DNA of 64,000 nucleotides from Xanthomonas arboricola pv. juglandis. Its GTDB lineage: Bacteria > Pseudomonadota > Gammaproteobacteria > Xanthomonadales > Xanthomonadaceae. Below the pieces are notes generated by a model, which was not told the DNA's origin, did not search any database, and was given only the letters and a program-made list of their open reading frames with translations. The position numbers and the translations under genes are program-made. The DNA is taken from NCBI RefSeq assembly GCF_001013475.1, contig NZ_JZEF01000001.1, positions 124,001 to 188,000 of the forward strand. Reading direction: 5' to 3'. This document shows, one piece after another, positions 1-64,000 of this stretch (position 1 is the first letter of the stretch; every line of letters begins with the position of its first letter).

Positions 1-672
1 GGCCTGCTGGCGTTGCAGCATGGCCTGGGCGATTTCCGGCGCGTAGGCCAGGTGACTGATGCGCGCTTCGATCACGTCCACGCCGGCCTGGGTCAGGCGC
101 TCGTCCAGATGGCGCTTGAGCTGTTCGCTGATTTCGGCCGGATGGCTGCGCAGCGAGATCTGATCGTCTTCGTGCTGGTCGTACGGGTAGCTGGTGGCCA
201 TCGCGCGCAGCGCCGCTTCGGACTGGATATGCACGAAGCTTTCGTAATCGTCGACGTTGTAGACCGCCTCGGAGGCATCCAGCACCTGCCACACGATGAC
301 CGCGGCGATCTCGATCGGGCTGCCGTCCAGTTCGTTGACCTTGAGCCGGCCGCTCTCGAAGTTGCGCACGCGCTGGCTGACCCGGCGCTTGGCATAGAAG
401 GGGCTGTTCCAGCGCAGGCCCGGGTCCTTGACCGTGCCGACGTACTTGCCGAACAGGCTCAGCACCGCCGCCTGGTTCGGCTCCAGCGTGTACAGGCCGG
501 CCAGCATGAAGATGCCCGCCGCCACCACCAACAGCGCAATCAGGAACCCGGCTGGAGTCGGGCTGCCGGCCGCCAGGGTCGTGAGAATGAACCAGGCGGC
601 GCCCGCGAACGCGGCGCCAGCGGCGAGGATGACCGGGATGCCCGGCAGTGAGCTGATCGGCTTCTCTTTCAT
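1..672 (-). CDS. SPFH/Band 7 domain membrane protein, partial (3' end outside window)
   Basis: The gene reads leftwards off the window, so only the first 224 residues are visible. The N-terminus (MKEKPISSLPG) is followed by two hydrophobic stretches at about residues 12-30 and 37-60, and then by a domain starting near the motif LEPNQAAVLSLFGKY that is characteristic of SPFH/Band 7 proteins (stomatin, prohibitin, HflC family). Such proteins form oligomeric rings on the inner membrane and organise microdomains. The start at 672 is chosen because it precedes the membrane segment directly; the Shine-Dalgarno sequence is weak. A dyad lies 31 bases upstream. The particular subfamily and function cannot be decided from the visible part. 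Confidence 0.85.
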   Translation of the reverse strand, partial: MKEKPISSLPGIPVILAAGAAFAGAAWFILTTLAAGSPTPAGFLIALLVVAAGIFMLAGLYTLEPNQAAVLSLFGKYVGTVKDPGLRWNSPFYAKRRVSQRVRNFESGRLKVNELDGSPIEIAAVIVWQVLDASEAVYNVDDYESFVHIQSEAALRAMATSYPYDQHEDDQISLRSHPAEISEQLKRHLDERLTQAGVDVIEARISHLAYAPEIAQAMLQRQQA

Positions 673-702
673 GAGGTGGGTGTCCTTAGGGAGTTCAAAA
701 AA

Positions 703-719
703 GATATCAAAGTGATATC
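703..719. promoter_or_regulatory. Dyad GATATCA-AAG-TGATATC upstream of the SPFH gene
   Basis: Perfect 7-bp inverted repeat with a 3-base spacer in the divergent region between the SPFH gene (start 672) and purT (start 800). The TGATATCA half is AT-rich against a GC-rich background, which suggests a protein binding site, possibly for a small ribbon-helix-helix or similar dimeric repressor. The regulator is not identifiable from this window. Confidence 0.45.
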
Positions 720-799
720 AGTTGATGCAAGTCGCGCAGCCGGCGGCCATGGTGACGGCCCGTTAGAATGGCGGCCCCCTCCCGATCTGGACTGCGCTC

Positions 800-1999
800 A
801 TGACTACTCTCGGCACGCCGTTGTCGCCTTCCGCCACCCGCGTGTTGTTGCTGGGCTCGGGCGAGCTGGGCAAGGAAGTGGCGATCGAATTGCAGCGCTT
901 CGGGGTGGAAGTGATCGCCGCCGATCGCTATGCCAACGCGCCGGCGATGCAGGTCGCGCACCGTTCGCACGTGCTGGACATGCTCGATCCCCAGGCGCTG
1001 CGCGCGCTGATCGCCCAGGAGCAGCCGCATCTGATCGTGCCGGAGATCGAGGCGATCCATACCGAAACGCTGCTCGCACTGGAGCGGGAGCAGGGCCAGC
1101 GGGTCATCCCGACCGCGCGCGCCGCACGCCTGACCATGGACCGCGAGGGCATCCGTCGCCTGGCTGCCGGAACGCTGGGCCTGCCGACCTCGCCGTATCG
1201 CTTCGTCGACACGGCTGCCGAGTATCGCGAGGCGATCGCCGCGGTGGGCCTGCCGTGCGTGGTCAAGCCGGTGATGTCGTCCTCGGGCAAGGGCCAGAGC
1301 ACCTTGCGCAGCGAGGCGGACATCGATGCGGCCTGGGATTACGCGCAGACCGGCGGACGTGCCGGTGCCGGCCGCTGCATCGTCGAGGGCTTCATCGACT
1401 TCGATTACGAGATCACCTTGTTGACCGTACGGCACGCCGGTGGCACCTCGTTCTGCGACCCGATCGGGCATTGGCAGAAGGACGGCGATTACCGCGAGAG
1501 CTGGCAGCCGCAGCCGATGTCAGCGGCCGCTTTGCAGCGCTCGCAGCAGATCGCGCAGGCCATCACCGACGACCTGGGCGGTCTGGGTCTGTTCGGCGTG
1601 GAGTTGTTCGTCAAGGGCGACGAGGTCTGGTTCAGCGAGGTCTCACCGCGCCCGCACGACACCGGCCTGGTCACGCTGGTCTCGCAGGAGCTGAGCGAAT
1701 TCGCCCTACACGCACGCGCGATTCTCGGCCTGCCGGTCGGTGCGGAAAACGGCGGCGTGATCCGTCAGAGTGGCCCCTCGGCCTCGTGCGCGCTGCTGGC
1801 GCACGGTCACGGCGTGCCGGTCTTCGACGATGTTGCGCAGGCCTTGCGTGACCCGGGCACCGCACTGCGCCTGTTCGGCAAGCCGCGCGTGGACGGTCAC
1901 CGCCGCGTCGGCGTCACGCTGGCGCGTGCGGACAGCATCGACGCCGCGCGCGAGAAGGCGCGGGTAGCCGCAGAGGCAGTGCAGATCCAGCTGGACTGA
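800..1999 (+). CDS. purT: Formate-dependent phosphoribosylglycinamide formyltransferase 2
   Basis: Encodes 399 residues, close to the usual 390-400 of PurT. The enzyme makes formyl-GAR from GAR, formate and ATP in purine biosynthesis, as an alternative to folate-dependent PurN. The N-terminal nucleotide-fold motif [12 protein letters not shown] (residues 14-25) and the ATP-grasp region, including [12 protein letters not shown] (about 155-166) and [13 protein letters not shown] (about 280-292), are diagnostic. The start at 800 matches the family N-terminus MTTLGTPLS. The gene is monocistronic, divergent from the SPFH gene and convergent with the EEP-family gene downstream. Confidence 0.97.
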
Positions 2000-2106
2000 G
2001 CGCTGCGCGGGTCATGGCGCGGTTGCGGCAACCAGCCGCAATCGCACCACAACACAAGCAACCACCCGACGCGTCAAATCCCCAATCCCGAATCACCGCT
2101 GCCGAA

Positions 2107-3336
2107 TCACCGCCCCCCAGCCACATCCACCCAAACCGCATGGTGATCGCTGCCATCGGCGATCGCCGCTTCCGGGGTGGTGCTGGCGGGCCAGAAGATG
2201 CCGCTGCCGACCAGGGTGAACTGGCGCGAAGGCAGCACGTAGTCCAGCCGCATCGTGCCCGCCTGCGGCCCGAAGTCGCCGGTCACCTGGTGCGGGTCGC
2301 CCGCATGTGCAATGCCTTGCGCGGCGTACTCAGCAGTTTTTTCCGGGCCGCCTGCACTCTGCGGCGTGGGGTACTGCAGCACCCGCGGGTGCGTGATCAA
2401 GGCGCGGATTGCATCGTGCCGGCCGGCGCCGTCGACCGGGTCGTTATTGAGGTCGCCGAGAATGACGAAGCGCGCATCGGCGGGCAGCCCGCCGCAGCGG
2501 CCTTGGTCGTCGCACAGCCAGCTGGCGTCCTTGGGATTGTCCAGATACTCGCGCCATAGCCGCAGCTCGTCGTGGTTGCGGGCGACGTTGCGCTTCTCGG
2601 CGCCATCGAACACCGGCGGGGTGGGGTGCGAGACCAGCGCGTGCACCACACCGAGCGGCGTGCGCACCGGCACGTCCCAATGCGATTTGGACGACAGCCG
2701 CAGCTGCGCCCAGATCGCGTCGCGATAGAACGCTTGTTTGCTGGACGGGTCGGTCGGGCGCAGCGCACCCGGCAGCGCGCTCCATTTCAGCAACTGGAAA
2801 CTGCGCACCGCCTGCGTGTCGATCGGGTAGCGCGACAGCACCAGCATGCCGTACTGGCCGGGATGCAATCCGTAACCCCAGGCATCGTTGCCGCGGGTGC
2901 GGCCATCGCCACCGACGCTGCCGTTGTTGTCCAGATCCAGGCCGCTCGGCACGCCGGTATTGACCGGGGCCAGGTAGCGATACGGATAGCGCAACGCTTC
3001 GCCGCCGCCCGGCTGGGCAACCTGCAGATAGCGCTGCTGGAACAGATCGGCGGCGCGGTGCTCGGGGTCGAAGTCGAACTCGTTGAGCAGCACCAGATCC
3101 GGACGCACCCGCTGCAGCACCGCGGCGATCTTGCGCGCATGCGCGCTGTCGCCCTGCAGTTCGCGCACCAGGCCGCCGGCCTGATCCGAATACAGCGAGG
3201 TGTTGTAGGTCGCGATGCGCAACTGGGCCGGCGCGGAGGCGGCAGTTGCCTTGGCGCTCGTATCCGGAGAGGTCGCCTGATGTGCGCAGGCGGCGCAGAG
3301 CGCGGTCAGCGCAAGCAGTAAGAGAGGTCTGATCAT
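2107..3336 (-). CDS. Endonuclease/exonuclease/phosphatase family protein, probable lipoprotein
   Basis: 409 residues. The N-terminus MIRPLLLLALTALCAAC is a signal peptide with a lipobox-like end (Cys17), though the -3 position is Cys instead of Leu, so lipidation is probable but not certain. After it come hallmarks of the EEP (DNase I-like) fold: RIATYNTSL, LLNEFDF with the metal-binding Glu, ILGDLNNDP, and a terminal SDHHAVWVDV carrying the catalytic Asp-His. Members hydrolyse phosphodiesters (nucleic acids, phospholipids or phosphorylated sugars); the substrate is not clear here. The protein probably acts in the periplasm or at the envelope. It starts 53 bases from the end of bpt on the same strand, so the two may be co-transcribed. 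Confidence 0.88.
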   Translation of the reverse strand: MIRPLLLLALTALCAACAHQATSPDTSAKATAASAPAQLRIATYNTSLYSDQAGGLVRELQGDSAHARKIAAVLQRVRPDLVLLNEFDFDPEHRAADLFQQRYLQVAQPGGGEALRYPYRYLAPVNTGVPSGLDLDNNGSVGGDGRTRGNDAWGYGLHPGQYGMLVLSRYPIDTQAVRSFQLLKWSALPGALRPTDPSSKQAFYRDAIWAQLRLSSKSHWDVPVRTPLGVVHALVSHPTPPVFDGAEKRNVARNHDELRLWREYLDNPKDASWLCDDQGRCGGLPADARFVILGDLNNDPVDGAGRHDAIRALITHPRVLQYPTPQSAGGPEKTAEYAAQGIAHAGDPHQVTGDFGPQAGTMRLDYVLPSRQFTLVGSGIFWPASTTPEAAIADGSDHHAVWVDVAGGR

Positions 3337-3388
3337 CGCGACATTCTCGCATGTGCAAGACGACAGCCCGATGTCGTCCCGGCGTGGT

Positions 3389-4144
3389 TCAAACTTCCGG
3401 TGCAGCGGCAGGAAGCCCGCGCCATTGGCGGCCGTCGTAGGCCTCCAGCGCGCTGAAGCGGCGCTTGTAGTTCATCTTGGCATGGCCGTCGATCCAGTAG
3501 CCCAGATACACATGCGCGCGGCGCTCGCGTTGCGCCCACTGGATCTGCTGCAGGATCGCAAAGGTGCCCAGGCTGCGCGCAGTGGCATCCGGTGCGTAGA
3601 ACGTATAGACCGCCGACAACGCATGCTCGGTGACATCGGTGACCGCAACGGCGAGCAGCCGCCCCGGCGCGTGCGCCAGTGCGGGTTCGCGGATTTCCAG
3701 GAAGCGTCCATGCGACCAGCCGCCGATCAGGAACTGGTCGAATTCGGTGGCACCATGCTCGTCCATGCCGCCGCCGGGATGGCGGTGCTTGAGGTACTGC
3801 CGGTACAACGCGAGTTGTTCGTCGGTGCGCTCGGCAGCGACCACGCGCACCACCAGGTCCTGGTTGCGCGCCAGGCAACGGCGCTGGCTGCGATCGGGCC
3901 GGAACGCATCCACCGCGATGCGCACCGGCACGCAGGCGCGGCAACGTTCGCAGTGCGGCCGGTAGACCAGATCGCCGGAGCGACGGAATCCCCATGCCAA
4001 GGCCTGCGGATAGATCGCACCCAGACGCGGGTCGTGCGGATCCAGCACCAGGTCGCGCGCGCGGCGCTCGGACCAGTAGCCACAGGCATGCTCGCCGGTC
4101 TGGAACAGGCGCAGGTCGTCATGGGTGTCGGCGTGGATGGCCAT
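3389..4144 (-). CDS. bpt: Aspartate/glutamate leucyltransferase (bacterial R-transferase homologue)
   Basis: 251 residues, typical for Bpt. It transfers leucine from Leu-tRNA to proteins with N-terminal Asp or Glu, marking them for ClpS/ClpAP degradation by the N-degron pathway. Recognisable motifs are [17 protein letters not shown] near residue 20, the paired cysteines in [13 protein letters not shown] (about residues 55-67), and the C-terminal [16 protein letters not shown]. The reading frame stays open upstream to 4552 but that part is non-coding: the family N-terminus begins at [14 protein letters not shown], giving a start at 4144. The gene is divergent from the EF-hand gene. Confidence 0.95.
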
Positions 4145-4343
4145 GGCGTCAGGATAGCGCCTGCGCGTCGCAACAGCGGCGACTGTCCGCCGGATGAATA
4201 CGCCCGGTTGCCGCGTCAACGCGCGCGCCGATGGCTCGTTGATGTGGGTGTTGGTGGCAGCGCACGGTGGATCCGGATGCGCCACCCACGCGATGCGGCC
4301 CATGCAGGTGCCGCGTGTGGTTCCCACATTCCAGGAGTTTCTC

Positions 4344-4931
4344 ATGACGTCTCGCAAACCGTTTCTCGCACTGGCCGTGCTGGCTGCCCTGTCCACCGGC
4401 GCGGTGTTCGCCGCTCCGCCTGCCGCCGGCGATGCGCCGCGTCCTGCCAAACTCGACAAGAACGGCGATGGCGTGATCGATCGCAGCGAGGCCGCTGCCG
4501 ACCCCAGGCTGGCCGCACAGTTCGACACGCTGGACACCAACAAGGACGGCAAGCTGTCGCGCGATGAGCGCCCGCATCATCGCGGCCCGGGCCGCGGTGG
4601 ACGTGGCGAATGGCTGAGCAAGCTCGACACCAACAAGGACGGCCGCATCAGCCGCGAAGAAGCCAAGGCCGACCCCAAGTTCGCCGCGCGCTTCGATGAG
4701 ATGGATATCAACAAGGACGGCTTTGTCGATCGCGCCGACCGTGAGCTGCGCATGCAGCAGCATCGCGACGCGTGGTTTGCCAAGGCCGATACCGACAAGG
4801 ACGGCAAGCTGAGCAAGGCCGAGTTCGATGCCGCATCCAAGCAGCGTGGCGAGCATGGCCGCTGGGGTCAGGGCGAGCATGGCGATCACGGCAAGCGTCC
4901 AATGCCGGCCAAGCCTGCCGCGGGCAACTGA
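4344..4931 (+). CDS. Exported EF-hand calcium-binding protein with five loops
   Basis: 195 residues. A Sec signal peptide ([16 protein letters not shown]... to AVFA-AP, about 23 residues) indicates export to the periplasm or beyond. Five canonical 12-residue EF-hand loops follow: [48 protein letters not shown] and [12 protein letters not shown]. Each has the acidic ligands at positions 1, 3, 5 and 12 except the fourth, where position 12 is Asp. The C-terminus is rich in His, Gly and Lys. The start at 4344 has a good ribosome binding site (aggag, 4333-4337); the frame is open further upstream but without signal-peptide character. Function is probably Ca2+ buffering or sensing at the envelope; no partner is apparent. 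Confidence 0.9.
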
Positions 4932-5032
4932 GTTCATCCAGTCGCTTACCCGGTCGCAGTGCTGCGACCGGGGCAGCGCTGTCGTCATACGCAGCATGTA
5001 AACCGCAACACGCAACAAGGCGCCGATCGACC

Positions 5033-5066
5033 AACGGCCTCCCGCGCAAGCAGGAGGCCGTTTTTG
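5033..5066. terminator. Bidirectional intrinsic terminator
   Basis: Hairpin with arms ACGGCCTCC (5034-5042) and GGAGGCCGT (5053-5061) followed by a T run. It lies between the EF-hand gene (+) and the sigma-factor gene (-), which converge. Confidence 0.85.
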
Positions 5067-5117
5067 TTGACTGGAATGGTCGCACTTGCTGCATGCGGCG
5101 ATGGCGCCACGCCGGGA

Positions 5118-6311
5118 TCAGAGCATCCCCAGCTTCATGTAGTGCCGCACGATGGGCAGCATGACCGCCGCCGTGCTCACCAGCATCGCGCCCGGGCTGA
5201 ACATGCAGCGATACAGCAGCGGTGCTCGCGTGGTGCCGCGTCGTTGCGCATCGCGTTCCAGCATCGGGCGCATGACGCGTGGCAGCACCCGGATGGATTG
5301 GTAGTTGAGCACCGCCATGCCTGCGCCCAGCAACAGCAGCGACGTCCATGCGCCGGCATCCAGGCGTTTGAGCAGCAGCGTGCTGCCCACCACCAGCACC
5401 GACGTCAGCGTGGTGATGTGCAGGAAACGACGAATCGCCGCTGCTTCGGCGGCGGTCTGCGCAAAGCGCAGCAGATACCAGCACGACCAGTACGTACCGA
5501 CGCCGGCAACCAGCACGGCGCCGGCGGCGAACAGCGATGGCAGGCCGAGCCAGAGGCTTAGTGCACCGGCCGCGCTACCCCCGCCCAGTGCCGAGCCGGT
5601 CAGCCCGCTCACGCCTAATTTGCCCGCGCCCCCCATGCCGGTCAGCACGATGGCCGCGCTCGCGGTACCCGGCGCGGCCAGCAGGGTTGCCGAGGTCACC
5701 GCAGTGGCAAAGGCCACACTGGGCGCACTGCCACGGGCGAACTCGCCGAACCGGCGCAGCAGCTCGCCGCGCACGCTGGCACGTGCCCGCGACAGGCGCT
5801 TGCGCACGGCTGCATCGCTCAGCCCGAGCAGCGAGGCAACCTGCCGCGAACTCTGGCCTTCGCGATAAAACAGCAGCAGCGTCTCGCGGCTCTCTTCGGG
5901 CAATGCAGAAATGATGTCGAGCGCGGCGATTTCTTCTTCCACCTGCAGCAACTGGTCGGTGGGCGAGGGGGCCGGGTCGGCGGCCATCGCGATCGCCAGG
6001 TCCGCCGCTTCGCCGCTGAGCGCGCGATGCCGGTTGGCGCGCAGCCAGTCGCGCGCCAGGTTGCGGGTGATCTGCCGCAGCCACGGCAGGAAGCTGGCCG
6101 GCTGATGCAGCTGCGCCAGCCGCTGCCAGGCGCGCAGGAAGGCTTCCTGGGCGATGTCTTCGCTGGCGGCGATATCGCGGGTGATCGCCAGTGCGATGGC
6201 GGTCACCGTGTTCTGGCAGGCGCGCACGATGCGGCCGTAGGCCTGCTGGCAGCCGGCTGCGGCGACCGGCAATTCGCGTTGCAACATCAGGTCCAGCGTG
6301 TCGGTGTGCAT
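5118..6311 (-). CDS. ECF-type sigma-70 family factor with C-terminal membrane domain
   Basis: 397 residues, about twice the length of a simple ECF sigma factor. Residues about 20-95 are sigma region 2 (ASEDIAQEAFLRAW, LPWLRQITRNLARDWL) and about 125-190 are region 4 with a helix-turn-helix (LPEESRETLLLFYREGQSS, QVASLLGLSDAAVRKRLSRA). From about residue 205 on there are several hydrophobic segments that resemble transmembrane helices, so the sigma factor appears tethered to the membrane by its own C-terminus. No separate anti-sigma gene lies next to it. The membrane part may serve as a built-in anti-sigma or sensor (inference). It is convergent with the EF-hand gene. Confidence 0.85.
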   Translation of the reverse strand: MHTDTLDLMLQRELPVAAAGCQQAYGRIVRACQNTVTAIALAITRDIAASEDIAQEAFLRAWQRLAQLHQPASFLPWLRQITRNLARDWLRANRHRALSGEAADLAIAMAADPAPSPTDQLLQVEEEIAALDIISALPEESRETLLLFYREGQSSRQVASLLGLSDAAVRKRLSRARASVRGELLRRFGEFARGSAPSVAFATAVTSATLLAAPGTASAAIVLTGMGGAGKLGVSGLTGSALGGGSAAGALSLWLGLPSLFAAGAVLVAGVGTYWSCWYLLRFAQTAAEAAAIRRFLHITTLTSVLVVGSTLLLKRLDAGAWTSLLLLGAGMAVLNYQSIRVLPRVMRPMLERDAQRRGTTRAPLLYRCMFSPGAMLVSTAAVMLPIVRHYMKLGML

Positions 6312-6410
6312 CTGCGCAATCCATGTCCTGGTCCCAGCATGACGCAGGCGAGCAGCGGATGTGACCGAGGCGATGGCGGTGGCATCTGGCGCACCGCCGG
6401 GTGGCTGCGC

Positions 6411-6920
6411 TCAGCGCGCCGGCTGGATCCGTACACGCACTTCGTCGTCCTCTGCGGCGGGCGGTGCGGTGGTGGCGGGCGCTGGCTGCGCTGCCGGCGG
6501 TGCCACTGGCCTGGCCGCATCCGGGGCATTGCGATGGCGCAGCACCACGAACATGGCGACCGCGCCGATCACCAGCAGCAGCACCAGCCGGATGCGCCAG
6601 GCCCAGCTGCGCGCATTGGTGCTCGAGCCGTTTTCGCCGTCGCGGAAGGTGTACTCCACATTCGGCAGATCGCGGCGGGTGGTGTCGAGCAGGCGTGCGT
6701 CGCGCAGCAGATCGCGGGCGCGCGGCTGGTCGTCGGCGTGCACGATCCACACCGTGGGGTAGGCCTGGGCGTTGCCCTGTTCGAGATAGCTGAACTGGCC
6801 GCTGCGCTTGCTCTCGTAGGAGCGGCCGTTGCTCATGCGCACGTCGATACCGGCGTTGCGCAGGAGATCGGCCACGCCTTCGGCGGTTTCGATACGTTGA
6901 CTGCTGAAGATCTTGCGCAT
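6411..6920 (-). CDS. DUF2007-like membrane protein ('pathogenicity-like' family name in Xanthomonas)
   Basis: 169 residues. The N-terminal part (about 1-80), beginning MRKIFSSQRIETAEGVADLLRNAGIDV, resembles the DUF2007 putative signal-transducing domain. A single transmembrane helix follows (about 107-125, WRIRLVLLLVIGAVAMFVVL), then a low-complexity Pro/Ala tail. Topology is probably N-in with a short periplasmic tail. It lies 99 bases upstream of the sigma-factor gene on the same strand, so it may share its transcript. Molecular function is unknown. Confidence 0.75.
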   Translation of the reverse strand: MRKIFSSQRIETAEGVADLLRNAGIDVRMSNGRSYESKRSGQFSYLEQGNAQAYPTVWIVHADDQPRARDLLRDARLLDTTRRDLPNVEYTFRDGENGSSTNARSWAWRIRLVLLLVIGAVAMFVVLRHRNAPDAARPVAPPAAQPAPATTAPPAAEDDEVRVRIQPAR

Positions 6921-7068
6921 GCTTAAGGAATGCCAGCGATTGCCGAGCAGGGCGCGCTGCGAATGCGCTTGCTCGAGCTGAAAGAAAGGAGCGGCAAGGA
7001 CGTCGATCCAGGCCGGAAAGTGCAGGCGGCCATCAGCATGCCTGCGCGCGACGAACGCGGTGCAGCAA

Positions 7069-7983
7069 TCAACATGGCGAGTCGTTTGCCGGCACCGCGA
7101 TCGCGCTGCCGTCGGGTACCACGCGGATCAGGCCTTCCTGGGTGGTGCTGGCGACCAGCACGCCATCGCGGGTGAAGAACTGCCCGCGCGCCAGGCCGCG
7201 CGAGCCCTGTGCGGTGGGGCTGTCGAGTGAGTACAGCAGCCAGTCGTCGGTGCGGAACGGGCGGTGGAACCACAGCGCGTGATCGAGCGAGGCCATCTGC
7301 ACATTCGGCGTGTAGTAGCTGATGCCGTGCGGAAAGGTGGAGGTGCCCAGCAGCTGAAAATCCGAGGCATAGGCCAGCAAGGCCTGGTGCAGGCCGACGT
7401 CGTCGCCGACCGGGTCGCTCAGGCGCAGCCACATCTGCTGGAACGGCGGGCGCTTGGGCGGCTTGAGTTCGTCGCGCGGAAATACATGGCGAAACTCGAA
7501 CGGGCCGCCACGCGACAGCCAGCGCTGCACCTTGGCAGGCAGTTTCTCCAGCACCTCCGCCGCCAGCGGCGGGGTGGGTTCGATGTCTTCGGGCGGCGGC
7601 ACCACCGGCATCGCGGACTGGTGTTCGGCGCCGTCTTCGCGCTGCTGGAACGAGGCCGCGCAGAAGAAGATCACCTTGCCATGCTGGATCGCAGTGACCC
7701 GGCGCACCGAAAAACTGCCGCCATCGCGGGTGCGATCGACGTCGTAGACGATCGGGTGGTCGATATTGCCGGCGCGCAGGAAATAGGCATGCAGGGAGTG
7801 CGCCTGGCGGCCGTTGTCCACGGTGGCCTGCGCGGCGGCCAGCGCCTGGCCCAGCACCTGTCCGCCGAACACGTACTTGGTGCCGATATCGCGGCTCTGG
7901 CCGCGGAACAGGTTGTCTTCCAAGCGCTCCAGCGACAGCAGGCTGATCAGTTCGGAGACGACGGGTTCGGCAGTGGCGGACAA
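7069..7983 (-). CDS. tesB: Acyl-CoA thioesterase II
   Basis: About 304 residues with a double hot-dog fold typical of TesB, which hydrolyses medium- and long-chain acyl-CoA. Motifs visible: VFGGQVLGQALAAA near residue 45, SLHAYFLRAG near 70, and near the C-terminus the region MASLDHALWFHRPFRTDDW with the catalytic Asp, plus GRGLARGQFF-like sequence with Gln. No in-frame ATG lies near the expected N-terminus; the best start is the TTG at 7981-7983 (protein start SATAEPVVSELISLL). The frame stays open far upstream but that is antisense of other genes. The neighbouring enoyl-CoA hydratase gene upstream on the same strand suggests a shared fatty-acid role. Confidence 0.92.
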   Translation of the reverse strand: MSATAEPVVSELISLLSLERLEDNLFRGQSRDIGTKYVFGGQVLGQALAAAQATVDNGRQAHSLHAYFLRAGNIDHPIVYDVDRTRDGGSFSVRRVTAIQHGKVIFFCAASFQQREDGAEHQSAMPVVPPPEDIEPTPPLAAEVLEKLPAKVQRWLSRGGPFEFRHVFPRDELKPPKRPPFQQMWLRLSDPVGDDVGLHQALLAYASDFQLLGTSTFPHGISYYTPNVQMASLDHALWFHRPFRTDDWLLYSLDSPTAQGSRGLARGQFFTRDGVLVASTTQEGLIRVVPDGSAIAVPANDSPC

Positions 7984-8054
7984 GGGGCTGGCCTGGGCAT
8001 GCGACGGACCGCGATTATAGCGGGCCGCCCCCTGCGCGCCGTGCGGGAGCGGCG

Positions 8055-8825
8055 TCAGGCCTTCTGCAGCCGCGCCACCAGTCCGTGCAAGGCGGCTTGC
8101 GCATCCGGCGCGTACCAGCCGTCGATGAAGCGCTCCAGCTGGATCAGCTCGGGCGCCAGCGCCGCGCGCAGATCGGCGCGGGCAATCGCGCGCGTGGCCA
8201 GCATCGGCTGGCGCGGCAGCTGCTGCAGATCCTGCAGCCAGGCCACCGCGCGGGCGGTGACCAACTCGCCATCGACCAGTTCGTCGACCAGGCCGATCGT
8301 GACCGCCTGCTCGGCCGGCAGCAGCTGCCCGGAGATCAGCAGGCGCTCGGCGCGGTGCGCGCCGACCACGCGGCGCAACAGGCGCTGGATGCCTTCCGGC
8401 GCGGCCAGGCCCACCTGCACCTCGTTCAAGCCGATCGCATAAGGCTTGGCGGTATCGGCGCTGCGCGCCATCACCCGGTAGTCGCAGCACAGTGCCAGCA
8501 CGCAGCCGCCGGCCGGCGCATGCCCGCCGATGGCCGCAACCACCGGCACGCGGCTGTTGGCCAGCGCCTGCGCGGCCTCGAAGAAGGCCGTCCAGCTGGC
8601 CAGCAACGCGGCGCGGTTGGTGCCATGCGCCAGCAGGTGCGGCACGTCCATGCCACCGGAAAAGATCCGCTCGCTGCCCGACAGCACGATGCCGTCGGTT
8701 TCCTCGCCGGCCTGCTGCACCGCAACGCTCAGGGCCTGGCACAGCGCGCTGTCCAGTGCATTGACCGGCGGGCGCGCCAGACGGATTTCGCGAAGACGGC
8801 CATGGTCTAAGATCTGGATGCTCAT
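8055..8825 (-). CDS. Enoyl-CoA hydratase/isomerase family protein
   Basis: 256 residues, normal for the crotonase fold. The oxyanion-hole segments are visible: GIVLSGSERIFSGGMDVPHL near residue 50 and AIGGHAPAGGCVLALCCDYRVM near residue 100. The usual second catalytic Glu region reads LNEVQVGLAAPEGIQ, with Pro-Glu in place. It most likely acts on an acyl-CoA in beta-oxidation or a side pathway; the substrate cannot be assigned, and isomerase activity is also possible. It lies 71 bases upstream of tesB on the same strand, consistent with an operon, and is divergent from the PCu(A)C gene. Confidence 0.87.
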   Translation of the reverse strand: MSIQILDHGRLREIRLARPPVNALDSALCQALSVAVQQAGEETDGIVLSGSERIFSGGMDVPHLLAHGTNRAALLASWTAFFEAAQALANSRVPVVAAIGGHAPAGGCVLALCCDYRVMARSADTAKPYAIGLNEVQVGLAAPEGIQRLLRRVVGAHRAERLLISGQLLPAEQAVTIGLVDELVDGELVTARAVAWLQDLQQLPRQPMLATRAIARADLRAALAPELIQLERFIDGWYAPDAQAALHGLVARLQKA

Positions 8826-8848
8826 TCGGGGCTCCTGGAGGTTGGGTC

Positions 8849-9319
8849 ATGATAGACGGCAGTCGAAACAGGCAGCGCATGTGCGGACGCGTGCTGCTCG
8901 GTGCATGGGTGATGCTGGCAAGTGCAGGCGCTGGCGCGCAGTGCCTGCCCGAGTTCAAGGGTGGCTGGATCCGCATTCCGCCACCCGGTGGCATGGGCAT
9001 GGCAGCGGGCTTCGGGCAGTTCCACAATGGCTGTGCGCAGCCGTCGAAGGTCACCGCGGCCAAGAGCAGCGCGTTTGCCGATGTGTCCATCCACGAGACC
9101 ACGCAAACCAACGGCGTCAGCCGCATGCGCGCGGTGCCGGAGCTGGCGTTGCCGGCCGGCAAGTCGGTGCCGCTTGCGCCGGGCGGCCTGCATCTGATGC
9201 TGATGGAAGCGCGTGCGCCGCTGCAGGAAGGCGCGCAGGTGCCGGTGACCTTTACCTTGCAGGATGGCCGCGAGATCAAGACCACGCTGCAGGCGCGCAA
9301 GCGCGCGCCGGGTTCGTAA
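8849..9319 (+). CDS. PCu(A)C-type copper chaperone-like periplasmic protein
   Basis: 156 residues. An N-terminal signal peptide ends near AGAGAQC. The mature part matches the PCu(A)C (DUF461) family, which binds Cu(I) in the periplasm and helps load copper into cytochrome oxidase. The copper-ligand pattern H-x(n)-M-x(n)-H-x-M is present: the His of SIHETTQ, the Met of SRMRAV, and HLMLM. Start at 8849 has a ribosome binding site (ggagg) just before it; Met11 is an alternative. The gene is followed by a strong hairpin. Whether it serves an oxidase is inference, since the cyo oxidase in this window lacks CuA. Confidence 0.85.
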   Translation: MIDGSRNRQRMCGRVLLGAWVMLASAGAGAQCLPEFKGGWIRIPPPGGMGMAAGFGQFHNGCAQPSKVTAAKSSAFADVSIHETTQTNGVSRMRAVPELALPAGKSVPLAPGGLHLMLMEARAPLQEGAQVPVTFTLQDGREIKTTLQARKRAPGS

Positions 9320-9518
9320 GCGCGCGCAGTGCGTGGCTGAGCGAGGCTGCAGCCTGCAGGTTGCAGTTCTTGCCGAGCCCACTGCGCGATGTTGCCGACC
9401 AAACGCAACGCGTGGTGGCAAGCAGGCAGGCTGCCACTTCACTGTGTCGGTCCGGTCTCGATCACGCGGCCTGTCGGTGGTAGCGCGCAGCGGCAGGACA
9501 GGATCGCTGCAAACAACA

Positions 9519-9548
9519 ACGGCGGCTCCCGGAAGAGCCGCCGTCGTC
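9519..9548. terminator. Bidirectional hairpin between convergent genes
   Basis: Perfect 10-bp stem ACGGCGGCTC / GAGCCGCCGT with a 6-base loop at 9519-9544, between the PCu(A)C gene (+) and the 4HBT thioesterase gene (-). There is no long T run, so termination strength is uncertain. Confidence 0.6.
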
Positions 9549-9585
9549 TTATGGCGCTGGAGATCCAGCGCGCAACTGGCAAATC

Positions 9586-9992
9586 TCAGCTGCTGGCGGC
9601 GCGTACCGCGTCCGGCAGCGATGCGCTCTTGCCGGTCTGCGTATCGATCCACACCACCACCACGTTGCCATCGGAATACAGCACGCCCTCGTCCTTCTGG
9701 TCGAGGATGCGGTGGCCGATGGTGATGCTGCTGCTGCCCAGCCGCTCGACGAACAGTTCCACCAGGATGTCGTTCGGCCACACCAGCGGGCGCTTGTAGT
9801 TGACGTTGGTGGCCGCAACCACCGGCGCGATGCGGTCGGTCATCGCCACGCCTTCAACGCCCAGCATCCAGCGCACGCGCGCTTCCTCCAGATACGAAAT
9901 GTACTTGGCGTTGTTGACATGGCCCATGCTGTCCATGTCGCGCCAGCGCACGCTGATCGGGATGCGTGCCAACACCTTGTGCTCTTCGCTCA

Positions 9993-9993
<1 letters not shown>
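9586..9993 (-). CDS. Acyl-CoA thioesterase, 4HBT / YbgC-FadM type
   Basis: 135 residues with a single hot-dog domain. The motif RWRDMDSMGHVNNAKYISYLEEAR near residue 18 contains the catalytic Asp and the GHVNN signature of 4-hydroxybenzoyl-CoA thioesterase-like enzymes. The middle has VNYKRPLVWPNDILVELFV, and the C-terminus matches the conserved hot-dog strand. The ATG overlaps the uvrA stop codon by one base (TGATG), so translation is probably coupled to uvrA. The physiological substrate is unknown; fatty acyl-CoA is likely. Confidence 0.88.
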
Positions 9994-12959
<2,966 letters not shown>

Positions 12960-13156
12960 GGGGGATCCGATGTCGGGCCGGCGAACCGGCAGTGGTGCGA
13001 GCGTGCTCAGCAGGAATGAGTGGCAGTCGATCAGCCTACCCGCCGACCTAGGTGAGGGCAATTGCCCCAAATGCCAGTCTGACCGGGCGCCTGTGGCGGC
13101 CGGATGATGCGTTGCACGGGTGGATCGGGCGGGGCCACGACTGGCTGGCCGGCAGG

Positions 13157-13186
13157 TTGACCCCAAACCCCGCCAGCCCGTACAAT
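13157..13186 (+). promoter_or_regulatory. Predicted sigma-70 promoter of rplU-rpmA
   Basis: TTGACC (13157-13162), an 18-base spacer and TACAAT (13181-13186), 65 bases before the rplU start. It is close to consensus and correctly oriented for the ribosomal-protein operon. The rest of the uvrA-rplU divergent region shows no further recognisable element. Confidence 0.7.
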
Positions 13187-13250
13187 TCCGCTCCTGTCTG
13201 CCCTAGGGCACGTCAGTGCGACCATAATAACTACAGAGGAAAACCTGGTC

Positions 13251-13571
13251 ATGTACGCAGTTCTGGTAACCGGCGGTAAGCAATACCGCGTCGCGCAGGG
13301 CGAAACGCTCCGCGTGGAAAAGCTCGAAGTCGAAGCTGGCAACGAGATCAAGTTCGACACCGTCCTGATGTTGGGCGATAGCGATGGCATCAAGCTGGGC
13401 GATGCGCTGAAGGGCGCCTCGGTCACCGCCAAGGTCGTGGCCCACGGCCGCGCCGACAAGGTGCGCATCATCAAGTTCCGTCGCCGCAAGCACCACATGA
13501 AGCGTCAGGGACACCGTCAGTACTACACCGAAATCGAGATCACCGGCATCGCCGGTGGCGATAAGAAGTAA
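13251..13571 (+). CDS. rplU: 50S ribosomal protein L21
   Basis: 106 residues, the normal length of bL21. N-terminus [14 protein letters not shown] and the conserved [15 protein letters not shown] segment near residue 80, which contacts 23S rRNA, are diagnostic. It is first in the rplU-rpmA-obgE block and precedes rpmA by 12 bases. Confidence 0.98.
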
Positions 13572-13583
13572 GGAGAACCAGTC

Positions 13584-13844
13584 ATGGCACACAAAAAAGG
13601 CGTAGGTTCCTCGCGCAACGGTCGCGATTCCAACCCGAAGTATCTGGGTGTGAAGATCTTCGGTGGCCAGGCCATCGATGCCGGCAACATCATCGTGCGT
13701 CAGCGTGGCACCCAGTTCCATCCGGGCGCCGGCGTCGGCCTCGGCCGTGACCACACCCTGTTCGCGCTGGTCGACGGCAAGGTGGAGTTCTCGGTCAAGG
13801 GTGCGAAGAAGCGTCGTACCGTCAGCGTGGTTGCCGAGGCGTAA
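13584..13844 (+). CDS. rpmA: 50S ribosomal protein L27
   Basis: 86 residues, the normal length of bL27. N-terminus [24 protein letters not shown] is the classic sequence that reaches the peptidyl-transferase centre, here without the cleavable extension found in Firmicutes. Ribosome binding site aaggaga precedes the start. Followed by two hairpins, the second an intrinsic terminator. Confidence 0.98.
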
Positions 13845-13865
13845 TCGCCCGTTCCATGCAGGCCA

Positions 13866-13926
13866 GTCCGTCAGGCATCCATGCCTGGCGGACGAGACGG
13901 AAAGCCCCGCTTTTGCGGGGTTTTTC
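13866..13926 (+). terminator. Hairpin plus intrinsic terminator after rpmA
   Basis: First hairpin 13866-13893 pairs GTCCG..CAGGCAT with ATGCCTG..CGGAC. Second hairpin has arms CCCCGC (13905-13910) and GCGGGG (13915-13920) followed by five T, a standard intrinsic terminator. Confidence 0.85.
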
Positions 13927-13932
13927 GTTTGA

Positions 13933-15144
<1,212 letters not shown>

Positions 15145-15162
15145 GCGCATGCGCAGGCACAC

Positions 15163-15190
15163 AAAAAACCCGGCCAAGGCCGGGTTTTTC
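15163..15190. terminator. Bidirectional intrinsic terminator (obgE / rpsT)
   Basis: Stem AAAAACCCGGCC (15164-15175) with GGCCGGGTTTTT (15178-15189), with A and T runs on both sides, between the convergent obgE and rpsT. Confidence 0.9.
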
Positions 15191-15235
15191 TATGCCACCG
15201 CAGGCCAGGCCTGCGGTGATGCCAACACGGCTCGC

Positions 15236-15505
15236 TTACGCGGCCTTGATGGCCTTGATGCGAGCGGTCAGACGGCTCTTGTGACGCGCAGCCTTGTTCT
15301 TGTGAATCAGGCCACGGGCGCTGAAACGGTCGAGAATGGGCTGGGCAACGGCGAAAGCAGCTTCGGCGCCTGCAGCATCGTTGGCGTCAAGGGCCTTGAT
15401 CACCTTCTTGACGGCGGTGCGCAGCATCGAACGCTGGCCCGTGTTGCGCTCATTGCGCACGACGGTCTGCTTGGCGCGCTTCTTGGCGGACTTGATATTG
15501 GCCAC
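15236..15505 (-). CDS. rpsT: 30S ribosomal protein S20
   Basis: 89 residues, normal for bS20. Begins [21 protein letters not shown], with an all-helical, lysine-rich sequence ending [14 protein letters not shown]. The initiator is GTG (15503-15505), a non-ATG start that is also used by rpsT in some other bacteria and can be part of its autoregulation. Monocistronic and divergent from murJ. Confidence 0.97.
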
Positions 15506-15553
15506 GGTGGTGGGTTCCTGAAAAATCGGTGTAGTGGAAAAAGCAAGCGGGAA

Positions 15554-15582
15554 AGTATGATGGGCTTAGTTATGTACGTCAA
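15554..15582 (-). promoter_or_regulatory. Predicted rpsT promoter
   Basis: On the minus strand: TTGACG (15577-15582), a 17-base spacer, CATACT (15554-15559), about 50 bases before the rpsT start codon. Reasonable sigma-70 match. Confidence 0.6.
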
Positions 15583-15606
15583 GTCAGTTGTCAAGAGGGA
15601 TGCAGC

Positions 15607-17214
15607 GTGAGCAAGCCCGGCATGTTGAGAGGCCTGCTCTCATTCAGTAGTATGACCATGGTGTCACGGGTGTTGGGCCTGATCCGCGACCAGGCGATCT
15701 CCACCACCTTCGGCGCCAATGCGGTGACCGACGCGTTCTGGGTGGCGTTCCGGATCCCCAATTTCCTGCGGCGGCTGTTTGCCGAGGGCTCGTTCGCCAC
15801 CGCCTTCGTGCCGGTGTTCACCGAGGTCAAGGAGACCCGCCCGCATACCGACCTGCGCGAGCTGATGTCGCGGGTATCCGGCACGCTCGGTGGCATGCTG
15901 CTGCTGATCACCGCGCTGGGGCTGATCTTCACCCCGCAGCTGGCGTCTGTGTTTTCCGATGGCGCGGCCACCGATCCGGATAAATACGGCCTGCTGGTGG
16001 ACTTGTTGCGGCTGACGTTTCCGTTTCTGTTGTTCGTCTCGTTGACCGCGCTGGCGGGCGGGGCGCTCAACAGCTTCCAGCGGTTTGCGATTCCGGCGCT
16101 GACGCCGGTGATCCTCAACCTGTGCATGATCGCTGGCGCGCTGTGGCTGGCGCCGCGGCTGGACGTGCCGATCCTGGCGCTGGGCTGGGCGGTGCTGGTT
16201 GCCGGTGCGCTGCAGTTGCTGTTTCAGCTGCCGGCGCTGAAGGGCATCGACCTGTTGACGCTGCCGCGCTGGGGCTGGACGCACCAGGATGTGCGCAAGG
16301 TGCTGACCCTGATGATTCCGACCCTGTTCGGTTCGTCGATCGCGCAGATCAACCTGATGCTGGACACGGTGATCGCCGCGCGGCTGGCCGACGGCTCGCA
16401 GTCGTGGCTGTCGCTGGCCGACCGGTTCCTGGAGCTGCCGCTGGGCGTGTTCGGGGTGGCGCTGGGCACGGTGATCCTGCCGGCGCTGGCGCGCCATCAC
16501 GTCAAGACCGACCGCAGCGCGTTTTCCGGTGCGCTGGACTGGGGATTCCGCACCACGCTGCTGATCGCGATGCCGGCGATGCTCGGCTTGCTGCTGCTGG
16601 CCGAGCCGCTGGTGGCGACCTTGTTCCAGTACCGCCAGTTCACCGCCTTCGATACGCGCATGACCGCGATGTCGGTCTACGGCCTGAGCTTCGGCCTGCC
16701 GGCGTACGCCATGCTCAAGGTGTTGTTGCCGGCCTTCTACGCCCGGCAGGACACCCGTACCCCGGTGCGTGCCGGCGTGGCGGCGTTGATCGCCAACATG
16801 GTGTTCAACTTCGCGTTGCTGGCGGTGGTCTACCAGATCATGGTGCCGCCCGAGCTCAAGGCGCAAGGCGTGATGCAGGCGCTGGGCAAGCAGCCGGGCC
16901 TGCATCTGGCACTGGGCATTGCCAGCGCGCTGTCCAGTTATCTCAACCTGGCTTTGCTGTGGTACTGGCTGGGCAAGTCCGGCGTGTACCAGCGCCGGCC
17001 GGGTTGGGCTGGCTATGCGCTGCGCCTGCTGCTGGCATGCGCGGCGATGGTGGCGGTGCTGTTGAGCCTGCTGTGGTGGCTGCCATCGTTCACCGTGATG
17101 GACAAGTGGGATCGCATCGGCTGGCTGGCGGTGCTGGTCGGCAGCGGTGGGGCGACCTACCTGGTGGCGCAAGTGGCGCTGGGATTGCGGCCGCGGCATC
17201 TGCGCGAGGGCTAG
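15607..17214 (+). CDS. murJ: Lipid II flippase MurJ (MviN)
   Basis: 535 residues with about 14 hydrophobic helices (MOP superfamily). It flips undecaprenyl-linked lipid II across the inner membrane for peptidoglycan synthesis. N-terminal sequence GLLSFSSMTMVSRVLGLIRD and the following motif DAFWVAFRIPNFLRRLFAEGSF are typical of MurJ, including the conserved arginines facing the cavity. Translation starts with GTG at 15607 (MSKPGMLRG). It heads a forward series continuing with ribF-ileS-lspA-ispH, though 218 bases separate it from ribF. Confidence 0.97.
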   Translation: MSKPGMLRGLLSFSSMTMVSRVLGLIRDQAISTTFGANAVTDAFWVAFRIPNFLRRLFAEGSFATAFVPVFTEVKETRPHTDLRELMSRVSGTLGGMLLLITALGLIFTPQLASVFSDGAATDPDKYGLLVDLLRLTFPFLLFVSLTALAGGALNSFQRFAIPALTPVILNLCMIAGALWLAPRLDVPILALGWAVLVAGALQLLFQLPALKGIDLLTLPRWGWTHQDVRKVLTLMIPTLFGSSIAQINLMLDTVIAARLADGSQSWLSLADRFLELPLGVFGVALGTVILPALARHHVKTDRSAFSGALDWGFRTTLLIAMPAMLGLLLLAEPLVATLFQYRQFTAFDTRMTAMSVYGLSFGLPAYAMLKVLLPAFYARQDTRTPVRAGVAALIANMVFNFALLAVVYQIMVPPELKAQGVMQALGKQPGLHLALGIASALSSYLNLALLWYWLGKSGVYQRRPGWAGYALRLLLACAAMVAVLLSLLWWLPSFTVMDKWDRIGWLAVLVGSGGATYLVAQVALGLRPRHLREG

Positions 17215-17432
17215 TCGTCCGCCGAGCTGGCCGTGCGGGTGCACAGCCAGCCGTCATGCACGGTGGGCGGGCCAGTCCCGGGCCGGGAAGGCGCGCAATC
17301 GTCTGCCCGCTTCCGGGACGCGGCGGCACAGGCCCGGGGCCGCGCCCATGCGGATTGATAGGCACGGCTATACTTGCGGGTTATGCATCAACGAGGGTCG
17401 GCCGGCAGGCTGGCATCTGTTTGGATCGAGGA

Positions 17433-18503
17433 ATGAGCAGGCTGTTTAGAGACGTCGAGGGCGGGACCCTGTTCCCGCACGGAAGCGTGGTCTGCATCGG
17501 CGCCTTCGATGGCCTGCACCTGGGGCATCGGGCATTGGTGCAGCACGCGGTCGCGCGCGCGCGCGCGCTGGGGGTGCCGGCGGTGGCGGTGAGCTTCGAG
17601 CCGCTGCCGCGCGAGTTTTTCGCCCCGGCCGCGCCGCCGCCGCGGCTGACCCTGGCCCGCGCCAAGATCGAAGGGCTGCACGGCTACGGTGCCGACAGCG
17701 TGGGCATGATCCGTTTCGATGGTCGCCTGTCGGCGATGAGTGCCGAAGACTTCGTGCGCCTGGCCCTGGTTGGCCGGCTGTGTGCCAAAGAGGTCTGGAT
17801 CGGCCCGGAGTTCCGTTTCGGCCATCGGCGTGGCGGCGATATCGGCCTGCTGCGCTCGCTTGGTGACCACTACGGCTTTGCAGCGGGCGAAATCGCGCCG
17901 GTGCACCTGCACGGCGAGCGCATCTCGGCCACGCGCATCCGCGAGCTGCTGGGCGCGGGCGAGTTCGCGCACGCCGGGCAATTGCTTGGCCGTCCGTATG
18001 CCATCGGCGGGCGGGTGGTGCGCGGCAAGCAGCTTGGCCGCACCCTGGGCTACCCCACTGCCAATCTGCGCTTTCCGCGCACGCCGGCGCTGTCGGGCAT
18101 TTACGCGACCTGGGTGCATGGCGTGGCCGAGCGGCCGTGGCCGTCGGTCTCGAGCTTTGGCACACGCCCGACCGTGGCCGGCGTGGAGCCGCTGCTGGAA
18201 GCGCATCTGTTCGATTTCCAGGGCGATCTGTATGGCCGGCATATCGAGGTCGAATTCGTCGCCAAGCTGCGCGACGAAGAGAAGTTCGATGGCCTGGACG
18301 CGCTGACGGTGCAGATGCATCGTGATGCCGAGCAGGCGCGTGCGGTGTTGGACAGGCACGCAGTTTCTGCAACACATGCGAGTTGCTCGCAACGGCCCGC
18401 CTATGATGCGAGTCCCTCGCAGGAGCCGACCTATGATGCGAGTCCCTCGCAAGAGCCCGCACATCCATGTGCGGACTTATCAAAAAATCCAGCGCAACGG
18501 TAG
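17433..18503 (+). CDS. ribF: Bifunctional riboflavin kinase / FAD synthetase with repeat-bearing C-terminus
   Basis: 356 residues. It converts riboflavin to FMN and then FAD. The FAD synthetase domain (1-190) shows IGAFDGLHLGHRAL near residue 22 and the GPEFRFGHRRGGD motif. The riboflavin kinase domain (190-310) has GRVVRGKQLGRTLGYPTANL. The family usually ends near residue 310; here about 45 extra residues follow, made of three 10-residue repeats (THASCSQRPA, YDASPSQEPT, YDASPSQEPA) encoded by 30-bp tandem DNA repeats. Start at 17433 (MSRLFRDVEGG) follows gag. The stop lies 6 bases before the ileS GTG, so ribF and ileS are probably co-transcribed. Confidence 0.95.
   Translation: MSRLFRDVEGGTLFPHGSVVCIGAFDGLHLGHRALVQHAVARARALGVPAVAVSFEPLPREFFAPAAPPPRLTLARAKIEGLHGYGADSVGMIRFDGRLSAMSAEDFVRLALVGRLCAKEVWIGPEFRFGHRRGGDIGLLRSLGDHYGFAAGEIAPVHLHGERISATRIRELLGAGEFAHAGQLLGRPYAIGGRVVRGKQLGRTLGYPTANLRFPRTPALSGIYATWVHGVAERPWPSVSSFGTRPTVAGVEPLLEAHLFDFQGDLYGRHIEVEFVAKLRDEEKFDGLDALTVQMHRDAEQARAVLDRHAVSATHASCSQRPAYDASPSQEPTYDASPSQEPAHPCADLSKNPAQR
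18371..18460 (+). repeat. Three 30-bp tandem repeats with hairpins inside the ribF 3' end
   Basis: Units at 18371-18400, 18401-18430 and 18431-18460. Each contains the perfect inverted repeat TGCGAG-N3-CTCGCA; the spacer is TTG in the first and TCC in the others. The stem is unchanged while flanking bases differ, so the constraint seems to be on DNA or RNA structure and not only on the encoded peptide. Confidence 0.85.
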
Positions 18504-18509
18504 AGACCT

Positions 18510-21344
18510 GTGACCCAAGACTACAAAGCCACTCTCCATCTGCCCGCGACGGAATTCCCGATGCGCGGCGACCTGCCCAAGCGCGAGCCGGCGATGCTGG
18601 ACCGCTGGGAGCGCGAGGGGCTGTACGCGCAACTGCGCGCCAATGCGGCAGGGCGCCCGCTGTTCGTGCTGCACGACGGCCCGCCATATGCCAATGGTCA
18701 GATCCATCTGGGCCATGCGGTCAACAAGATCCTCAAGGACATCATCGTCAAGTCGAAGTATCTGGCTGGCTTCGATGCGCCCTACATCCCGGGCTGGGAT
18801 TGCCACGGCCTGCCGATCGAGATCGCGATCGAGAAAAAGTACGGCAAGGTCGGCGTCAAGCTCGACGCAGCCGAGTTCCGCCAGAAGTGCCGTGAGTACG
18901 CCACCGAGCAGATCGATCTGCAGCGCCGCGATTTCAAGCGCCTGGGCGTGATCGGCGATTGGGACAACCCGTACAAGACGCTGGATTTCCGCTTCGAAGC
19001 CAACGAGATCCGCGCGCTGGCCAAGGTGGTCGACAATGGCCATCTGACCCGTGGCGTGAAGCCGGTGCACTGGTGCTTCGACTGCGGCTCGGCGCTGGCC
19101 GAAGCCGAGATCGAATACGCCGACAAGGTGTCGCCGACGGTGGATATCGCCTATCCGGCGCGCGATCCGGCGGCTGTCGCTGCTGCCGCGTTCGGCGCCA
19201 GCCTGCCGGCGGGCGTAGGCTTGGCGGTACCGATCTGGACCACCACCCCGTGGACACTGCCGGCGTCGCTGGCGGTGAGCCTGGGCGCGGAACTGGACTA
19301 CGTGCTGGTCGAAGGCCCGGCCGATCGCGGCCAGCCGCGCTGGCTGGTGATCGCCGAGGCCCTGGCCGGCAAGGCGCTGGCGCGCTATGGCGTGGACACG
19401 GTGGTGGTGCACGGCCATGCCAAGGGCGCGGCGCTGGAGCAGATGCTGCTAAACCACCCGTTCTATGCCGAGCGCGAGATCCCGCTGCTGCTGGGCGACC
19501 ACGTGTCGGCCGAGGACGGTACCGGCGCGGTGCACACGGCACCGGGCCATGGCCAGGAGGACTACCAGGTCTCCAAGCAGTACGGCCTGCTCGAGCGTTA
19601 CGGCGCTGCGCAGATCAACCCGGTGGACGGGCGCGGCGTGTACCTGCCGTCGACGCCGCCGCTGGGCGACACCGTGCTGGCCGGGCTGCACATCTGGAAG
19701 GCCAACGACATCATCATCGATGCGCTGCGCGACACCGGCGTGTTGCTGGCGGCCAGCAAGATGGAGCACAGTTATCCGCATTGCTGGCGGCACAAGACGC
19801 CGATCGCGTTCCGCGCCACGCCGCAGTGGTTCATCTCGACGGAGCAGGCCAACCTGCGCGCCGATGCGCTCAAGGCCATCGACAACGTGCACTGGTATCC
19901 ATCCTGGGGCCAGGCGCGTATCGCCGGCATGGTCGATGGACGTCCGGACTGGACCATCTCGCGCCAGCGCACCTGGGGCGTGCCGATCGCCTTGTTCGTG
20001 CACCGCGAAACCGGCGAGCCGCATCCGCGCAGCACCGAGTTGCTGCGCCAGGTCGCCGACCGGGTGGAACTGGGCGGCGTGGACGTGTGGTACACGCTGG
20101 ATGCGGCCGAACTGCTGGGCGACGAGGCGGCCGATTACGACAAGATCACCGACATCCTGGATGTGTGGTTCGACTCCGGCGTGACCCATGAAGCGGTGCT
20201 GGTGGACCGCGGCCTGCCCAAGCCGGCCGACCTGTACCTGGAAGGCTCCGACCAGCACCGTGGCTGGTTCCAGTCCTCGCTGCTGACCGGCGTGGCGATG
20301 GACAAGGCGGCGCCGTATAAGCAGTGCCTGACCCACGGCTTCACCGTGGACGAGCACGGCCGCAAGATGTCCAAGTCGTTGGGCAACGGCATTGAGCCGC
20401 AGGACATCATGAAGACCCTGGGCGCGGACATCCTGCGCCTGTGGATCGCCTCGGCCGATTACAGCAACGAGATGTCGCTGTCGCAGGAGATCCTCAAGCG
20501 CAACGCCGATGCGTATCGCCGCCTGCGCAATACCGCACGCTTCCTGCTCGGCAACCTGCATGGCTTTGATCCGCTGCAGCACCTGGTGGCGCTGGACGAC
20601 ATGGTGCTGCTGGACCGCTGGATCGTGCACCGCGCGCACGAGCTGCAGGAAAAGATCGCTGCCGCGTATGCGCGTTACGACTTTGCCGAAATCGTGCAGG
20701 CGCTGCTGAATTTCTGCAGCGTCGACCTGGGCTCGCTGTATCTGGATGTGACCAAGGACCGCCTGTACACGATGGCCGAGGATGCGCGCGGCCGCCGTTC
20801 GGCGCAGAGCGCGATGTATCACGTGGTCGAGGCGTTCGTGCGCTGGATCGCGCCGGTGCTGAGCTTCACCGCCGAGGAACTGTGGGGTTATCTGCCGGGC
20901 AAGCGGGTCGACAACGTGTTGTTCGCCACCTGGTACGACGGCCTGGCGCCGTTGCCGGCCGATGCCGCGCTGAGCAGTGCCGATGTCGACAGGCTGCTGG
21001 CCTTGCGCGAGCAGGTGGCCAAGGTGCTGGAGCCGATGCGTGCCAACGGGGCGATCGGCGCGGCGCTGGAAGCGGAGATCACCGTGGCCGCCGATGCGCA
21101 GACCGCCGCGCGCTGGCAGCCGCTGGCCGACGAGCTGCGCTTCCTGTTCATCAGTGGCGATGTGACCGTGACTGCGGCCAGCACCGACGACATCTTCGTC
21201 AGCGCGCAGCCGACCAGCAAGGCCAAGTGCGTGCGTTGCTGGCACCACCAGGCCAGCGTGGGCAGCGATCCGCGTCACCCGGAACTGTGCAGCCGCTGCG
21301 TCAGCAATATCGAAGGCCCCGGCGAGCAACGCCGCTGGTTCTGA
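18510..21344 (+). CDS. ileS: Isoleucyl-tRNA synthetase
   Basis: 944 residues, the usual length for proteobacterial IleRS. Class I signatures: HLGH of [11 protein letters not shown] near residue 68 and KMSKS in [11 protein letters not shown] near residue 620. The CP1 editing domain has the [11 protein letters not shown] motif near residue 245. The C-terminal zinc finger is intact with CVRC and CSRC pairs. The start codon is GTG at 18510 ([11 protein letters not shown]). Arrangement ribF-ileS-lspA-ispH is common in gamma-proteobacteria. Confidence 0.98.
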
Positions 21345-21664
21345 CGGGGTTGCGTGAAGGCGCGTGGCGGGCAGGTCCTGCCACGCGCTATCGAGACCCG
21401 TACGGGCTGGCGTGTGCCTCTGTCGCGGCATCATGGGCAGGCGCTGGTGCCGGATGACGAGTGCCCCGGCGCTGCATGCAGTCCCTTGCTGAAGCGTGGC
21501 GCATGCGGCACGGCGGGGCAGGGTGGCCGGCTCCGGTGCCCATGCCATCCTTGCCAGCCTGTCATCCCGCTTTCGTCAGCTTCATCTGCCACCGCCCTTA
21601 CTTATCGCCATCCAGGCATCTTCTCCGACGTCGGAGAAGTCACCACCAACTGCGACCTTCCGAC
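21345..21664 (+). other. ileS-lspA intergenic region (320 bases)
   Basis: No gene is supported here. The only clear structure is the 18-bp palindrome at 21621-21638, just before lspA. The frame of lspA stays open upstream to 21461 but lacks the family sequence, so this part is treated as non-coding. Confidence 0.6.
21621..21638. promoter_or_regulatory. Perfect 18-bp palindrome before lspA
   Basis: TTCTCCGACGTCGGAGAA is fully self-complementary and ends 26 bases before the lspA ATG. It could be an operator for a dimeric regulator or, in RNA, a 5' leader hairpin near the ribosome binding site. No T run follows, so it is unlikely to be a simple terminator. Confidence 0.55.
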
Positions 21665-22177
21665 ATGAGTCAACGCCCCAAACCCTCCGCCCTGATCTGG
21701 CTGCTGCTGTCGGCACTCGTGGTCGGGCTGGACCAGTGGAGCAAGGCCTGGGTGCTGTCCAGCCTGCCCGAGTACACCCCGGTGCCGGTGATCGACGGCT
21801 TCTGGAACTGGTACCGCACCTACAACACCGGCGCGGCCTTCAGCTTCCTGAGCGATGCCGGCGGCTGGCAGCTGTGGTTCTTCACCGCGCTGGCGGTGGG
21901 CATCAGTGGGCTGCTGGCGTTCTGGCTGTCGCGCACCGCACGCAGCGAATGGCGCAGCGCGCTGCCGTATGCGCTGGTGATCGGCGGGGCGATCGGCAAC
22001 GTGATCGACCGCCTGATGCACGGCCATGTGGTCGATTTCATCCAGTGGTACATCGGCAGCCACACCTGGCCGTCGTTCAACATCGCTGACTCGGCGATCG
22101 TCGGCGGCGCCATCGGGATCGCGGTATTCGGTCTGTTCGACAAGTCCGGCAAGCGCGAGTCGGGAATGCGGAAGTAG
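21665..22177 (+). CDS. lspA: Lipoprotein signal peptidase (signal peptidase II)
   Basis: 170 residues with four transmembrane helices. It cleaves the signal peptides of diacylglyceryl-prolipoproteins in the inner membrane. Conserved motifs: DQWSK near residue 23, [25 protein letters not shown] with the first catalytic Asp, and FNIADSAI with the second. Start at 21665 ([12 protein letters not shown]). The C-terminal tail [11 protein letters not shown] is slightly longer than in some relatives. ispH follows after 77 bases, as in many gamma-proteobacteria. Confidence 0.96.
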
Positions 22178-22254
22178 GAATCGACGCTGAAGTCGCGGCG
22201 CACCGGCGCCGCCCGGTCCCATCCTCCATTCCCCATTCCCGTAGAATGCCCGCC

Positions 22255-23205
22255 ATGGATGTCCTGCTCGCCAATCCCCGTGGTTTCTGTGCCGGTGTCG
22301 ACCGCGCGATCGAGATCGTCAAGCGTGCGATCGAAACGCTGGGCGCGCCGATCTATGTGCGCCATGAAGTGGTACACAACCGTTTTGTGGTCGACGACCT
22401 CAAGCAGCGCGGCGCGGTCTTTGTCGAGGAATTGGACGAGGTGCCCGACAACGCCACGGTGATCTTCAGCGCGCACGGCGTCTCGCAGGCGGTGCGTCAG
22501 GAAGCCGAGCGCCGCGGGCTCAAGGTGTTCGACGCGACCTGCCCGCTGGTGACCAAGGTGCATTTCGAGGTGGCGCGGCATTGCCGGGCCGGCCGCGACG
22601 TGGTGTTGATCGGCCACGCCGGGCATCCGGAAGTGGAAGGCACGATGGGGCAGTGGAGCCGTGAGCGCGGCCCGGGCACGATCTATCTGGTCGAGGACAT
22701 CGAGCAGGTCGCCACGTTGCAGATCCGCCAGCCGGAGAACCTTGCCTACACCACCCAGACCACGCTGTCGGTGGACGACACCATGGGCATCATCGAGGCC
22801 CTGCGTGCGCGCTTCCCGGCGATGCAGGGGCCGCGCCACGACGACATCTGCTACGCCACCCAGAACCGCCAGGATGCGGTGCGCGATCTCGCGCGCCAGT
22901 GCGATCTGGTGCTGGTGGTTGGTTCGCCCAACAGCTCCAATTCCAATCGCCTCAGCGAGCTGGCCCGGCGCGACGGGGTGGAGTCCTACCTGATCGACAA
23001 CGCCGGCGAGATCGACCCGGCCTGGATCGTCGGCAAGCAGCACATCGGCCTGACCGCCGGCGCCTCCGCACCACAGGTGCTGGTCGATGGCGTGCTGGCG
23101 CGGCTGCGCGAGCTGGGCGCCGAGGGTGTGTCCGAGCTGGAAGGCGAGCCGGAATCGATGGTGTTCGCGCTGCCCAAGGAACTGCGGTTGCGTCTGGTCA
23201 GCTGA
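22255..23205 (+). CDS. ispH: 4-hydroxy-3-methylbut-2-enyl diphosphate reductase
   Basis: 316 residues. IspH carries out the last step of the MEP pathway, making IPP and DMAPP from HMBPP with an iron-sulfur cluster. The three conserved cysteines are in GFCAGVDRA (Cys12), [10 protein letters not shown] and ICYATQNRQ. The His residues of VRHEVVHN and [11 protein letters not shown] are also intact. The usual family start [11 protein letters not shown] lies at 22255; an in-frame ATG at 22246 is possible. Upstream, ATTCCCC-type repeats occur around 22225-22241. Confidence 0.97.
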
Positions 23206-23345
23206 CAGCGGGTGCTCCGGGCTGGCTGAGCCGGCGTCGAGTGCATGCGGCAAGTCCGGGCGTTTCGCAGTTGCAGGAGGCCATCGTTCGAAGGCCACAG
23301 CGCCGGGCTCGAGGCCGGGATGCGTAGTCCGCCGCCTGGCGGCGA

Positions 23346-23375
23346 TTGACCGGGCACCGGCTCCGCTCCTACAAT
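23346..23375 (+). promoter_or_regulatory. Predicted promoter of tRNA-Thr
   Basis: TTGACC (23346-23351), 18-base spacer, TACAAT (23370-23375), ten bases before the tRNA 5' end. Same hexamers as the rplU promoter. Confidence 0.7.
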
Positions 23376-23384
23376 TCACGGCTC

Positions 23385-23460
23385 GCCGGAATAGCTCAGT
23401 TGGTAGAGCGGCGCATTCGTAATGCGTAGGTCGTAGGTTCGATTCCTATTTCCGGCACCA
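23385..23460 (+). tRNA. tRNA-Thr (anticodon CGT), CCA encoded
   Basis: 76-base cloverleaf. Acceptor arms GCCGGAA and TTCCGGC pair fully; D-loop sequence AGTTGGTAGA and T-arm GGTTCGATTCC are canonical. The anticodon stem is GCGCA/TGCGT and its loop TTCGTAA places CGT as anticodon, reading ACG threonine codons. The 3' CCA is encoded. No second tRNA lies next to it. Confidence 0.97.
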
Positions 23461-23769
23461 TCGCTTCAGCACTGGGTCGACCATTGGTCGGCCCAGTTGC
23501 GTTTTGGGCCGATCACGCACATCCCGGCGCTGCGCCGCCATATACGCCGCACATCACGCAGGCCTCAATCGATGGCCGCAACCGCATCTTTGCCGCCCCG
23601 CGCAGCGCTGCGACAACATGTCGCACAGTTTTGCGCGCATTAATTGCGACAGATCATTGCCGATGGGTTTCGTGCAGGTGCAGCAAAGTCTAAAATCAGG
23701 GAGCTAACTCGTGTCTTCGGTCTGCGTGGCCGCCTTCCCCCGGGAAGCGCGCCTTCAGGACGAGTCCAC
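23461..23769 (+). other. tRNA-Thr to cyoA intergenic region (309 bases)
   Basis: Contains no supported gene. It carries a dyad at 23609-23625 with a further half-site at 23645-23651, both upstream of the cyo operon. The cyoA frame is open back to 23644 but the lipoprotein signal starts later. Confidence 0.55.
23609..23625. promoter_or_regulatory. Dyad TGCGACA-ACA-TGTCGCA upstream of cyoABCD
   Basis: Perfect 7-bp inverted repeat with 3-base spacer; a third copy of TGCGACA lies at 23645-23651. It fits the pattern GCGNC-N5-GNCGC that I recall for RegA/PrrA-type redox response regulators, whose Pseudomonas homologue RoxR controls terminal oxidases. Assignment to such a regulator is inference. 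Confidence 0.5.
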
Positions 23770-24753
23770 ATGGATACGACGAACGAGGCTGGCGTTCCTT
23801 CGCACTTGGATCGACCGATGATTCCGTTGAAACATCTCGGGCGTGTACTTCGTCCAGGCCTGATGCTGCCGTTCCTGCTGTTGGCAGGCTGCAACTCGGC
23901 CATTCTCAATCCGAAAGGCCAGATCGGCCACGACGAGAAGCAGCTGCTGATCACCTCGGTCGTGCTGATGCTGATCGTGGTCATCCCGGTGATCGTGATG
24001 ACGATTGCGTTCGCGTGGAAATATCGCGCGTCCAACACGAAGGCGCGCTACGAGCCGGACTGGTCGCACTCCACCGCCATCGAAGTGGTGGTGTGGTCGA
24101 TCCCCTGCGTGATCATCCTGGTGCTGGCGGTGCTGACCTGGCGCTCCTCGCACGCGCTGGACCCGTACCGGCCGCTGGATTCGGACGTCAAGCCGATCAC
24201 CATCGAAGCGGTGTCGCTGGACTGGAAGTGGATGTTCATCTACCCGGACCAGAACATCGCCACGGTCAACGAGATCGCGTTCCCGGTGCATACGCCGCTG
24301 AACTTCAAGATCACCTCCGATACGGTGATGAACTCGTTCTTCATCCCGCACCTGGGCACGATGATCTACGCGATGGCCGGCATGGAAACCAAGCTGCACC
24401 TGGTGGCCAACGAGCCGGGCGAATACTTCGGCCTGTCGACCAACTACAGCGGTCACGGCTTCTCGAAGATGAGCTTCAAGGCGCATGCGGTCGATCAGGC
24501 CGGCTTCGATGCGTGGGTGGCCAAGGTCAAGGCATCGCCGACCGCGTTGAACGCCGCCGAGTACCAGGTGCTGGCGGCCAACCGCAACGACAAGGAACAG
24601 TATCCGGTCACCTACTACTCGTCGGTGCAGGACGGCATGTTCCGCTCGCTCGTCGACAAATACATGAATGGTCCGGGCCATAACAAAGGCCATGGCGACC
24701 ATCAGGCAGCGGCTGCAGAGCCGGTTGCCATGTGCACTTCTGGAGACAAGTGA
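23770..24753 (+). CDS. cyoA: Cytochrome bo3 ubiquinol oxidase subunit II
   Basis: 327 residues from the ATG at 23770; Met17 at 23818 is an alternative that would give a shorter signal peptide. The lipobox LLAGC makes the protein a lipoprotein (Cys41 from the first Met). Two transmembrane helices follow (about 60-85 and 105-125), then the cupredoxin-like periplasmic domain with [13 protein letters not shown], typical of CyoA. The CuA ligands of cytochrome c oxidase subunit II are absent, which points to a quinol oxidase. First gene of cyoABCD; its stop overlaps the cyoB start by one base. Confidence 0.95.
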
Positions 24754-26753
24754 TGCTAGGCAAACTTACGATCGAGGCGGTTCCGTACCACGAGCCGATC
24801 ATCATGGTCGCACTCGGTGGTGCCGGCCTGCTCGGCCTGCTCATCGCGGGCGCCATCACCAAGTACAAGCTGTGGGGCTACCTGTGGAACGAGTGGTTCA
24901 CCTCAGTGGATCACAAGCGCATTGGTGTGATGTACATCATCGTGGCGCTGGTCATGTTGCTGCGCGGCTTCGCCGATGCGGCGATGATGCGCACCCAGCA
25001 GGCGCTGGCGGGTAACGGCGGCGAAGGTGTGCTGCCGCCGCACCACTACGACCAGATCTTCACCGCGCACGGCGTGATCATGATCTTCTTCATGGCCATG
25101 CCGTTCATGACCGGCCTGTTGAACCTGATCGTTCCGCTGCAGATCGGCGCACGCGACGTGGCGTTCCCGTTCCTGAACTCGCTGAGCTTCTGGCTGTTCG
25201 TGGCCGGTGCGGCGCTGATCAACATCTCGCTGGGTGTCGGCGAATTCGCGCAGACCGGCTGGCTGGCCTATCCGCCGTTGTCTGGGCTGGAATACAGTCC
25301 GGGGGTCGGTGTCGATTACTACATCTGGGCGTTGCAGGTCTCAGGCCTGGGCACCTTGCTGACCGGCATCAACTTCTTCGTGACGATCATGCGGATGCGC
25401 GCGCCGGGCATGACCCTGATGCGCATGCCGATCTTCACCTGGACCGCGCTGATCACCAACATCCTGATCATCGCCGCATTCCCGATCCTGACCGTGGCGC
25501 TGGCGCTGCTGGGTGCCGACCGTTACCTGGGCACGCACTTCTTCACCAATGACGGTGGCGGCAACGCCATGATGTACGTCAACCTGATCTGGATCTGGGG
25601 TCACCCGGAAGTCTATATCCTGATCCTGCCGGCGTTCGGCATCTTCTCCGAGTTGATCGCGACCTACAGCCGCAAGCGCCTGTTCGGCTACACCTCGATG
25701 GTCTACGCGACCTCGTGCATTGGCGTGCTGTCGTTCGTGGTGTGGTTGCACCACTTCTTCACCATGGGCTCGGGTGCCAACGTCAATGCGTTCTTCGGCA
25801 TCACGACGATGATCATCTCGATCCCGACCGGCGTGAAGATCTTCAACTGGCTGTTCACCATGTTCCGCGGCCGTGTGCACATGACCTCGCCGGTGTTGTG
25901 GACGATAGGCTTCATCATCACCTTCACCATCGGCGGAATGACCGGCGTGATGCTGGCGATCCCGGCCGTGGACTTCGTGCTGCACAACAGCCTGTTCCTG
26001 ATCGCCCACTTCCATAACGTGATCATCGGCGGCGTGGTGTTCGGTTACCTGGCCGGCCTGACCTACTGGTTCCCGAAGGCGTTCGGCTTCAAGCTCAACG
26101 AGAAGATCGGCAAGGCCTCGTTCTGGTGCTGGATCATCGGCTTCTTCGTGGCCTTCATGCCGCTGTACGTGCTCGGCTTCATGGGCATGACCCGTCGCAT
26201 GAACACCTACAACCACCCCGAGTGGGCGCCGTGGCTGTACGTCGCTGCGGCCGGTGCTGCGATCATCGGCCTGGGTATCTTCCTGAACCTGGTGCAGATC
26301 GGTTACAGCGTCTGGAAGCGCAAGGAGCACATGGACTACACGGGCGATCCGTGGGATGGCCGTACGCTGGAGTGGGCCACCTCCTCGCCGCCGCCGTTCT
26401 ACAACTTCGCCGTGCTGCCGCACATCGACGACCGCGATCAGTTCTGGGCCGACAAGCAGAACGGCAAGGGCTGGGTGCGTCCGTCCAAGTACGAGGCGAT
26501 CCACATGCCGCGCAATACCGGGGCAGGCGTGTATATCGGTGCCTTCAGCGTGCTGATGGGCTTCGGTCTGATCTGGCACATCTGGTGGCTGGCCATCATC
26601 GGCCTGGTCGGCATGATCGGCAGCTTCATTGCGCGCACCTTCGATGACGACATCGATTACTGGGTGCCGGCCGACGAAGTGGAGCGCATCGAAAACGCGC
26701 GCTTTGCCCTGCTCGAACAGCAACATGCGGCGCAGGCCGCGAAGGTGGTATGA
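24753..26753 (+). CDS. cyoB: Cytochrome bo3 ubiquinol oxidase subunit I
   Basis: 666 residues with about 15 transmembrane helices. It holds the low-spin heme, the high-spin heme and CuB, reduces O2 to water and pumps protons. Ligand motifs visible: [12 protein letters not shown] (heme His), [13 protein letters not shown] (CuB His and the crosslinked Tyr), WLHHFF (two CuB His) and [10 protein letters not shown] (heme His pair). N-terminal [10 protein letters not shown] is conserved. Start at 24753 ([10 protein letters not shown]) overlaps the cyoA stop; cyoC overlaps the end by four bases. Confidence 0.97.
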
Positions 26754-27379
26754 CCATGTCTTCCTCGACCACGCTTGACCACGCCGCCCACGCGGGCGGC
26801 CACGACGACCACGAACATCACGACGCCGGTGGCAACACCGTCTTCGGGTTCTGGGTCTACCTGATGAGCGACTGCCTGCTGTTCGCCGGTCTGTTCGCCA
26901 CTTATGCGGTGCTCTCGGGCGCCACGGTGGATGGACCGACCGCCAAGGAGCTGTTCGACCTGAAGTTCGTGCTGGTGGAAACCTTCCTGCTGTTGTTCAG
27001 CAGCCTGAGCTTCGGCGTTGCGATGATTTCCGCGCACAAGCGCAGCATGACCGGGCTGTACGCCTGGCTGGGTGTCACCGCACTGCTGGGTATCGGCTTC
27101 CTGTGCATGGAAGTGTGGGAGTTCAACCATCTGATCCATGAAGGGGCGGGTCCGGGGCGCAGCGCGTTCCTGTCGGCCTTCTTCACCCTGGTGGGCACGC
27201 ACGGCCTGCACGTGGCCTCGGGTCTGTTGTGGATGGCAGTGCTGGTGATCCAGATCTCCAAGAACGGCCTGACCCCGCGCAACAGCACGCGTCTGGCCTG
27301 CCTGAGCCTGTTCTGGCATTTCCTGGACATCATCTGGATCGGTGTGTTCACCGTCGTCTACCTGCTGGGAGCGCTGTAA
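26750..27379 (+). CDS. cyoC: Cytochrome bo3 ubiquinol oxidase subunit III
   Basis: 209 residues with five predicted transmembrane helices, as for CyoC. The His-rich N-terminal segment [15 protein letters not shown] precedes the first helix. [10 protein letters not shown] and [11 protein letters not shown] are conserved with subunit III. The ATG overlaps the cyoB stop (ATGA); Met3 at 26756 is an alternative start. Probably stabilises the complex. Confidence 0.95.
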
Positions 27380-27714
27380 TGGCCAATCACCACGCGCATG
27401 AAACCGCTGCCGACGCACATGCCGGCGGCCTGAAGTCCTACCTGATCGGCTTTGTGATGGCCGTGATCCTCACCGTCATCCCGTTTGCGATGGTGATGAG
27501 CGGGGCGTTCTCCAAGGGCGTCACCGTCATCGTGATCTCGCTGATGGCCGCAGTGCAGATGCTGGTGCACATGGTGTACTTCCTGCACATGGATCGCTCG
27601 CCCGAGCAGCGCTCCAACGTGCAGGTGGGCCTGTTCTCGCTGCTGATCATCGGCATCGTGATCGTCGGTTCGCTGTGGGTGCTGCACAACATGAACGTCA
27701 ACATGATGCATTGA
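27379..27714 (+). CDS. cyoD: Cytochrome bo3 ubiquinol oxidase subunit IV
   Basis: 111 residues with three transmembrane helices and the motif HMVYFLHMDRS near residue 70 that is diagnostic for CyoD. The ATG shares its A with the cyoC TAA stop. The operon ends with a strong terminator, so no cyoE (heme O synthase) gene follows; heme O synthesis must be encoded elsewhere. Confidence 0.95.
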   Translation: MANHHAHETAADAHAGGLKSYLIGFVMAVILTVIPFAMVMSGAFSKGVTVIVISLMAAVQMLVHMVYFLHMDRSPEQRSNVQVGLFSLLIIGIVIVGSLWVLHNMNVNMMH

Positions 27715-27762
27715 GACGGCGCTGTGCCGGATCACGGCACGCCGGATCGAAGCATGCTGGAC

Positions 27763-27794
27763 AAAAAGCCGCCGGGTCACCGGCGGCTTTTTTG
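27763..27794 (+). terminator. Intrinsic terminator of cyoABCD
   Basis: Stem AAGCCGCCGG (27766-27775) / CCGGCGGCTT (27780-27789) with loop GTCA and a T run to 27793. Confidence 0.92.
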
Positions 27795-27894
27795 TGTGTG
27801 AATCGCTGCGCAGCATGACCTATGGCATACGGGGAAGCGCGGGCAGGCGCTTAGCATCGTGGGCTTGCCTGTTCCAGGTCCCTGCGGAGTTGCG

Positions 27895-29775
27895 ATGAAG
27901 ATCCCCACCTTGTTGTCCGTGTCGTTGCTGGCGGCACTGTCGTTGCCTGCGGCCGCACAAACTGCCGCGCCGCAGGATGTGCCGTTCGACGGCACCTTGA
28001 AGATCGACGTCGATGCGACCGATCTGGCTCATCGCATCTTCAAGGTCAAAACCACCATGCCGGCCCGGCCGGGCCCGATGACGCTGCTGTATCCGCAGTG
28101 GATTCCCGGCAATCACTCGCCGACCGGGCCGATCGACAAGCTCGCCGGTCTGGTGATCAAGGTCGATGGCAAGGTGGTGCCGTGGAAGCGCGACCAGTTC
28201 GATGTGTATGCCTTCACCGTGGACGTGCCGCAGGGCGCCAGCGAGCTAGTGGCCGAGTTCAAGTTCCTCTCGCCGCAAGCCCCCAACCAGGGCCGGGTGA
28301 TGATGACCCCGGAGATGCTCAACCTGCAGTGGAACACCACGGCGCTGTATCCGGCCGGCGTCTTCGCACGCAACATCAAGGCCCAGGCCAGCGTCACCTT
28401 GCCAGCCGGCTGGAGCTATGCCACGGCGCTGGAGACCGACCGCCGGGTTGGCGACACGGTGACCTTCAAGCCGATCGACTTCGACGATCTGGTCGACTCG
28501 CCGATGTTTGCGGGCAAGTACTACAAGCGCGTGGAGCTGAGCGGCGGCAAGCAGCCGGTCTACCTCAACGTGTTCGCCGACGAGGCCAAGTCGCTGGAGG
28601 CCAAGCCCGAGCAGATCAAGGCGCATGCGTCGCTGGTGCAGCAGATGGACAAGCTCTACGGCGCGCGGCATTTCGACCACTACGAATTCCTGCTGGCGCT
28701 GACCAAGAAGTTGGGTGGCATCGGCCTGGAGCACCATCGCTCCAGCGAAAACAGCGGCGTGCCGACCTACTTCACCGAGTGGGACAAGAGCTGGACCGGT
28801 CGCGATCTGCTCGCGCACGAGTTCAACCATTCCTGGAACGGCAAGTACCGCCGTGGTGCCGACCTGGCCACGCCCAACTTCAACGTGCCGATGGGTGACA
28901 GCCTGCTGTGGCTTTACGAAGGCCAGACCCAGTTCTGGGGCGAAGTGATGGCTGCGCGTTCGGGCCTGTGGACGCAGGATCAGGCGCGCGAGATGCTGGC
29001 CGGCGTGGCGGCGAACTACGAGCGCGGTCGCCCCGGCATGGCTTGGCGCACCGTGCAGGACACCACCAACGACCCGACCATGTCGATGCGCCGGCCCAAG
29101 GCCTACCGTAGCTATCAGATGGCCGAGGACTATTATTCCGGCGGCCAGATGATGTGGCTGGAAGTGGACAGCAAGCTGCGCGCGCTGACCAACAACAAGC
29201 GTTCCATCGACGATTTCGGCAAGGCCTTCTTCGGCATGAAGAACGGCGACTGGGACGTCAACCCGTACACCTTCGACGACATCGTCGCCACGCTCAATGG
29301 CATCGCCGCCTACGACTGGGCGAGCCTGTTGCGCAGCCGCATGGACGGGCATGGTTCCTTGAACGGCGGTATCGAAGCCAACGGCTGGAAGCTGGTCTAC
29401 AACGAGGAGCCGAACCTGGCCACCAAGGCCGACGAGAGCGACGACAAGGACGCCAGCCTGACCTATTCGCTTGGCGTGTCCCTGAAGGCCTCTGGCGATA
29501 TCGGCGATGTGCTGTGGGACGGCCCGGCCTTCAATGCCGGCCTGATCGCCGGCAACACCATCGTGGCGGTCAACGGCCGCGCCTTCAGCAGTGAGGTGAT
29601 CAAGGACGCGATCAAGGCGGCCAAGGGCACCACCGCGCCGATCGAACTGCTGGTCAAGCGCCTGGATCGCTACGACACCGTGCGCATCGATTACCACGGC
29701 GGCCTGCTATATCCGCATCTGGAACGCATCCCCGGCAAGCCGGATCACCTGAGCGAGTTGTACAAGCCGCGCTGA
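27895..29775 (+). CDS. M61-family metallopeptidase (glycyl aminopeptidase type) with PDZ domain
   Basis: 626 residues. Signal peptide MKIPTLLSVSLLAAL to AAAQ indicates periplasmic location. The N-terminal beta domain (about 30-190) is followed by the catalytic domain with zinc motif HEFNHSWNGKYRR (His308, Glu309, His312) and the third-ligand region LWLYEGQTQFWGE (Glu342). A PDZ domain sits at about 490-590 (GDVLWDGPAFNAGLIAGNTIVAVNG). This order matches M61 peptidases, which remove N-terminal residues, preferably Gly or Ala. Start at 27895 gives a proper signal peptide; the 12 codons before it are not needed. Confidence 0.92.
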   Translation: MKIPTLLSVSLLAALSLPAAAQTAAPQDVPFDGTLKIDVDATDLAHRIFKVKTTMPARPGPMTLLYPQWIPGNHSPTGPIDKLAGLVIKVDGKVVPWKRDQFDVYAFTVDVPQGASELVAEFKFLSPQAPNQGRVMMTPEMLNLQWNTTALYPAGVFARNIKAQASVTLPAGWSYATALETDRRVGDTVTFKPIDFDDLVDSPMFAGKYYKRVELSGGKQPVYLNVFADEAKSLEAKPEQIKAHASLVQQMDKLYGARHFDHYEFLLALTKKLGGIGLEHHRSSENSGVPTYFTEWDKSWTGRDLLAHEFNHSWNGKYRRGADLATPNFNVPMGDSLLWLYEGQTQFWGEVMAARSGLWTQDQAREMLAGVAANYERGRPGMAWRTVQDTTNDPTMSMRRPKAYRSYQMAEDYYSGGQMMWLEVDSKLRALTNNKRSIDDFGKAFFGMKNGDWDVNPYTFDDIVATLNGIAAYDWASLLRSRMDGHGSLNGGIEANGWKLVYNEEPNLATKADESDDKDASLTYSLGVSLKASGDIGDVLWDGPAFNAGLIAGNTIVAVNGRAFSSEVIKDAIKAAKGTTAPIELLVKRLDRYDTVRIDYHGGLLYPHLERIPGKPDHLSELYKPR

Positions 29776-30158
29776 GTGGCGGCCGCCGGCTCGCAGCCGT
29801 TGAAGCGGGCAATGGCAAGACCTGGAGCTACATGACCGGCTGCGATCGATCATGCGGCTCCAGACGCTGGTCTTGGTCGGTACCGATGCCGGTGCCGACC
29901 GACCAAAAGACATCGCGCCAGCCAAACGCTCGGCGCCATCGATGTCCGAATGAAAACGCAGCAGCAGGCATGCGCGGTTGCATCCAGTCCTGCGCCGCCG
30001 CAGCCTGGCCGATTCCCGATTCCCGATTCCCGATTCCCGATTCCCGATTCCCGAATCCCGAATCCCGAATCCCGAATCCCGAATCCCGAGCCAGCGTCGC
30101 GCATCCTGAGACCGACGCCGACTATCCTGTCGCTCCAGAAGCGATTGGTTAACTGACG
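29776..30158. other. M61 peptidase to radA intergenic region (383 bases)
   Basis: No gene supported. It contains the heptanucleotide array at 30011-30087. Otherwise nothing recognisable was seen; the region directly before radA (30088-30158) probably carries its promoter. Confidence 0.55.
30011..30087. repeat. Heptanucleotide array, 6 x GATTCCC then 5 x GAATCCC
   Basis: Eleven head-to-tail 7-base units without interruption: six GATTCCC (30011-30052) followed by five GAATCCC (30053-30087). GATTCCC and GAATCCC differ at one base. The array ends 71 bases before the radA start, so copy-number change by slippage could alter promoter spacing. Confidence 0.92.
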
Positions 30159-31550
30159 ATGGCGAAGGCGAAAACGGCCTATGTCTGCGGCGAGTGCGGC
30201 GCCGAATACAATAAGTGGCAGGGGCAATGCACCGAGTGCGGGGTGTGGAACACGCTCAGCGAGATCGTGCTCGAAAGCGCCACGCCCGGCGGCAAGGCCT
30301 CGCCTGCGGCATCGCGGCGTAGCGGCTGGGCCGGCAAGGCCGAGGCGCCCAAGATCACCGCGCTCAAGGACGTGCAGCAGTCCGAGCAGGCGCGCGTGTC
30401 CACTGGCATTGGCGAGTTTGATCGGGTACTGGGCGGCGGTCTGGTCGAAGGCGCGGTGGTGCTGATCGGTGGCGACCCCGGCATCGGCAAGTCGACGCTG
30501 TTGCTGCAGGCGCTGGCGAGCATGGCCAGCACGCTGCCGGTGCTGTACGTCACCGGCGAGGAATCGCTGGCGCAGGTGGCCGGGCGCGCGGTGCGGCTGG
30601 ATCTGCCGTTGGAGGGCCTGAACGCGCTGGCCGAAACCGGCATCGAAAACATCCTGCAGCATGCCAGCGTGGCGCGCCCGAAGCTGATCGTGGCCGACTC
30701 GGTACAGACGCTGTGGACCGAGTCGCTGACTGCAGCGCCGGGCTCGGTCAGCCAGGTACGCGAGAGCGCGGCGCGGCTGGTGCGCTATGCCAAGGAGACC
30801 GGCACCGCGGTGTTCCTGGTCGGCCATGTGACCAAGGAAGGCGGCATCGCCGGCCCGCGCGTGCTGGAGCATATGGTCGATGCGGTGCTGTACTTCGAAG
30901 GCGAGAGCGGCAGCCGGTTCCGGCTGTTGCGCGCGTTCAAGAACCGCTTCGGTGCGGTTAACGAGCTGGGCGTGTTCGCGATGGGCGAGAAGGGCCTCAA
31001 GGAGGTCTCCAATCCGTCGGCGATCTTCCTGTCCGGCGGCAGCACCCAGCAACCGGGCAGCTGCGTGATGGTCACCCGCGAAGGTACCCGTCCGCTGATG
31101 GTGGAGGTGCAGGCGCTGGTGGACGCCTCGCCGCTGTCCAATCCGCGGCGCGTGGCAGTGGGTCTGGAGCAGAACCGGCTGGCGATGCTGCTGGCGGTGC
31201 TGCACCGCCACGGCGGCATCGTGGTGGGCGACCAGGACGTGTTCGTCAACGTGGTCGGCGGTATCCGTGTGCAGGAAACCGCCGCCGACCTGCCGGTGCT
31301 GCTGGCGGTGTTGTCCTCGCTGCGCGACCGGCCGCTGTCCGAGAAGACCATCGCCTTTGGCGAAGTGGGGCTGTCCGGCGAGATCCGGCCGGTACCCAAC
31401 GGCGAGGACCGTCTGAAAGAGGCCGCCACCCATGGCTTCAAGCGCGCGATCGTGCCCAAGGCCAACGCGCCCAAGACCACCAGCATCAAGGGCATGGAGA
31501 TCGTTGCGGTGGAGCGGCTGAGCCAGGCACTGGAAGCGGCGGCCGAGTGA
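30159..31550 (+). CDS. radA: DNA repair protein RadA (Sms)
   Basis: 463 residues, typical length. RadA is a hexameric helicase-like ATPase that promotes branch migration in recombinational repair. N-terminal C4 zinc finger CGECGAEYNKWQGQCTECG, Walker A GGDPGIGKST near residue 105, the RadA-specific KNRFGAVNELGVF motif near 263, and the C-terminal Lon-like domain with GLSGEIRPVPNGEDRLKEA. Start at 30159 (MAKAKTAYVCGEC). Monocistronic in this view. Confidence 0.97.
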   Translation: MAKAKTAYVCGECGAEYNKWQGQCTECGVWNTLSEIVLESATPGGKASPAASRRSGWAGKAEAPKITALKDVQQSEQARVSTGIGEFDRVLGGGLVEGAVVLIGGDPGIGKSTLLLQALASMASTLPVLYVTGEESLAQVAGRAVRLDLPLEGLNALAETGIENILQHASVARPKLIVADSVQTLWTESLTAAPGSVSQVRESAARLVRYAKETGTAVFLVGHVTKEGGIAGPRVLEHMVDAVLYFEGESGSRFRLLRAFKNRFGAVNELGVFAMGEKGLKEVSNPSAIFLSGGSTQQPGSCVMVTREGTRPLMVEVQALVDASPLSNPRRVAVGLEQNRLAMLLAVLHRHGGIVVGDQDVFVNVVGGIRVQETAADLPVLLAVLSSLRDRPLSEKTIAFGEVGLSGEIRPVPNGEDRLKEAATHGFKRAIVPKANAPKTTSIKGMEIVAVERLSQALEAAAE

Positions 31551-31747
31551 TGCCGGCGCAGCAGGGGAGCGACTGTCGGCACAGGCGTCGCTCTGCACGC
31601 GATGAGCTGACCCCGCCCCCCCGCGCAGTGGACGGTATGGCCGCCTGCGCCATGCCGGAATGACATCAATGAAGTTTCGGGCTGGCCGCCGCCAGCTCCG
31701 GTGACCGTCCGTCGGCCAGCAGGTCGCGATCTGCCATTCGTCGATAA

Positions 31748-31759
31748 GAAAACGTTTTC
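31748..31759. promoter_or_regulatory. Palindrome GAAAACGTTTTC upstream of the DUF805 gene
   Basis: Perfect 12-bp palindrome with a central CG, the style of LacI/PurR/CcpA-family operators, 91 bases before the DUF805 start. Surrounding sequence 31551-31850 shows no gene. Confidence 0.45.
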
Positions 31760-31850
31760 AGCGCAGGGCGGCTATGGCAACATGCGCGGCCCGTTGCACT
31801 GTGCACCGGATCACGGACAGCGCTCACTGCGCGTTATCAGGAGAAACACG

Positions 31851-32237
31851 ATGGAATGGATGTTGTTGCCACTCAAGCGCTACGCCGACTTCAATGGCCG
31901 CTCGCGCCGCAAGGAATATTGGATGTTCATGCTGCTGCAGGCGATCGTCCTGCTGGTGTTGGGCGGCCTGTTCGGCATTGCGGCTGCACTGATGGGCGGC
32001 GAGAACGGTCCTGGTGCACTGGCATGGCTGGTTGCTGCCGTCATGGGGATCGTGGTGCTGGCATTGATTGTGCCGAGCATTGCAGTGACCGTGCGTCGCT
32101 TGCACGACCAGGGCAAGTCGGGCTGGTTCTATCTGATCAGCCTGGTGCCGTACGTCGGCGGCTTCATCGTGCTGGTCTTCATGTGCCTGGAAGGCACGCC
32201 CGGCCCGAACGAGTACGGCGAGAATCCCAAGCAGTAA
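31851..32237 (+). CDS. DUF805 inner-membrane protein
   Basis: 128 residues. N-terminal MEWMLLPLKRYADFNGRSRRKEYWMF and the later VRRLHDQGKSGWFYLISLVPYVG are DUF805 (YhaH/YhaI-like) signatures. Four hydrophobic helices are predicted. A good ribosome binding site (caggaga) precedes the start at 31851. The end EGTPGPNEYGENPKQ is typical. Function of the family is unknown. Confidence 0.9.
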   Translation: MEWMLLPLKRYADFNGRSRRKEYWMFMLLQAIVLLVLGGLFGIAAALMGGENGPGALAWLVAAVMGIVVLALIVPSIAVTVRRLHDQGKSGWFYLISLVPYVGGFIVLVFMCLEGTPGPNEYGENPKQ

Positions 32238-32258
32238 CCGGGTGCAAGGCCTGATCGA

Positions 32259-32292
32259 ACAATGGCGCGGAGACTTCTCCGCGCCATTGTCG
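32259..32292 (+). terminator. Hairpin after the DUF805 gene
   Basis: Perfect 14-bp stem ACAATGGCGCGGAG (32259-32272) / CTCCGCGCCATTGT (32277-32290) with a 4-base loop, 22 bases after the stop codon. Few T residues follow, so termination may depend on the strong stem. Confidence 0.75.
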
Positions 32293-32654
32293 TTTCTGGA
32301 GAGAGCCGGCCGGCGGAGGCTGTCACCAGCACGCGCGTGGACAAGTGCGGCATTCAGCTCGATTGGGCCATTTTTGATCGCCCGCAAGGGCTTACACGTC
32401 TCGCCAAGGCGTAGCAAGCAGTCGACCGGCAATACGCCAAGAGTCTGTTCGTGTTTTCAATACATTCTTGAATTGTTTAGCGGATACGTTTTTCCACTCG
32501 GCGTGGGATCTGGCGAACGCCTCTTCCAATTAATGCCTGACCAGATCAACGCATGGCGGCGGACGACTCACTGCAACGCACGGTCCGATAGCAGGCGCGC
32601 AAGCGCGGGTCGACGCCGATCGCTGCGCTGCCGCTTTTGCAGCGCTCACATCGG
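32293..32654. other. Intergenic region between the DUF805 gene and hrpG (362 bases)
   Basis: Somewhat lower in GC than its surroundings around 32430-32510. I see no open frame with family signal, no repeat and no clear terminator here. Confidence 0.5.
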
Positions 32655-33434
32655 TCAACAGGCCGCAGCATGATGGGCGGTGCTGGGGCTGATGGCCTTG
32701 CCGGGCGCATCCTTGTCAGGCGTGGCAAGTTCCAGCTTGTAACCATGCGAATACACGGTTCTGATGCGCACCATGCCGCTGTGATTGCACAGCTGCAGCT
32801 TCTTGCGCAGCTTGTAGATGTGCTGCTCCATCGTGCGATCGGTGAACTCGGTGTGGCTACCCCAGACCGCCTTGGCCAACTGGCAGCGGCGGAAACACAC
32901 GCCGGGGCTGGAAAACAGCAGCCAGGCGATCGAGAACTCGCGTGCGGTCAGCACGATCGGCTTGCCGTGCAGATACACGGTATTTTCGTCGCGAATCAAT
33001 TGGTATGGACCAACACTCAGCTGCTGGCTCTCTGAGCACGCCTCGGCCACCGGCGAAAGCGCCAATGCCGCACGCACATGCAGTTCGTGGGAATTGAACG
33101 GCAGGGCGAGTACATCGTGTGCGCCGGCGCGGTACCAGGCCAGAATGTCGTGGGCACAGTTGAAACGCCCCAGCACGATCAGCGGTGTGGGATGTCCACT
33201 GTGGCAGCGTTGCCAGGCCAGCAGCGAGCTGTCGTCCGACGCGACGCAGGTCGCGTCGAAGACCAACAGCTCGCAAGGGGAATGCCGCAGCGAGCGCAGA
33301 AGTTCGAGTTCGTCGGAAAACACCGCAAAACTCGGGGCGAGCGGTGCGAGGCTCGCCTTGACCTGCGATGCCAGACGCGCGTCCTGCGTCAACAGGAAAG
33401 CCGATCCTTGCTTGCTGTGAAGGCTGCGGTGCAT
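32655..33434 (-). CDS. hrpG: Response-regulator-type master activator of the hrp regulon
   Basis: 259 residues. HrpG is an OmpR-family regulator that activates hrpX and thereby the type III secretion genes of Xanthomonas. Residues about 10-125 form a divergent receiver-like domain. With the start at 33434 (MHRSLHSKQG), residue 60 is Asp in LLVFD, the phospho-acceptor position, and residue 44 is Glu, the position changed to Lys in the published constitutive HrpG form; both support this start. Residues about 150-245 are a winged-helix DNA-binding domain (LTAREFSIAWLLFSSPG, DRTMEQHIYKLRKKL, RTVYSHGYKL). An upstream GTG (33458) is the alternative start. hrpX lies divergently, 839 bases away. Confidence 0.95.
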   Translation of the reverse strand: MHRSLHSKQGSAFLLTQDARLASQVKASLAPLAPSFAVFSDELELLRSLRHSPCELLVFDATCVASDDSSLLAWQRCHSGHPTPLIVLGRFNCAHDILAWYRAGAHDVLALPFNSHELHVRAALALSPVAEACSESQQLSVGPYQLIRDENTVYLHGKPIVLTAREFSIAWLLFSSPGVCFRRCQLAKAVWGSHTEFTDRTMEQHIYKLRKKLQLCNHSGMVRIRTVYSHGYKLELATPDKDAPGKAISPSTAHHAAAC

Positions 33435-34273
33435 CAGCCGGCCTTCCCATGTCTGCACACGTACCAGTCGTACGTCGGATGCCTGTTGCGGACAGCAGGC
33501 GCCAATACAAAACCCGCATGTATAGATAAGTGCATCGCCATCGCCTTTGGCTGCCAGGGAATCCGACCTGAGGTCGGACGAATGGTATGTACCATTGCGG
33601 AGGCAGAAAGTTTCACTGCTGCGTACTTTTCTTCGGCTTTGGGTTGGCCGGCTTTAACGTGCGCTCATTTAAGCGCAATGCAGCTCTTACATCTAGGGTA
33701 TGCGTGGCGGGGTAACTAACAAAATTCCGACATCGAACAATGCGCCGGAAGGTCGATCCGGTAAGACGACAGCTGCGATCGTCTAGTCCATTAAATGGCG
33801 TGTCCAGGTCTATACCACGGTATTGCGATTTGCTCGCGTTTGAAGCGCGCATGGAATATCGGGGCAATCCGTCGATGTAATGGAACGCGGTAGCTGTCGT
33901 TTTGAAGTGCATCTTTCATTGACTGAAATACCGTGCACGTAGCATTGGCACGTCATGCCAGGACAATGGTTAAGCCGCGCAGAGTCCGGGCGTTCGAGTG
34001 GGCTCCACGATTCCGCTTTGGGCTGCCGTCTTGTCTTCAGTACGGCTTCGCATGGCGTGCAATGTCTCGTGCACGCCACCGCCGGTGGTATGCAAAAAGT
34101 GCCCTTTATCTGCACCCCGAGTAACTGGCTTGCCGGACCACAGAGTGAGGATTTTTGATTTTCTTAGTGCCTTCGAGTGAGAAATTCCATTGGATCCGCT
34201 GCATACAATCGGTTGCGCCAGCCAGACCGGCGCATTGTTGTTTTTGCTCATCCCCCCTATGAGAGAGCCAGGC
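33435..34273. other. hrpG-hrpX divergent intergenic / leader region (839 bases)
   Basis: Unusually long and relatively AT-rich for this genome. It should hold both promoters and long 5' leaders. Seen directly: a hairpin at 33562-33578 in the hrpG leader orientation, and a GGGAAGG stretch that forms the hrpG ribosome binding site. In Xanthomonas the hrpG 5' leader is known to be stabilised by RsmA/CsrA, which binds GGA motifs. I found no convincing PIP box by eye. A minus-strand open frame at 33613-33912 is not supported. Confidence 0.6.
33562..33578 (-). promoter_or_regulatory. Hairpin in the hrpG leader
   Basis: Inverted repeat TCCGACC-N3-GGTCGGA, 128 bases before the hrpG start codon. On the hrpG transcript strand the 3' arm ends with GGA. 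It could be an operator or an RNA stem involved in post-transcriptional control; neither is shown by sequence alone. Confidence 0.45.
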
Positions 34274-35704
34274 ATGATCCTTCCAACCTACTTCGCGGCG
34301 ATCTCTGCGTTGTCGTACGCAGACCGTCTTCCTACCTATACAAGCAGGATGCTGGTTGGTGCCTGGCCGCAAGGTCTGCAACATCTTCAACAACGCCGCG
34401 ACGGCCAGGCCGCCGCGGATGGCGCCGACGATGAAGTCAGCCTGCTCGGCGCCAGCGGCGATGCATTGTTGATCCTCGAGTATCAGGAGGAGGCCGAAGA
34501 TGCCTATCGCCACGCCTTGAAGGCAATGCGAGGGCATCAGCGCCAACTGCGGCTACTGTCTTGCCGCAATACCGCCTGGTTGATGCTGAGCCAGCGCCGC
34601 CTGAGTGCTGCATTGAACTGCTTCGCACAGCTGGCGATGGACCGCGAGACGCCGGCCTGCCTGTGCGGGGAGAGCCTGCTGGGCAAGGCGATGACCCACT
34701 TCCATCTGGGCCAGAGCACGCTGGCGCTGCAGACGTTGGAGCGGGCCAACGAAGTGCTGGCGGAACTGGACGGCGGCGCAACCGAGTGGTTGCGCATCGC
34801 CAACGCGCTGCGCCTGGACATGATTGCGCAGTTGCGCATCCGTCGCGCCGACCGGATGAGCGACCACGTGTTCTGGCAAGCCACGCTGCGACAGGAGGAT
34901 GCGGCCCACGCGTTCGAGCCCAACGAGTTGCGCGCCTGCATCGCCGATCTGGCCGAGAGCATGCCGGTGCTCGCACAACGCATGCGCCACGTGCGTAATC
35001 TGCTGCGCATTGCCGGTGGCGACACCTTCGGTTTCGATGCGCAGATCGATGCGCTGCCGGCCGCCGCCACCGGTTGCCCGCCATGCGCCCGGCAGGATGC
35101 GCAGGTGGAGCTGGCGCTTGCCGCATTGGCGGTGGGACGCGCCGATCTGGCAGAGCGCGCCCTGGCCGGTGCCGGCCGGCACCACGCGCCGCGCTGGAAT
35201 CTGGAGTTCGAGTATTGCCAGGCCAAGATCAGCCAGGCGCTGGGCAAGACCGAGCAGGCGCTGTTGCTGTACAACCGGTATGCGTTGGGCGCGGTGCAGT
35301 GCCTGCGCAGCGAGGTGCAGGCGCCGCGGCTGTTGGAAAGCGGCACGCCGGCACATGTCAGCGACGACATCTCCGCGCGGCTGCCGGCCAAGTACCGACG
35401 CGCCTACGCCTACATGATCACCAATGCGCACCGCTCGGATCTGTCGATCAACGAGGTGGCCGCGCAGATCGGCGTGACCGGGCGCGCCTTGCAGCAGGCG
35501 TTCAAGTCCGCCACCGGGCTGTCGCCGACCCAGGTGCTGCGTCGTTACCGGATGCAGAGCATTCGCGACGAACTGCTGGCCGAAGGCGGCTGCGGCAGCG
35601 TGCTGCAGGCGGCGAGCCGCTGGGGCGTTGGCAGCCGCTCGGCCCTGGCCAAGGGCTATCGGCAGCATTTCAATGAGGCACCGATGGAAACCTTGCAGCG
35701 GTAA
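34274..35704 (+). CDS. hrpX: AraC-family activator of type III secretion and effector genes
   Basis: 476 residues, exactly the known length of HrpX when started at 34274 (MILPTYFAAISALSYADRLP). HrpX binds PIP boxes and switches on hrpB-hrpF operons and many effector genes; it is itself activated by HrpG. The large N-terminal part (1-360) is helical and TPR-like (e.g. ALLILEYQEEAEDAYRHALKAM). The C-terminal AraC domain (about 375-470) has two helix-turn-helices: LSINEVAAQIGVTGRALQQAF and CGSVLQAASRWGVGSRSALAK. The frame is open upstream to 34190 but those codons are not part of known homologues. A strong terminator follows. Confidence 0.97.
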   Translation: MILPTYFAAISALSYADRLPTYTSRMLVGAWPQGLQHLQQRRDGQAAADGADDEVSLLGASGDALLILEYQEEAEDAYRHALKAMRGHQRQLRLLSCRNTAWLMLSQRRLSAALNCFAQLAMDRETPACLCGESLLGKAMTHFHLGQSTLALQTLERANEVLAELDGGATEWLRIANALRLDMIAQLRIRRADRMSDHVFWQATLRQEDAAHAFEPNELRACIADLAESMPVLAQRMRHVRNLLRIAGGDTFGFDAQIDALPAAATGCPPCARQDAQVELALAALAVGRADLAERALAGAGRHHAPRWNLEFEYCQAKISQALGKTEQALLLYNRYALGAVQCLRSEVQAPRLLESGTPAHVSDDISARLPAKYRRAYAYMITNAHRSDLSINEVAAQIGVTGRALQQAFKSATGLSPTQVLRRYRMQSIRDELLAEGGCGSVLQAASRWGVGSRSALAKGYRQHFNEAPMETLQR

Positions 35705-35710
35705 GCCGTT

Positions 35711-35749
35711 GCGCGCCACGGCCGTGCGTCGACGCAGGCCGTGGCGCGT
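35711..35749 (+). terminator. Long hairpin terminator after hrpX
   Basis: Perfect 12-bp arms CGCGCCACGGCC (35712-35723) and GGCCGTGGCGCG (35737-35748). The enclosed loop contains a second palindrome, TGCGTCGACGCA (35725-35736), so the entire structure is almost one continuous stem. It begins 7 bases after the hrpX stop. Confidence 0.8.
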
Positions 35750-35924
35750 CGTTTCCCAAGGGTGCGCTGCAGTGGCGACGGAACCCCAGCCACGCGCTGG
35801 AAGCAGCCATAGTGTGACGCGCGTGCGTGTGGCGTGGCTTGCGGCTATCCTGTATGGCTCGCACTGCCACCCAGGACGGCGCGTCCGAGGATGGGCGTGG
35901 CGGCCAAGGAAACGACGAACGATC

Positions 35925-37793
35925 ATGCAAGATCACATCTCCGAGGCGACGGACGCCTCCCAGATCCGCCGCGCAGGCGTCGATCTCAACGGACTGATGT
36001 CCGTCCTCAGCAAGCATCTGTATTCCACGCCGGTGGTCGCGCTGCGCGAGCTGGTGCAGAACGCGCACGACTCGATCCTGCGTCGCCGTCTGGAACAACC
36101 CGGCTGGCAAGGCGAATCGCGCATCGAAGTGCATGCCGATGCTGCCCAGGGCATCGTGCGCATCATCGATACCGGCGCCGGGCTGACCCAGCAGGAAATT
36201 CACGACTATCTGGCCACGGTCGGCGTGGGGTATACGCGTGGCTTGCGTCAGGGAGGGCATGAGGACAGCGGCCTGATCGGCATGTTCGGGCTGGGCTTTC
36301 TGTCGGCCTTCGTGCTGGCGCGCCGCGTCACCGTGCGCACCACCTCCTACCAGAGCCCGACGCTGGGGCATTGCTATATCTCCAGCAATGCCGAGCAATA
36401 CACCGTGAGTCCGATCCCGGCGCGTGCGCAGGTCGGAACGGAAGTGGTGCTGGAACTGCACGAGGACTATCTGTCGTTGGCCCAGGAAGCACGGTTGCGC
36501 GAGATCCTGTCGCGCTATTGCGCGCTGTTGCGCGAGCCGATCTGGATCGGCACCGATACCCAGGCGATCAATCCCGAGCCGCCGCCGTGGCGCATGCACG
36601 ATGCGGTGCCGTTGCATCCGGTACAGGCCTGGCGGCGTCAACGCGAGTTTGCCGCGCGTTTCGAGCGCAACTTCGAACCCTTGTGCTGCATGCCGGTGCG
36701 TGCGGAGGAGGGCAGCGATGCGGTCGGCCTGCTGTGGGTACAGGACGGGGCCACCTACGGCACCAGCGACAACCGCAATCTGTCGGTGTTCCTGCGCGGC
36801 ATGCTGCTGGACGACAACGCGCGCGAACTGCTGCCGCCGTGGGCGGGCTTTATCGGTGGCGTGATCGAATCCAATCGCTTGACGCCCACTGCCAGCCGCG
36901 AGGATCTGCAGCGCGATGCCACCTATACGGCCGTGCAGCACGCGCTGTCCGAAGCGCTGGTGCAGGGCCTGGCCGATGTGGCGCGTCAGCAGCCGGAAGC
37001 CTGGCGGCGCATCCTGCTGCGGCACAACGAGGCATTGCTGGGCGCGGCGCTGTGCGACGAGCGCTTGTTCGAGTTGTTGATGGAACACGTGCGGGTGCCG
37101 ACCTCGCAGGGCGATCTGCCGGCGCAGCAGTTGCCGGCGCGTGGCGCGGTGCATGTGATCCTGGACAGCGACAGCGGCTTCGAAGAAATGCTGTTCCGCG
37201 CGATGGGCGTGCCTGTGGCCTACGGAAACCGCTACGCGGTGGTGCCGTTCTTGCGCCGCTGGGCGCAGGCCAAGGGCGTGCGCCTGGTCGAGCTGGGCAC
37301 CGAGCAGGGCAACCGGCAGTTGTTCCAGCTGGATACGCTGCCGGCCGACGAACTGGCCTGGCTGGAACAGCATCTGGGCGATGGCGAAGCGCTGGTGCCG
37401 GCGCGCTTCAGCCCCGAGGCATTGCCGTTGGTGGTGGTGCCCGACCGCGAGGCCGAATTGAAACGCCGCCTGGAGCAGGACGAGAACGACAAACGCGTGT
37501 CCACCGCTGCGTTGCGGCTGGCCCGGCAGTTCACTGCGGGGATCGAAGCGCGGCAGACCCAGCGGCTGTATCTGAATCTCGACAACCCGGCGTTGCAGGC
37601 GCTGCTGGCGGCGCAGCGCGCCGGCAATCAGCAGGCGGCGGTGGCAGCGCGGCTGCTGCGCTCACTGAAGGTGATCGTGTCGGCGCAGGGGCGCACCCAG
37701 CCGCAGCCCGGTGCCAACGCATCGGGCGGATCGGATTTGAACCGGGCCTTCGGCGATCTTGCCGAGGCCGTGACCCAATTGCTGGCGCGCTGA
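35925..37793 (+). CDS. HSP90-like ATPase (divergent HtpG-related chaperone)
   Basis: 622 residues, close to HtpG length. The N-terminal GHKL (Bergerat) fold is intact: ALRELVQNAHDSI with Glu42, Asn46 and Asp49; IIDTGAGLTQQEI with Asp82; and the lid/G2 motif IGMFGLGFLSAF near 120. The middle domain has the Arg-bearing SRED segment (TPTASREDLQRD), as in HSP90. The C-terminal third is poorly conserved and lacks any MEEVD end. Annotated 'HSP90 family' proteins like this are distinct from the housekeeping HtpG that xanthomonads also carry. It lies 24 bases before the TPR gene, so the two form an operon. Start at 35925 (MQDHISEATDASQ). Confidence 0.85.
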   Translation: MQDHISEATDASQIRRAGVDLNGLMSVLSKHLYSTPVVALRELVQNAHDSILRRRLEQPGWQGESRIEVHADAAQGIVRIIDTGAGLTQQEIHDYLATVGVGYTRGLRQGGHEDSGLIGMFGLGFLSAFVLARRVTVRTTSYQSPTLGHCYISSNAEQYTVSPIPARAQVGTEVVLELHEDYLSLAQEARLREILSRYCALLREPIWIGTDTQAINPEPPPWRMHDAVPLHPVQAWRRQREFAARFERNFEPLCCMPVRAEEGSDAVGLLWVQDGATYGTSDNRNLSVFLRGMLLDDNARELLPPWAGFIGGVIESNRLTPTASREDLQRDATYTAVQHALSEALVQGLADVARQQPEAWRRILLRHNEALLGAALCDERLFELLMEHVRVPTSQGDLPAQQLPARGAVHVILDSDSGFEEMLFRAMGVPVAYGNRYAVVPFLRRWAQAKGVRLVELGTEQGNRQLFQLDTLPADELAWLEQHLGDGEALVPARFSPEALPLVVVPDREAELKRRLEQDENDKRVSTAALRLARQFTAGIEARQTQRLYLNLDNPALQALLAAQRAGNQQAAVAARLLRSLKVIVSAQGRTQPQPGANASGGSDLNRAFGDLAEAVTQLLAR

Positions 37794-37817
37794 GCGCCGC
37801 ATCGAAGGAGCAGCACG

Positions 37818-40142
37818 ATGGAAATCTGGAACTGGGTAGAGAAGCTGCAGGACGATCTGGGCGAGGCCGGGCAGCCGCAGAATGCGCAGCTACTGACGCG
37901 CCTGACCGACCATATCTGCGACCTGCAGATCGAACGCGCCGAAGCGCTGTTGCCCGAGGCGCGTGCGCTGGGCAAGACGCTGGCCAATCCGTGGCTGGAG
38001 GTGTTCGTCGGACATTGGGAAATGCGCAACCGGGTCGGCAATCTGTGCGAGGGCGAGCGTGCGCTGAGCGATGCGGTGACGTTGTTCGAACGCGCGCATC
38101 GCGCCGATGCGGTGGAGTGCCCGCAGTCGGTGTGCGTGACCCAGGATCTGGCCGCGTGCTATGCCAATATCGATGGTCCGGGCTGGGTGGAAGAGCGGAT
38201 CGAGGTGTGCGAGGAAACGCTGGGCCGCATCGATCCGAGCTGGTCGTGCTACCAGTGCCTGAGCTGCGAAAAAGCCGATGCCTTGCTCGACGATGGACGC
38301 GGCGAGGCGGCACTGAGTTATCTGGAAGCGCAGTCGCAGACCATTGTTGCGCATGGCGGGCAGATCTACGACGGCGTGCCGGACATGCGCATCTCGATCC
38401 TGCTTTCGCTCGGGCGCGCGGAAGAGGCGCTGGCGCTGATCGAGCAGCGCGAACGCGAGGCCGCGCGCGAAGGGGCGGAGTGGGCCAACTGCAGTCAGCC
38501 GCGGCGCTTGCAGAAAGCCCGTGCATTGGCAATGTTGAATCGCGACGACGAAGCGCTGGAGGCCTTTCTGCCGTGGCGCGAGGTCGCGCCGCGCTACCGC
38601 CTGCACTGGTTGCGTGCGGTGGTGGTGCTGGTGTCGCACCAGCCCGAGCGCAATACCTGGGATCTGGGCGGCCGCCTGCAGGTGATGCTCGATCATTACG
38701 CGCAGGTCGGTGCGCATCGCATCCTGATCGACGCGGCCGAGATGGCGATCGAGCTCGCATTGCAGCGTGGTGCGGTATGGACTGCACGCCGGCACCTGGC
38801 GCTTGCGCGTGCGCACGTGCCCAAGCTGCGCCAGGACCGTGGCGCCACCCAACTGCTGGACGGGCTGGCCGTGCGTATTGAAACCGCACCGGCGGGCGAG
38901 CCGGCGCCGGTGGCCGCCGGGCAGTTGCTGGAATGGCTGGACGCGCAGGCCGAGGACGTGGCGCGTAACCCCGAGCGCGAGGCGCAGTGGTTGCTGCAGG
39001 CAGTGGCCGAGCTTCCCGACGATGCCGAGTTGGTGGATACCACGGCGTCGGCATTGAGTGCGTGTGCGGCCGACGATGAGGCGATCGCGCTGCTGTGGGC
39101 ATTCGTGCAGCGGCATGCCGATCGCGAAACCAGCCCGACCTTCCGGCTGATGAACCTGCTGCTGGGCCGTGGCGATGAGGCCGGCCTGCGTCGGCTGGCG
39201 CAGCTGTATCGTCCGCTGGTGCCGGTGGCGGCGCTGTGGTGCGAGGCGCAGCTGGCCCAGCGGCTGGCCGATTGGCCGGCGCTGGAGCAGGCCTGCACCG
39301 CGTTGCTGGAATTGTCGCCAGGCTCGCATGGCGCGCGCGGCTTGCTGGGGCGCATGTATCTCAACACCGGCCGTTTTGCCGAAGCCGCCGATGTGTATCG
39401 ACAGCTGACCGAGTTGATGGAAGAACCGCGCTCTGCGCATTGGGATCACATGACCGCGGCCAGCGCGGCGCAGCAGTGGGACGCGGTGCGCGCCTCGGCG
39501 CAGGCGCTCGGCATGGAGCTGAGCAGCACCGGTGGCGTGGTCGAAGAAACCTGGGGTTGGGTGATCGTGCGTTGCGTGGATGACGGCGAAGTAGCCGAGT
39601 ACTACGCGCGGCGCACCGGCCCGGTCACCGCGCGTATCGTCGAAAATGCACCGGCGCATCGGCGCCAGCATGTCGGCGACTGGGTGGTGTTCGATGCGGA
39701 ATTGCTGTATCCGCCGCCGGACGACGAAGCCGAGCGCGAGCGCTTCGTGCCGACCTATGCGCAGGTGCATATGCTGGAGGCGGGCGGTTACGGCAGCAGC
39801 TGGCTGGTGGATGGCGTGCATCCCGGCGAGCAGGCGATCGAGGCCCTGCGGCAGGACATCGAAGCGCGTGGCTGGAAGCTGTGGCTGCACAGCCGCGACG
39901 ATTATCGCGTGGTCGATCCGGAACACGCGGACGCATTCGACCCGGAAGACGCGAGCACAGGTCTGCCGGGCGTGCTGTTCACCGTGGCGCTGCCGGAAGC
40001 GGCGCCGCCGCTGGAACTGCATCGCGTCCTGCTGGCCACCACCGCGCAGTGGGCGCACCCGATGTGCTGGCTGCGCCTGGCCGAGGCCTGCGATCAGGAC
40101 CCGCGCCCGCATCTGGATGCGGTGGAGCGTTACGGGCTGTAG
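37818..40142 (+). CDS. Large TPR-repeat protein paired with the HSP90-like gene
   Basis: 774 residues, almost entirely alpha-helical with TPR-like repeats (for example LLGRMYLNTGRFAEAADVYRQL near residue 520, and ILLSLGRAEEALALIEQRE near 200). A cysteine cluster CYQCLSCEKA occurs near residue 150. The last 200 residues look different: VVEETWGWVIVRCVDDGEVAEYY and the region YPPPDDEAERERFVPTY may form a separate beta-containing domain. No signal peptide, so cytoplasmic. Preceded by ribosome binding site aaggag. Because eukaryotic HSP90 works with TPR co-chaperones, a functional link with the upstream ATPase is likely (inference). Function unknown. Confidence 0.85.
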   Translation: MEIWNWVEKLQDDLGEAGQPQNAQLLTRLTDHICDLQIERAEALLPEARALGKTLANPWLEVFVGHWEMRNRVGNLCEGERALSDAVTLFERAHRADAVECPQSVCVTQDLAACYANIDGPGWVEERIEVCEETLGRIDPSWSCYQCLSCEKADALLDDGRGEAALSYLEAQSQTIVAHGGQIYDGVPDMRISILLSLGRAEEALALIEQREREAAREGAEWANCSQPRRLQKARALAMLNRDDEALEAFLPWREVAPRYRLHWLRAVVVLVSHQPERNTWDLGGRLQVMLDHYAQVGAHRILIDAAEMAIELALQRGAVWTARRHLALARAHVPKLRQDRGATQLLDGLAVRIETAPAGEPAPVAAGQLLEWLDAQAEDVARNPEREAQWLLQAVAELPDDAELVDTTASALSACAADDEAIALLWAFVQRHADRETSPTFRLMNLLLGRGDEAGLRRLAQLYRPLVPVAALWCEAQLAQRLADWPALEQACTALLELSPGSHGARGLLGRMYLNTGRFAEAADVYRQLTELMEEPRSAHWDHMTAASAAQQWDAVRASAQALGMELSSTGGVVEETWGWVIVRCVDDGEVAEYYARRTGPVTARIVENAPAHRRQHVGDWVVFDAELLYPPPDDEAERERFVPTYAQVHMLEAGGYGSSWLVDGVHPGEQAIEALRQDIEARGWKLWLHSRDDYRVVDPEHADAFDPEDASTGLPGVLFTVALPEAAPPLELHRVLLATTAQWAHPMCWLRLAEACDQDPRPHLDAVERYGL

Positions 40143-41014
40143 GGCGGCGATCAAGCTCGTCGCGCATTAGCTGCTGACGCGGCCGCCGCCGGGATTGGGC
40201 ATTCGGGATTGGCATGCGTGGTTGCGTGCCAACTGCTGCCATGTCGTCAGGAATGGTGACGTTCCGAAGGATGTGCAGCTCAGCGGGCGCTCGGTATTTC
40301 TTTCCGCAACCGACAACAACTGGTGGTGCTTGCGCGCGTGCCGGCGTGGGACCTTGAGCGGCATGGATGCCGCGCCAGAGCCTACAGGGACGTACTTGCG
40401 GCGTGTCCCACGCTGGTACGCGTGCAAGCGCCCTCGGCAGACCGAAACATTCGCGTAGAACCGGTAAATGTCGTTCGCAAGATTGATCGGTGCGCGGAGT
40501 TGGTCGGCGGCGCGGCGCCGCATCCAGTGTCGGGACACGCCGTGAATCCATCCTTGGAGGCTCGGTGGCGACATCCATGCCGCCACACGGTCCCGCCCCC
40601 GGACGCGGCACCACGCTCCCAAGATCGCTATCGCTGATCCGCAAGCAATACTTCAAGCACGTGTTGATGCCTGCGGACTTCGTGGCCGATGTAATCAGTA
40701 AGCCATCCATCTGCTGTCACGTCGCCAGGAATGGACGCTCGGAAGAACGTGCAGCTCATCTGGCTGTTCGCATTTCTTTCAGCAACCGACAACAACCGCT
40801 GGTGCAAGCGCCCGCAGCAGACCGAAGCGTTCGCATGGAACCGGCGGAGGCCTTGCACAAGATTGCCCGGTCTGCGGCGCTGGTCGGCAGCGCAGCGCCG
40901 CATCCGGTGTCGGGACACGCCGGGAATCCATCCCTGGAGACTCGCTGGAGGCGCCCGCAGCAGACCTAAGCATTCGCATGTACCGCAATCTCGCAGTCCA
41001 TCGCATCTGTCCGA
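40143..41014. other. Gene-free region with duplicated repeat sequence (872 bases)
   Basis: Lies between the convergent TPR and Old Yellow Enzyme genes. Several open frames exist on both strands but they only translate the repeat and are not supported as genes. GGGATT-type short repeats occur at 40193-40216. Confidence 0.65.
40233..40985. repeat. Imperfect tandem direct repeat, two long copies plus a partial third
   Basis: Copy 1 (about 40233-40572) and copy 2 (about 40711-40953) share the same ordered blocks: CAGGAATGG, GTGCAGCTC, TTTCTTTC.GCAACCGACAAC, CAAGCGCCC, CAGACCGAA, GAACCGG, CGCCGCATCC, GTGTCGGGACACGCCG and GAATCCATCC. Copy 1 carries about 90 extra bases in the middle. A third partial copy of the block beginning GCGCCCGCAGCAGACC starts at 40951. 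Each long copy has the internal dyad GTGTC-GG-GACAC. It looks like a dispersed, non-coding Xanthomonas repeat family. Confidence 0.8.
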
Positions 41015-42115
41015 TCAGCCGCGCTTGCCGTAACGCTCCAGCCAGTGCGCGTACGAGGGCGGCAGCACCCACGACGGGCGTTCTTCGTCCAGCGCCAACG
41101 CGGCGTGATACGGCCAATGCGGGTTGGCCAGATGCGCGCGGCCGACCATCACCAGCTCCATCTGTCCGGCGCCGACGACGCGGTCGGCTTCCAGCGGATC
41201 GTCGATGTTCCAGGACGAGGCAACCGGCAGCTGCGCCTCGCGGCTGACGCGTTCGGAGTAAGGCGCCAGCAAGGCAGGCGCCCACGGAATCTGCGCGGTC
41301 GGGGTGCTGAAGCCGATGCTCACGTTGAGCAGATCCAGGCCGCTTTGCCTGAAGTTGCGCGTCAGTGCGATGGCTTCCTGCAAGGTCTGTTCGTCGCGGC
41401 CGTCGAATTCGATCACGCCGAAGCGCGCGGTGAGCGGCAGGTGTTCCGGCCAGACCGCACGCACGGCTTGCAGCGTTTCCAGCAGGAACCGCGCGCGGTT
41501 TTCGGCGGTGCCGCCGTAGTGATCCTGGCGATGATTGGCGTGTACCGAGAAGAAGCTCTGCGCCAGATAGCCATGCGCAAAATGCAGCTCCAGCCACTGG
41601 AAGCCGGCATCGCGCGCGCGCTGCGCGGCGGCGACAAAATCGCCGCGCACGCGGTCGATGTCGTCCTGCGTCATCTCACGCGGCACTTTGGGCAGGCCAC
41701 CGCCGAAGGCGATCGCCGAGGGCGAGATGGTGTCCCAGCCACGCGGGTCGCCGTCGGCGATGTGGTCGTCGCCTTCCCACGGCAGGTTGGCACTGGCCTT
41801 GCGCCCGGCGTGGCCGATCTGGATCCCCGGCACGGCGCCGGCAGCGCTGATCGATGCCGCGATGCGCGCCAGTCCCTCGGCCTGGGCGTCGTTCCACAGG
41901 CCCAGGCAACCGGGGGTGATGCGTCCTTCCGGCGAGACGCCGGTGGCTTCGACGATCACCAGGCCCGCACCGCCGCGCGCCATGCTGGCGTAATGCACCT
42001 GATGCCATGCGTTGCTGAGGCCGTCGACGGCGGTGTACTGGCACATGGGAGGAATCGCGATGCGGTTGCGCAGCGTGACGTCCTTGAGTTGATAAGGAGA
42101 GAACAGCGATGACAT
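41015..42115 (-). CDS. Old Yellow Enzyme family NADH:flavin oxidoreductase (YqjM/XenA-like)
   Basis: 366 residues. An FMN-dependent ene-reductase that reduces activated C=C bonds in enones, nitro-compounds and similar electrophiles. N-terminal SLFSPYQLKDVTLRNRIAIPPMCQY with the cysteine of the YqjM class, catalytic pocket IQIGHAGRKAS, ELHFAHGYLAQSF with SVHANHRQDHYGG, and FMN-binding VMVGRAHLANPHW near the C-terminus. Start at 42115; the reading frame continues upstream without family sequence. Substrate unknown; a detoxification role is typical. Confidence 0.92.
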   Translation of the reverse strand: MSSLFSPYQLKDVTLRNRIAIPPMCQYTAVDGLSNAWHQVHYASMARGGAGLVIVEATGVSPEGRITPGCLGLWNDAQAEGLARIAASISAAGAVPGIQIGHAGRKASANLPWEGDDHIADGDPRGWDTISPSAIAFGGGLPKVPREMTQDDIDRVRGDFVAAAQRARDAGFQWLELHFAHGYLAQSFFSVHANHRQDHYGGTAENRARFLLETLQAVRAVWPEHLPLTARFGVIEFDGRDEQTLQEAIALTRNFRQSGLDLLNVSIGFSTPTAQIPWAPALLAPYSERVSREAQLPVASSWNIDDPLEADRVVGAGQMELVMVGRAHLANPHWPYHAALALDEERPSWVLPPSYAHWLERYGKRG

Positions 42116-42662
42116 GGAGGGCAACCACCTGAGAAAAAGCAGGGTGCGATCAGACCATGCCCGGCCGCCCTGCAGACACCCTGTCGATGGCACAGCGCGT
42201 TGCATGCGGTGCCGGTTGTGGACAAGCGGGCCCGCCGGCGCAGCGGGCGCCTCCGCTGGCATGGGATGCGCGGTTCCGATCGGTCTGGGCCGGTGTCAGG
42301 CGCGCTCTGCCCGCAAAGCATGACCACCGTTGCGCAGCGGTCGGCGGCTGCATGCACGGCCGAGCCGGCGGCGGACGCCAACCGGCTGCCGTCGCGCCTG
42401 CAATCGTCGCGCCCGTGTGGCAAGGGAACGGGACGGCAGTCATCGCATCTTTGCAGGCGTGGTCGCGCTCACGTTCACCGCGTGCGCCGCAATGTCAAAC
42501 TCTGTCTGGACGTTCCTCTGACCGCTACAGGTTCGTCGCTGGTTGCCGAAACTGAATTGCTTTATTCTGCTGCGCTTCGGCGTGGGGGCGCCGCGCCAGA
42601 TAGGGGGCGCCATCGTCCCGCATGCCCAGCCTTCTCTCTTCTTACTCTCGGCGGGTGATCTC
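42116..42662. other. Divergent region between the OYE and stressosome genes (547 bases)
   Basis: The frame of the RsbR-like gene stays open back to 42543, but the residues there do not look like the family and no good ribosome binding site precedes that ATG. Nothing else recognisable was found; promoters for both divergent units must lie here. Confidence 0.5.
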
Positions 42663-43505
42663 ATGGTGGCATTGCAGCAGCGCTCGATCGATGCGATTCG
42701 TGGCCAGGAAAGTGCATTGTTGGCTGCATGGCTGGGCTCCAGCCTGGGCAGCGATGGACGGATTTCCCGGCAGGACATCGAAACCCAGAGTGCGGACTTT
42801 TTGCATCTGTTGGTCGCTTCCCTGAAGGACGGCGGCAGTAGCCTGGACAGCGCCGACTGGAGCGAGGTACGTCGTTTCCTGGAAAACCTGTCGCGTGACC
42901 GCGCCACCCGCGGCTTCGATTCGCAGGAAACCGCCAACTTCATCTTCTCGCTCAAGCGGGTGCTGTTTGCGCTGGTGCAGCGCGAGTATGCCGATACGCC
43001 TGAGGAGCTGGGCCAGCAGCTGTGGGCGCTGTCCGAGCTGCTGGACCGTCTGGGCCTGTACACCGTCAAGGCGTTCCAGAAGACCCGCGAAGACATCATC
43101 GTGCGCCAGCAGGAAGAAATGCTGGAGCTGTCCACCCCGGTGGTCAAATTGTGGGATGGCGTGCTGGCACTGCCGATGATCGGCACGCTGGATTCGCAGC
43201 GCACCCAGGTGGTGATGGAGTCGCTGCTGCAGCGCATCGTTGATACCGGCTCGGAAATCGCCATCATCGACATCACCGGCGTGCCCACCGTGGACACGCT
43301 GGTCGCGCAGCACCTGCTCAAGACCGTCACTGCGATCCGCCTGATGGGCGCCGACGCTATCATCAGCGGGGTGCGCCCGCAGATCGCGCAGACCATCGTG
43401 CACCTGGGCCTGGACCTGCAGGGCATCGTCACCAAGGCCAACCTGTCCGACGCGCTGGCGCTGGCGCTCAAGCGCATCGGCGTGACCGTCAGCAAGGCAG
43501 GCTGA
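42663..43505 (+). CDS. RsbR-like stressosome protein (RsbRD N-terminal domain + STAS)
   Basis: 280 residues from Met at 42663. Residues about 1-150 are an all-helical sensor domain of the RsbRD type; 155-275 are a STAS domain. The two phosphorylatable threonines of RsbR are preserved in context: Thr212 in TVDTLVAQHL and Thr244 in AQTIVHLGL. In Bacillus, RsbR and RsbS build the stressosome that holds RsbT until stress. An alternative start at 42543 adds 40 unlikely residues. It is first of six tightly packed genes, one base before the next start. Confidence 0.88.
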   Translation: MVALQQRSIDAIRGQESALLAAWLGSSLGSDGRISRQDIETQSADFLHLLVASLKDGGSSLDSADWSEVRRFLENLSRDRATRGFDSQETANFIFSLKRVLFALVQREYADTPEELGQQLWALSELLDRLGLYTVKAFQKTREDIIVRQQEEMLELSTPVVKLWDGVLALPMIGTLDSQRTQVVMESLLQRIVDTGSEIAIIDITGVPTVDTLVAQHLLKTVTAIRLMGADAIISGVRPQIAQTIVHLGLDLQGIVTKANLSDALALALKRIGVTVSKAG

Positions 43506-43506
43506 C

Positions 43507-43869
43507 ATGGAGCGCATCCCGATCCTGCGGATGGGCGACCTGCTGCTGGTCACCATCCAGGTGGACATGCACGACCAACTGGCGATGACGCTGCAGGAAG
43601 ACCTGTCGGAAAAGATCAGCGCCACCTCCGCGCGCGGCGTGCTGATCGACATTTCCGCACTGGACATCGTCGACTCCTTCATCGGCCGCATGATCAGCAC
43701 CATCTCCGGCTTGGCGGCGATCATGGATGCCAGGACCGTGGTGGTGGGCATGCAGCCGGCCGTGGCGATCACGCTGGTCGAGCTGGGCCTGACCCTGCCG
43801 TCGGTGCGCACCGCGCTCAATGTCGAACGCGGCATGCGCCTGTTGCAGCAACCCGATCGCGATTCATGA
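43507..43869 (+). CDS. RsbS-like STAS scaffold protein
   Basis: 120 residues, a lone STAS domain of RsbS length. The phosphorylation serine is present as Ser57 in DIVDSFIGRM, matching Ser59 of Bacillus RsbS. It begins MERIPILRMGDLLLVTIQVDM, also RsbS-like. Its stop codon overlaps the next ATG (ATGA), indicating coupled translation with the kinase that should phosphorylate it. Confidence 0.92.
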   Translation: MERIPILRMGDLLLVTIQVDMHDQLAMTLQEDLSEKISATSARGVLIDISALDIVDSFIGRMISTISGLAAIMDARTVVVGMQPAVAITLVELGLTLPSVRTALNVERGMRLLQQPDRDS

Positions 43870-44261
43870 CCACCGGTTCGCAACCGGTGCGCACCGAACA
43901 GGATGTGGTGCTGGCCCGGCAGACGGTACGCAAGCTGGTGGTGCAGTGCGGCCTGCGTCTGGTCGACCAGACCAAGCTGGTCACCGCAGCCAGCGAGCTG
44001 GCCCGCAACACCGTGATCTACGGCGGCGGCGGCGACATGGATTGGGCCCTGGTGGAAAGCGGCATCCGCAAGGGCGTGCAGCTGACCTTCCGCGACGAAG
44101 GCCCCGGCATACCCGACCTGGATCTGGCGCTCACCGATGGCTGGACCTCCGGCAGCGGACTGGGACTGGGCCTGTCCGGCAGCCGTCGGCTGGTGGATGA
44201 TTTCGTGCTGGACACCGCAGCCGGCAAGGGCACGCGCATCACCATCACCAAATGGAAGTGA
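43866..44261 (+). CDS. RsbT-like switch serine/threonine kinase
   Basis: 131 residues with a compact HATPase_c domain of the anti-sigma-kinase type. Motifs: N box ASELARNTVIYGGGG near residue 43, G1 DEGPGIPD near 77, G2 SGLGLGLSGSRRLVDDF near 98. In Bacillus RsbT phosphorylates RsbR/RsbS and, when released, activates the phosphatase RsbU. There is no RsbU homologue next to it here, so its output partner is probably the following fusion protein or the kinases downstream (inference). It overlaps the next gene by 10 bases. Confidence 0.9.
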   Translation: MTTGSQPVRTEQDVVLARQTVRKLVVQCGLRLVDQTKLVTAASELARNTVIYGGGGDMDWALVESGIRKGVQLTFRDEGPGIPDLDLALTDGWTSGSGLGLGLSGSRRLVDDFVLDTAAGKGTRITITKWK

Positions 44262-45262
44262 TGCTTGCTGGCGAGGTCACGCGCGCGTTTCGCGTCGACG
44301 AAACCAGCCAGGTCGGGCAGGCACGGCGCGAGGCGGCGGCGCTGGCACTGACGTTGGGTTTCGATGAGGCCGCCGGCGGGCGCGTGGCGCTGGTGGCCAC
44401 CGAGCTTGCCACCAACATGGTCAAGCATGGACGTGGCGGCTGGCTGCAGTTGTCCACGGTGGTCACACGTCAGGGCATGGGCGTGGAGATCTGCGCCATC
44501 GACGGCGGCCCCGGGTTCGCACTCGTGGACGGCCTGCGCGATGGCTATTCCACCGCCGGGACGCCGGGCACCGGGCTGGGCGCGATCAAGCGCCAGGCGC
44601 AGGTGCTGGACGCGTATTCCGATGCCAAGGGCGCGGTCGTGATGGCACGGCTGTTCGTGCAGCAACGCGCCGAGCTGGACGTGCCGTACGGCGCCATCCG
44701 TCTGCCGCTGCACAACGAAACGGTATGCGGCGATGCCTGGCATCTGGCGATTGGCGAACAGCGGGCGACCGTCACCGTGATCGATGGCCTGGGCCACGGT
44801 CCCGGCGCTGCCGATGCTGCCGACGCCGGGATGCGCGCTGCAACCACGGCCAGCGGCGAGCCCGGCGAGCGCATCGCGCAGCTGCATGCCGGCATGTCCG
44901 GTACCCGCGGCGGCGCGGCGGCGGTGACGCAATTCGACAGCAGTACCGGCCGGGTGCGCTTTGCCGGTGTGGGCAATATCGTCGCGTCGCTGTGCGATGG
45001 CGACGGCGTGCGTGGCATGCCGTCGCATCCGGGCATCGTCGGGGTGCAGTTTCGCAAGGCGCAGCCGTTCGATTTTCCGGACGCCGCCGGCAAGCTGCTC
45101 ATCATGCACAGCGATGGCCTGCAGTCACGCTGGAACCTGCGCGATCACCCGGGTCTGCTATCGCGCCATCCGCGTCTGATTGCGGCGGTGCTGTTGCGCG
45201 ATTACACGCGAGGCCGCGACGATTGCGGCGTGTTTGTCATGCGGCTGGGAGGCCTGCAATGA
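44252..45262 (+). CDS. Fusion of RsbW-like ATPase and PP2C/SpoIIE-type phosphatase
   Basis: 336 residues. The N-terminal 140 residues are a second HATPase_c domain (VALVATELATNMVKHGRGG; AIDGGPGFALVDG; GTGLGAIKRQA). The C-terminal 180 residues are a PP2C domain of RsbX/SpoIIE kind, with VTVIDGLGHGPGAADAAD carrying the metal-binding Asp/Gly pattern, GTRGGAAAV, MHSDGLQSRW and DDCGVFVMRL. RsbX resets the stressosome by dephosphorylating RsbR and RsbS; here the phosphatase is covalently joined to a kinase-like ATPase. It overlaps the next gene by four bases (ATGA). Confidence 0.9.
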   Translation: MEVMLAGEVTRAFRVDETSQVGQARREAAALALTLGFDEAAGGRVALVATELATNMVKHGRGGWLQLSTVVTRQGMGVEICAIDGGPGFALVDGLRDGYSTAGTPGTGLGAIKRQAQVLDAYSDAKGAVVMARLFVQQRAELDVPYGAIRLPLHNETVCGDAWHLAIGEQRATVTVIDGLGHGPGAADAADAGMRAATTASGEPGERIAQLHAGMSGTRGGAAAVTQFDSSTGRVRFAGVGNIVASLCDGDGVRGMPSHPGIVGVQFRKAQPFDFPDAAGKLLIMHSDGLQSRWNLRDHPGLLSRHPRLIAAVLLRDYTRGRDDCGVFVMRLGGLQ

Positions 45263-46134
45263 ATGCTTCCGGTGCGGCATCGCCGATTGATCCGCTGGCC
45301 GAACTCGACGCGCTGCGGCAGCAGAACCAGGCCCTGCGCGAAGAGTTGGAAGAGACCAACCAGGGCGTGTTGGCGCTGTATGCCGAGCTGGATCAGCAGG
45401 CCGAACAGCTGCGCGACGTGTCCGAGCTCAAGAGCCGCTTCCTGTCGTACATGAGCCACGAGTTCCGCACCCCGCTCAGCTCGATCCTGAGCATCACGCG
45501 GCTGCTGGAAGACGGCATGGACGGGCCGCTGACTGCCGAGCAGTCCAAGCAGGTGCGCTTTGTCAGCGCCTCGGCGCGCGAGCTCACCGAGATGGTCGAC
45601 GACCTGCTGGATCTGGCCAAGATCGAGGCCGGGCGCATCACCATCTCGCCGGGCTGGTTCGACTTGATGGACCTGTTTGCGGCCTTGCGCGGCATGTTCC
45701 GCCCGCTCACCGATGCCGGCAGCACCACCTTGATCTTCGAAGATCCGCCGGTGCTGCCGATGCTCTATACCGACGACAAGAAGCTGGCGCAGATCCTGCG
45801 CAACTTCATTTCCAACGCGCTCAAGTTCACCCCGCAAGGCCATGTGCGTGTGTTCGCGCAGCTGGAAGGCGAGACCCATGTGCGCTTCGGCGTGCAGGAC
45901 ACCGGCATCGGCATTCCGGCCGAGCTTCACGACGCCTTGTTCGAGGATTTTGTACAGGTGGATTCGCCGTTGCAGAAACGCCTCACCGGCACCGGTCTGG
46001 GGCTGTCGATCTGCAAGCGGTTCGCCGAGTTGCTGGGCGGCACGGTGGGGATCAACAGCGTGGTCGGGCAGGGCTCGGAATTTTTCGTGGTGCTGCCGGT
46101 CACGCTGGCAGCGGAGGATGCACTTGGGCAGTAA
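45259..46134 (+). CDS. Soluble sensor histidine kinase of the stressosome operon
   Basis: 291 residues without transmembrane segments. A short coiled coil (about 12-58: QQNQALREELEETNQGVLALY) leads into HisKA with His67 in SYMSHEFRTPLSSI. The HATPase domain has NFISNALKFTPQG, DTGIGIPAEL, and GTGLGLSICKRF. No receiver or other sensor domain is present, so input likely comes by protein contact through the coiled coil. Overlaps the previous and the next gene, supporting one transcript. Confidence 0.92.
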   Translation: MNASGAASPIDPLAELDALRQQNQALREELEETNQGVLALYAELDQQAEQLRDVSELKSRFLSYMSHEFRTPLSSILSITRLLEDGMDGPLTAEQSKQVRFVSASARELTEMVDDLLDLAKIEAGRITISPGWFDLMDLFAALRGMFRPLTDAGSTTLIFEDPPVLPMLYTDDKKLAQILRNFISNALKFTPQGHVRVFAQLEGETHVRFGVQDTGIGIPAELHDALFEDFVQVDSPLQKRLTGTGLGLSICKRFAELLGGTVGINSVVGQGSEFFVVLPVTLAAEDALGQ

Positions 46135-48082
46135 GCCGCACATTCTGGTGGTCGACGACAACGCGGTGACGCGTTATTCGGTGCGCCGCGTGCTCGAACA
46201 TCACCAGTTCGTGGTCGACGAAGCCGGCACCGGCACCGACGGCCTGGCCAAGCTGGCCGAGCAGGCATTCTCTGCGGTGGTGCTGGACGTCAATCTGCCG
46301 GACATGAGCGGCTTTGACATCGTGCGCACGCTACGCGCCGAGCCGCGCACCGCGTTGCTGCCGGTGGTGCACGTGTCGGCGGCATCGATTGCCACCGGCG
46401 ACATGATCACCGGCCTGGAGGCCGGTGCCGACGCCTACCTGATTCACCCGGTCGACCCCAGCGTGCTGGTCGCCACGCTGCGCACCCTGTTGCGTGCGCG
46501 CCAGGCCGAAGACGCCTTGCGTATCAGCGAGGCACGCTTCCGCGAGATCTTCGAGCACATCAGCGCACCGATTGCGGTGGTCGATGCCAGGCTGCACACG
46601 CATGAGGCCAATGCGGCGTTTCAGCGCCTGATCGGTACCGTCACGCCCGGCGAGGCGCTTGCCGTGCCCGGCGTGGACCAGGCCGCCACCGTGCAGGCGC
46701 TGACCGACGCGCTGGCGCAGCGCGAGCGCTGGAGTGGCGCCTTGTCGATCCTGCGCGAGGGCAAGGTGTGCGAAACCGAGTGGCGCGTGTCGCCGTATCG
46801 CGAACCGGATCTGGGCCTGCTGCTGGTCGAGGACGTCACCGAACAGCGCCTGCGCGAGCGCGAGCAGCGCCAGGAACTGGATACCGCCACCACCGAGCTG
46901 GCCCACCAGATCGCCGAGCGCCAGCGCACCGAAATCCAGTTGCTGCAGGCGCAGAAGATGGAAGCGCTGGGCAAGCTCACCGGCGGCATCGCGCACGACT
47001 TCAACAATCTGCTGACCAGCATCATTTCCGGCCTGGACATGATCCAGCTGGCGGTCGAGTCCAACCGCATCGAGCGGGTGCCGCGGCTGGCCGAGATCGC
47101 CACCGGCTCGGCGCATCGCGCCGCCGCGCTGACCCAGCGCATGCTGGCCTTTGCACGCAAGCAATCGCTGGATGCGCAGGCCTTCGACATCAATGCACGC
47201 GTGCGTTCGCTGGAAGACATGCTGCACCGCTCGATCGGCGAGAACATCGTGCTGGAACTGGAGCTGGCGGACACGCCGCTGGTGGCGGTGGCCGATGCCA
47301 ATCAGCTCGAAAACGTGGTGCTTAACCTGGTGATCAACGCACGCGACGCGTTGAAGGGCCGGGGCACCATCCGCATCCAGAGCGCGGCCTATACCGCGCA
47401 AGGCGATCCGGAACTGGACGATGGCGATTACGTGGCGGTGAACGTGATCGACAACGGCAGCGGCATCGAGCCTGCGATTCTCAATCAGGTCTTCGAGCCG
47501 TTCTTCACCACCAAGCCGATCGGCGAGGGCACCGGCCTGGGCTTGTCGATGACCTATGGCTTTGCGCGCCAGTCCGGTGGCACCGCACGCATCACCAGCA
47601 CCGTGGGCCGCGGGACCACGGTGGCCTTGCTGCTGCCGCGCGGGCTCACCGCCAGCGCAGTGCCGCCGGCACCGGCACCGAGTTCGCCCCGTGCCCGCAG
47701 CGAGCGCATCCTGCTGGTGGACGACACCGACGTGGTGCGCATGATGGTGAGCGAGGTGCTCAGCGATGCCGGCTACCACGTGGTCGAAGCCGAAGATGCC
47801 AACGGCGCGCTGGATCAGTTGCGCGCCGGGGTGGAGATCGATCTGGTGGTGTCCGACGTCGGCCTGCCCGGCATGAACGGGCGCGACATGGCCGACGTTG
47901 CGCGCGCGCTGCGGCCCGGCTTGCCGATCCTGTTCATCACCGGCTACGCCGAAAATGCCGCCACCCGCCAGGAATTCCTGGCCGACGGCATGGCGCTGCT
48001 GCCCAAGCCTTTCAGCCTCAACGACCTGCTCAACATGGTCGGGCAGATGCTCGATAGCAGCGTGATCGCCGCCCGCGCCTGA
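46124..48082 (+). CDS. Hybrid histidine kinase (REC-PAS-HisKA-HATPase-REC)
   Basis: 652 residues from the TTG at 46124 (MGSKPHILVVDDN). The GGAGG at 46113-46117 is six bases before this TTG but directly adjoins an in-frame ATG at 46118, which adds two residues if used. Order: receiver 1 (1-120, Asp55 in VVLDVNLPD), PAS (about 135-240), HisKA with His291 in GGIAHDFNNLL, HATPase (NLVINARDAL, DNGSGIEP, GTGLGLSMTYG), C-terminal receiver (Asp578 in VVSDVGLPGMNG). Last gene of the stressosome block; no DNA-binding output domain is encoded here. Confidence 0.92.
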   Translation: MGSKPHILVVDDNAVTRYSVRRVLEHHQFVVDEAGTGTDGLAKLAEQAFSAVVLDVNLPDMSGFDIVRTLRAEPRTALLPVVHVSAASIATGDMITGLEAGADAYLIHPVDPSVLVATLRTLLRARQAEDALRISEARFREIFEHISAPIAVVDARLHTHEANAAFQRLIGTVTPGEALAVPGVDQAATVQALTDALAQRERWSGALSILREGKVCETEWRVSPYREPDLGLLLVEDVTEQRLREREQRQELDTATTELAHQIAERQRTEIQLLQAQKMEALGKLTGGIAHDFNNLLTSIISGLDMIQLAVESNRIERVPRLAEIATGSAHRAAALTQRMLAFARKQSLDAQAFDINARVRSLEDMLHRSIGENIVLELELADTPLVAVADANQLENVVLNLVINARDALKGRGTIRIQSAAYTAQGDPELDDGDYVAVNVIDNGSGIEPAILNQVFEPFFTTKPIGEGTGLGLSMTYGFARQSGGTARITSTVGRGTTVALLLPRGLTASAVPPAPAPSSPRARSERILLVDDTDVVRMMVSEVLSDAGYHVVEAEDANGALDQLRAGVEIDLVVSDVGLPGMNGRDMADVARALRPGLPILFITGYAENAATRQEFLADGMALLPKPFSLNDLLNMVGQMLDSSVIAARA

Positions 48083-48313
48083 CGCGGTTTACGCGCGTAG
48101 GCGCCAGCTGTCGGTGCCTGCGTCTGCCGCGCGACGATGACGACGATGTGCGCGCGCCGCCTCAGGCGTTGACCGCGTCCAATCCAATGTCGAACTACGT
48201 GTGTTTCAGGTGTGCGCTGCCTGTGCCCAACGCGCCGCGTTGCGCGCGCCTGGCTGCAGTGGATGCTTGTCCAGTGCGCCGGCAGCGCCGGCGTGTCATT
48301 GGCGGGCGTGCGC

Positions 48314-49981
48314 TCACTGCGCGTACGCGTAGGGGCCGAACGTGGCACCCAGGAAACCGCCGGCGCTGTCGGTGCTGAGCATGCGGGCATCGCCCTGTTC
48401 CAGCAGCGTCTGCCACTGGCCGCTGCCGACTGCGTAATCCACATGCACGCGTGCGCCATCCAGGGCAAAGCGCAGCGTGACCGGTTGGGTTGCATCGGCC
48501 AGCGGCGCGCGCGCCAGCACGGTGCCGCTGCCTGGCTCCTGCGTCCCGGCGCGGCGCGACAGCACCACCGACATGCCAGCATCCTCGCGCACCAGCAGTA
48601 AGGCCAGGTAATGCGTTTCCCTGGCGACGATTGCCAGCCCGGCCTGTTCGCCCGCTGCCAGCGTGCTGCCATCGACGGTCGCCGCCAGCGTGGCGTGGTG
48701 ATGCTGCAGACGGTGGCCCAGATACGCCGGCTGCCCGCGGCCGATATCGCCCAGCGCCACGCTCGAGGGCGTGATGCGCAGACCCTGCGGGCCGGTGACA
48801 TACCACGGCGTCGTTGGCGGATGGATGGTCATCCATTGCATCGGCACGCGTGCGTCCTGGAAATGCTCGCTCCACTGCATCGGCCCGCTGGTGGGTGCGT
48901 CTTGCGTGCCTGCCGGTAGCGGCGGGCGCGTGGCGACCGCAGGCACTGCCGTGCCGTGCGGCAATATCACCGGCCAGCCGTCGCGCCACTGCACCGGCAG
49001 CAGGAAGGTTTCGCGACCCAGGGTGTAGTGGTTGCCTTGATACGGGCGGGTGGCCAGGAATACCGCCCACCAGGAGCCGTCCTGCAATTCGACCAGTTGC
49101 GCGTGACCGGCGGAGGTGATCGGCGCGCTGCGGCTGGGGTCCAAATCGCGCTGGGTCAGCACTGGATTGCCGCTCCAGGGCTGATATGGCCCGGCGATCT
49201 GGCGGCTGCGGTAGATCATCTGTGCATGCTGCTCGCCGGTGCCGCCCTCGGCTGCGGTCAGGTAGTAATAGCCATCGCGGCGGAACAGATGCGGGCCTTC
49301 GATATGCTCGGGGTTGCTGGCAGGTTGGAAGCCCGCATCCACCAGCACCTGGCGCGTGCCGACCAGTTTCATGCTGGCCAGATCCAGCCGCTGCAGCCAG
49401 ATCGCGCGGTGCCCGTCGTAACGCAGCTTGCCGGCCGGCACATCGTTGTTGACCAGCCAGGCGCTGCCGTCGTCGTCGAAGAACAGCGATGGGTCGATGC
49501 CCTTGGCATCCAGCCAGATCGGGTCCGACCAGGGCCCGGCCGGGTCCTTGGCGGTGATCAGGAAATTGCCGTAATCGCAGTAGAAACAGGTGTTGGCGAT
49601 GTAGAAGGTGCCGTCGTGGTGGCTGATGCTGGCGGCGAACAGGCCGCGGGTGAGTTCGTCGTTGCCGTATTTGATTTGATCAGGGCGATCGATCGCGTTG
49701 CCGATCTGCGTCCAGTGCACCAGATCGCGGCTCTTGAACACCGGCAGGCCGGGGAAATAGCCGAAGCTGGAGTTGACCAGATAGAAGTCGTCGCCCACGC
49801 GGACCGCCGAGGGGTCCGGATGGAAACCGGCCACGACCGGGTTGCGGTACTGCGCCGCGGTCGGTACCGGGCCGCCATCATCGCCCTGGTAGTCGATCCG
49901 GCTGATCACCGCGCTGCCGGCCTGCGCCAGCTGACAACTCACCGCGGCCAGTACGCCCGCCATCCATCCAAGTCGTTTCAA
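48314..49981 (-). CDS. Secreted glycoside hydrolase family 43 (beta-xylosidase / arabinofuranosidase type)
   Basis: 555 residues from a TTG start at 49979-49981 (MKRLGWMAGVLAAV), preceded by gaggg; an ATG at 49963 would cut the signal peptide short. Signal peptide ends near QLAQAG. The five-bladed propeller (about 40-330) has the three GH43 acids in place: Asp56 in GFHPDPSAV, Asp163 in GIDPSLFF and Glu228 in EHIEGPHLF. The C-terminal 200 residues form a beta-sandwich as in GH43 xylosidases. Probable role is release of xylose or arabinose from plant hemicellulose, in the periplasm or outside. Divergent from a TonB-dependent receptor. Confidence 0.92.
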   Translation of the reverse strand: MKRLGWMAGVLAAVSCQLAQAGSAVISRIDYQGDDGGPVPTAAQYRNPVVAGFHPDPSAVRVGDDFYLVNSSFGYFPGLPVFKSRDLVHWTQIGNAIDRPDQIKYGNDELTRGLFAASISHHDGTFYIANTCFYCDYGNFLITAKDPAGPWSDPIWLDAKGIDPSLFFDDDGSAWLVNNDVPAGKLRYDGHRAIWLQRLDLASMKLVGTRQVLVDAGFQPASNPEHIEGPHLFRRDGYYYLTAAEGGTGEQHAQMIYRSRQIAGPYQPWSGNPVLTQRDLDPSRSAPITSAGHAQLVELQDGSWWAVFLATRPYQGNHYTLGRETFLLPVQWRDGWPVILPHGTAVPAVATRPPLPAGTQDAPTSGPMQWSEHFQDARVPMQWMTIHPPTTPWYVTGPQGLRITPSSVALGDIGRGQPAYLGHRLQHHHATLAATVDGSTLAAGEQAGLAIVARETHYLALLLVREDAGMSVVLSRRAGTQEPGSGTVLARAPLADATQPVTLRFALDGARVHVDYAVGSGQWQTLLEQGDARMLSTDSAGGFLGATFGPYAYAQ

Positions 49982-50397
49982 GCTCTGTCCCTCGCCGCTG
50001 AGCGCGTCCGCATGGCGCCAGCATGCCAGCACGCGGCTAGCGCAGGCATGCCGTTTCGAAATGCCTGGCGCGCGCCGCGGCATGGCTCTGCAACGGCGGC
50101 CATGTGCGCAACGGCACGCTTGCCATAGAGCTGCAACATTGCTGACATATCGTGCGCGCGGCGCCACCTAGCGTCGTCGGCCGGCATGCCCGGTGTCGAC
50201 GGACGCTGGAGTGGTCAACAAAACGTGGCGAGCGGTTGTCAAGTGGGCACGGACGGTAGGGGAGGAACCGGCGTGTACGAGTGCGACGTGCCGATTCCAA
50301 GTACCGGCCGTGCCCGCCTGATCGCCGCGCAGTCATGTTGATCGCCGCGTTTGCCTCCGTGTCACCCCTCGCGTCACCTACCCAAGGATCATCTCGC
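49982..50397. other. Divergent control region between the GH43 gene and the TonB receptor (416 bases)
   Basis: No gene supported. I searched by eye for the Xanthomonas XylR-type box TGGTAGCGCTACCA and did not find it. No other clear dyad was seen. Promoters for both genes must lie here. Confidence 0.5.
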
Positions 50398-52773
50398 ATG
50401 TCGCTGTACTCGTCTGTCTCCGCGTCCCTGACGTCCGCCACCACGCACGCACCCGCACGCCGTCGCGCCGCCTTGCAGCGCACGCCGCTGGCGCGTGCCT
50501 GCGCCGGCCTGCTGCTTGCCTCGCTGGCCGCCGCTGCCTCTGCGCAGCAGGCGCCGACGCGCCAGGGCGAGAGCGAGGGCAGCCCGACCGCGCTGGATAC
50601 GGTCACCGTCACTGCCGAACACCGCGAGCAGAACCTGCAGGAAGTGCCGGTGTCGGTGGGCGTGGTGCAGGGCGCGGCGATGCGCGAGTTCACCGCCGGT
50701 GGCGACGACACACTGCTGGCGCTGTCCGGCCGCGTGCCGGGCTTCTATGCCGAGACCACCACCGGGCGCATCTTCCCGCGCTTCTATATCCGTGGCCTGG
50801 GCAATATCGATTTCTACCTCGGCGCTTCGCAGCCGGTGTCCATCATCCAGGACGACGTGGTGCTGGAGCACGTGGTGCTCAAGTCCAACCCGGTCTATGA
50901 CGTGGACCAGGTCGAAGTGCTGCGCGGCCCGCAGGGCACCTTGTTCGGCCGCAACACCACCGCCGGCATCGTCAAGTTCGACACCATCAAACCCGGCGAT
51001 ACCTATACCGGCCGCGTCGATGCCAGCTACGGCAGCTACAACACGGTGTCGCTGGACGGCGGCTTCGGCGGCCCGATCAACGACGTGCTGTCGTTCCGTG
51101 TGTCGGCCCTGTACCAGCACCGCGACGACTGGGTGGACAACACCTTCGCCGGCAGCAGCGCCGACGGCACGCGTACCCCGCGCAAGGATGCGATGGGCGG
51201 CTACAACGACCGCAATGCGCGCCTGCAGCTGCTGCTCAAGCCCAACGACGCGTTTTCGCTGCTGGGCTCGGTGCACACGCGCGACTACGACGGCACCTCC
51301 ACGTTGTTCCTGCGCAATGCGGTCACGCGCGGCAGCGACAAGGTCGACGTGCCGCGCGATCGCGTGGCCTACGACGAGGCGCACGACAACCCGCAGGCGT
51401 ATCAGACCGACGGCGGCTCGATCAAGGCGATCTACGATTTCGGCGGCGTGTCGCTGACCTCCATCACCGCCTACGAAACCACCTCCGGCTATAGCCGCGG
51501 CGACACCGATGGCGGCGCCGCGGCGAACTACCCGGTCAACGGCGTGCCGAACGGCTTCGGCCAGTCGATGGGGCAGATCCGCGACCTGGATCAGTACACC
51601 CAGGAACTGCGTCTGGCCAGCGAAGGCGACGACGCTCTGCAATGGCAGGTGGGCGCGTTCTACTTCGACGGGCGCGACACCACCGATTTCTATCAGCGTG
51701 CGTATTTCCTGCAGACCGCCGCGCGCAACCCCAACAACTGGGTGCGCCTGCGCAACACCAATACCTCCTGGGCCGGGTTCGGGCAGCTCAGCTACAAAGC
51801 CACCGACGCACTCACCCTGACTGCCGGTCTGCGCCAGACCAAGGACAGCAAGGAAACCCGCCTGCTCAAGACCGCCGATACCGCCGCCGGTGCGGTGACC
51901 TATCGCGGCCGTCGCGACGTGCGCATGTCCGATACCCAGCCCAGCTGGGATCTCAGCGCGATGTATGAGATCAATCCCGAGCTGAGCGTCTATGCGCGCG
52001 TGGCACGCGGTTTCCGCGGTCCGACCATCCAGGGCCGCAGCGCGGTGTTCAATTCGGATTTCACCACCGCCGATTCGGAAACCATCCTGTCGTGGGAGGC
52101 CGGCATCAAGAGCAGCCTGTTCGACAACCGCCTGCGTCTGAACGTCAGCGGCTTCACCTACACGGTGGACGACATCCAGCTCAACGGCAACGATTCGGAC
52201 GGCAACGGCGTGCTGTTCAATGCCGACAAGGCCAAGGCCTACGGCCTGGAGGCGGATCTGGACTGGCGCCCGATCTCCAACCTGTCGCTGACCGTCGGCC
52301 TGAGCCTGTTGCACAGCGAAATCCACGACGATCGCGTCTACGCGCAGGCCTGTGCGCTCAACGGCGTGGTGGTGTGCACGGTCAACGACCCGACCATCCG
52401 CGTCGGTGCCAACACCTTTGCGCAGATCGACGGCAACCCGTTGCCCAACGCGCCCAAGTACAACCTCAACCTGGCCGCGCGCTACGACATCCCGGTGGGC
52501 AACGATGGCGCCTTCTTCGTCTCCACCGACTGGAACAAGCAGGGCGAAACCAGCTTCGTGCTGTACGACTCCACCGAGTTCCGCGCCAACGGCAATTTCG
52601 AAGGCGGCCTCAAGCTTGGCTACACCGGCGGCTATGGTGCGTGGGAAGTGGCGGCGTTTGCGCGCAACATCACCAACGAGAAGAACGTCAAGGGCGTGAT
52701 CGAAAACTACATGGCTGCGGTGTACAACGAGCCGCGCGTGGTGGGCGTGTCGGTCAACGTCAACTGGCAGTAA
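50398..52773 (+). CDS. TonB-dependent outer-membrane receptor
   Basis: 791 residues. Start at 50398 (MSLYSSVSASL) with ribosome binding site aagga at 50384; an earlier in-frame ATG is unlikely. A long signal region ends at AAAASAQQ. The TonB box region is near LDTVTVTAEHREQNLQEVPVSVGVV, then the plug domain (RVPGFYAETTTGRIFPRFYIRGLG, VEVLRGPQGTLFGRNTTAGIV), and a 22-strand barrel ending NVNWQ. Many such Xanthomonas receptors import plant oligosaccharides, and the adjacent GH43 gene supports a carbohydrate substrate, but an iron-complex substrate cannot be excluded. Followed by a terminator. Confidence 0.93.
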   Translation: MSLYSSVSASLTSATTHAPARRRAALQRTPLARACAGLLLASLAAAASAQQAPTRQGESEGSPTALDTVTVTAEHREQNLQEVPVSVGVVQGAAMREFTAGGDDTLLALSGRVPGFYAETTTGRIFPRFYIRGLGNIDFYLGASQPVSIIQDDVVLEHVVLKSNPVYDVDQVEVLRGPQGTLFGRNTTAGIVKFDTIKPGDTYTGRVDASYGSYNTVSLDGGFGGPINDVLSFRVSALYQHRDDWVDNTFAGSSADGTRTPRKDAMGGYNDRNARLQLLLKPNDAFSLLGSVHTRDYDGTSTLFLRNAVTRGSDKVDVPRDRVAYDEAHDNPQAYQTDGGSIKAIYDFGGVSLTSITAYETTSGYSRGDTDGGAAANYPVNGVPNGFGQSMGQIRDLDQYTQELRLASEGDDALQWQVGAFYFDGRDTTDFYQRAYFLQTAARNPNNWVRLRNTNTSWAGFGQLSYKATDALTLTAGLRQTKDSKETRLLKTADTAAGAVTYRGRRDVRMSDTQPSWDLSAMYEINPELSVYARVARGFRGPTIQGRSAVFNSDFTTADSETILSWEAGIKSSLFDNRLRLNVSGFTYTVDDIQLNGNDSDGNGVLFNADKAKAYGLEADLDWRPISNLSLTVGLSLLHSEIHDDRVYAQACALNGVVVCTVNDPTIRVGANTFAQIDGNPLPNAPKYNLNLAARYDIPVGNDGAFFVSTDWNKQGETSFVLYDSTEFRANGNFEGGLKLGYTGGYGAWEVAAFARNITNEKNVKGVIENYMAAVYNEPRVVGVSVNVNWQ

Positions 52774-52886
52774 GAGCGACTGAAAAGTCGCCAGCGGCTG
52801 CACAGTGCTCTGGTCAGCCGCTCCCGGTGATTGATCGATCGACTGCACCACTGCGCGTGTCGCAGTGATGCCGACAGCAGAACCAG

Positions 52887-52918
52887 ACCCGCTGCGTACA
52901 TCATGCAGCGGGTTTTTT
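52887..52918 (+). terminator. Intrinsic terminator after the TonB receptor
   Basis: Stem ACCCGCTGC (52887-52895) / GCAGCGGGT (52905-52913) followed by six T. Lies just before the end of trxC, which converges. Confidence 0.85.
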
Positions 52919-52921
52919 GTA

Positions 52922-53368
52922 TCAACGGCTGCGCAACACCGACTGCACCCAGCTGACGATCTGCGCGCTGCTCACCGCGCCGGAGTGACGGCCCAGCTCA
53001 CTGCCGCCGCGGATGACCAGCAAGGTCGGGATGCTGCGGATGCCGAAGCGCGTGCCCAGTGCCGGATGCAGATCGGTATCGACCTTCGCCAGCCGGACCT
53101 GCGGTTCGAGCAGTGCCGCGGCTGCGGCAAACTGCGGCGCCATGCTCAGGCACGGCCCGCACCACGGCGCCCAGAAATCCACCACCAATGGCAGCGCGCT
53201 GCGCACCGCATGCTTGTCGAAATCGGTGCCCGACAGCGCCACCGGCGTCCCCAGGAACAAGGGCTTGTGGCAACTGCCGCAGTTGGGTGCATCGCGCAGA
53301 CGCGCAGCTGCGACACGGTTCATCGCAGCGCAGCTCGGGCAGGCGATCAAAAGCGGTGCGTCGGTCAT
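52922..53368 (-). CDS. trxC: Thioredoxin 2 with N-terminal zinc finger
   Basis: 148 residues. N-terminal CPSC and CGSC pairs form the zinc ribbon of TrxC; the thioredoxin active site WCGPC is in VVDFWAPWCGPCLSMAPQF. IPTLLVIRGG carries the cis-proline. Start at 53368 (MTDAPLLIACPSC) has ggaga upstream; the frame continues further but lacks family sequence. It reduces disulfides in the cytoplasm under oxidative stress. Confidence 0.95.
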   Translation of the reverse strand: MTDAPLLIACPSCAAMNRVAAARLRDAPNCGSCHKPLFLGTPVALSGTDFDKHAVRSALPLVVDFWAPWCGPCLSMAPQFAAAAALLEPQVRLAKVDTDLHPALGTRFGIRSIPTLLVIRGGSELGRHSGAVSSAQIVSWVQSVLRSR

Positions 53369-53544
53369 GCGGCGGTCTCCGGTGGCAGGCAATGCAGTCG
53401 CTGTGCTCGCACGCCATGGCGGCAAGTGCGGCTGCATGCGGCCAGTGTAACTGCCATCGCCGAAGGTCCGGTGCCGTCGGCCACGAACGCAACACCGGGC
53501 GTGCGGCGCTCATGCCACAAGCTGGCGCACGCGCGCTGCAGTGC

Positions 53545-53910
53545 TCAGCCCGATTGCCCCAGGCTCAGGATCGGAACGAAGCCGCCGTAGATCAGGCGCT
53601 TGCCATCGAACGGCATCGGGTTGACCGATGGGTCCATGCGCGGGTCGTCCATCATCTTGCGCATGCCCGCATCGCGGGTCGCCTTGTCCGGCCATTCGAT
53701 CCACGAAAACACCACGGTTTCGTCCTCGCCGGCATCGACCGCGCGATGGAAGTCGGTCAGTTGTCCATGCTGGACGTCATCGCCCCAGCACTCCACCACG
53801 CGCAGCGCGCCGTACTCGATGATGATGGCATCGCCCATGCGGGCATGTTCCAGAAACGCGGCCTTGTTGGCCGTCGGCACCGCGAGCGCAAACCCATCCA
53901 CATACGACAT
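53545..53910 (-). CDS. DUF1428 family protein
   Basis: 121 residues beginning MSYVDGFALAVPTANKAAFLEHAR, the standard DUF1428 N-terminus (ferredoxin-like fold; E. coli YbaA relatives). FSWIEWPDKATRDAGMRKMMDDPRM and PFDGKRLIYGGF are conserved. Start at 53910 has a strong GGAGGTGG sequence before it. The reading frame is open upstream to 54231 but that part is not conserved. Function unknown. Confidence 0.9.
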   Translation of the reverse strand: MSYVDGFALAVPTANKAAFLEHARMGDAIIIEYGALRVVECWGDDVQHGQLTDFHRAVDAGEDETVVFSWIEWPDKATRDAGMRKMMDDPRMDPSVNPMPFDGKRLIYGGFVPILSLGQSG

Positions 53911-54298
53911 GACCACCTCCTCAGACACGGCGCACGGCGTGCGCCTAATGATGACGAACAGATGCTGGTGCGACCGAAACAAGCTGGAATGCGGCGCCGC
54001 GATGGATGTCGCCCGCGCGTGGAATGCGAGCATACGGTGCATCCGGATGGCGAGCACTGGTCGCGCTCGCATGACCATGCACACCGTTGTCGTGCCCGGT
54101 TTCGTTCTCGTATCGCATGCGCGGCACGCTGCGTGCCGCGTCCTGGATGAGTTCGTCAGAGGGATTGTGTTGTGGCGATGGGCTGGGCTTGCGACAGGCC
54201 GCCAGCCCCGGATTGCACCGGCTTCGATCACCCATCACGCCTTGCCGGGCGCCGCGGCGAACGCCCGGCGTGATGCTTGGTCGCCCCGTTGGCCGCGA
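53911..54298. other. Intergenic region between the DUF1428 gene and the chemosensory operon (388 bases)
   Basis: Contains two hairpins: GCGGCACG-N3-CGTGCCGC at 54121-54139, and GCCGGGCG / CGCCCGGC at 54244-54269, the latter 30 bases downstream of the final gene of the chemosensory operon and a possible terminator without a T run. No gene is supported. Confidence 0.55.
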
Positions 54299-55429
54299 TT
54301 ACGCGGCCAGATTGCGTCGCCGCAGCACGGCTTCAAACACCACGTCGCCGCTTTCGTTGCGTGCCTGCAGCGTACCGCCGTGCGCCTTGACGAACTGGTC
54401 GGCGATAAACAGGCCCAGCCCCAGGCCCTGGCTGGCATGGAAGCTGGCCTTGAACGGCTCGAACAGGCGCGGCATCAGGCTGTCCGGGATGCGTCCGACA
54501 TTGCGCACCGACAGCCGCAGCGTGTCGCGTTCGCGTCCGTCCAGATGCACCCGCACCGGCTGGCTGCCGCCATGCAGCACCGCGTTGCCGACCAGGTTGG
54601 ACACGACCTGGGCCAGCCGATCGCCATCGCCATCGCCGTCCAGATCACCTTCGGTACGCAGGTCGATCGGCGTGTGCGGATTGGCCTGCGCTACTTCGCC
54701 CACCACACTATGGGTGACTTCACCCAGATTGCAGGGGCCGAATTGCATCGACAGCCCGTCGCTGCGCAGCCGTGAGAAATCCAGCAGCTGCTCGACCATC
54801 CGCGCCATCCGCCGCGCGCTGTTTTCCAGGTGATCGAGCGTGCGTGCGGCCGAGCCATCGGCCTCCACATCCAGGCTGAGCTTGTCGGCGCACAGCAGGA
54901 TCACCGACAGCGGGGTGCGCAGGTCGTGGGTGAGTACGGCCATCATGGTTTCGTTGAGGGTGAGCGCGCGTTCCAGCGAGGCGTTGCGTGCCTTGAGCAG
55001 GCGCCGCTGCTGGTACAACTCGATGAACACATTGACCTTGCTCAGGATCACGTGCGGCTCGATCGGCTTGTGCAGGAAATCCACCGCGCCGGTTTCGTAG
55101 CCCTGGAAGGCGCGCATCGGATCGTTCGGCGATGCGGTCAGGAAAATGATCGGCACATGCCGGCTGCGCTGCGAGCCGCGCATCAGTTCGGCCAGCGAAA
55201 AGCCGTCCATTTCCGGCATGTGCACATCCAGCAGCGCCAGCGCCACATCGTGTTCGAGCAGCAGCTCCAGCGCCTGCGCGCCGGACGCGGCACACAGCAC
55301 CTGGAGGCCGTCGCGCTGCAGCAGCGCTTCCGTCGCCACCAGGTTCTGTGGCACGTCGTCGACGATCAGCAGCTTGGCGGGTTCGTCGCCATTGCCGTGC
55401 GCAGCCAGGCCGGTCGCGGTGAGATTCAT
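54299..55429 (-). CDS. Receiver-histidine kinase hybrid, last gene of the CheR/CheB operon
   Basis: 376 residues. Receiver domain first (15-135, Asp68 in LALLDVHMPEMDG), then a short coiled coil, HisKA with His168 in LTHDLRTPLSVI, and a HATPase domain (VVSNLVGNAVLHGG, QGLGLGLFIADQFVKAHGG). The HATPase G1 box is weak: RNVGRIPDSLM replaces the usual Asp-x-Gly-x-Gly, so ATP binding may be altered. Start at 55429 (MNLTATGLAAHG) overlaps the upstream cheB-like stop by four bases. Confidence 0.9.
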   Translation of the reverse strand: MNLTATGLAAHGNGDEPAKLLIVDDVPQNLVATEALLQRDGLQVLCAASGAQALELLLEHDVALALLDVHMPEMDGFSLAELMRGSQRSRHVPIIFLTASPNDPMRAFQGYETGAVDFLHKPIEPHVILSKVNVFIELYQQRRLLKARNASLERALTLNETMMAVLTHDLRTPLSVILLCADKLSLDVEADGSAARTLDHLENSARRMARMVEQLLDFSRLRSDGLSMQFGPCNLGEVTHSVVGEVAQANPHTPIDLRTEGDLDGDGDGDRLAQVVSNLVGNAVLHGGSQPVRVHLDGRERDTLRLSVRNVGRIPDSLMPRLFEPFKASFHASQGLGLGLFIADQFVKAHGGTLQARNESGDVVFEAVLRRRNLAA

Positions 55430-56013
55430 GGGTGAAAGGCTTCCAGTCGGCTGCAGATCGCCTGCAGGGTGAGCACCGCATCGGCGCCAGCATAGGCGAG
55501 AGCGGAGGCGGGCATCAGCGGTGAGGCGGCATCGTCGGGGCGCTGGATCCAGGCGGTGCCACCGACCGCGCGCACGGCTGCCACGCCGGCGCTGCCGTCG
55601 CTGCTGGCGCCGGTGAGCAGGATCGCCAGCAGGCGCTGCCCGAAGACGTCGGCCGCCGATTCGAACAAGGGGTCGATCGCCGGGCGCGAGAACAGCACCG
55701 GTGCATCCATCGACAACGCCAGACTGTCGCGCGTTTCCACCAGCAGATGGTAGTCGGGCGGGGCGATGGTCACGCTGCCGGCAAGCAGCGGCTGCTTGTC
55801 TTCGGCCTCGCGCACCGGCAAGGCGCAGCGTGCATCCATCAGCTCGGCAAGATGGCTGGTGCGGTCGCGCGGCAGGTGCAACACCACCAGCACCGGCATC
55901 GGCAGGTCCGCAGGCAGGCTGGACAGCAGCGCCTGCAAGGCCATGACGCCGCCGGCCGAGGCGCCGATCACCATCGCGTCGAACTGCGCCGCCGCCGCGT
56001 GCATTGCGTTCAT
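55426..56013 (-). CDS. CheB-type protein-glutamate methylesterase domain (no receiver)
   Basis: 195 residues, only the catalytic domain of CheB. The Ser-His-Asp triad is in place: Ser19 in VIGASAGG, His46 in VLHLPRD, and Asp149 in LLTGASSDGSAG. IAPPDYHLLV is conserved. In chemotaxis CheB removes methyl groups from receptor glutamates and is activated by phosphorylation of its receiver, which is missing here; regulation must be through partner proteins. Start 56013 overlaps the cheR-like stop (ATGA). Confidence 0.92.
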   Translation of the reverse strand: MNAMHAAAAQFDAMVIGASAGGVMALQALLSSLPADLPMPVLVVLHLPRDRTSHLAELMDARCALPVREAEDKQPLLAGSVTIAPPDYHLLVETRDSLALSMDAPVLFSRPAIDPLFESAADVFGQRLLAILLTGASSDGSAGVAAVRAVGGTAWIQRPDDAASPLMPASALAYAGADAVLTLQAICSRLEAFHP

Positions 56014-56833
56014 GCCGCCGCCTTGCGGAACAGGCGCTGCTCGCGTGCCACGGTTTCGAACGCCTGCGCATGCGCACCGAACTGCAGCGACTCCTTGCTG
56101 CCCAGGCCCAGGAACCCGCGGTGCACCAATGCATCGTGGAACAGGCCCACGGCACGGTCCTGCAGGCTGCGGTTGAAATAGATCAGCACGTTGCGGCACG
56201 ACACCAGGTGCACTTCGGAGAACACCGTATCGGTGGCGAGGCTGTGGTCGGCGAAGACGATATTGCGCTTCAACCGGCGATCGAACACCGCGCCGTCGTA
56301 GGCGGTGGTGTAATAGTCCGAGAGCGAGCCGCGGCCGCCGGCGTCCAGGTAATTGCGGCTGAACTGCGCGATGCGGTCGATGCCGAAGGCGCCGGCCTCG
56401 GCCATGCCCAGTGCTTCGGGATTGATGTCGGTGGCGTAGATCACGGCCTTTTCCAGCAGGCCTTCTTCGTGCAGCAGGATCGCCAGCGACCAGACTTCCT
56501 CGCCGGTGCTGCAGCCGGCCACCCACAGCTTGATCGACGGATAGGTGCGCAAGACCGGCACCGCATGCTCGCGCAGTACGCGAAAGTAGGCCGGGTCGCG
56601 GAACATCTCCGACACCTGCACGGTGAAGAACTGCATCGCCTGCGCAAAGGTGTCCGGTTCGTGCAGCAGGCGGTGCTGCAGATCGGCCACGCGCTCGCAC
56701 TCCAGGCGTGCCATCGCGTGGCGCATGCGCCGGCGCAGCGACGACACCGCGTAATCACGGAAGTCGTAGTGGTAGCGCTGGTAGACCGCTTCCAGCAGCA
56801 CCCGCAGCTCCAGGTCGAACAGCTCCACCGCGT

Positions 56834-56837
<4 letters not shown>
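56010..56837 (-). CDS. CheR-type methyltransferase
   Basis: 275 residues, normal for CheR. The N-terminal helical domain (1-75, YHYDFRDYAVSSLRRRMRH) and the SAM-binding domain (LWVAGCSTGEEVWSLAILLHE near residue 105; ATDINPEALGMAEAG; HLVSCRNVLIYFN) are intact. It would methylate glutamates on a receptor-like protein. No methyl-accepting protein is encoded near, so the target may be the GAF hybrid kinase or another protein (inference). Overlaps both neighbours by four bases. Confidence 0.93.
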
Positions 56838-59998
<3,161 letters not shown>

Positions 59999-60154
59999 AA
60001 AGGCGCGGACCGGACAGGGAGGGCGGTCATGGTAGCCGATAACTTTCACGCGCAAATCGCCGGGATTTTGACGCTCTGCAGCTGGGTCGGCTTGCACGCA
60101 GCCTTCACGCACTCGTCACTATGGTCGCGCGCTTTCTCGGGGGAAAGTCGCGTG

Positions 60155-61318
60155 ATGGATGCGGAAACGGCCGTCGACAGTACGGGGCCGCTTTCTCACG
60201 ACAGCCGGCAGTGCCAGCTGTTGGTGCAGAGCGTGTCCGATTATGCGATCTACATGCTCGATACGGGCGGCCATGTGTGCAGCTGGAATCCCGGCGGCGA
60301 GCGCATCAAGGGTTACACCGCCGGCGAGATCATTGGCTCGCATTTTTCGCGCTTCTATCTGCCAGAGGATGCGCAGGGTGGCGAGCCGGCCCGCAATCTG
60401 GACACCGCCAGACGCGAGGGGCGCTTTGCCACCGAAGGCTGGCGGGTGCGCAAGGACGGCAGCCGCTTCTGGGCAAGCGTAGCGATCGAGCCGGTGCTGG
60501 AATTCGGCGTGCTGGTGGGGTTTGCCAAGGTCACCTGCGACATCGACCAGCGGCACCAGGCGCAGCAGCTGTTGCAGCACGCGCAGCACGCCCTGATGCA
60601 GTCGCAGAAGGTGGATGCGCTGGGCCGCCTGACGCTCGGCATGGCGCACGATTTCAATAATCTGCTGACCGTGATGGTGACCAGCCTGGACCTGATCGCG
60701 CTGCGTGCCGGCGACGATGCGCGCACGCGCATGCTGGTGGAAGCGGCGCAGACGGCAGTCGATCGCGGCACCTTGCTGACGCGCCAGCTGCTCGCCTTTG
60801 CACGCGGGCAGCGGCTGATTCCCGAGCGCCATGGCGCCAACGCGGTGGTGACGCGCTCGCTGGAACTGCTGCGGCGTGCCTGCCCGGCCGGCCTTGCCTT
60901 GTCGCTCGAGTTTGCCGAGCAATTGCCCGATATCCGCGTGGACCCCGGCCAACTGGAAGCGGCCTTGCTCAATCTGGTGTTCAACAGCTGCGATGCCATG
61001 CCTGGCGGCGGCAACATCGTGCTGGAAACGGCCGTGCAGCAGCGTGTTGCGCCGTCCGATCCGCATGGCCGGCCGCGCAACTACGTCAGCATTGCCGTGC
61101 GCGATGATGGCCCCGGCATGTCTGCACACGTGGCGCAATGCGCCAGTGAGCCATTTTTCACCACCAAGGACGTGGGCAAGGGCTCGGGCCTGGGATTGAG
61201 CCAGGTATACGGCTTTGCGTCCCAATCCGGTGGTTTTGTCGAGCTGGATACCGCTCCTGGCCATGGCACCACCGTTACCCTGTTTCTCCCGGCCATCGAG
61301 GAGGCTGAGCATGACTGA
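60155..61318 (+). CDS. PAS-domain histidine kinase
   Basis: 387 residues, soluble. PAS domain at about 18-130 (SDYAIYMLDTGGHVCSWNPGGERIKGYTAGEI with PAC tail VGFAKVTCDIDQRH). HisKA-type His165 in LGMAHDFNNLLTVM, then HATPase (NLVFNSCDAMPGGG, DDGPGMSAHV, GSGLGLSQVYGFASQSGG). Start at 60155 (MDAETAVDSTG); a GTG directly before it (60152) is possible. The open frame extends over 2.5 kb upstream antisense to the hybrid kinase but is not coding there. Divergent from the hybrid kinase gene and overlapping the next gene by 8 bases. Confidence 0.92.
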   Translation: MDAETAVDSTGPLSHDSRQCQLLVQSVSDYAIYMLDTGGHVCSWNPGGERIKGYTAGEIIGSHFSRFYLPEDAQGGEPARNLDTARREGRFATEGWRVRKDGSRFWASVAIEPVLEFGVLVGFAKVTCDIDQRHQAQQLLQHAQHALMQSQKVDALGRLTLGMAHDFNNLLTVMVTSLDLIALRAGDDARTRMLVEAAQTAVDRGTLLTRQLLAFARGQRLIPERHGANAVVTRSLELLRRACPAGLALSLEFAEQLPDIRVDPGQLEAALLNLVFNSCDAMPGGGNIVLETAVQQRVAPSDPHGRPRNYVSIAVRDDGPGMSAHVAQCASEPFFTTKDVGKGSGLGLSQVYGFASQSGGFVELDTAPGHGTTVTLFLPAIEEAEHD

Positions 61319-61679
61319 ATCCCTGCGTCTGTTGATGGTGGAAGATCAGCAGGAATTGCGCGAACTGATCGGCGAGGCACTGCGCGATGCAGGCATCACC
61401 GTCGAAACCGCCGACGACGGCCATAGCGCCTTGCGCATGCTGCGCGAGAACGGCCCTTACGATGTGGTCTTCAGCGACATCCGCATGCCCAACGGCATGT
61501 CGGGCATCGAACTGAGCGAACACGTGGCGCAGCTGCTGCCGCAGGCGCGGGTCATCCTGGCCTCGGGGTTTGCAAAGGCGCAATTGCCGCCGCTGCCGGC
61601 GCAGGTGGATTTCCTGCCCAAACCGTATCGCCTGCGTCAGCTAATCGATGTGTTGAAAGGCGTGGCAACCAACGCCTGA
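61311..61679 (+). CDS. Single-domain response regulator
   Basis: 122 residues with one receiver domain: acidic pair MVEDQQELRELI near residue 10, phospho-acceptor Asp56 in VVFSDIRMPNGMSG, the Ser/Ala position in ILASGFAKAQ and Lys in FLPKPYRLRQLI. No output domain, so it acts as a CheY-like relay. Overlaps the PAS kinase gene by 8 bases, making a cognate pair likely. Confidence 0.93.
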   Translation: MTESLRLLMVEDQQELRELIGEALRDAGITVETADDGHSALRMLRENGPYDVVFSDIRMPNGMSGIELSEHVAQLLPQARVILASGFAKAQLPPLPAQVDFLPKPYRLRQLIDVLKGVATNA

Positions 61680-61763
61680 GCGTTGGCTGCGTGTGTCCTG
61701 CGCTGCAGAAAGTCCTGCCTGCAATCGCGCAGGCCGTGACCGAGAGTCCTGCGTCTACGCCGC

Positions 61764-63113
61764 TCAACGGCTTTGGTAGTACACCTTGTCGATGGCGATC
61801 TCCACTGGCGCAGCCGGCGGATCGGCCACCAGCATGAACATCTGTTTGACCGCCTGCAGATCCAGGTCGTAGAACGCACTGAAGGGAATGCTCACCTCGT
61901 GCCAGGCGCCATCGCGCACCAGGCCGTATTGATTGCTGCCCGCAGCAAAATCCACCCAGCTGTCGCCAAAGCTGGTGTTGATGCCGATCTTGAAGGTCGA
62001 TGGCGTGGTGGTTTTCAGATGCAGCTTCAGCGCGCCGCCGGCATAGGCGGCCATGTTGCGATAGTCGGTCTGGATGCCCAGGCCATACCAGGCACCGGCG
62101 TTGGCGCGGTAGGCCATCACGTTGCTGCCTTCGAACGGCGCCTGCGCAATCGGGGTGAGGTTGTTCCACAGATACAGCTCGGCATCCTGGCCGAAGTTGA
62201 GTCGCCCGCTGGTATCGGCCTGCTCGGTGAACACGCCGAAGCGCCCGGCAGGCGCTGCGTGTTGCGCACCCACATACAGTTGCGAACCGGGGTTTTGATA
62301 CAGGCGGATATAATCGATCTCCATCCTGCCCGGCAACGGCGCGGTCACCGCCGCAGGCGAGGTGATGCCGGTATAGGTGCCACCCACGGCGAGATTGAGC
62401 AGCAGATACTGCTGCTGATGGAATTCGTGCAGCGAGGCGCCTTCGATATTGGAGATCGCAAACTCGAAGTATTGCTGGCCGTCGATCGACACGCGGATGA
62501 ACTGCGGGTCCCAGGTCATGCGGTACACATGGAAGTCGGCATGCAGATCCACCGGGCTGGTGTAGCTGGTGTCGTAGTCGGCCTGCTGACCGTTGTAGTC
62601 CCAGTGCACCGCGGCACCGATACGGCGATTGGCGGTGCCATTGGCGATAGCCGCGGCCATGCCGGCTTCCAGCAGGTCGATCTCGCCGCGACCTGGCCAC
62701 ACGCCGATGGTGCCCAGCATCCAGTACGCCGGCCATAGCCCGTTGCCCACCACCGGCGTCTTGATGCGCGCCTCCAGCGTGCCGTACCTGAAATGCATAC
62801 GGCCTTCGGTCTTGAGACGCGCCGAGGTAAACGGCATGCCCTGGAACGCTTCGCGTCGCGCTTCGATCACCAGCCGGCCGTTATCGATACGCGCGTTTTC
62901 GGCGCGGCTGGTGTAGTACTGCATCTCGCCGTTGCCCCAGCCGCACAGGCCGATCTGGCAGCCGTTGCCGACGTCGTAGGTCCACTTGTTGCCATCGATG
63001 CCGGGGCCATTGAAGTTGTCTTCCCAGACCAGGGTTTGCGCGTGCGCGCCTGGTGGCATCGCCGCTGCGCACAGCAGGGCGAACTGCACAGCGACACTGC
63101 GTAGCGTGTTCAT
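61764..63113 (-). CDS. Secreted glycoside hydrolase family 16 (beta-glucanase type) with C-terminal domain
   Basis: 449 residues. Signal peptide MNTLRSVAVQFALL to GAHAQ. The GH16 jelly-roll domain (about 25-275) has the active-site motif GEIDLLEAG (Glu-x-Asp-x-x-Glu) and aromatic GLWPAYWML before it, as in laminarinases and licheninases. The C-terminal ~150 residues (from about 295: GRFGVFTEQADTSGRLNFGQ) form a separate beta-rich domain, perhaps carbohydrate binding. Start at 63113 gives a proper signal. It probably cuts beta-1,3 or mixed-linkage glucan; oomycete/fungal or plant wall glucan are possible substrates. Confidence 0.92.
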   Translation of the reverse strand: MNTLRSVAVQFALLCAAAMPPGAHAQTLVWEDNFNGPGIDGNKWTYDVGNGCQIGLCGWGNGEMQYYTSRAENARIDNGRLVIEARREAFQGMPFTSARLKTEGRMHFRYGTLEARIKTPVVGNGLWPAYWMLGTIGVWPGRGEIDLLEAGMAAAIANGTANRRIGAAVHWDYNGQQADYDTSYTSPVDLHADFHVYRMTWDPQFIRVSIDGQQYFEFAISNIEGASLHEFHQQQYLLLNLAVGGTYTGITSPAAVTAPLPGRMEIDYIRLYQNPGSQLYVGAQHAAPAGRFGVFTEQADTSGRLNFGQDAELYLWNNLTPIAQAPFEGSNVMAYRANAGAWYGLGIQTDYRNMAAYAGGALKLHLKTTTPSTFKIGINTSFGDSWVDFAAGSNQYGLVRDGAWHEVSIPFSAFYDLDLQAVKQMFMLVADPPAAPVEIAIDKVYYQSR

Positions 63114-63540
63114 TGCGTGCGTCTCCAAAAGTGGACCGACGTCCATGGAGAAGTGACGCTGCGCAGCGGCTACTTCAGTGTCAAAGCAATTGTGTGGCGC
63201 GTTTCAGTTCCGTGGTGTTCATTCCGGAATAATCCAGCATTGGCATGACGGCGGTCGCAGACTGCATGCGCCGGATGCTGCGTGGCAGCAGCTGGCTGCG
63301 GATGTTTCGTTGCGGGCGCGACCGCATCGGCGCGTCCAGCTCAATGCGTTCAAGCCGACAGATGCTTCGAGCGCCAACGCATGCACGCGTTGGCAGGCGC
63401 TGGAGCGGCTACGGCGCTGGGAACGCCATCGGAATGCCACCGTGGCCGGCAAGCCAGGTGCTGCGGCACATCGATGGCCTTGCGGATGCATCGGCACGAT
63501 TGCCCGCGGCAGCGTTTCGCGCATGCCGCATACGTCGGAC
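63114..63540. other. Intergenic region between the GH16 and DUF2798 genes (427 bases)
   Basis: Open frames on both strands lack codon or family support. No repeat or terminator was recognised. The GH16 promoter is expected here. Confidence 0.5.
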
Positions 63541-63816
63541 TCAATGCCCGGCGTGCACCGTCCAGGCCACCAGCCGTATCACCAGCGGTCGCACCACCAG
63601 CACGCAGCAGAACGCGGTGGGCATCGCAATGCGGTAGGCATCCAGCACGCGCCACAGGTAGCCGGGGGCAAGGCCGGTGTTGGCGCCGGTGATCACCAGG
63701 CACATCAGCAAGGCCATGATCGCGGCCATATAGAACGCGAACACAAACGGGGTGGTGCGCACGCCGAGTTTCCAGCGCGGGCGCAGCAATGAGGAGGAGG
63801 GGGGAGATGACGACAT
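63541..63816 (-). CDS. DUF2798 family small membrane protein
   Basis: 91 residues with two transmembrane helices (about 24-44 and 60-82). The sequence FVFAFYMAAIMALLMCLVITGANTG and the later IAMPTAFCCVLVVRPLVIRLV match DUF2798. Start at 63816 (MSSSPPSSSLLRPRW). Divergent from a LysR-type regulator gene, a layout often meaning that the LysR protein controls it. Function unknown. Confidence 0.85.
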   Translation of the reverse strand: MSSSPPSSSLLRPRWKLGVRTTPFVFAFYMAAIMALLMCLVITGANTGLAPGYLWRVLDAYRIAMPTAFCCVLVVRPLVIRLVAWTVHAGH

Positions 63817-63903
63817 GCAGTGGCCTCGGTTGCCGCGGATCGGCGTGATGGGAAGCACTGTAGAGACGCCACCGCGGGCGGGGTAGATCGCGTAGCCTTG
63901 CGG

Positions 63904-63924
63904 CTTACGTAAGAAAAACTTACG
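63904..63924. promoter_or_regulatory. Likely LysR-type operator between the DUF2798 and LysR genes
   Basis: Dyad CGTAAG-A5-CTTACG at 63908-63924 contains the T-N11-A pattern typical of LysR regulators (T at 63910, A at 63922). An overlapping palindrome CTTACGTAAG lies at 63904-63913. It ends 27 bases before the LysR start. Confidence 0.6.
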
Positions 63925-63951
63925 AATCGTTTGGTAATACTTGCCTAGCCA

Positions 63952-64000
63952 ATGAACATTCTTCAGTCCATCCGTAGCTTTGTCAGCACTGTCGATGCCG
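63952..64000 (+). CDS. LysR-family transcriptional regulator, partial (3' end outside window)
   Basis: Only 16 codons are visible (MNILQSIRSFVSTVDA). This is the typical first helix of the LysR winged helix-turn-helix. The assignment also rests on the divergent DUF2798 neighbour and the T-N11-A dyad. Effector and regulon cannot be inferred. Confidence 0.7.
   Translation, partial: MNILQSIRSFVSTVDA

Follow-up and report, generated by a model that had tools for sequence, protein, structure and literature searches.

A conserved coil ahead of a histidine kinase as a candidate RsbT contact in a Xanthomonas stressosome operon

The window, a stretch of 64,000 nucleotides from Xanthomonas arboricola pv. 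juglandis, contains a six-gene operon (42663-48082, + strand) encoding, in order, RsbR-, RsbS- and RsbT-like proteins, an RsbX-like phosphatase (X), a soluble histidine kinase (HK) and a hybrid kinase. On balance we consider it probable that the operon specifies a Gram-negative stressosome (sensor RsbR with RsbS and RsbT, known here from its genes) whose RsbT would drive a two-component relay through a short coil in HK. Sequence comparison establishes the parts, their conserved order, the coil, its close tie to R-S-T-X operons and the fusion of the coil to RsbT paralogues. That RsbRST modules can lie beside two-component genes was already known, as the first-pass annotation had said and as the accessible text of PMC9237108 and PMC10014275 describes; new here is how the stressosome and the kinases may be linked, via the HK coil.

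Reading frames and Pfam domains agree on the six genes and on the earlier description of their spacing as overlaps or a one-base gap. One base separates RsbR from RsbS; RsbS/RsbT, RsbT/X and X/HK overlap by 4, 10 and 4 bases respectively, and HK/hybrid by 11-17 bases, depending on the hybrid start. RsbR (42663..43505) has the N-terminal sensor domain (RsbRD_N type) and STAS domain of a stressosome module and matches the Vibrio (E 7e-33) and Listeria (E 9e-32) RsbR structures in the PDB. RsbS (43507..43869) is a STAS protein matching Listeria RsbS (PDB, E 1e-30); its predicted phosphosite, Ser57 (43675-43677), lies in the sequence DSFI and aligns with the known DSF serine of RsbS. RsbT (43866..44261) is a GHKL kinase (HATPase_c) retaining ATP-binding motifs, SELARN (N box) and DEGPGI. 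X (44252..45262) carries a GHKL ATPase domain of its own (HATPase_c_2) N-terminal to the PP2C domain (SpoIIE), with PDB matches to 3zt9 and RsbX 3w40.

The predicted RsbR sites were placed by aligning the protein, without gaps, with the Listeria RsbR chain of 7b0u, whose numbering was taken as equal to that of L. monocytogenes RsbR1. T212 (43296-43298) falls at Listeria position 209, the classical B. subtilis site T205. The other classical site (Listeria T175, B. subtilis T171) is Ser178 (43194-43196), not Thr, and is Ser in 21/21 aligned sequences; a serine should still be phosphorylatable, so this departure was not taken as disqualifying for a stressosome RsbRST module. T244 (43392-43394) corresponds to position 241, an invariant Thr in the aligned sequences, and the two phosphosites named for L. 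monocytogenes RsbR1 in the accessible part of PMC7705745 do not include it. The first-pass assignment of T212 and Ser57 as key phosphosites is thus upheld by alignment; that of Thr244 is not, the second classical RsbR position being Ser178. Haem sensing by RsbR was rejected, as the sole histidine of its N domain, H48, is not conserved across the 21 aligned sequences. RsbT residue 32 is Leu in 24 of 25 coil-class rows versus Thr in 6/6 others; because kinship is uncontrolled in this comparison, Leu32 as a candidate class-specific residue is a lead only.

No RsbU, RsbV, RsbW or SigB gene lies within the operon, and a SigB-type output encoded by it was rejected, none being present among the six genes. 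The first-pass statement that RsbU and RsbV are missing holds for this operon; elsewhere in the same genome (L001) is a set reading as a PP2C, an RsbW-like ATPase and an anti-anti-sigma STAS protein. Because of this further set, the claim that the signal must leave by phosphorelay was too strong. A promoter scan of 42200-48700 gave a single weak match, located inside rsbR.

HK (45259..46134) consists of the coil, HisKA and HATPase_c, with the phospho-acceptor His67 at 45457-45459. At E<=0.001, HisKA and HATPase_c are the only Pfam domains in it; no further sensor domain and no RsbU_N was found, and HK as an RsbU_N-type target of RsbT was rejected on that ground. Directly ahead of the His domain sits the conserved 16-residue motif ExxxTNxGVxALYxEL (aa 29-44, 45343..45390), the proposed docking or clamp site for RsbT. 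The literature searched, with queries other than the motif letters themselves, yielded no description of it. Mean identity is 0.81 over HK aa 28-46, 0.77 over the H box and 0.63 over the remainder of the kinase, in a sequence set that was filtered by the coil motif itself; we count the ranking for RsbT binding to the coil and the filtering against it. Also counted in favour is our heptad reading, in which Thr33, invariant in the aligned set, would occupy a core position, with N34, G36, Y41 and E43 flanking the core.

Of the 42 family loci retrieved, 39 keep all six genes in order; two of the others are cut by contig ends and one is decayed. Among 297 family genomes, the 43 that encode RsbS are also the 43 that have the HK coil. 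Both kinases are therefore co-conserved with rsbRST, and the linkage asserted in the first-pass annotation is strongly supported. Among 80 loci chosen by RsbT alone, independently of the coil, 66 show the full order, and the motif is present in 77/77 kinases adjoining X; at the other three (L062, L107, L110) no coil protein adjoins. A 41-aa coil query ending before the HisKA domain gave 16 non-self matches in 398 evenly drawn genomes of the phylum, every one adjoining X in an R-S-T-X operon. With the coil profile A2, all eight matches besides the centre genome, in 246 genomes of the Streptomyces phylum, were likewise in R-S-T-X operons, so that across both even samples the coil matched 24 genomes beyond the starting ones, 24/24 in such operons. 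In the planctomycete sample the coil occurred in 1 of 119 genomes, one already known. We define an R-S-T-X-coil output group by the presence of the ExxxTNxGVxALYxEL coil in the product of the gene that immediately follows X; the window operon is a member. The conserved order, the shared genomes, the RsbT-drawn loci and the coil-only searches all count for RsbT acting on the coil, and the three loci without a coil protein count against it.

What follows the motif varies: HisKA kinases, a hybrid-type kinase (L144, L147) or PP2C phosphatases (L161, L177 and L179 by profile; L181 by annotation). We count this range of outputs in favour of the RsbT contact, and count against it L161, the one coil protein away from any RSTX operon, and four of the eight Actinomycete coil proteins (L174, L175, L176, L178), in which profiles found no output domain. 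Signalling helices ahead of HisKA domains are common and the hybrid kinase carries its own PAS domain, as would suit a coil that is a mere conserved dimerisation helix, with kinases that obey their own signals and an operon that only co-expresses them with the stressosome. We judge this very unlikely: HK has no other sensor domain by Pfam, all 24 coil matches beyond the starting genomes in the even samples lie in RSTX operons, and the coil also precedes phosphatases.

Nine tree rows carrying the motif (L143, L144, L146-L148, L150, L180, L182, L189) have an ATPase domain joined in front of the coil. A single clade (99/94) holds all 12 fused ATPases of the tree, and a 100/100 branch sets it with RsbT and apart from the X ATPase; the tree has only 128 columns for 72 rows, a stray long-branched Streptomyces row (L104_T2) falls within the X rows, and the fused domain of L184 is long-branched too. 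Given these few columns and long branches, we say only that the tree does not support derivation of the fused ATPase from X. With the RsbT profile the fused ATPases of L146 and L148-L150 reach 96-107 bits, with the X profile 60-76. The clustering with RsbT is counted in favour of an RsbT contact, and it bears on whether the HK coil is occupied by X, through its ATPase domain, rather than by RsbT, so that X would both reset the stressosome and hold the kinase. An X with N-terminal ATPase is indeed found in almost every coil locus, and the Vibrio, Listeria and Lysinibacillus controls have neither it nor the coil; but the coil-preceding fused domains resemble RsbT in both tree and profile scores, and some loci with the ATPase-fused X lack the coil (L062, L107, L110, L184, L187, L192), and we regard occupation by X as unlikely. 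At the RSTX-type loci L184, L187 and L192 the kinase to which the ATPase is fused lacks the motif; the ATPase-coil pair is thus not obligatory, and this is counted against the RsbT contact.

The Actinomycete fused ATPase domains look degenerate in our judgement, and their motif is nonetheless kept. An AlphaFold model of one such fusion (L117) has an ATPase-like part and one helix (147-251) running through the motif; at pTM 0.43 the model gives neither domain placement nor docking, which also counts against the RsbT contact. The VIA list of this model is filled by kinase cores and has no bearing on the ATPase fold. RsbT being a Ser/Thr kinase and Thr33 invariant in the aligned coils, RsbT might instead phosphorylate HK transiently, at Thr33 for example, rather than clamp it, as Heinz et al. 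suggest for Vibrio in the accessible text of PMC9237108. We consider this quite unlikely, as the N, G, A, L and E near Thr33 are equally invariant in the aligned set, beyond the needs of a phosphosite, the permanent ATPase-coil fusion points to a stable contact, and the motif persists beside apparently degenerate domains.

We infer RsbT docking on the coil above all, and likewise every biochemical step of the following scheme. Without stress, an RsbR/RsbS particle would hold RsbT. When RsbR senses stress, RsbT would phosphorylate RsbS Ser57 and the RsbR sites and depart. Freed RsbT would then bind the metastable N-terminal coiled coil of HK, zipping up an active dimer, by analogy with its binding of the RsbU linker in B. 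subtilis. HK would phosphorylate REC1 of the hybrid kinase, whose kinase core and REC2 would relay the signal onward, and the PP2C domain of X would reset RsbS and RsbR. The hybrid (46118..48082, from ATG at 46118 or TTG at 46124) reads REC1-PAS-HisKA/HATPase (CckA-like)-REC2, its HisKA match being weak and below the domain cut-off, with D57 in REC1, His293 and D580 in REC2 (numbered from 46118). REC1 has His where Lys is usual in 73 of 74 scored sequences (of 85); a normal receiver response is thus uncertain, and we count this against the scheme.

In the accessible text of PMC12143880, B. subtilis RsbT reportedly works by inducing a coiled coil in the RsbU linker, which we count in favour. 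There, as proposed here, the switch kinase, once released, targets the coiled-coil linker of a dimeric effector; RsbU is a PP2C bearing a dimerisation domain at its N terminus, whereas the window effector is a histidine kinase without RsbU_N and with its own coil motif. Vibrio vulnificus rsbRSTX with VvD1/VvD2 shares the order of RsbR, RsbS, RsbT and an RsbX-type phosphatase immediately followed by two-component genes, without SigB. It differs, on the available account (PMC9237108), in its haem-globin RsbR and single-domain X, where the window has an RsbRD_N sensor, an ATPase-PP2C X and a coil-HK with REC-PAS-HK-REC hybrid. According to that account no RsbT-VvD1 interaction was found, which is counted against RsbT acting on the coil; no coil motif is present in Vibrio sp. 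THAF191c (L186), the sole Vibrio locus mapped. The Deinococcus radiodurans MP1 operon DR_RS15570-15595 (L180) has the R-S-T-X-kinase-kinase order and the same coil. Its first kinase, unlike HK, bears an RsbT-paralogue domain in front of the coil, and its kinase core is followed by a REC; its second, on our map, is REC-HK, without the PAS and second REC of the window hybrid. We take these kinases, matched by gene order and not by tag, to be DR_B0028/DR_B0029, noted with an anti-sigma system in the accessible part of PMC6501615, where DR_B0028 is listed with the regulators that are higher during vacuum recovery. In the window's own genus, Xanthomonas campestris RsbR is expressed and phosphorylated at the shift to stationary phase (PMC9237108, citing Musa 2013), in an account whose accessible text does not mention the kinases.

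We hold it to be an evenly balanced proposition that the coil serves as a portable output plug for stressosomes in Pseudomonadota, Actinomycetota, Deinococcota and one planctomycete MAG, one and the same RsbT-type switch driving HisKA kinases, hybrid-type kinases or PP2C phosphatases depending on the part attached behind the plug, with the RsbT-type partner permanently fused in some lineages. It would then be a second docking solution besides RsbU_N. The motif bears on the route by which stressosomes lacking RsbU or SigB hand on their signal, a question raised by Heinz et al.; a named 16-residue element, RSTX-linked and in some lineages fused to an RsbT paralogue, makes it directly testable. 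If the RsbT contact is real, a single defined interface would connect Ser/Thr partner switching with His-Asp relays in genera that include Xanthomonas, Pseudomonas, Stutzerimonas and Deinococcus.

The six genes at 42663..48082, encoding RsbR, RsbS, RsbT, an ATPase-PP2C RsbX-like protein (X), a soluble histidine kinase (HK) and a REC-PAS-kinase-REC hybrid, very probably constitute a stressosome-type RST(X) system, judging from their sequences. The L. monocytogenes phosphosites are T175 and T209 of RsbR1 and S56 of RsbS (PMC7705745). A gapless alignment to the 7b0u chain places T212 of the window RsbR at position 209 and Ser178 at position 175; the Ser178 column is serine in 21/21 sequences (alignment A4). 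The first-pass annotation had named T212 and T244 as the RsbR sites. T212 is retained as the equivalent of position 209; T244 is not, being a threonine without variation yet outside the T175/T209 pair. Ser57 of RsbS, also proposed there, sits in the correct motif.

RsbS is present in 43 of 297 family genomes and, counting the genome of the window itself, in 17 of the 18 same-genus genomes displayed (G265 is negative). Loci were fetched for the other 42 RsbS-positive family genomes, and the full R-S-T-X-HK-hybrid order is found in 39, bearing out the earlier expectation that both kinases are co-conserved with rsbRST in relatives. The exact pattern is seen in 36 of these, the other three having one or two extra domain-bearing frames alongside. 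Two incomplete loci, L229 and L234, are truncated by contig ends; the third, L208 (genome G175, same genus), is a decaying operon in which the frames of X and HK are disturbed. In Xanthomonas vasicola (L183, pXVH29) the operon lies on a 29 kb circular ‘plasmid’ record with neighbours resembling those in the window (a TPR gene, thioredoxin); is this record a piece of chromosome, excised or misassembled? Upstream of the window operon, ORF translations at ~40490-40960 suggest an imperfect direct repeat.

Pfam assigns the HK of the window no sensor domain. Some 57 residues precede HisKA, of which amino acids 29-44 match ExxxTNxGVxALYxEL (hereafter the coil); seven of its columns are invariant across 20 diverse sequences. 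Mean identity among 30 non-redundant kinases, a set selected by the motif itself, is 0.81 for amino acids 28-46, 0.77 for the H box and 0.63 for the remaining kinase; in loci drawn by RsbT similarity, the motif occurs in 77/77 linked kinases. Read by eye, the heptads have L30, V37, L44 and L51 at ‘a’ and L26, T33 and L40 at ‘d’, with E29, N34, Y41 and E43 flanking the core. Because of this register a strong coil would be broken by a Gly and the conserved Thr, and on our own heptad reading the segment is probably a weak coil whose outer face is conserved. Tandem double coils occur in Actinomycete kinases (L104, L113, L115-L117, L172, L173, L188); an ATPase-like domain, degenerate in sequence, comes before them in L104, L113 and L115-L117.

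The coil profile (A2) matches the identical 43 family genomes as RsbS; in G161 the two are on separate contigs, the coil kinase being preceded, at the end of its contig, by a fragment of a PP2C. The RsbT-drawn set (best 80 of 415, near relatives over-represented) spans Xanthomonas, Stenotrophomonas, Pseudoxanthomonas, Dyella, Luteibacter, Pseudomonas, Stutzerimonas, Burkholderiales, one planctomycete MAG and Actinomycetes. Of these 80 loci, 77 carry the coil and 66 the six-gene layout by automatic domain tally; no coil gene adjoins X in L062, L107 and L110. In the L062 genome a coil protein belongs to another complete RSTX operon (L160); the L107 genome has one elsewhere (L161), before PP2C and with no RSTX operon around. 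The L161 protein comprises an ATPase-like remnant, coil and PP2C. A 41-residue coil query matched 17 of 398 evenly drawn phylum genomes, and all 16 non-self matches adjoin X in R-S-T-X operons. In the Streptomyces phylum the profile matched nine of 246 evenly drawn genomes, one being the centre genome; in the other 8/8 the coil gene has R, S, T and X alongside. Of 104 plasmid-collection records matching RsbT, 13 loci were examined: seven have the coil, which is absent from Paraburkholderia L184, Lysinibacillus L185, Vibrio L186, Phaeobacter L187, Listeria L191 and Salipiger L192.

What lies downstream of the coil is a HisKA kinase, PP2C (by profile in L161, L177 and L179, by annotation in L181) or, in L144 and L147, the hybrid type of kinase; profiles name no output domain in L174, L175, L176 and L178. 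Deinococcus, Sphingomonas and several Pseudomonadota encode proteins that have a GHKL ATPase ahead of the coil. When 72 ATPase domains are placed in a tree over 128 columns, all 12 kinase-fused domains group in a single clade (99/94), within the RsbT side (100/100) and separate from the X domains. The motif is found in nine of these 12 kinases, L184, L187 and L192 being without it. Scores of the fused domain are weak in Actinomycetes, and it seems degenerate there.

Following the coil gene, the next domain-bearing gene starts with REC in 73 of 75 scorable RsbT-drawn loci (best 80 of 415), in 14/16 Pseudomonadota and 5/7 plasmid-collection coil loci, and in only 2/8 Actinomycete coil loci, where mostly no such gene was found. 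These REC-first genes encode REC-HK-REC, REC-PP2C or REC-HK. The window hybrid (46118-48082) retains D57, His293 and D580; in its REC1 His replaces the conserved Lys, as in 73/74 scored orthologues (85 proteins, 11 unscored). Elsewhere in the genome (L001, contig C2 near 855700) another partner-switch set, distinct from the operon, was recognised by eye; it has a PP2C, an ATPase resembling RsbW and an RsbV-like anti-anti-sigma STAS protein, and cross-talk with the operon is therefore conceivable.

The association of stressosome and two-component genes is already known in kind. Published work describes many downstream types for RSTX modules, HisKA/REC proteins among them, with RsbU_N undetected in the majority, in a set picked via haem-globin RsbR (Heinz 2022, PMC9237108); Vibrio mutants in RSTX and D1 (PMC10014275); and D. 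radiodurans kinases tied to an anti-sigma system (PMC6501615). RsbT is reported to drive coiled-coil formation in the linker of RsbU, and rsbT operons with RsbU_N-bearing kinases are mentioned (PMC12143880). The portions of the literature searched yielded no description of the coil motif, its distribution or the RsbT-paralogue fusions. Because of the conservation, close linkage and fusions, our preferred reading, held with modest confidence, is that RsbT would act on HK via the coil.
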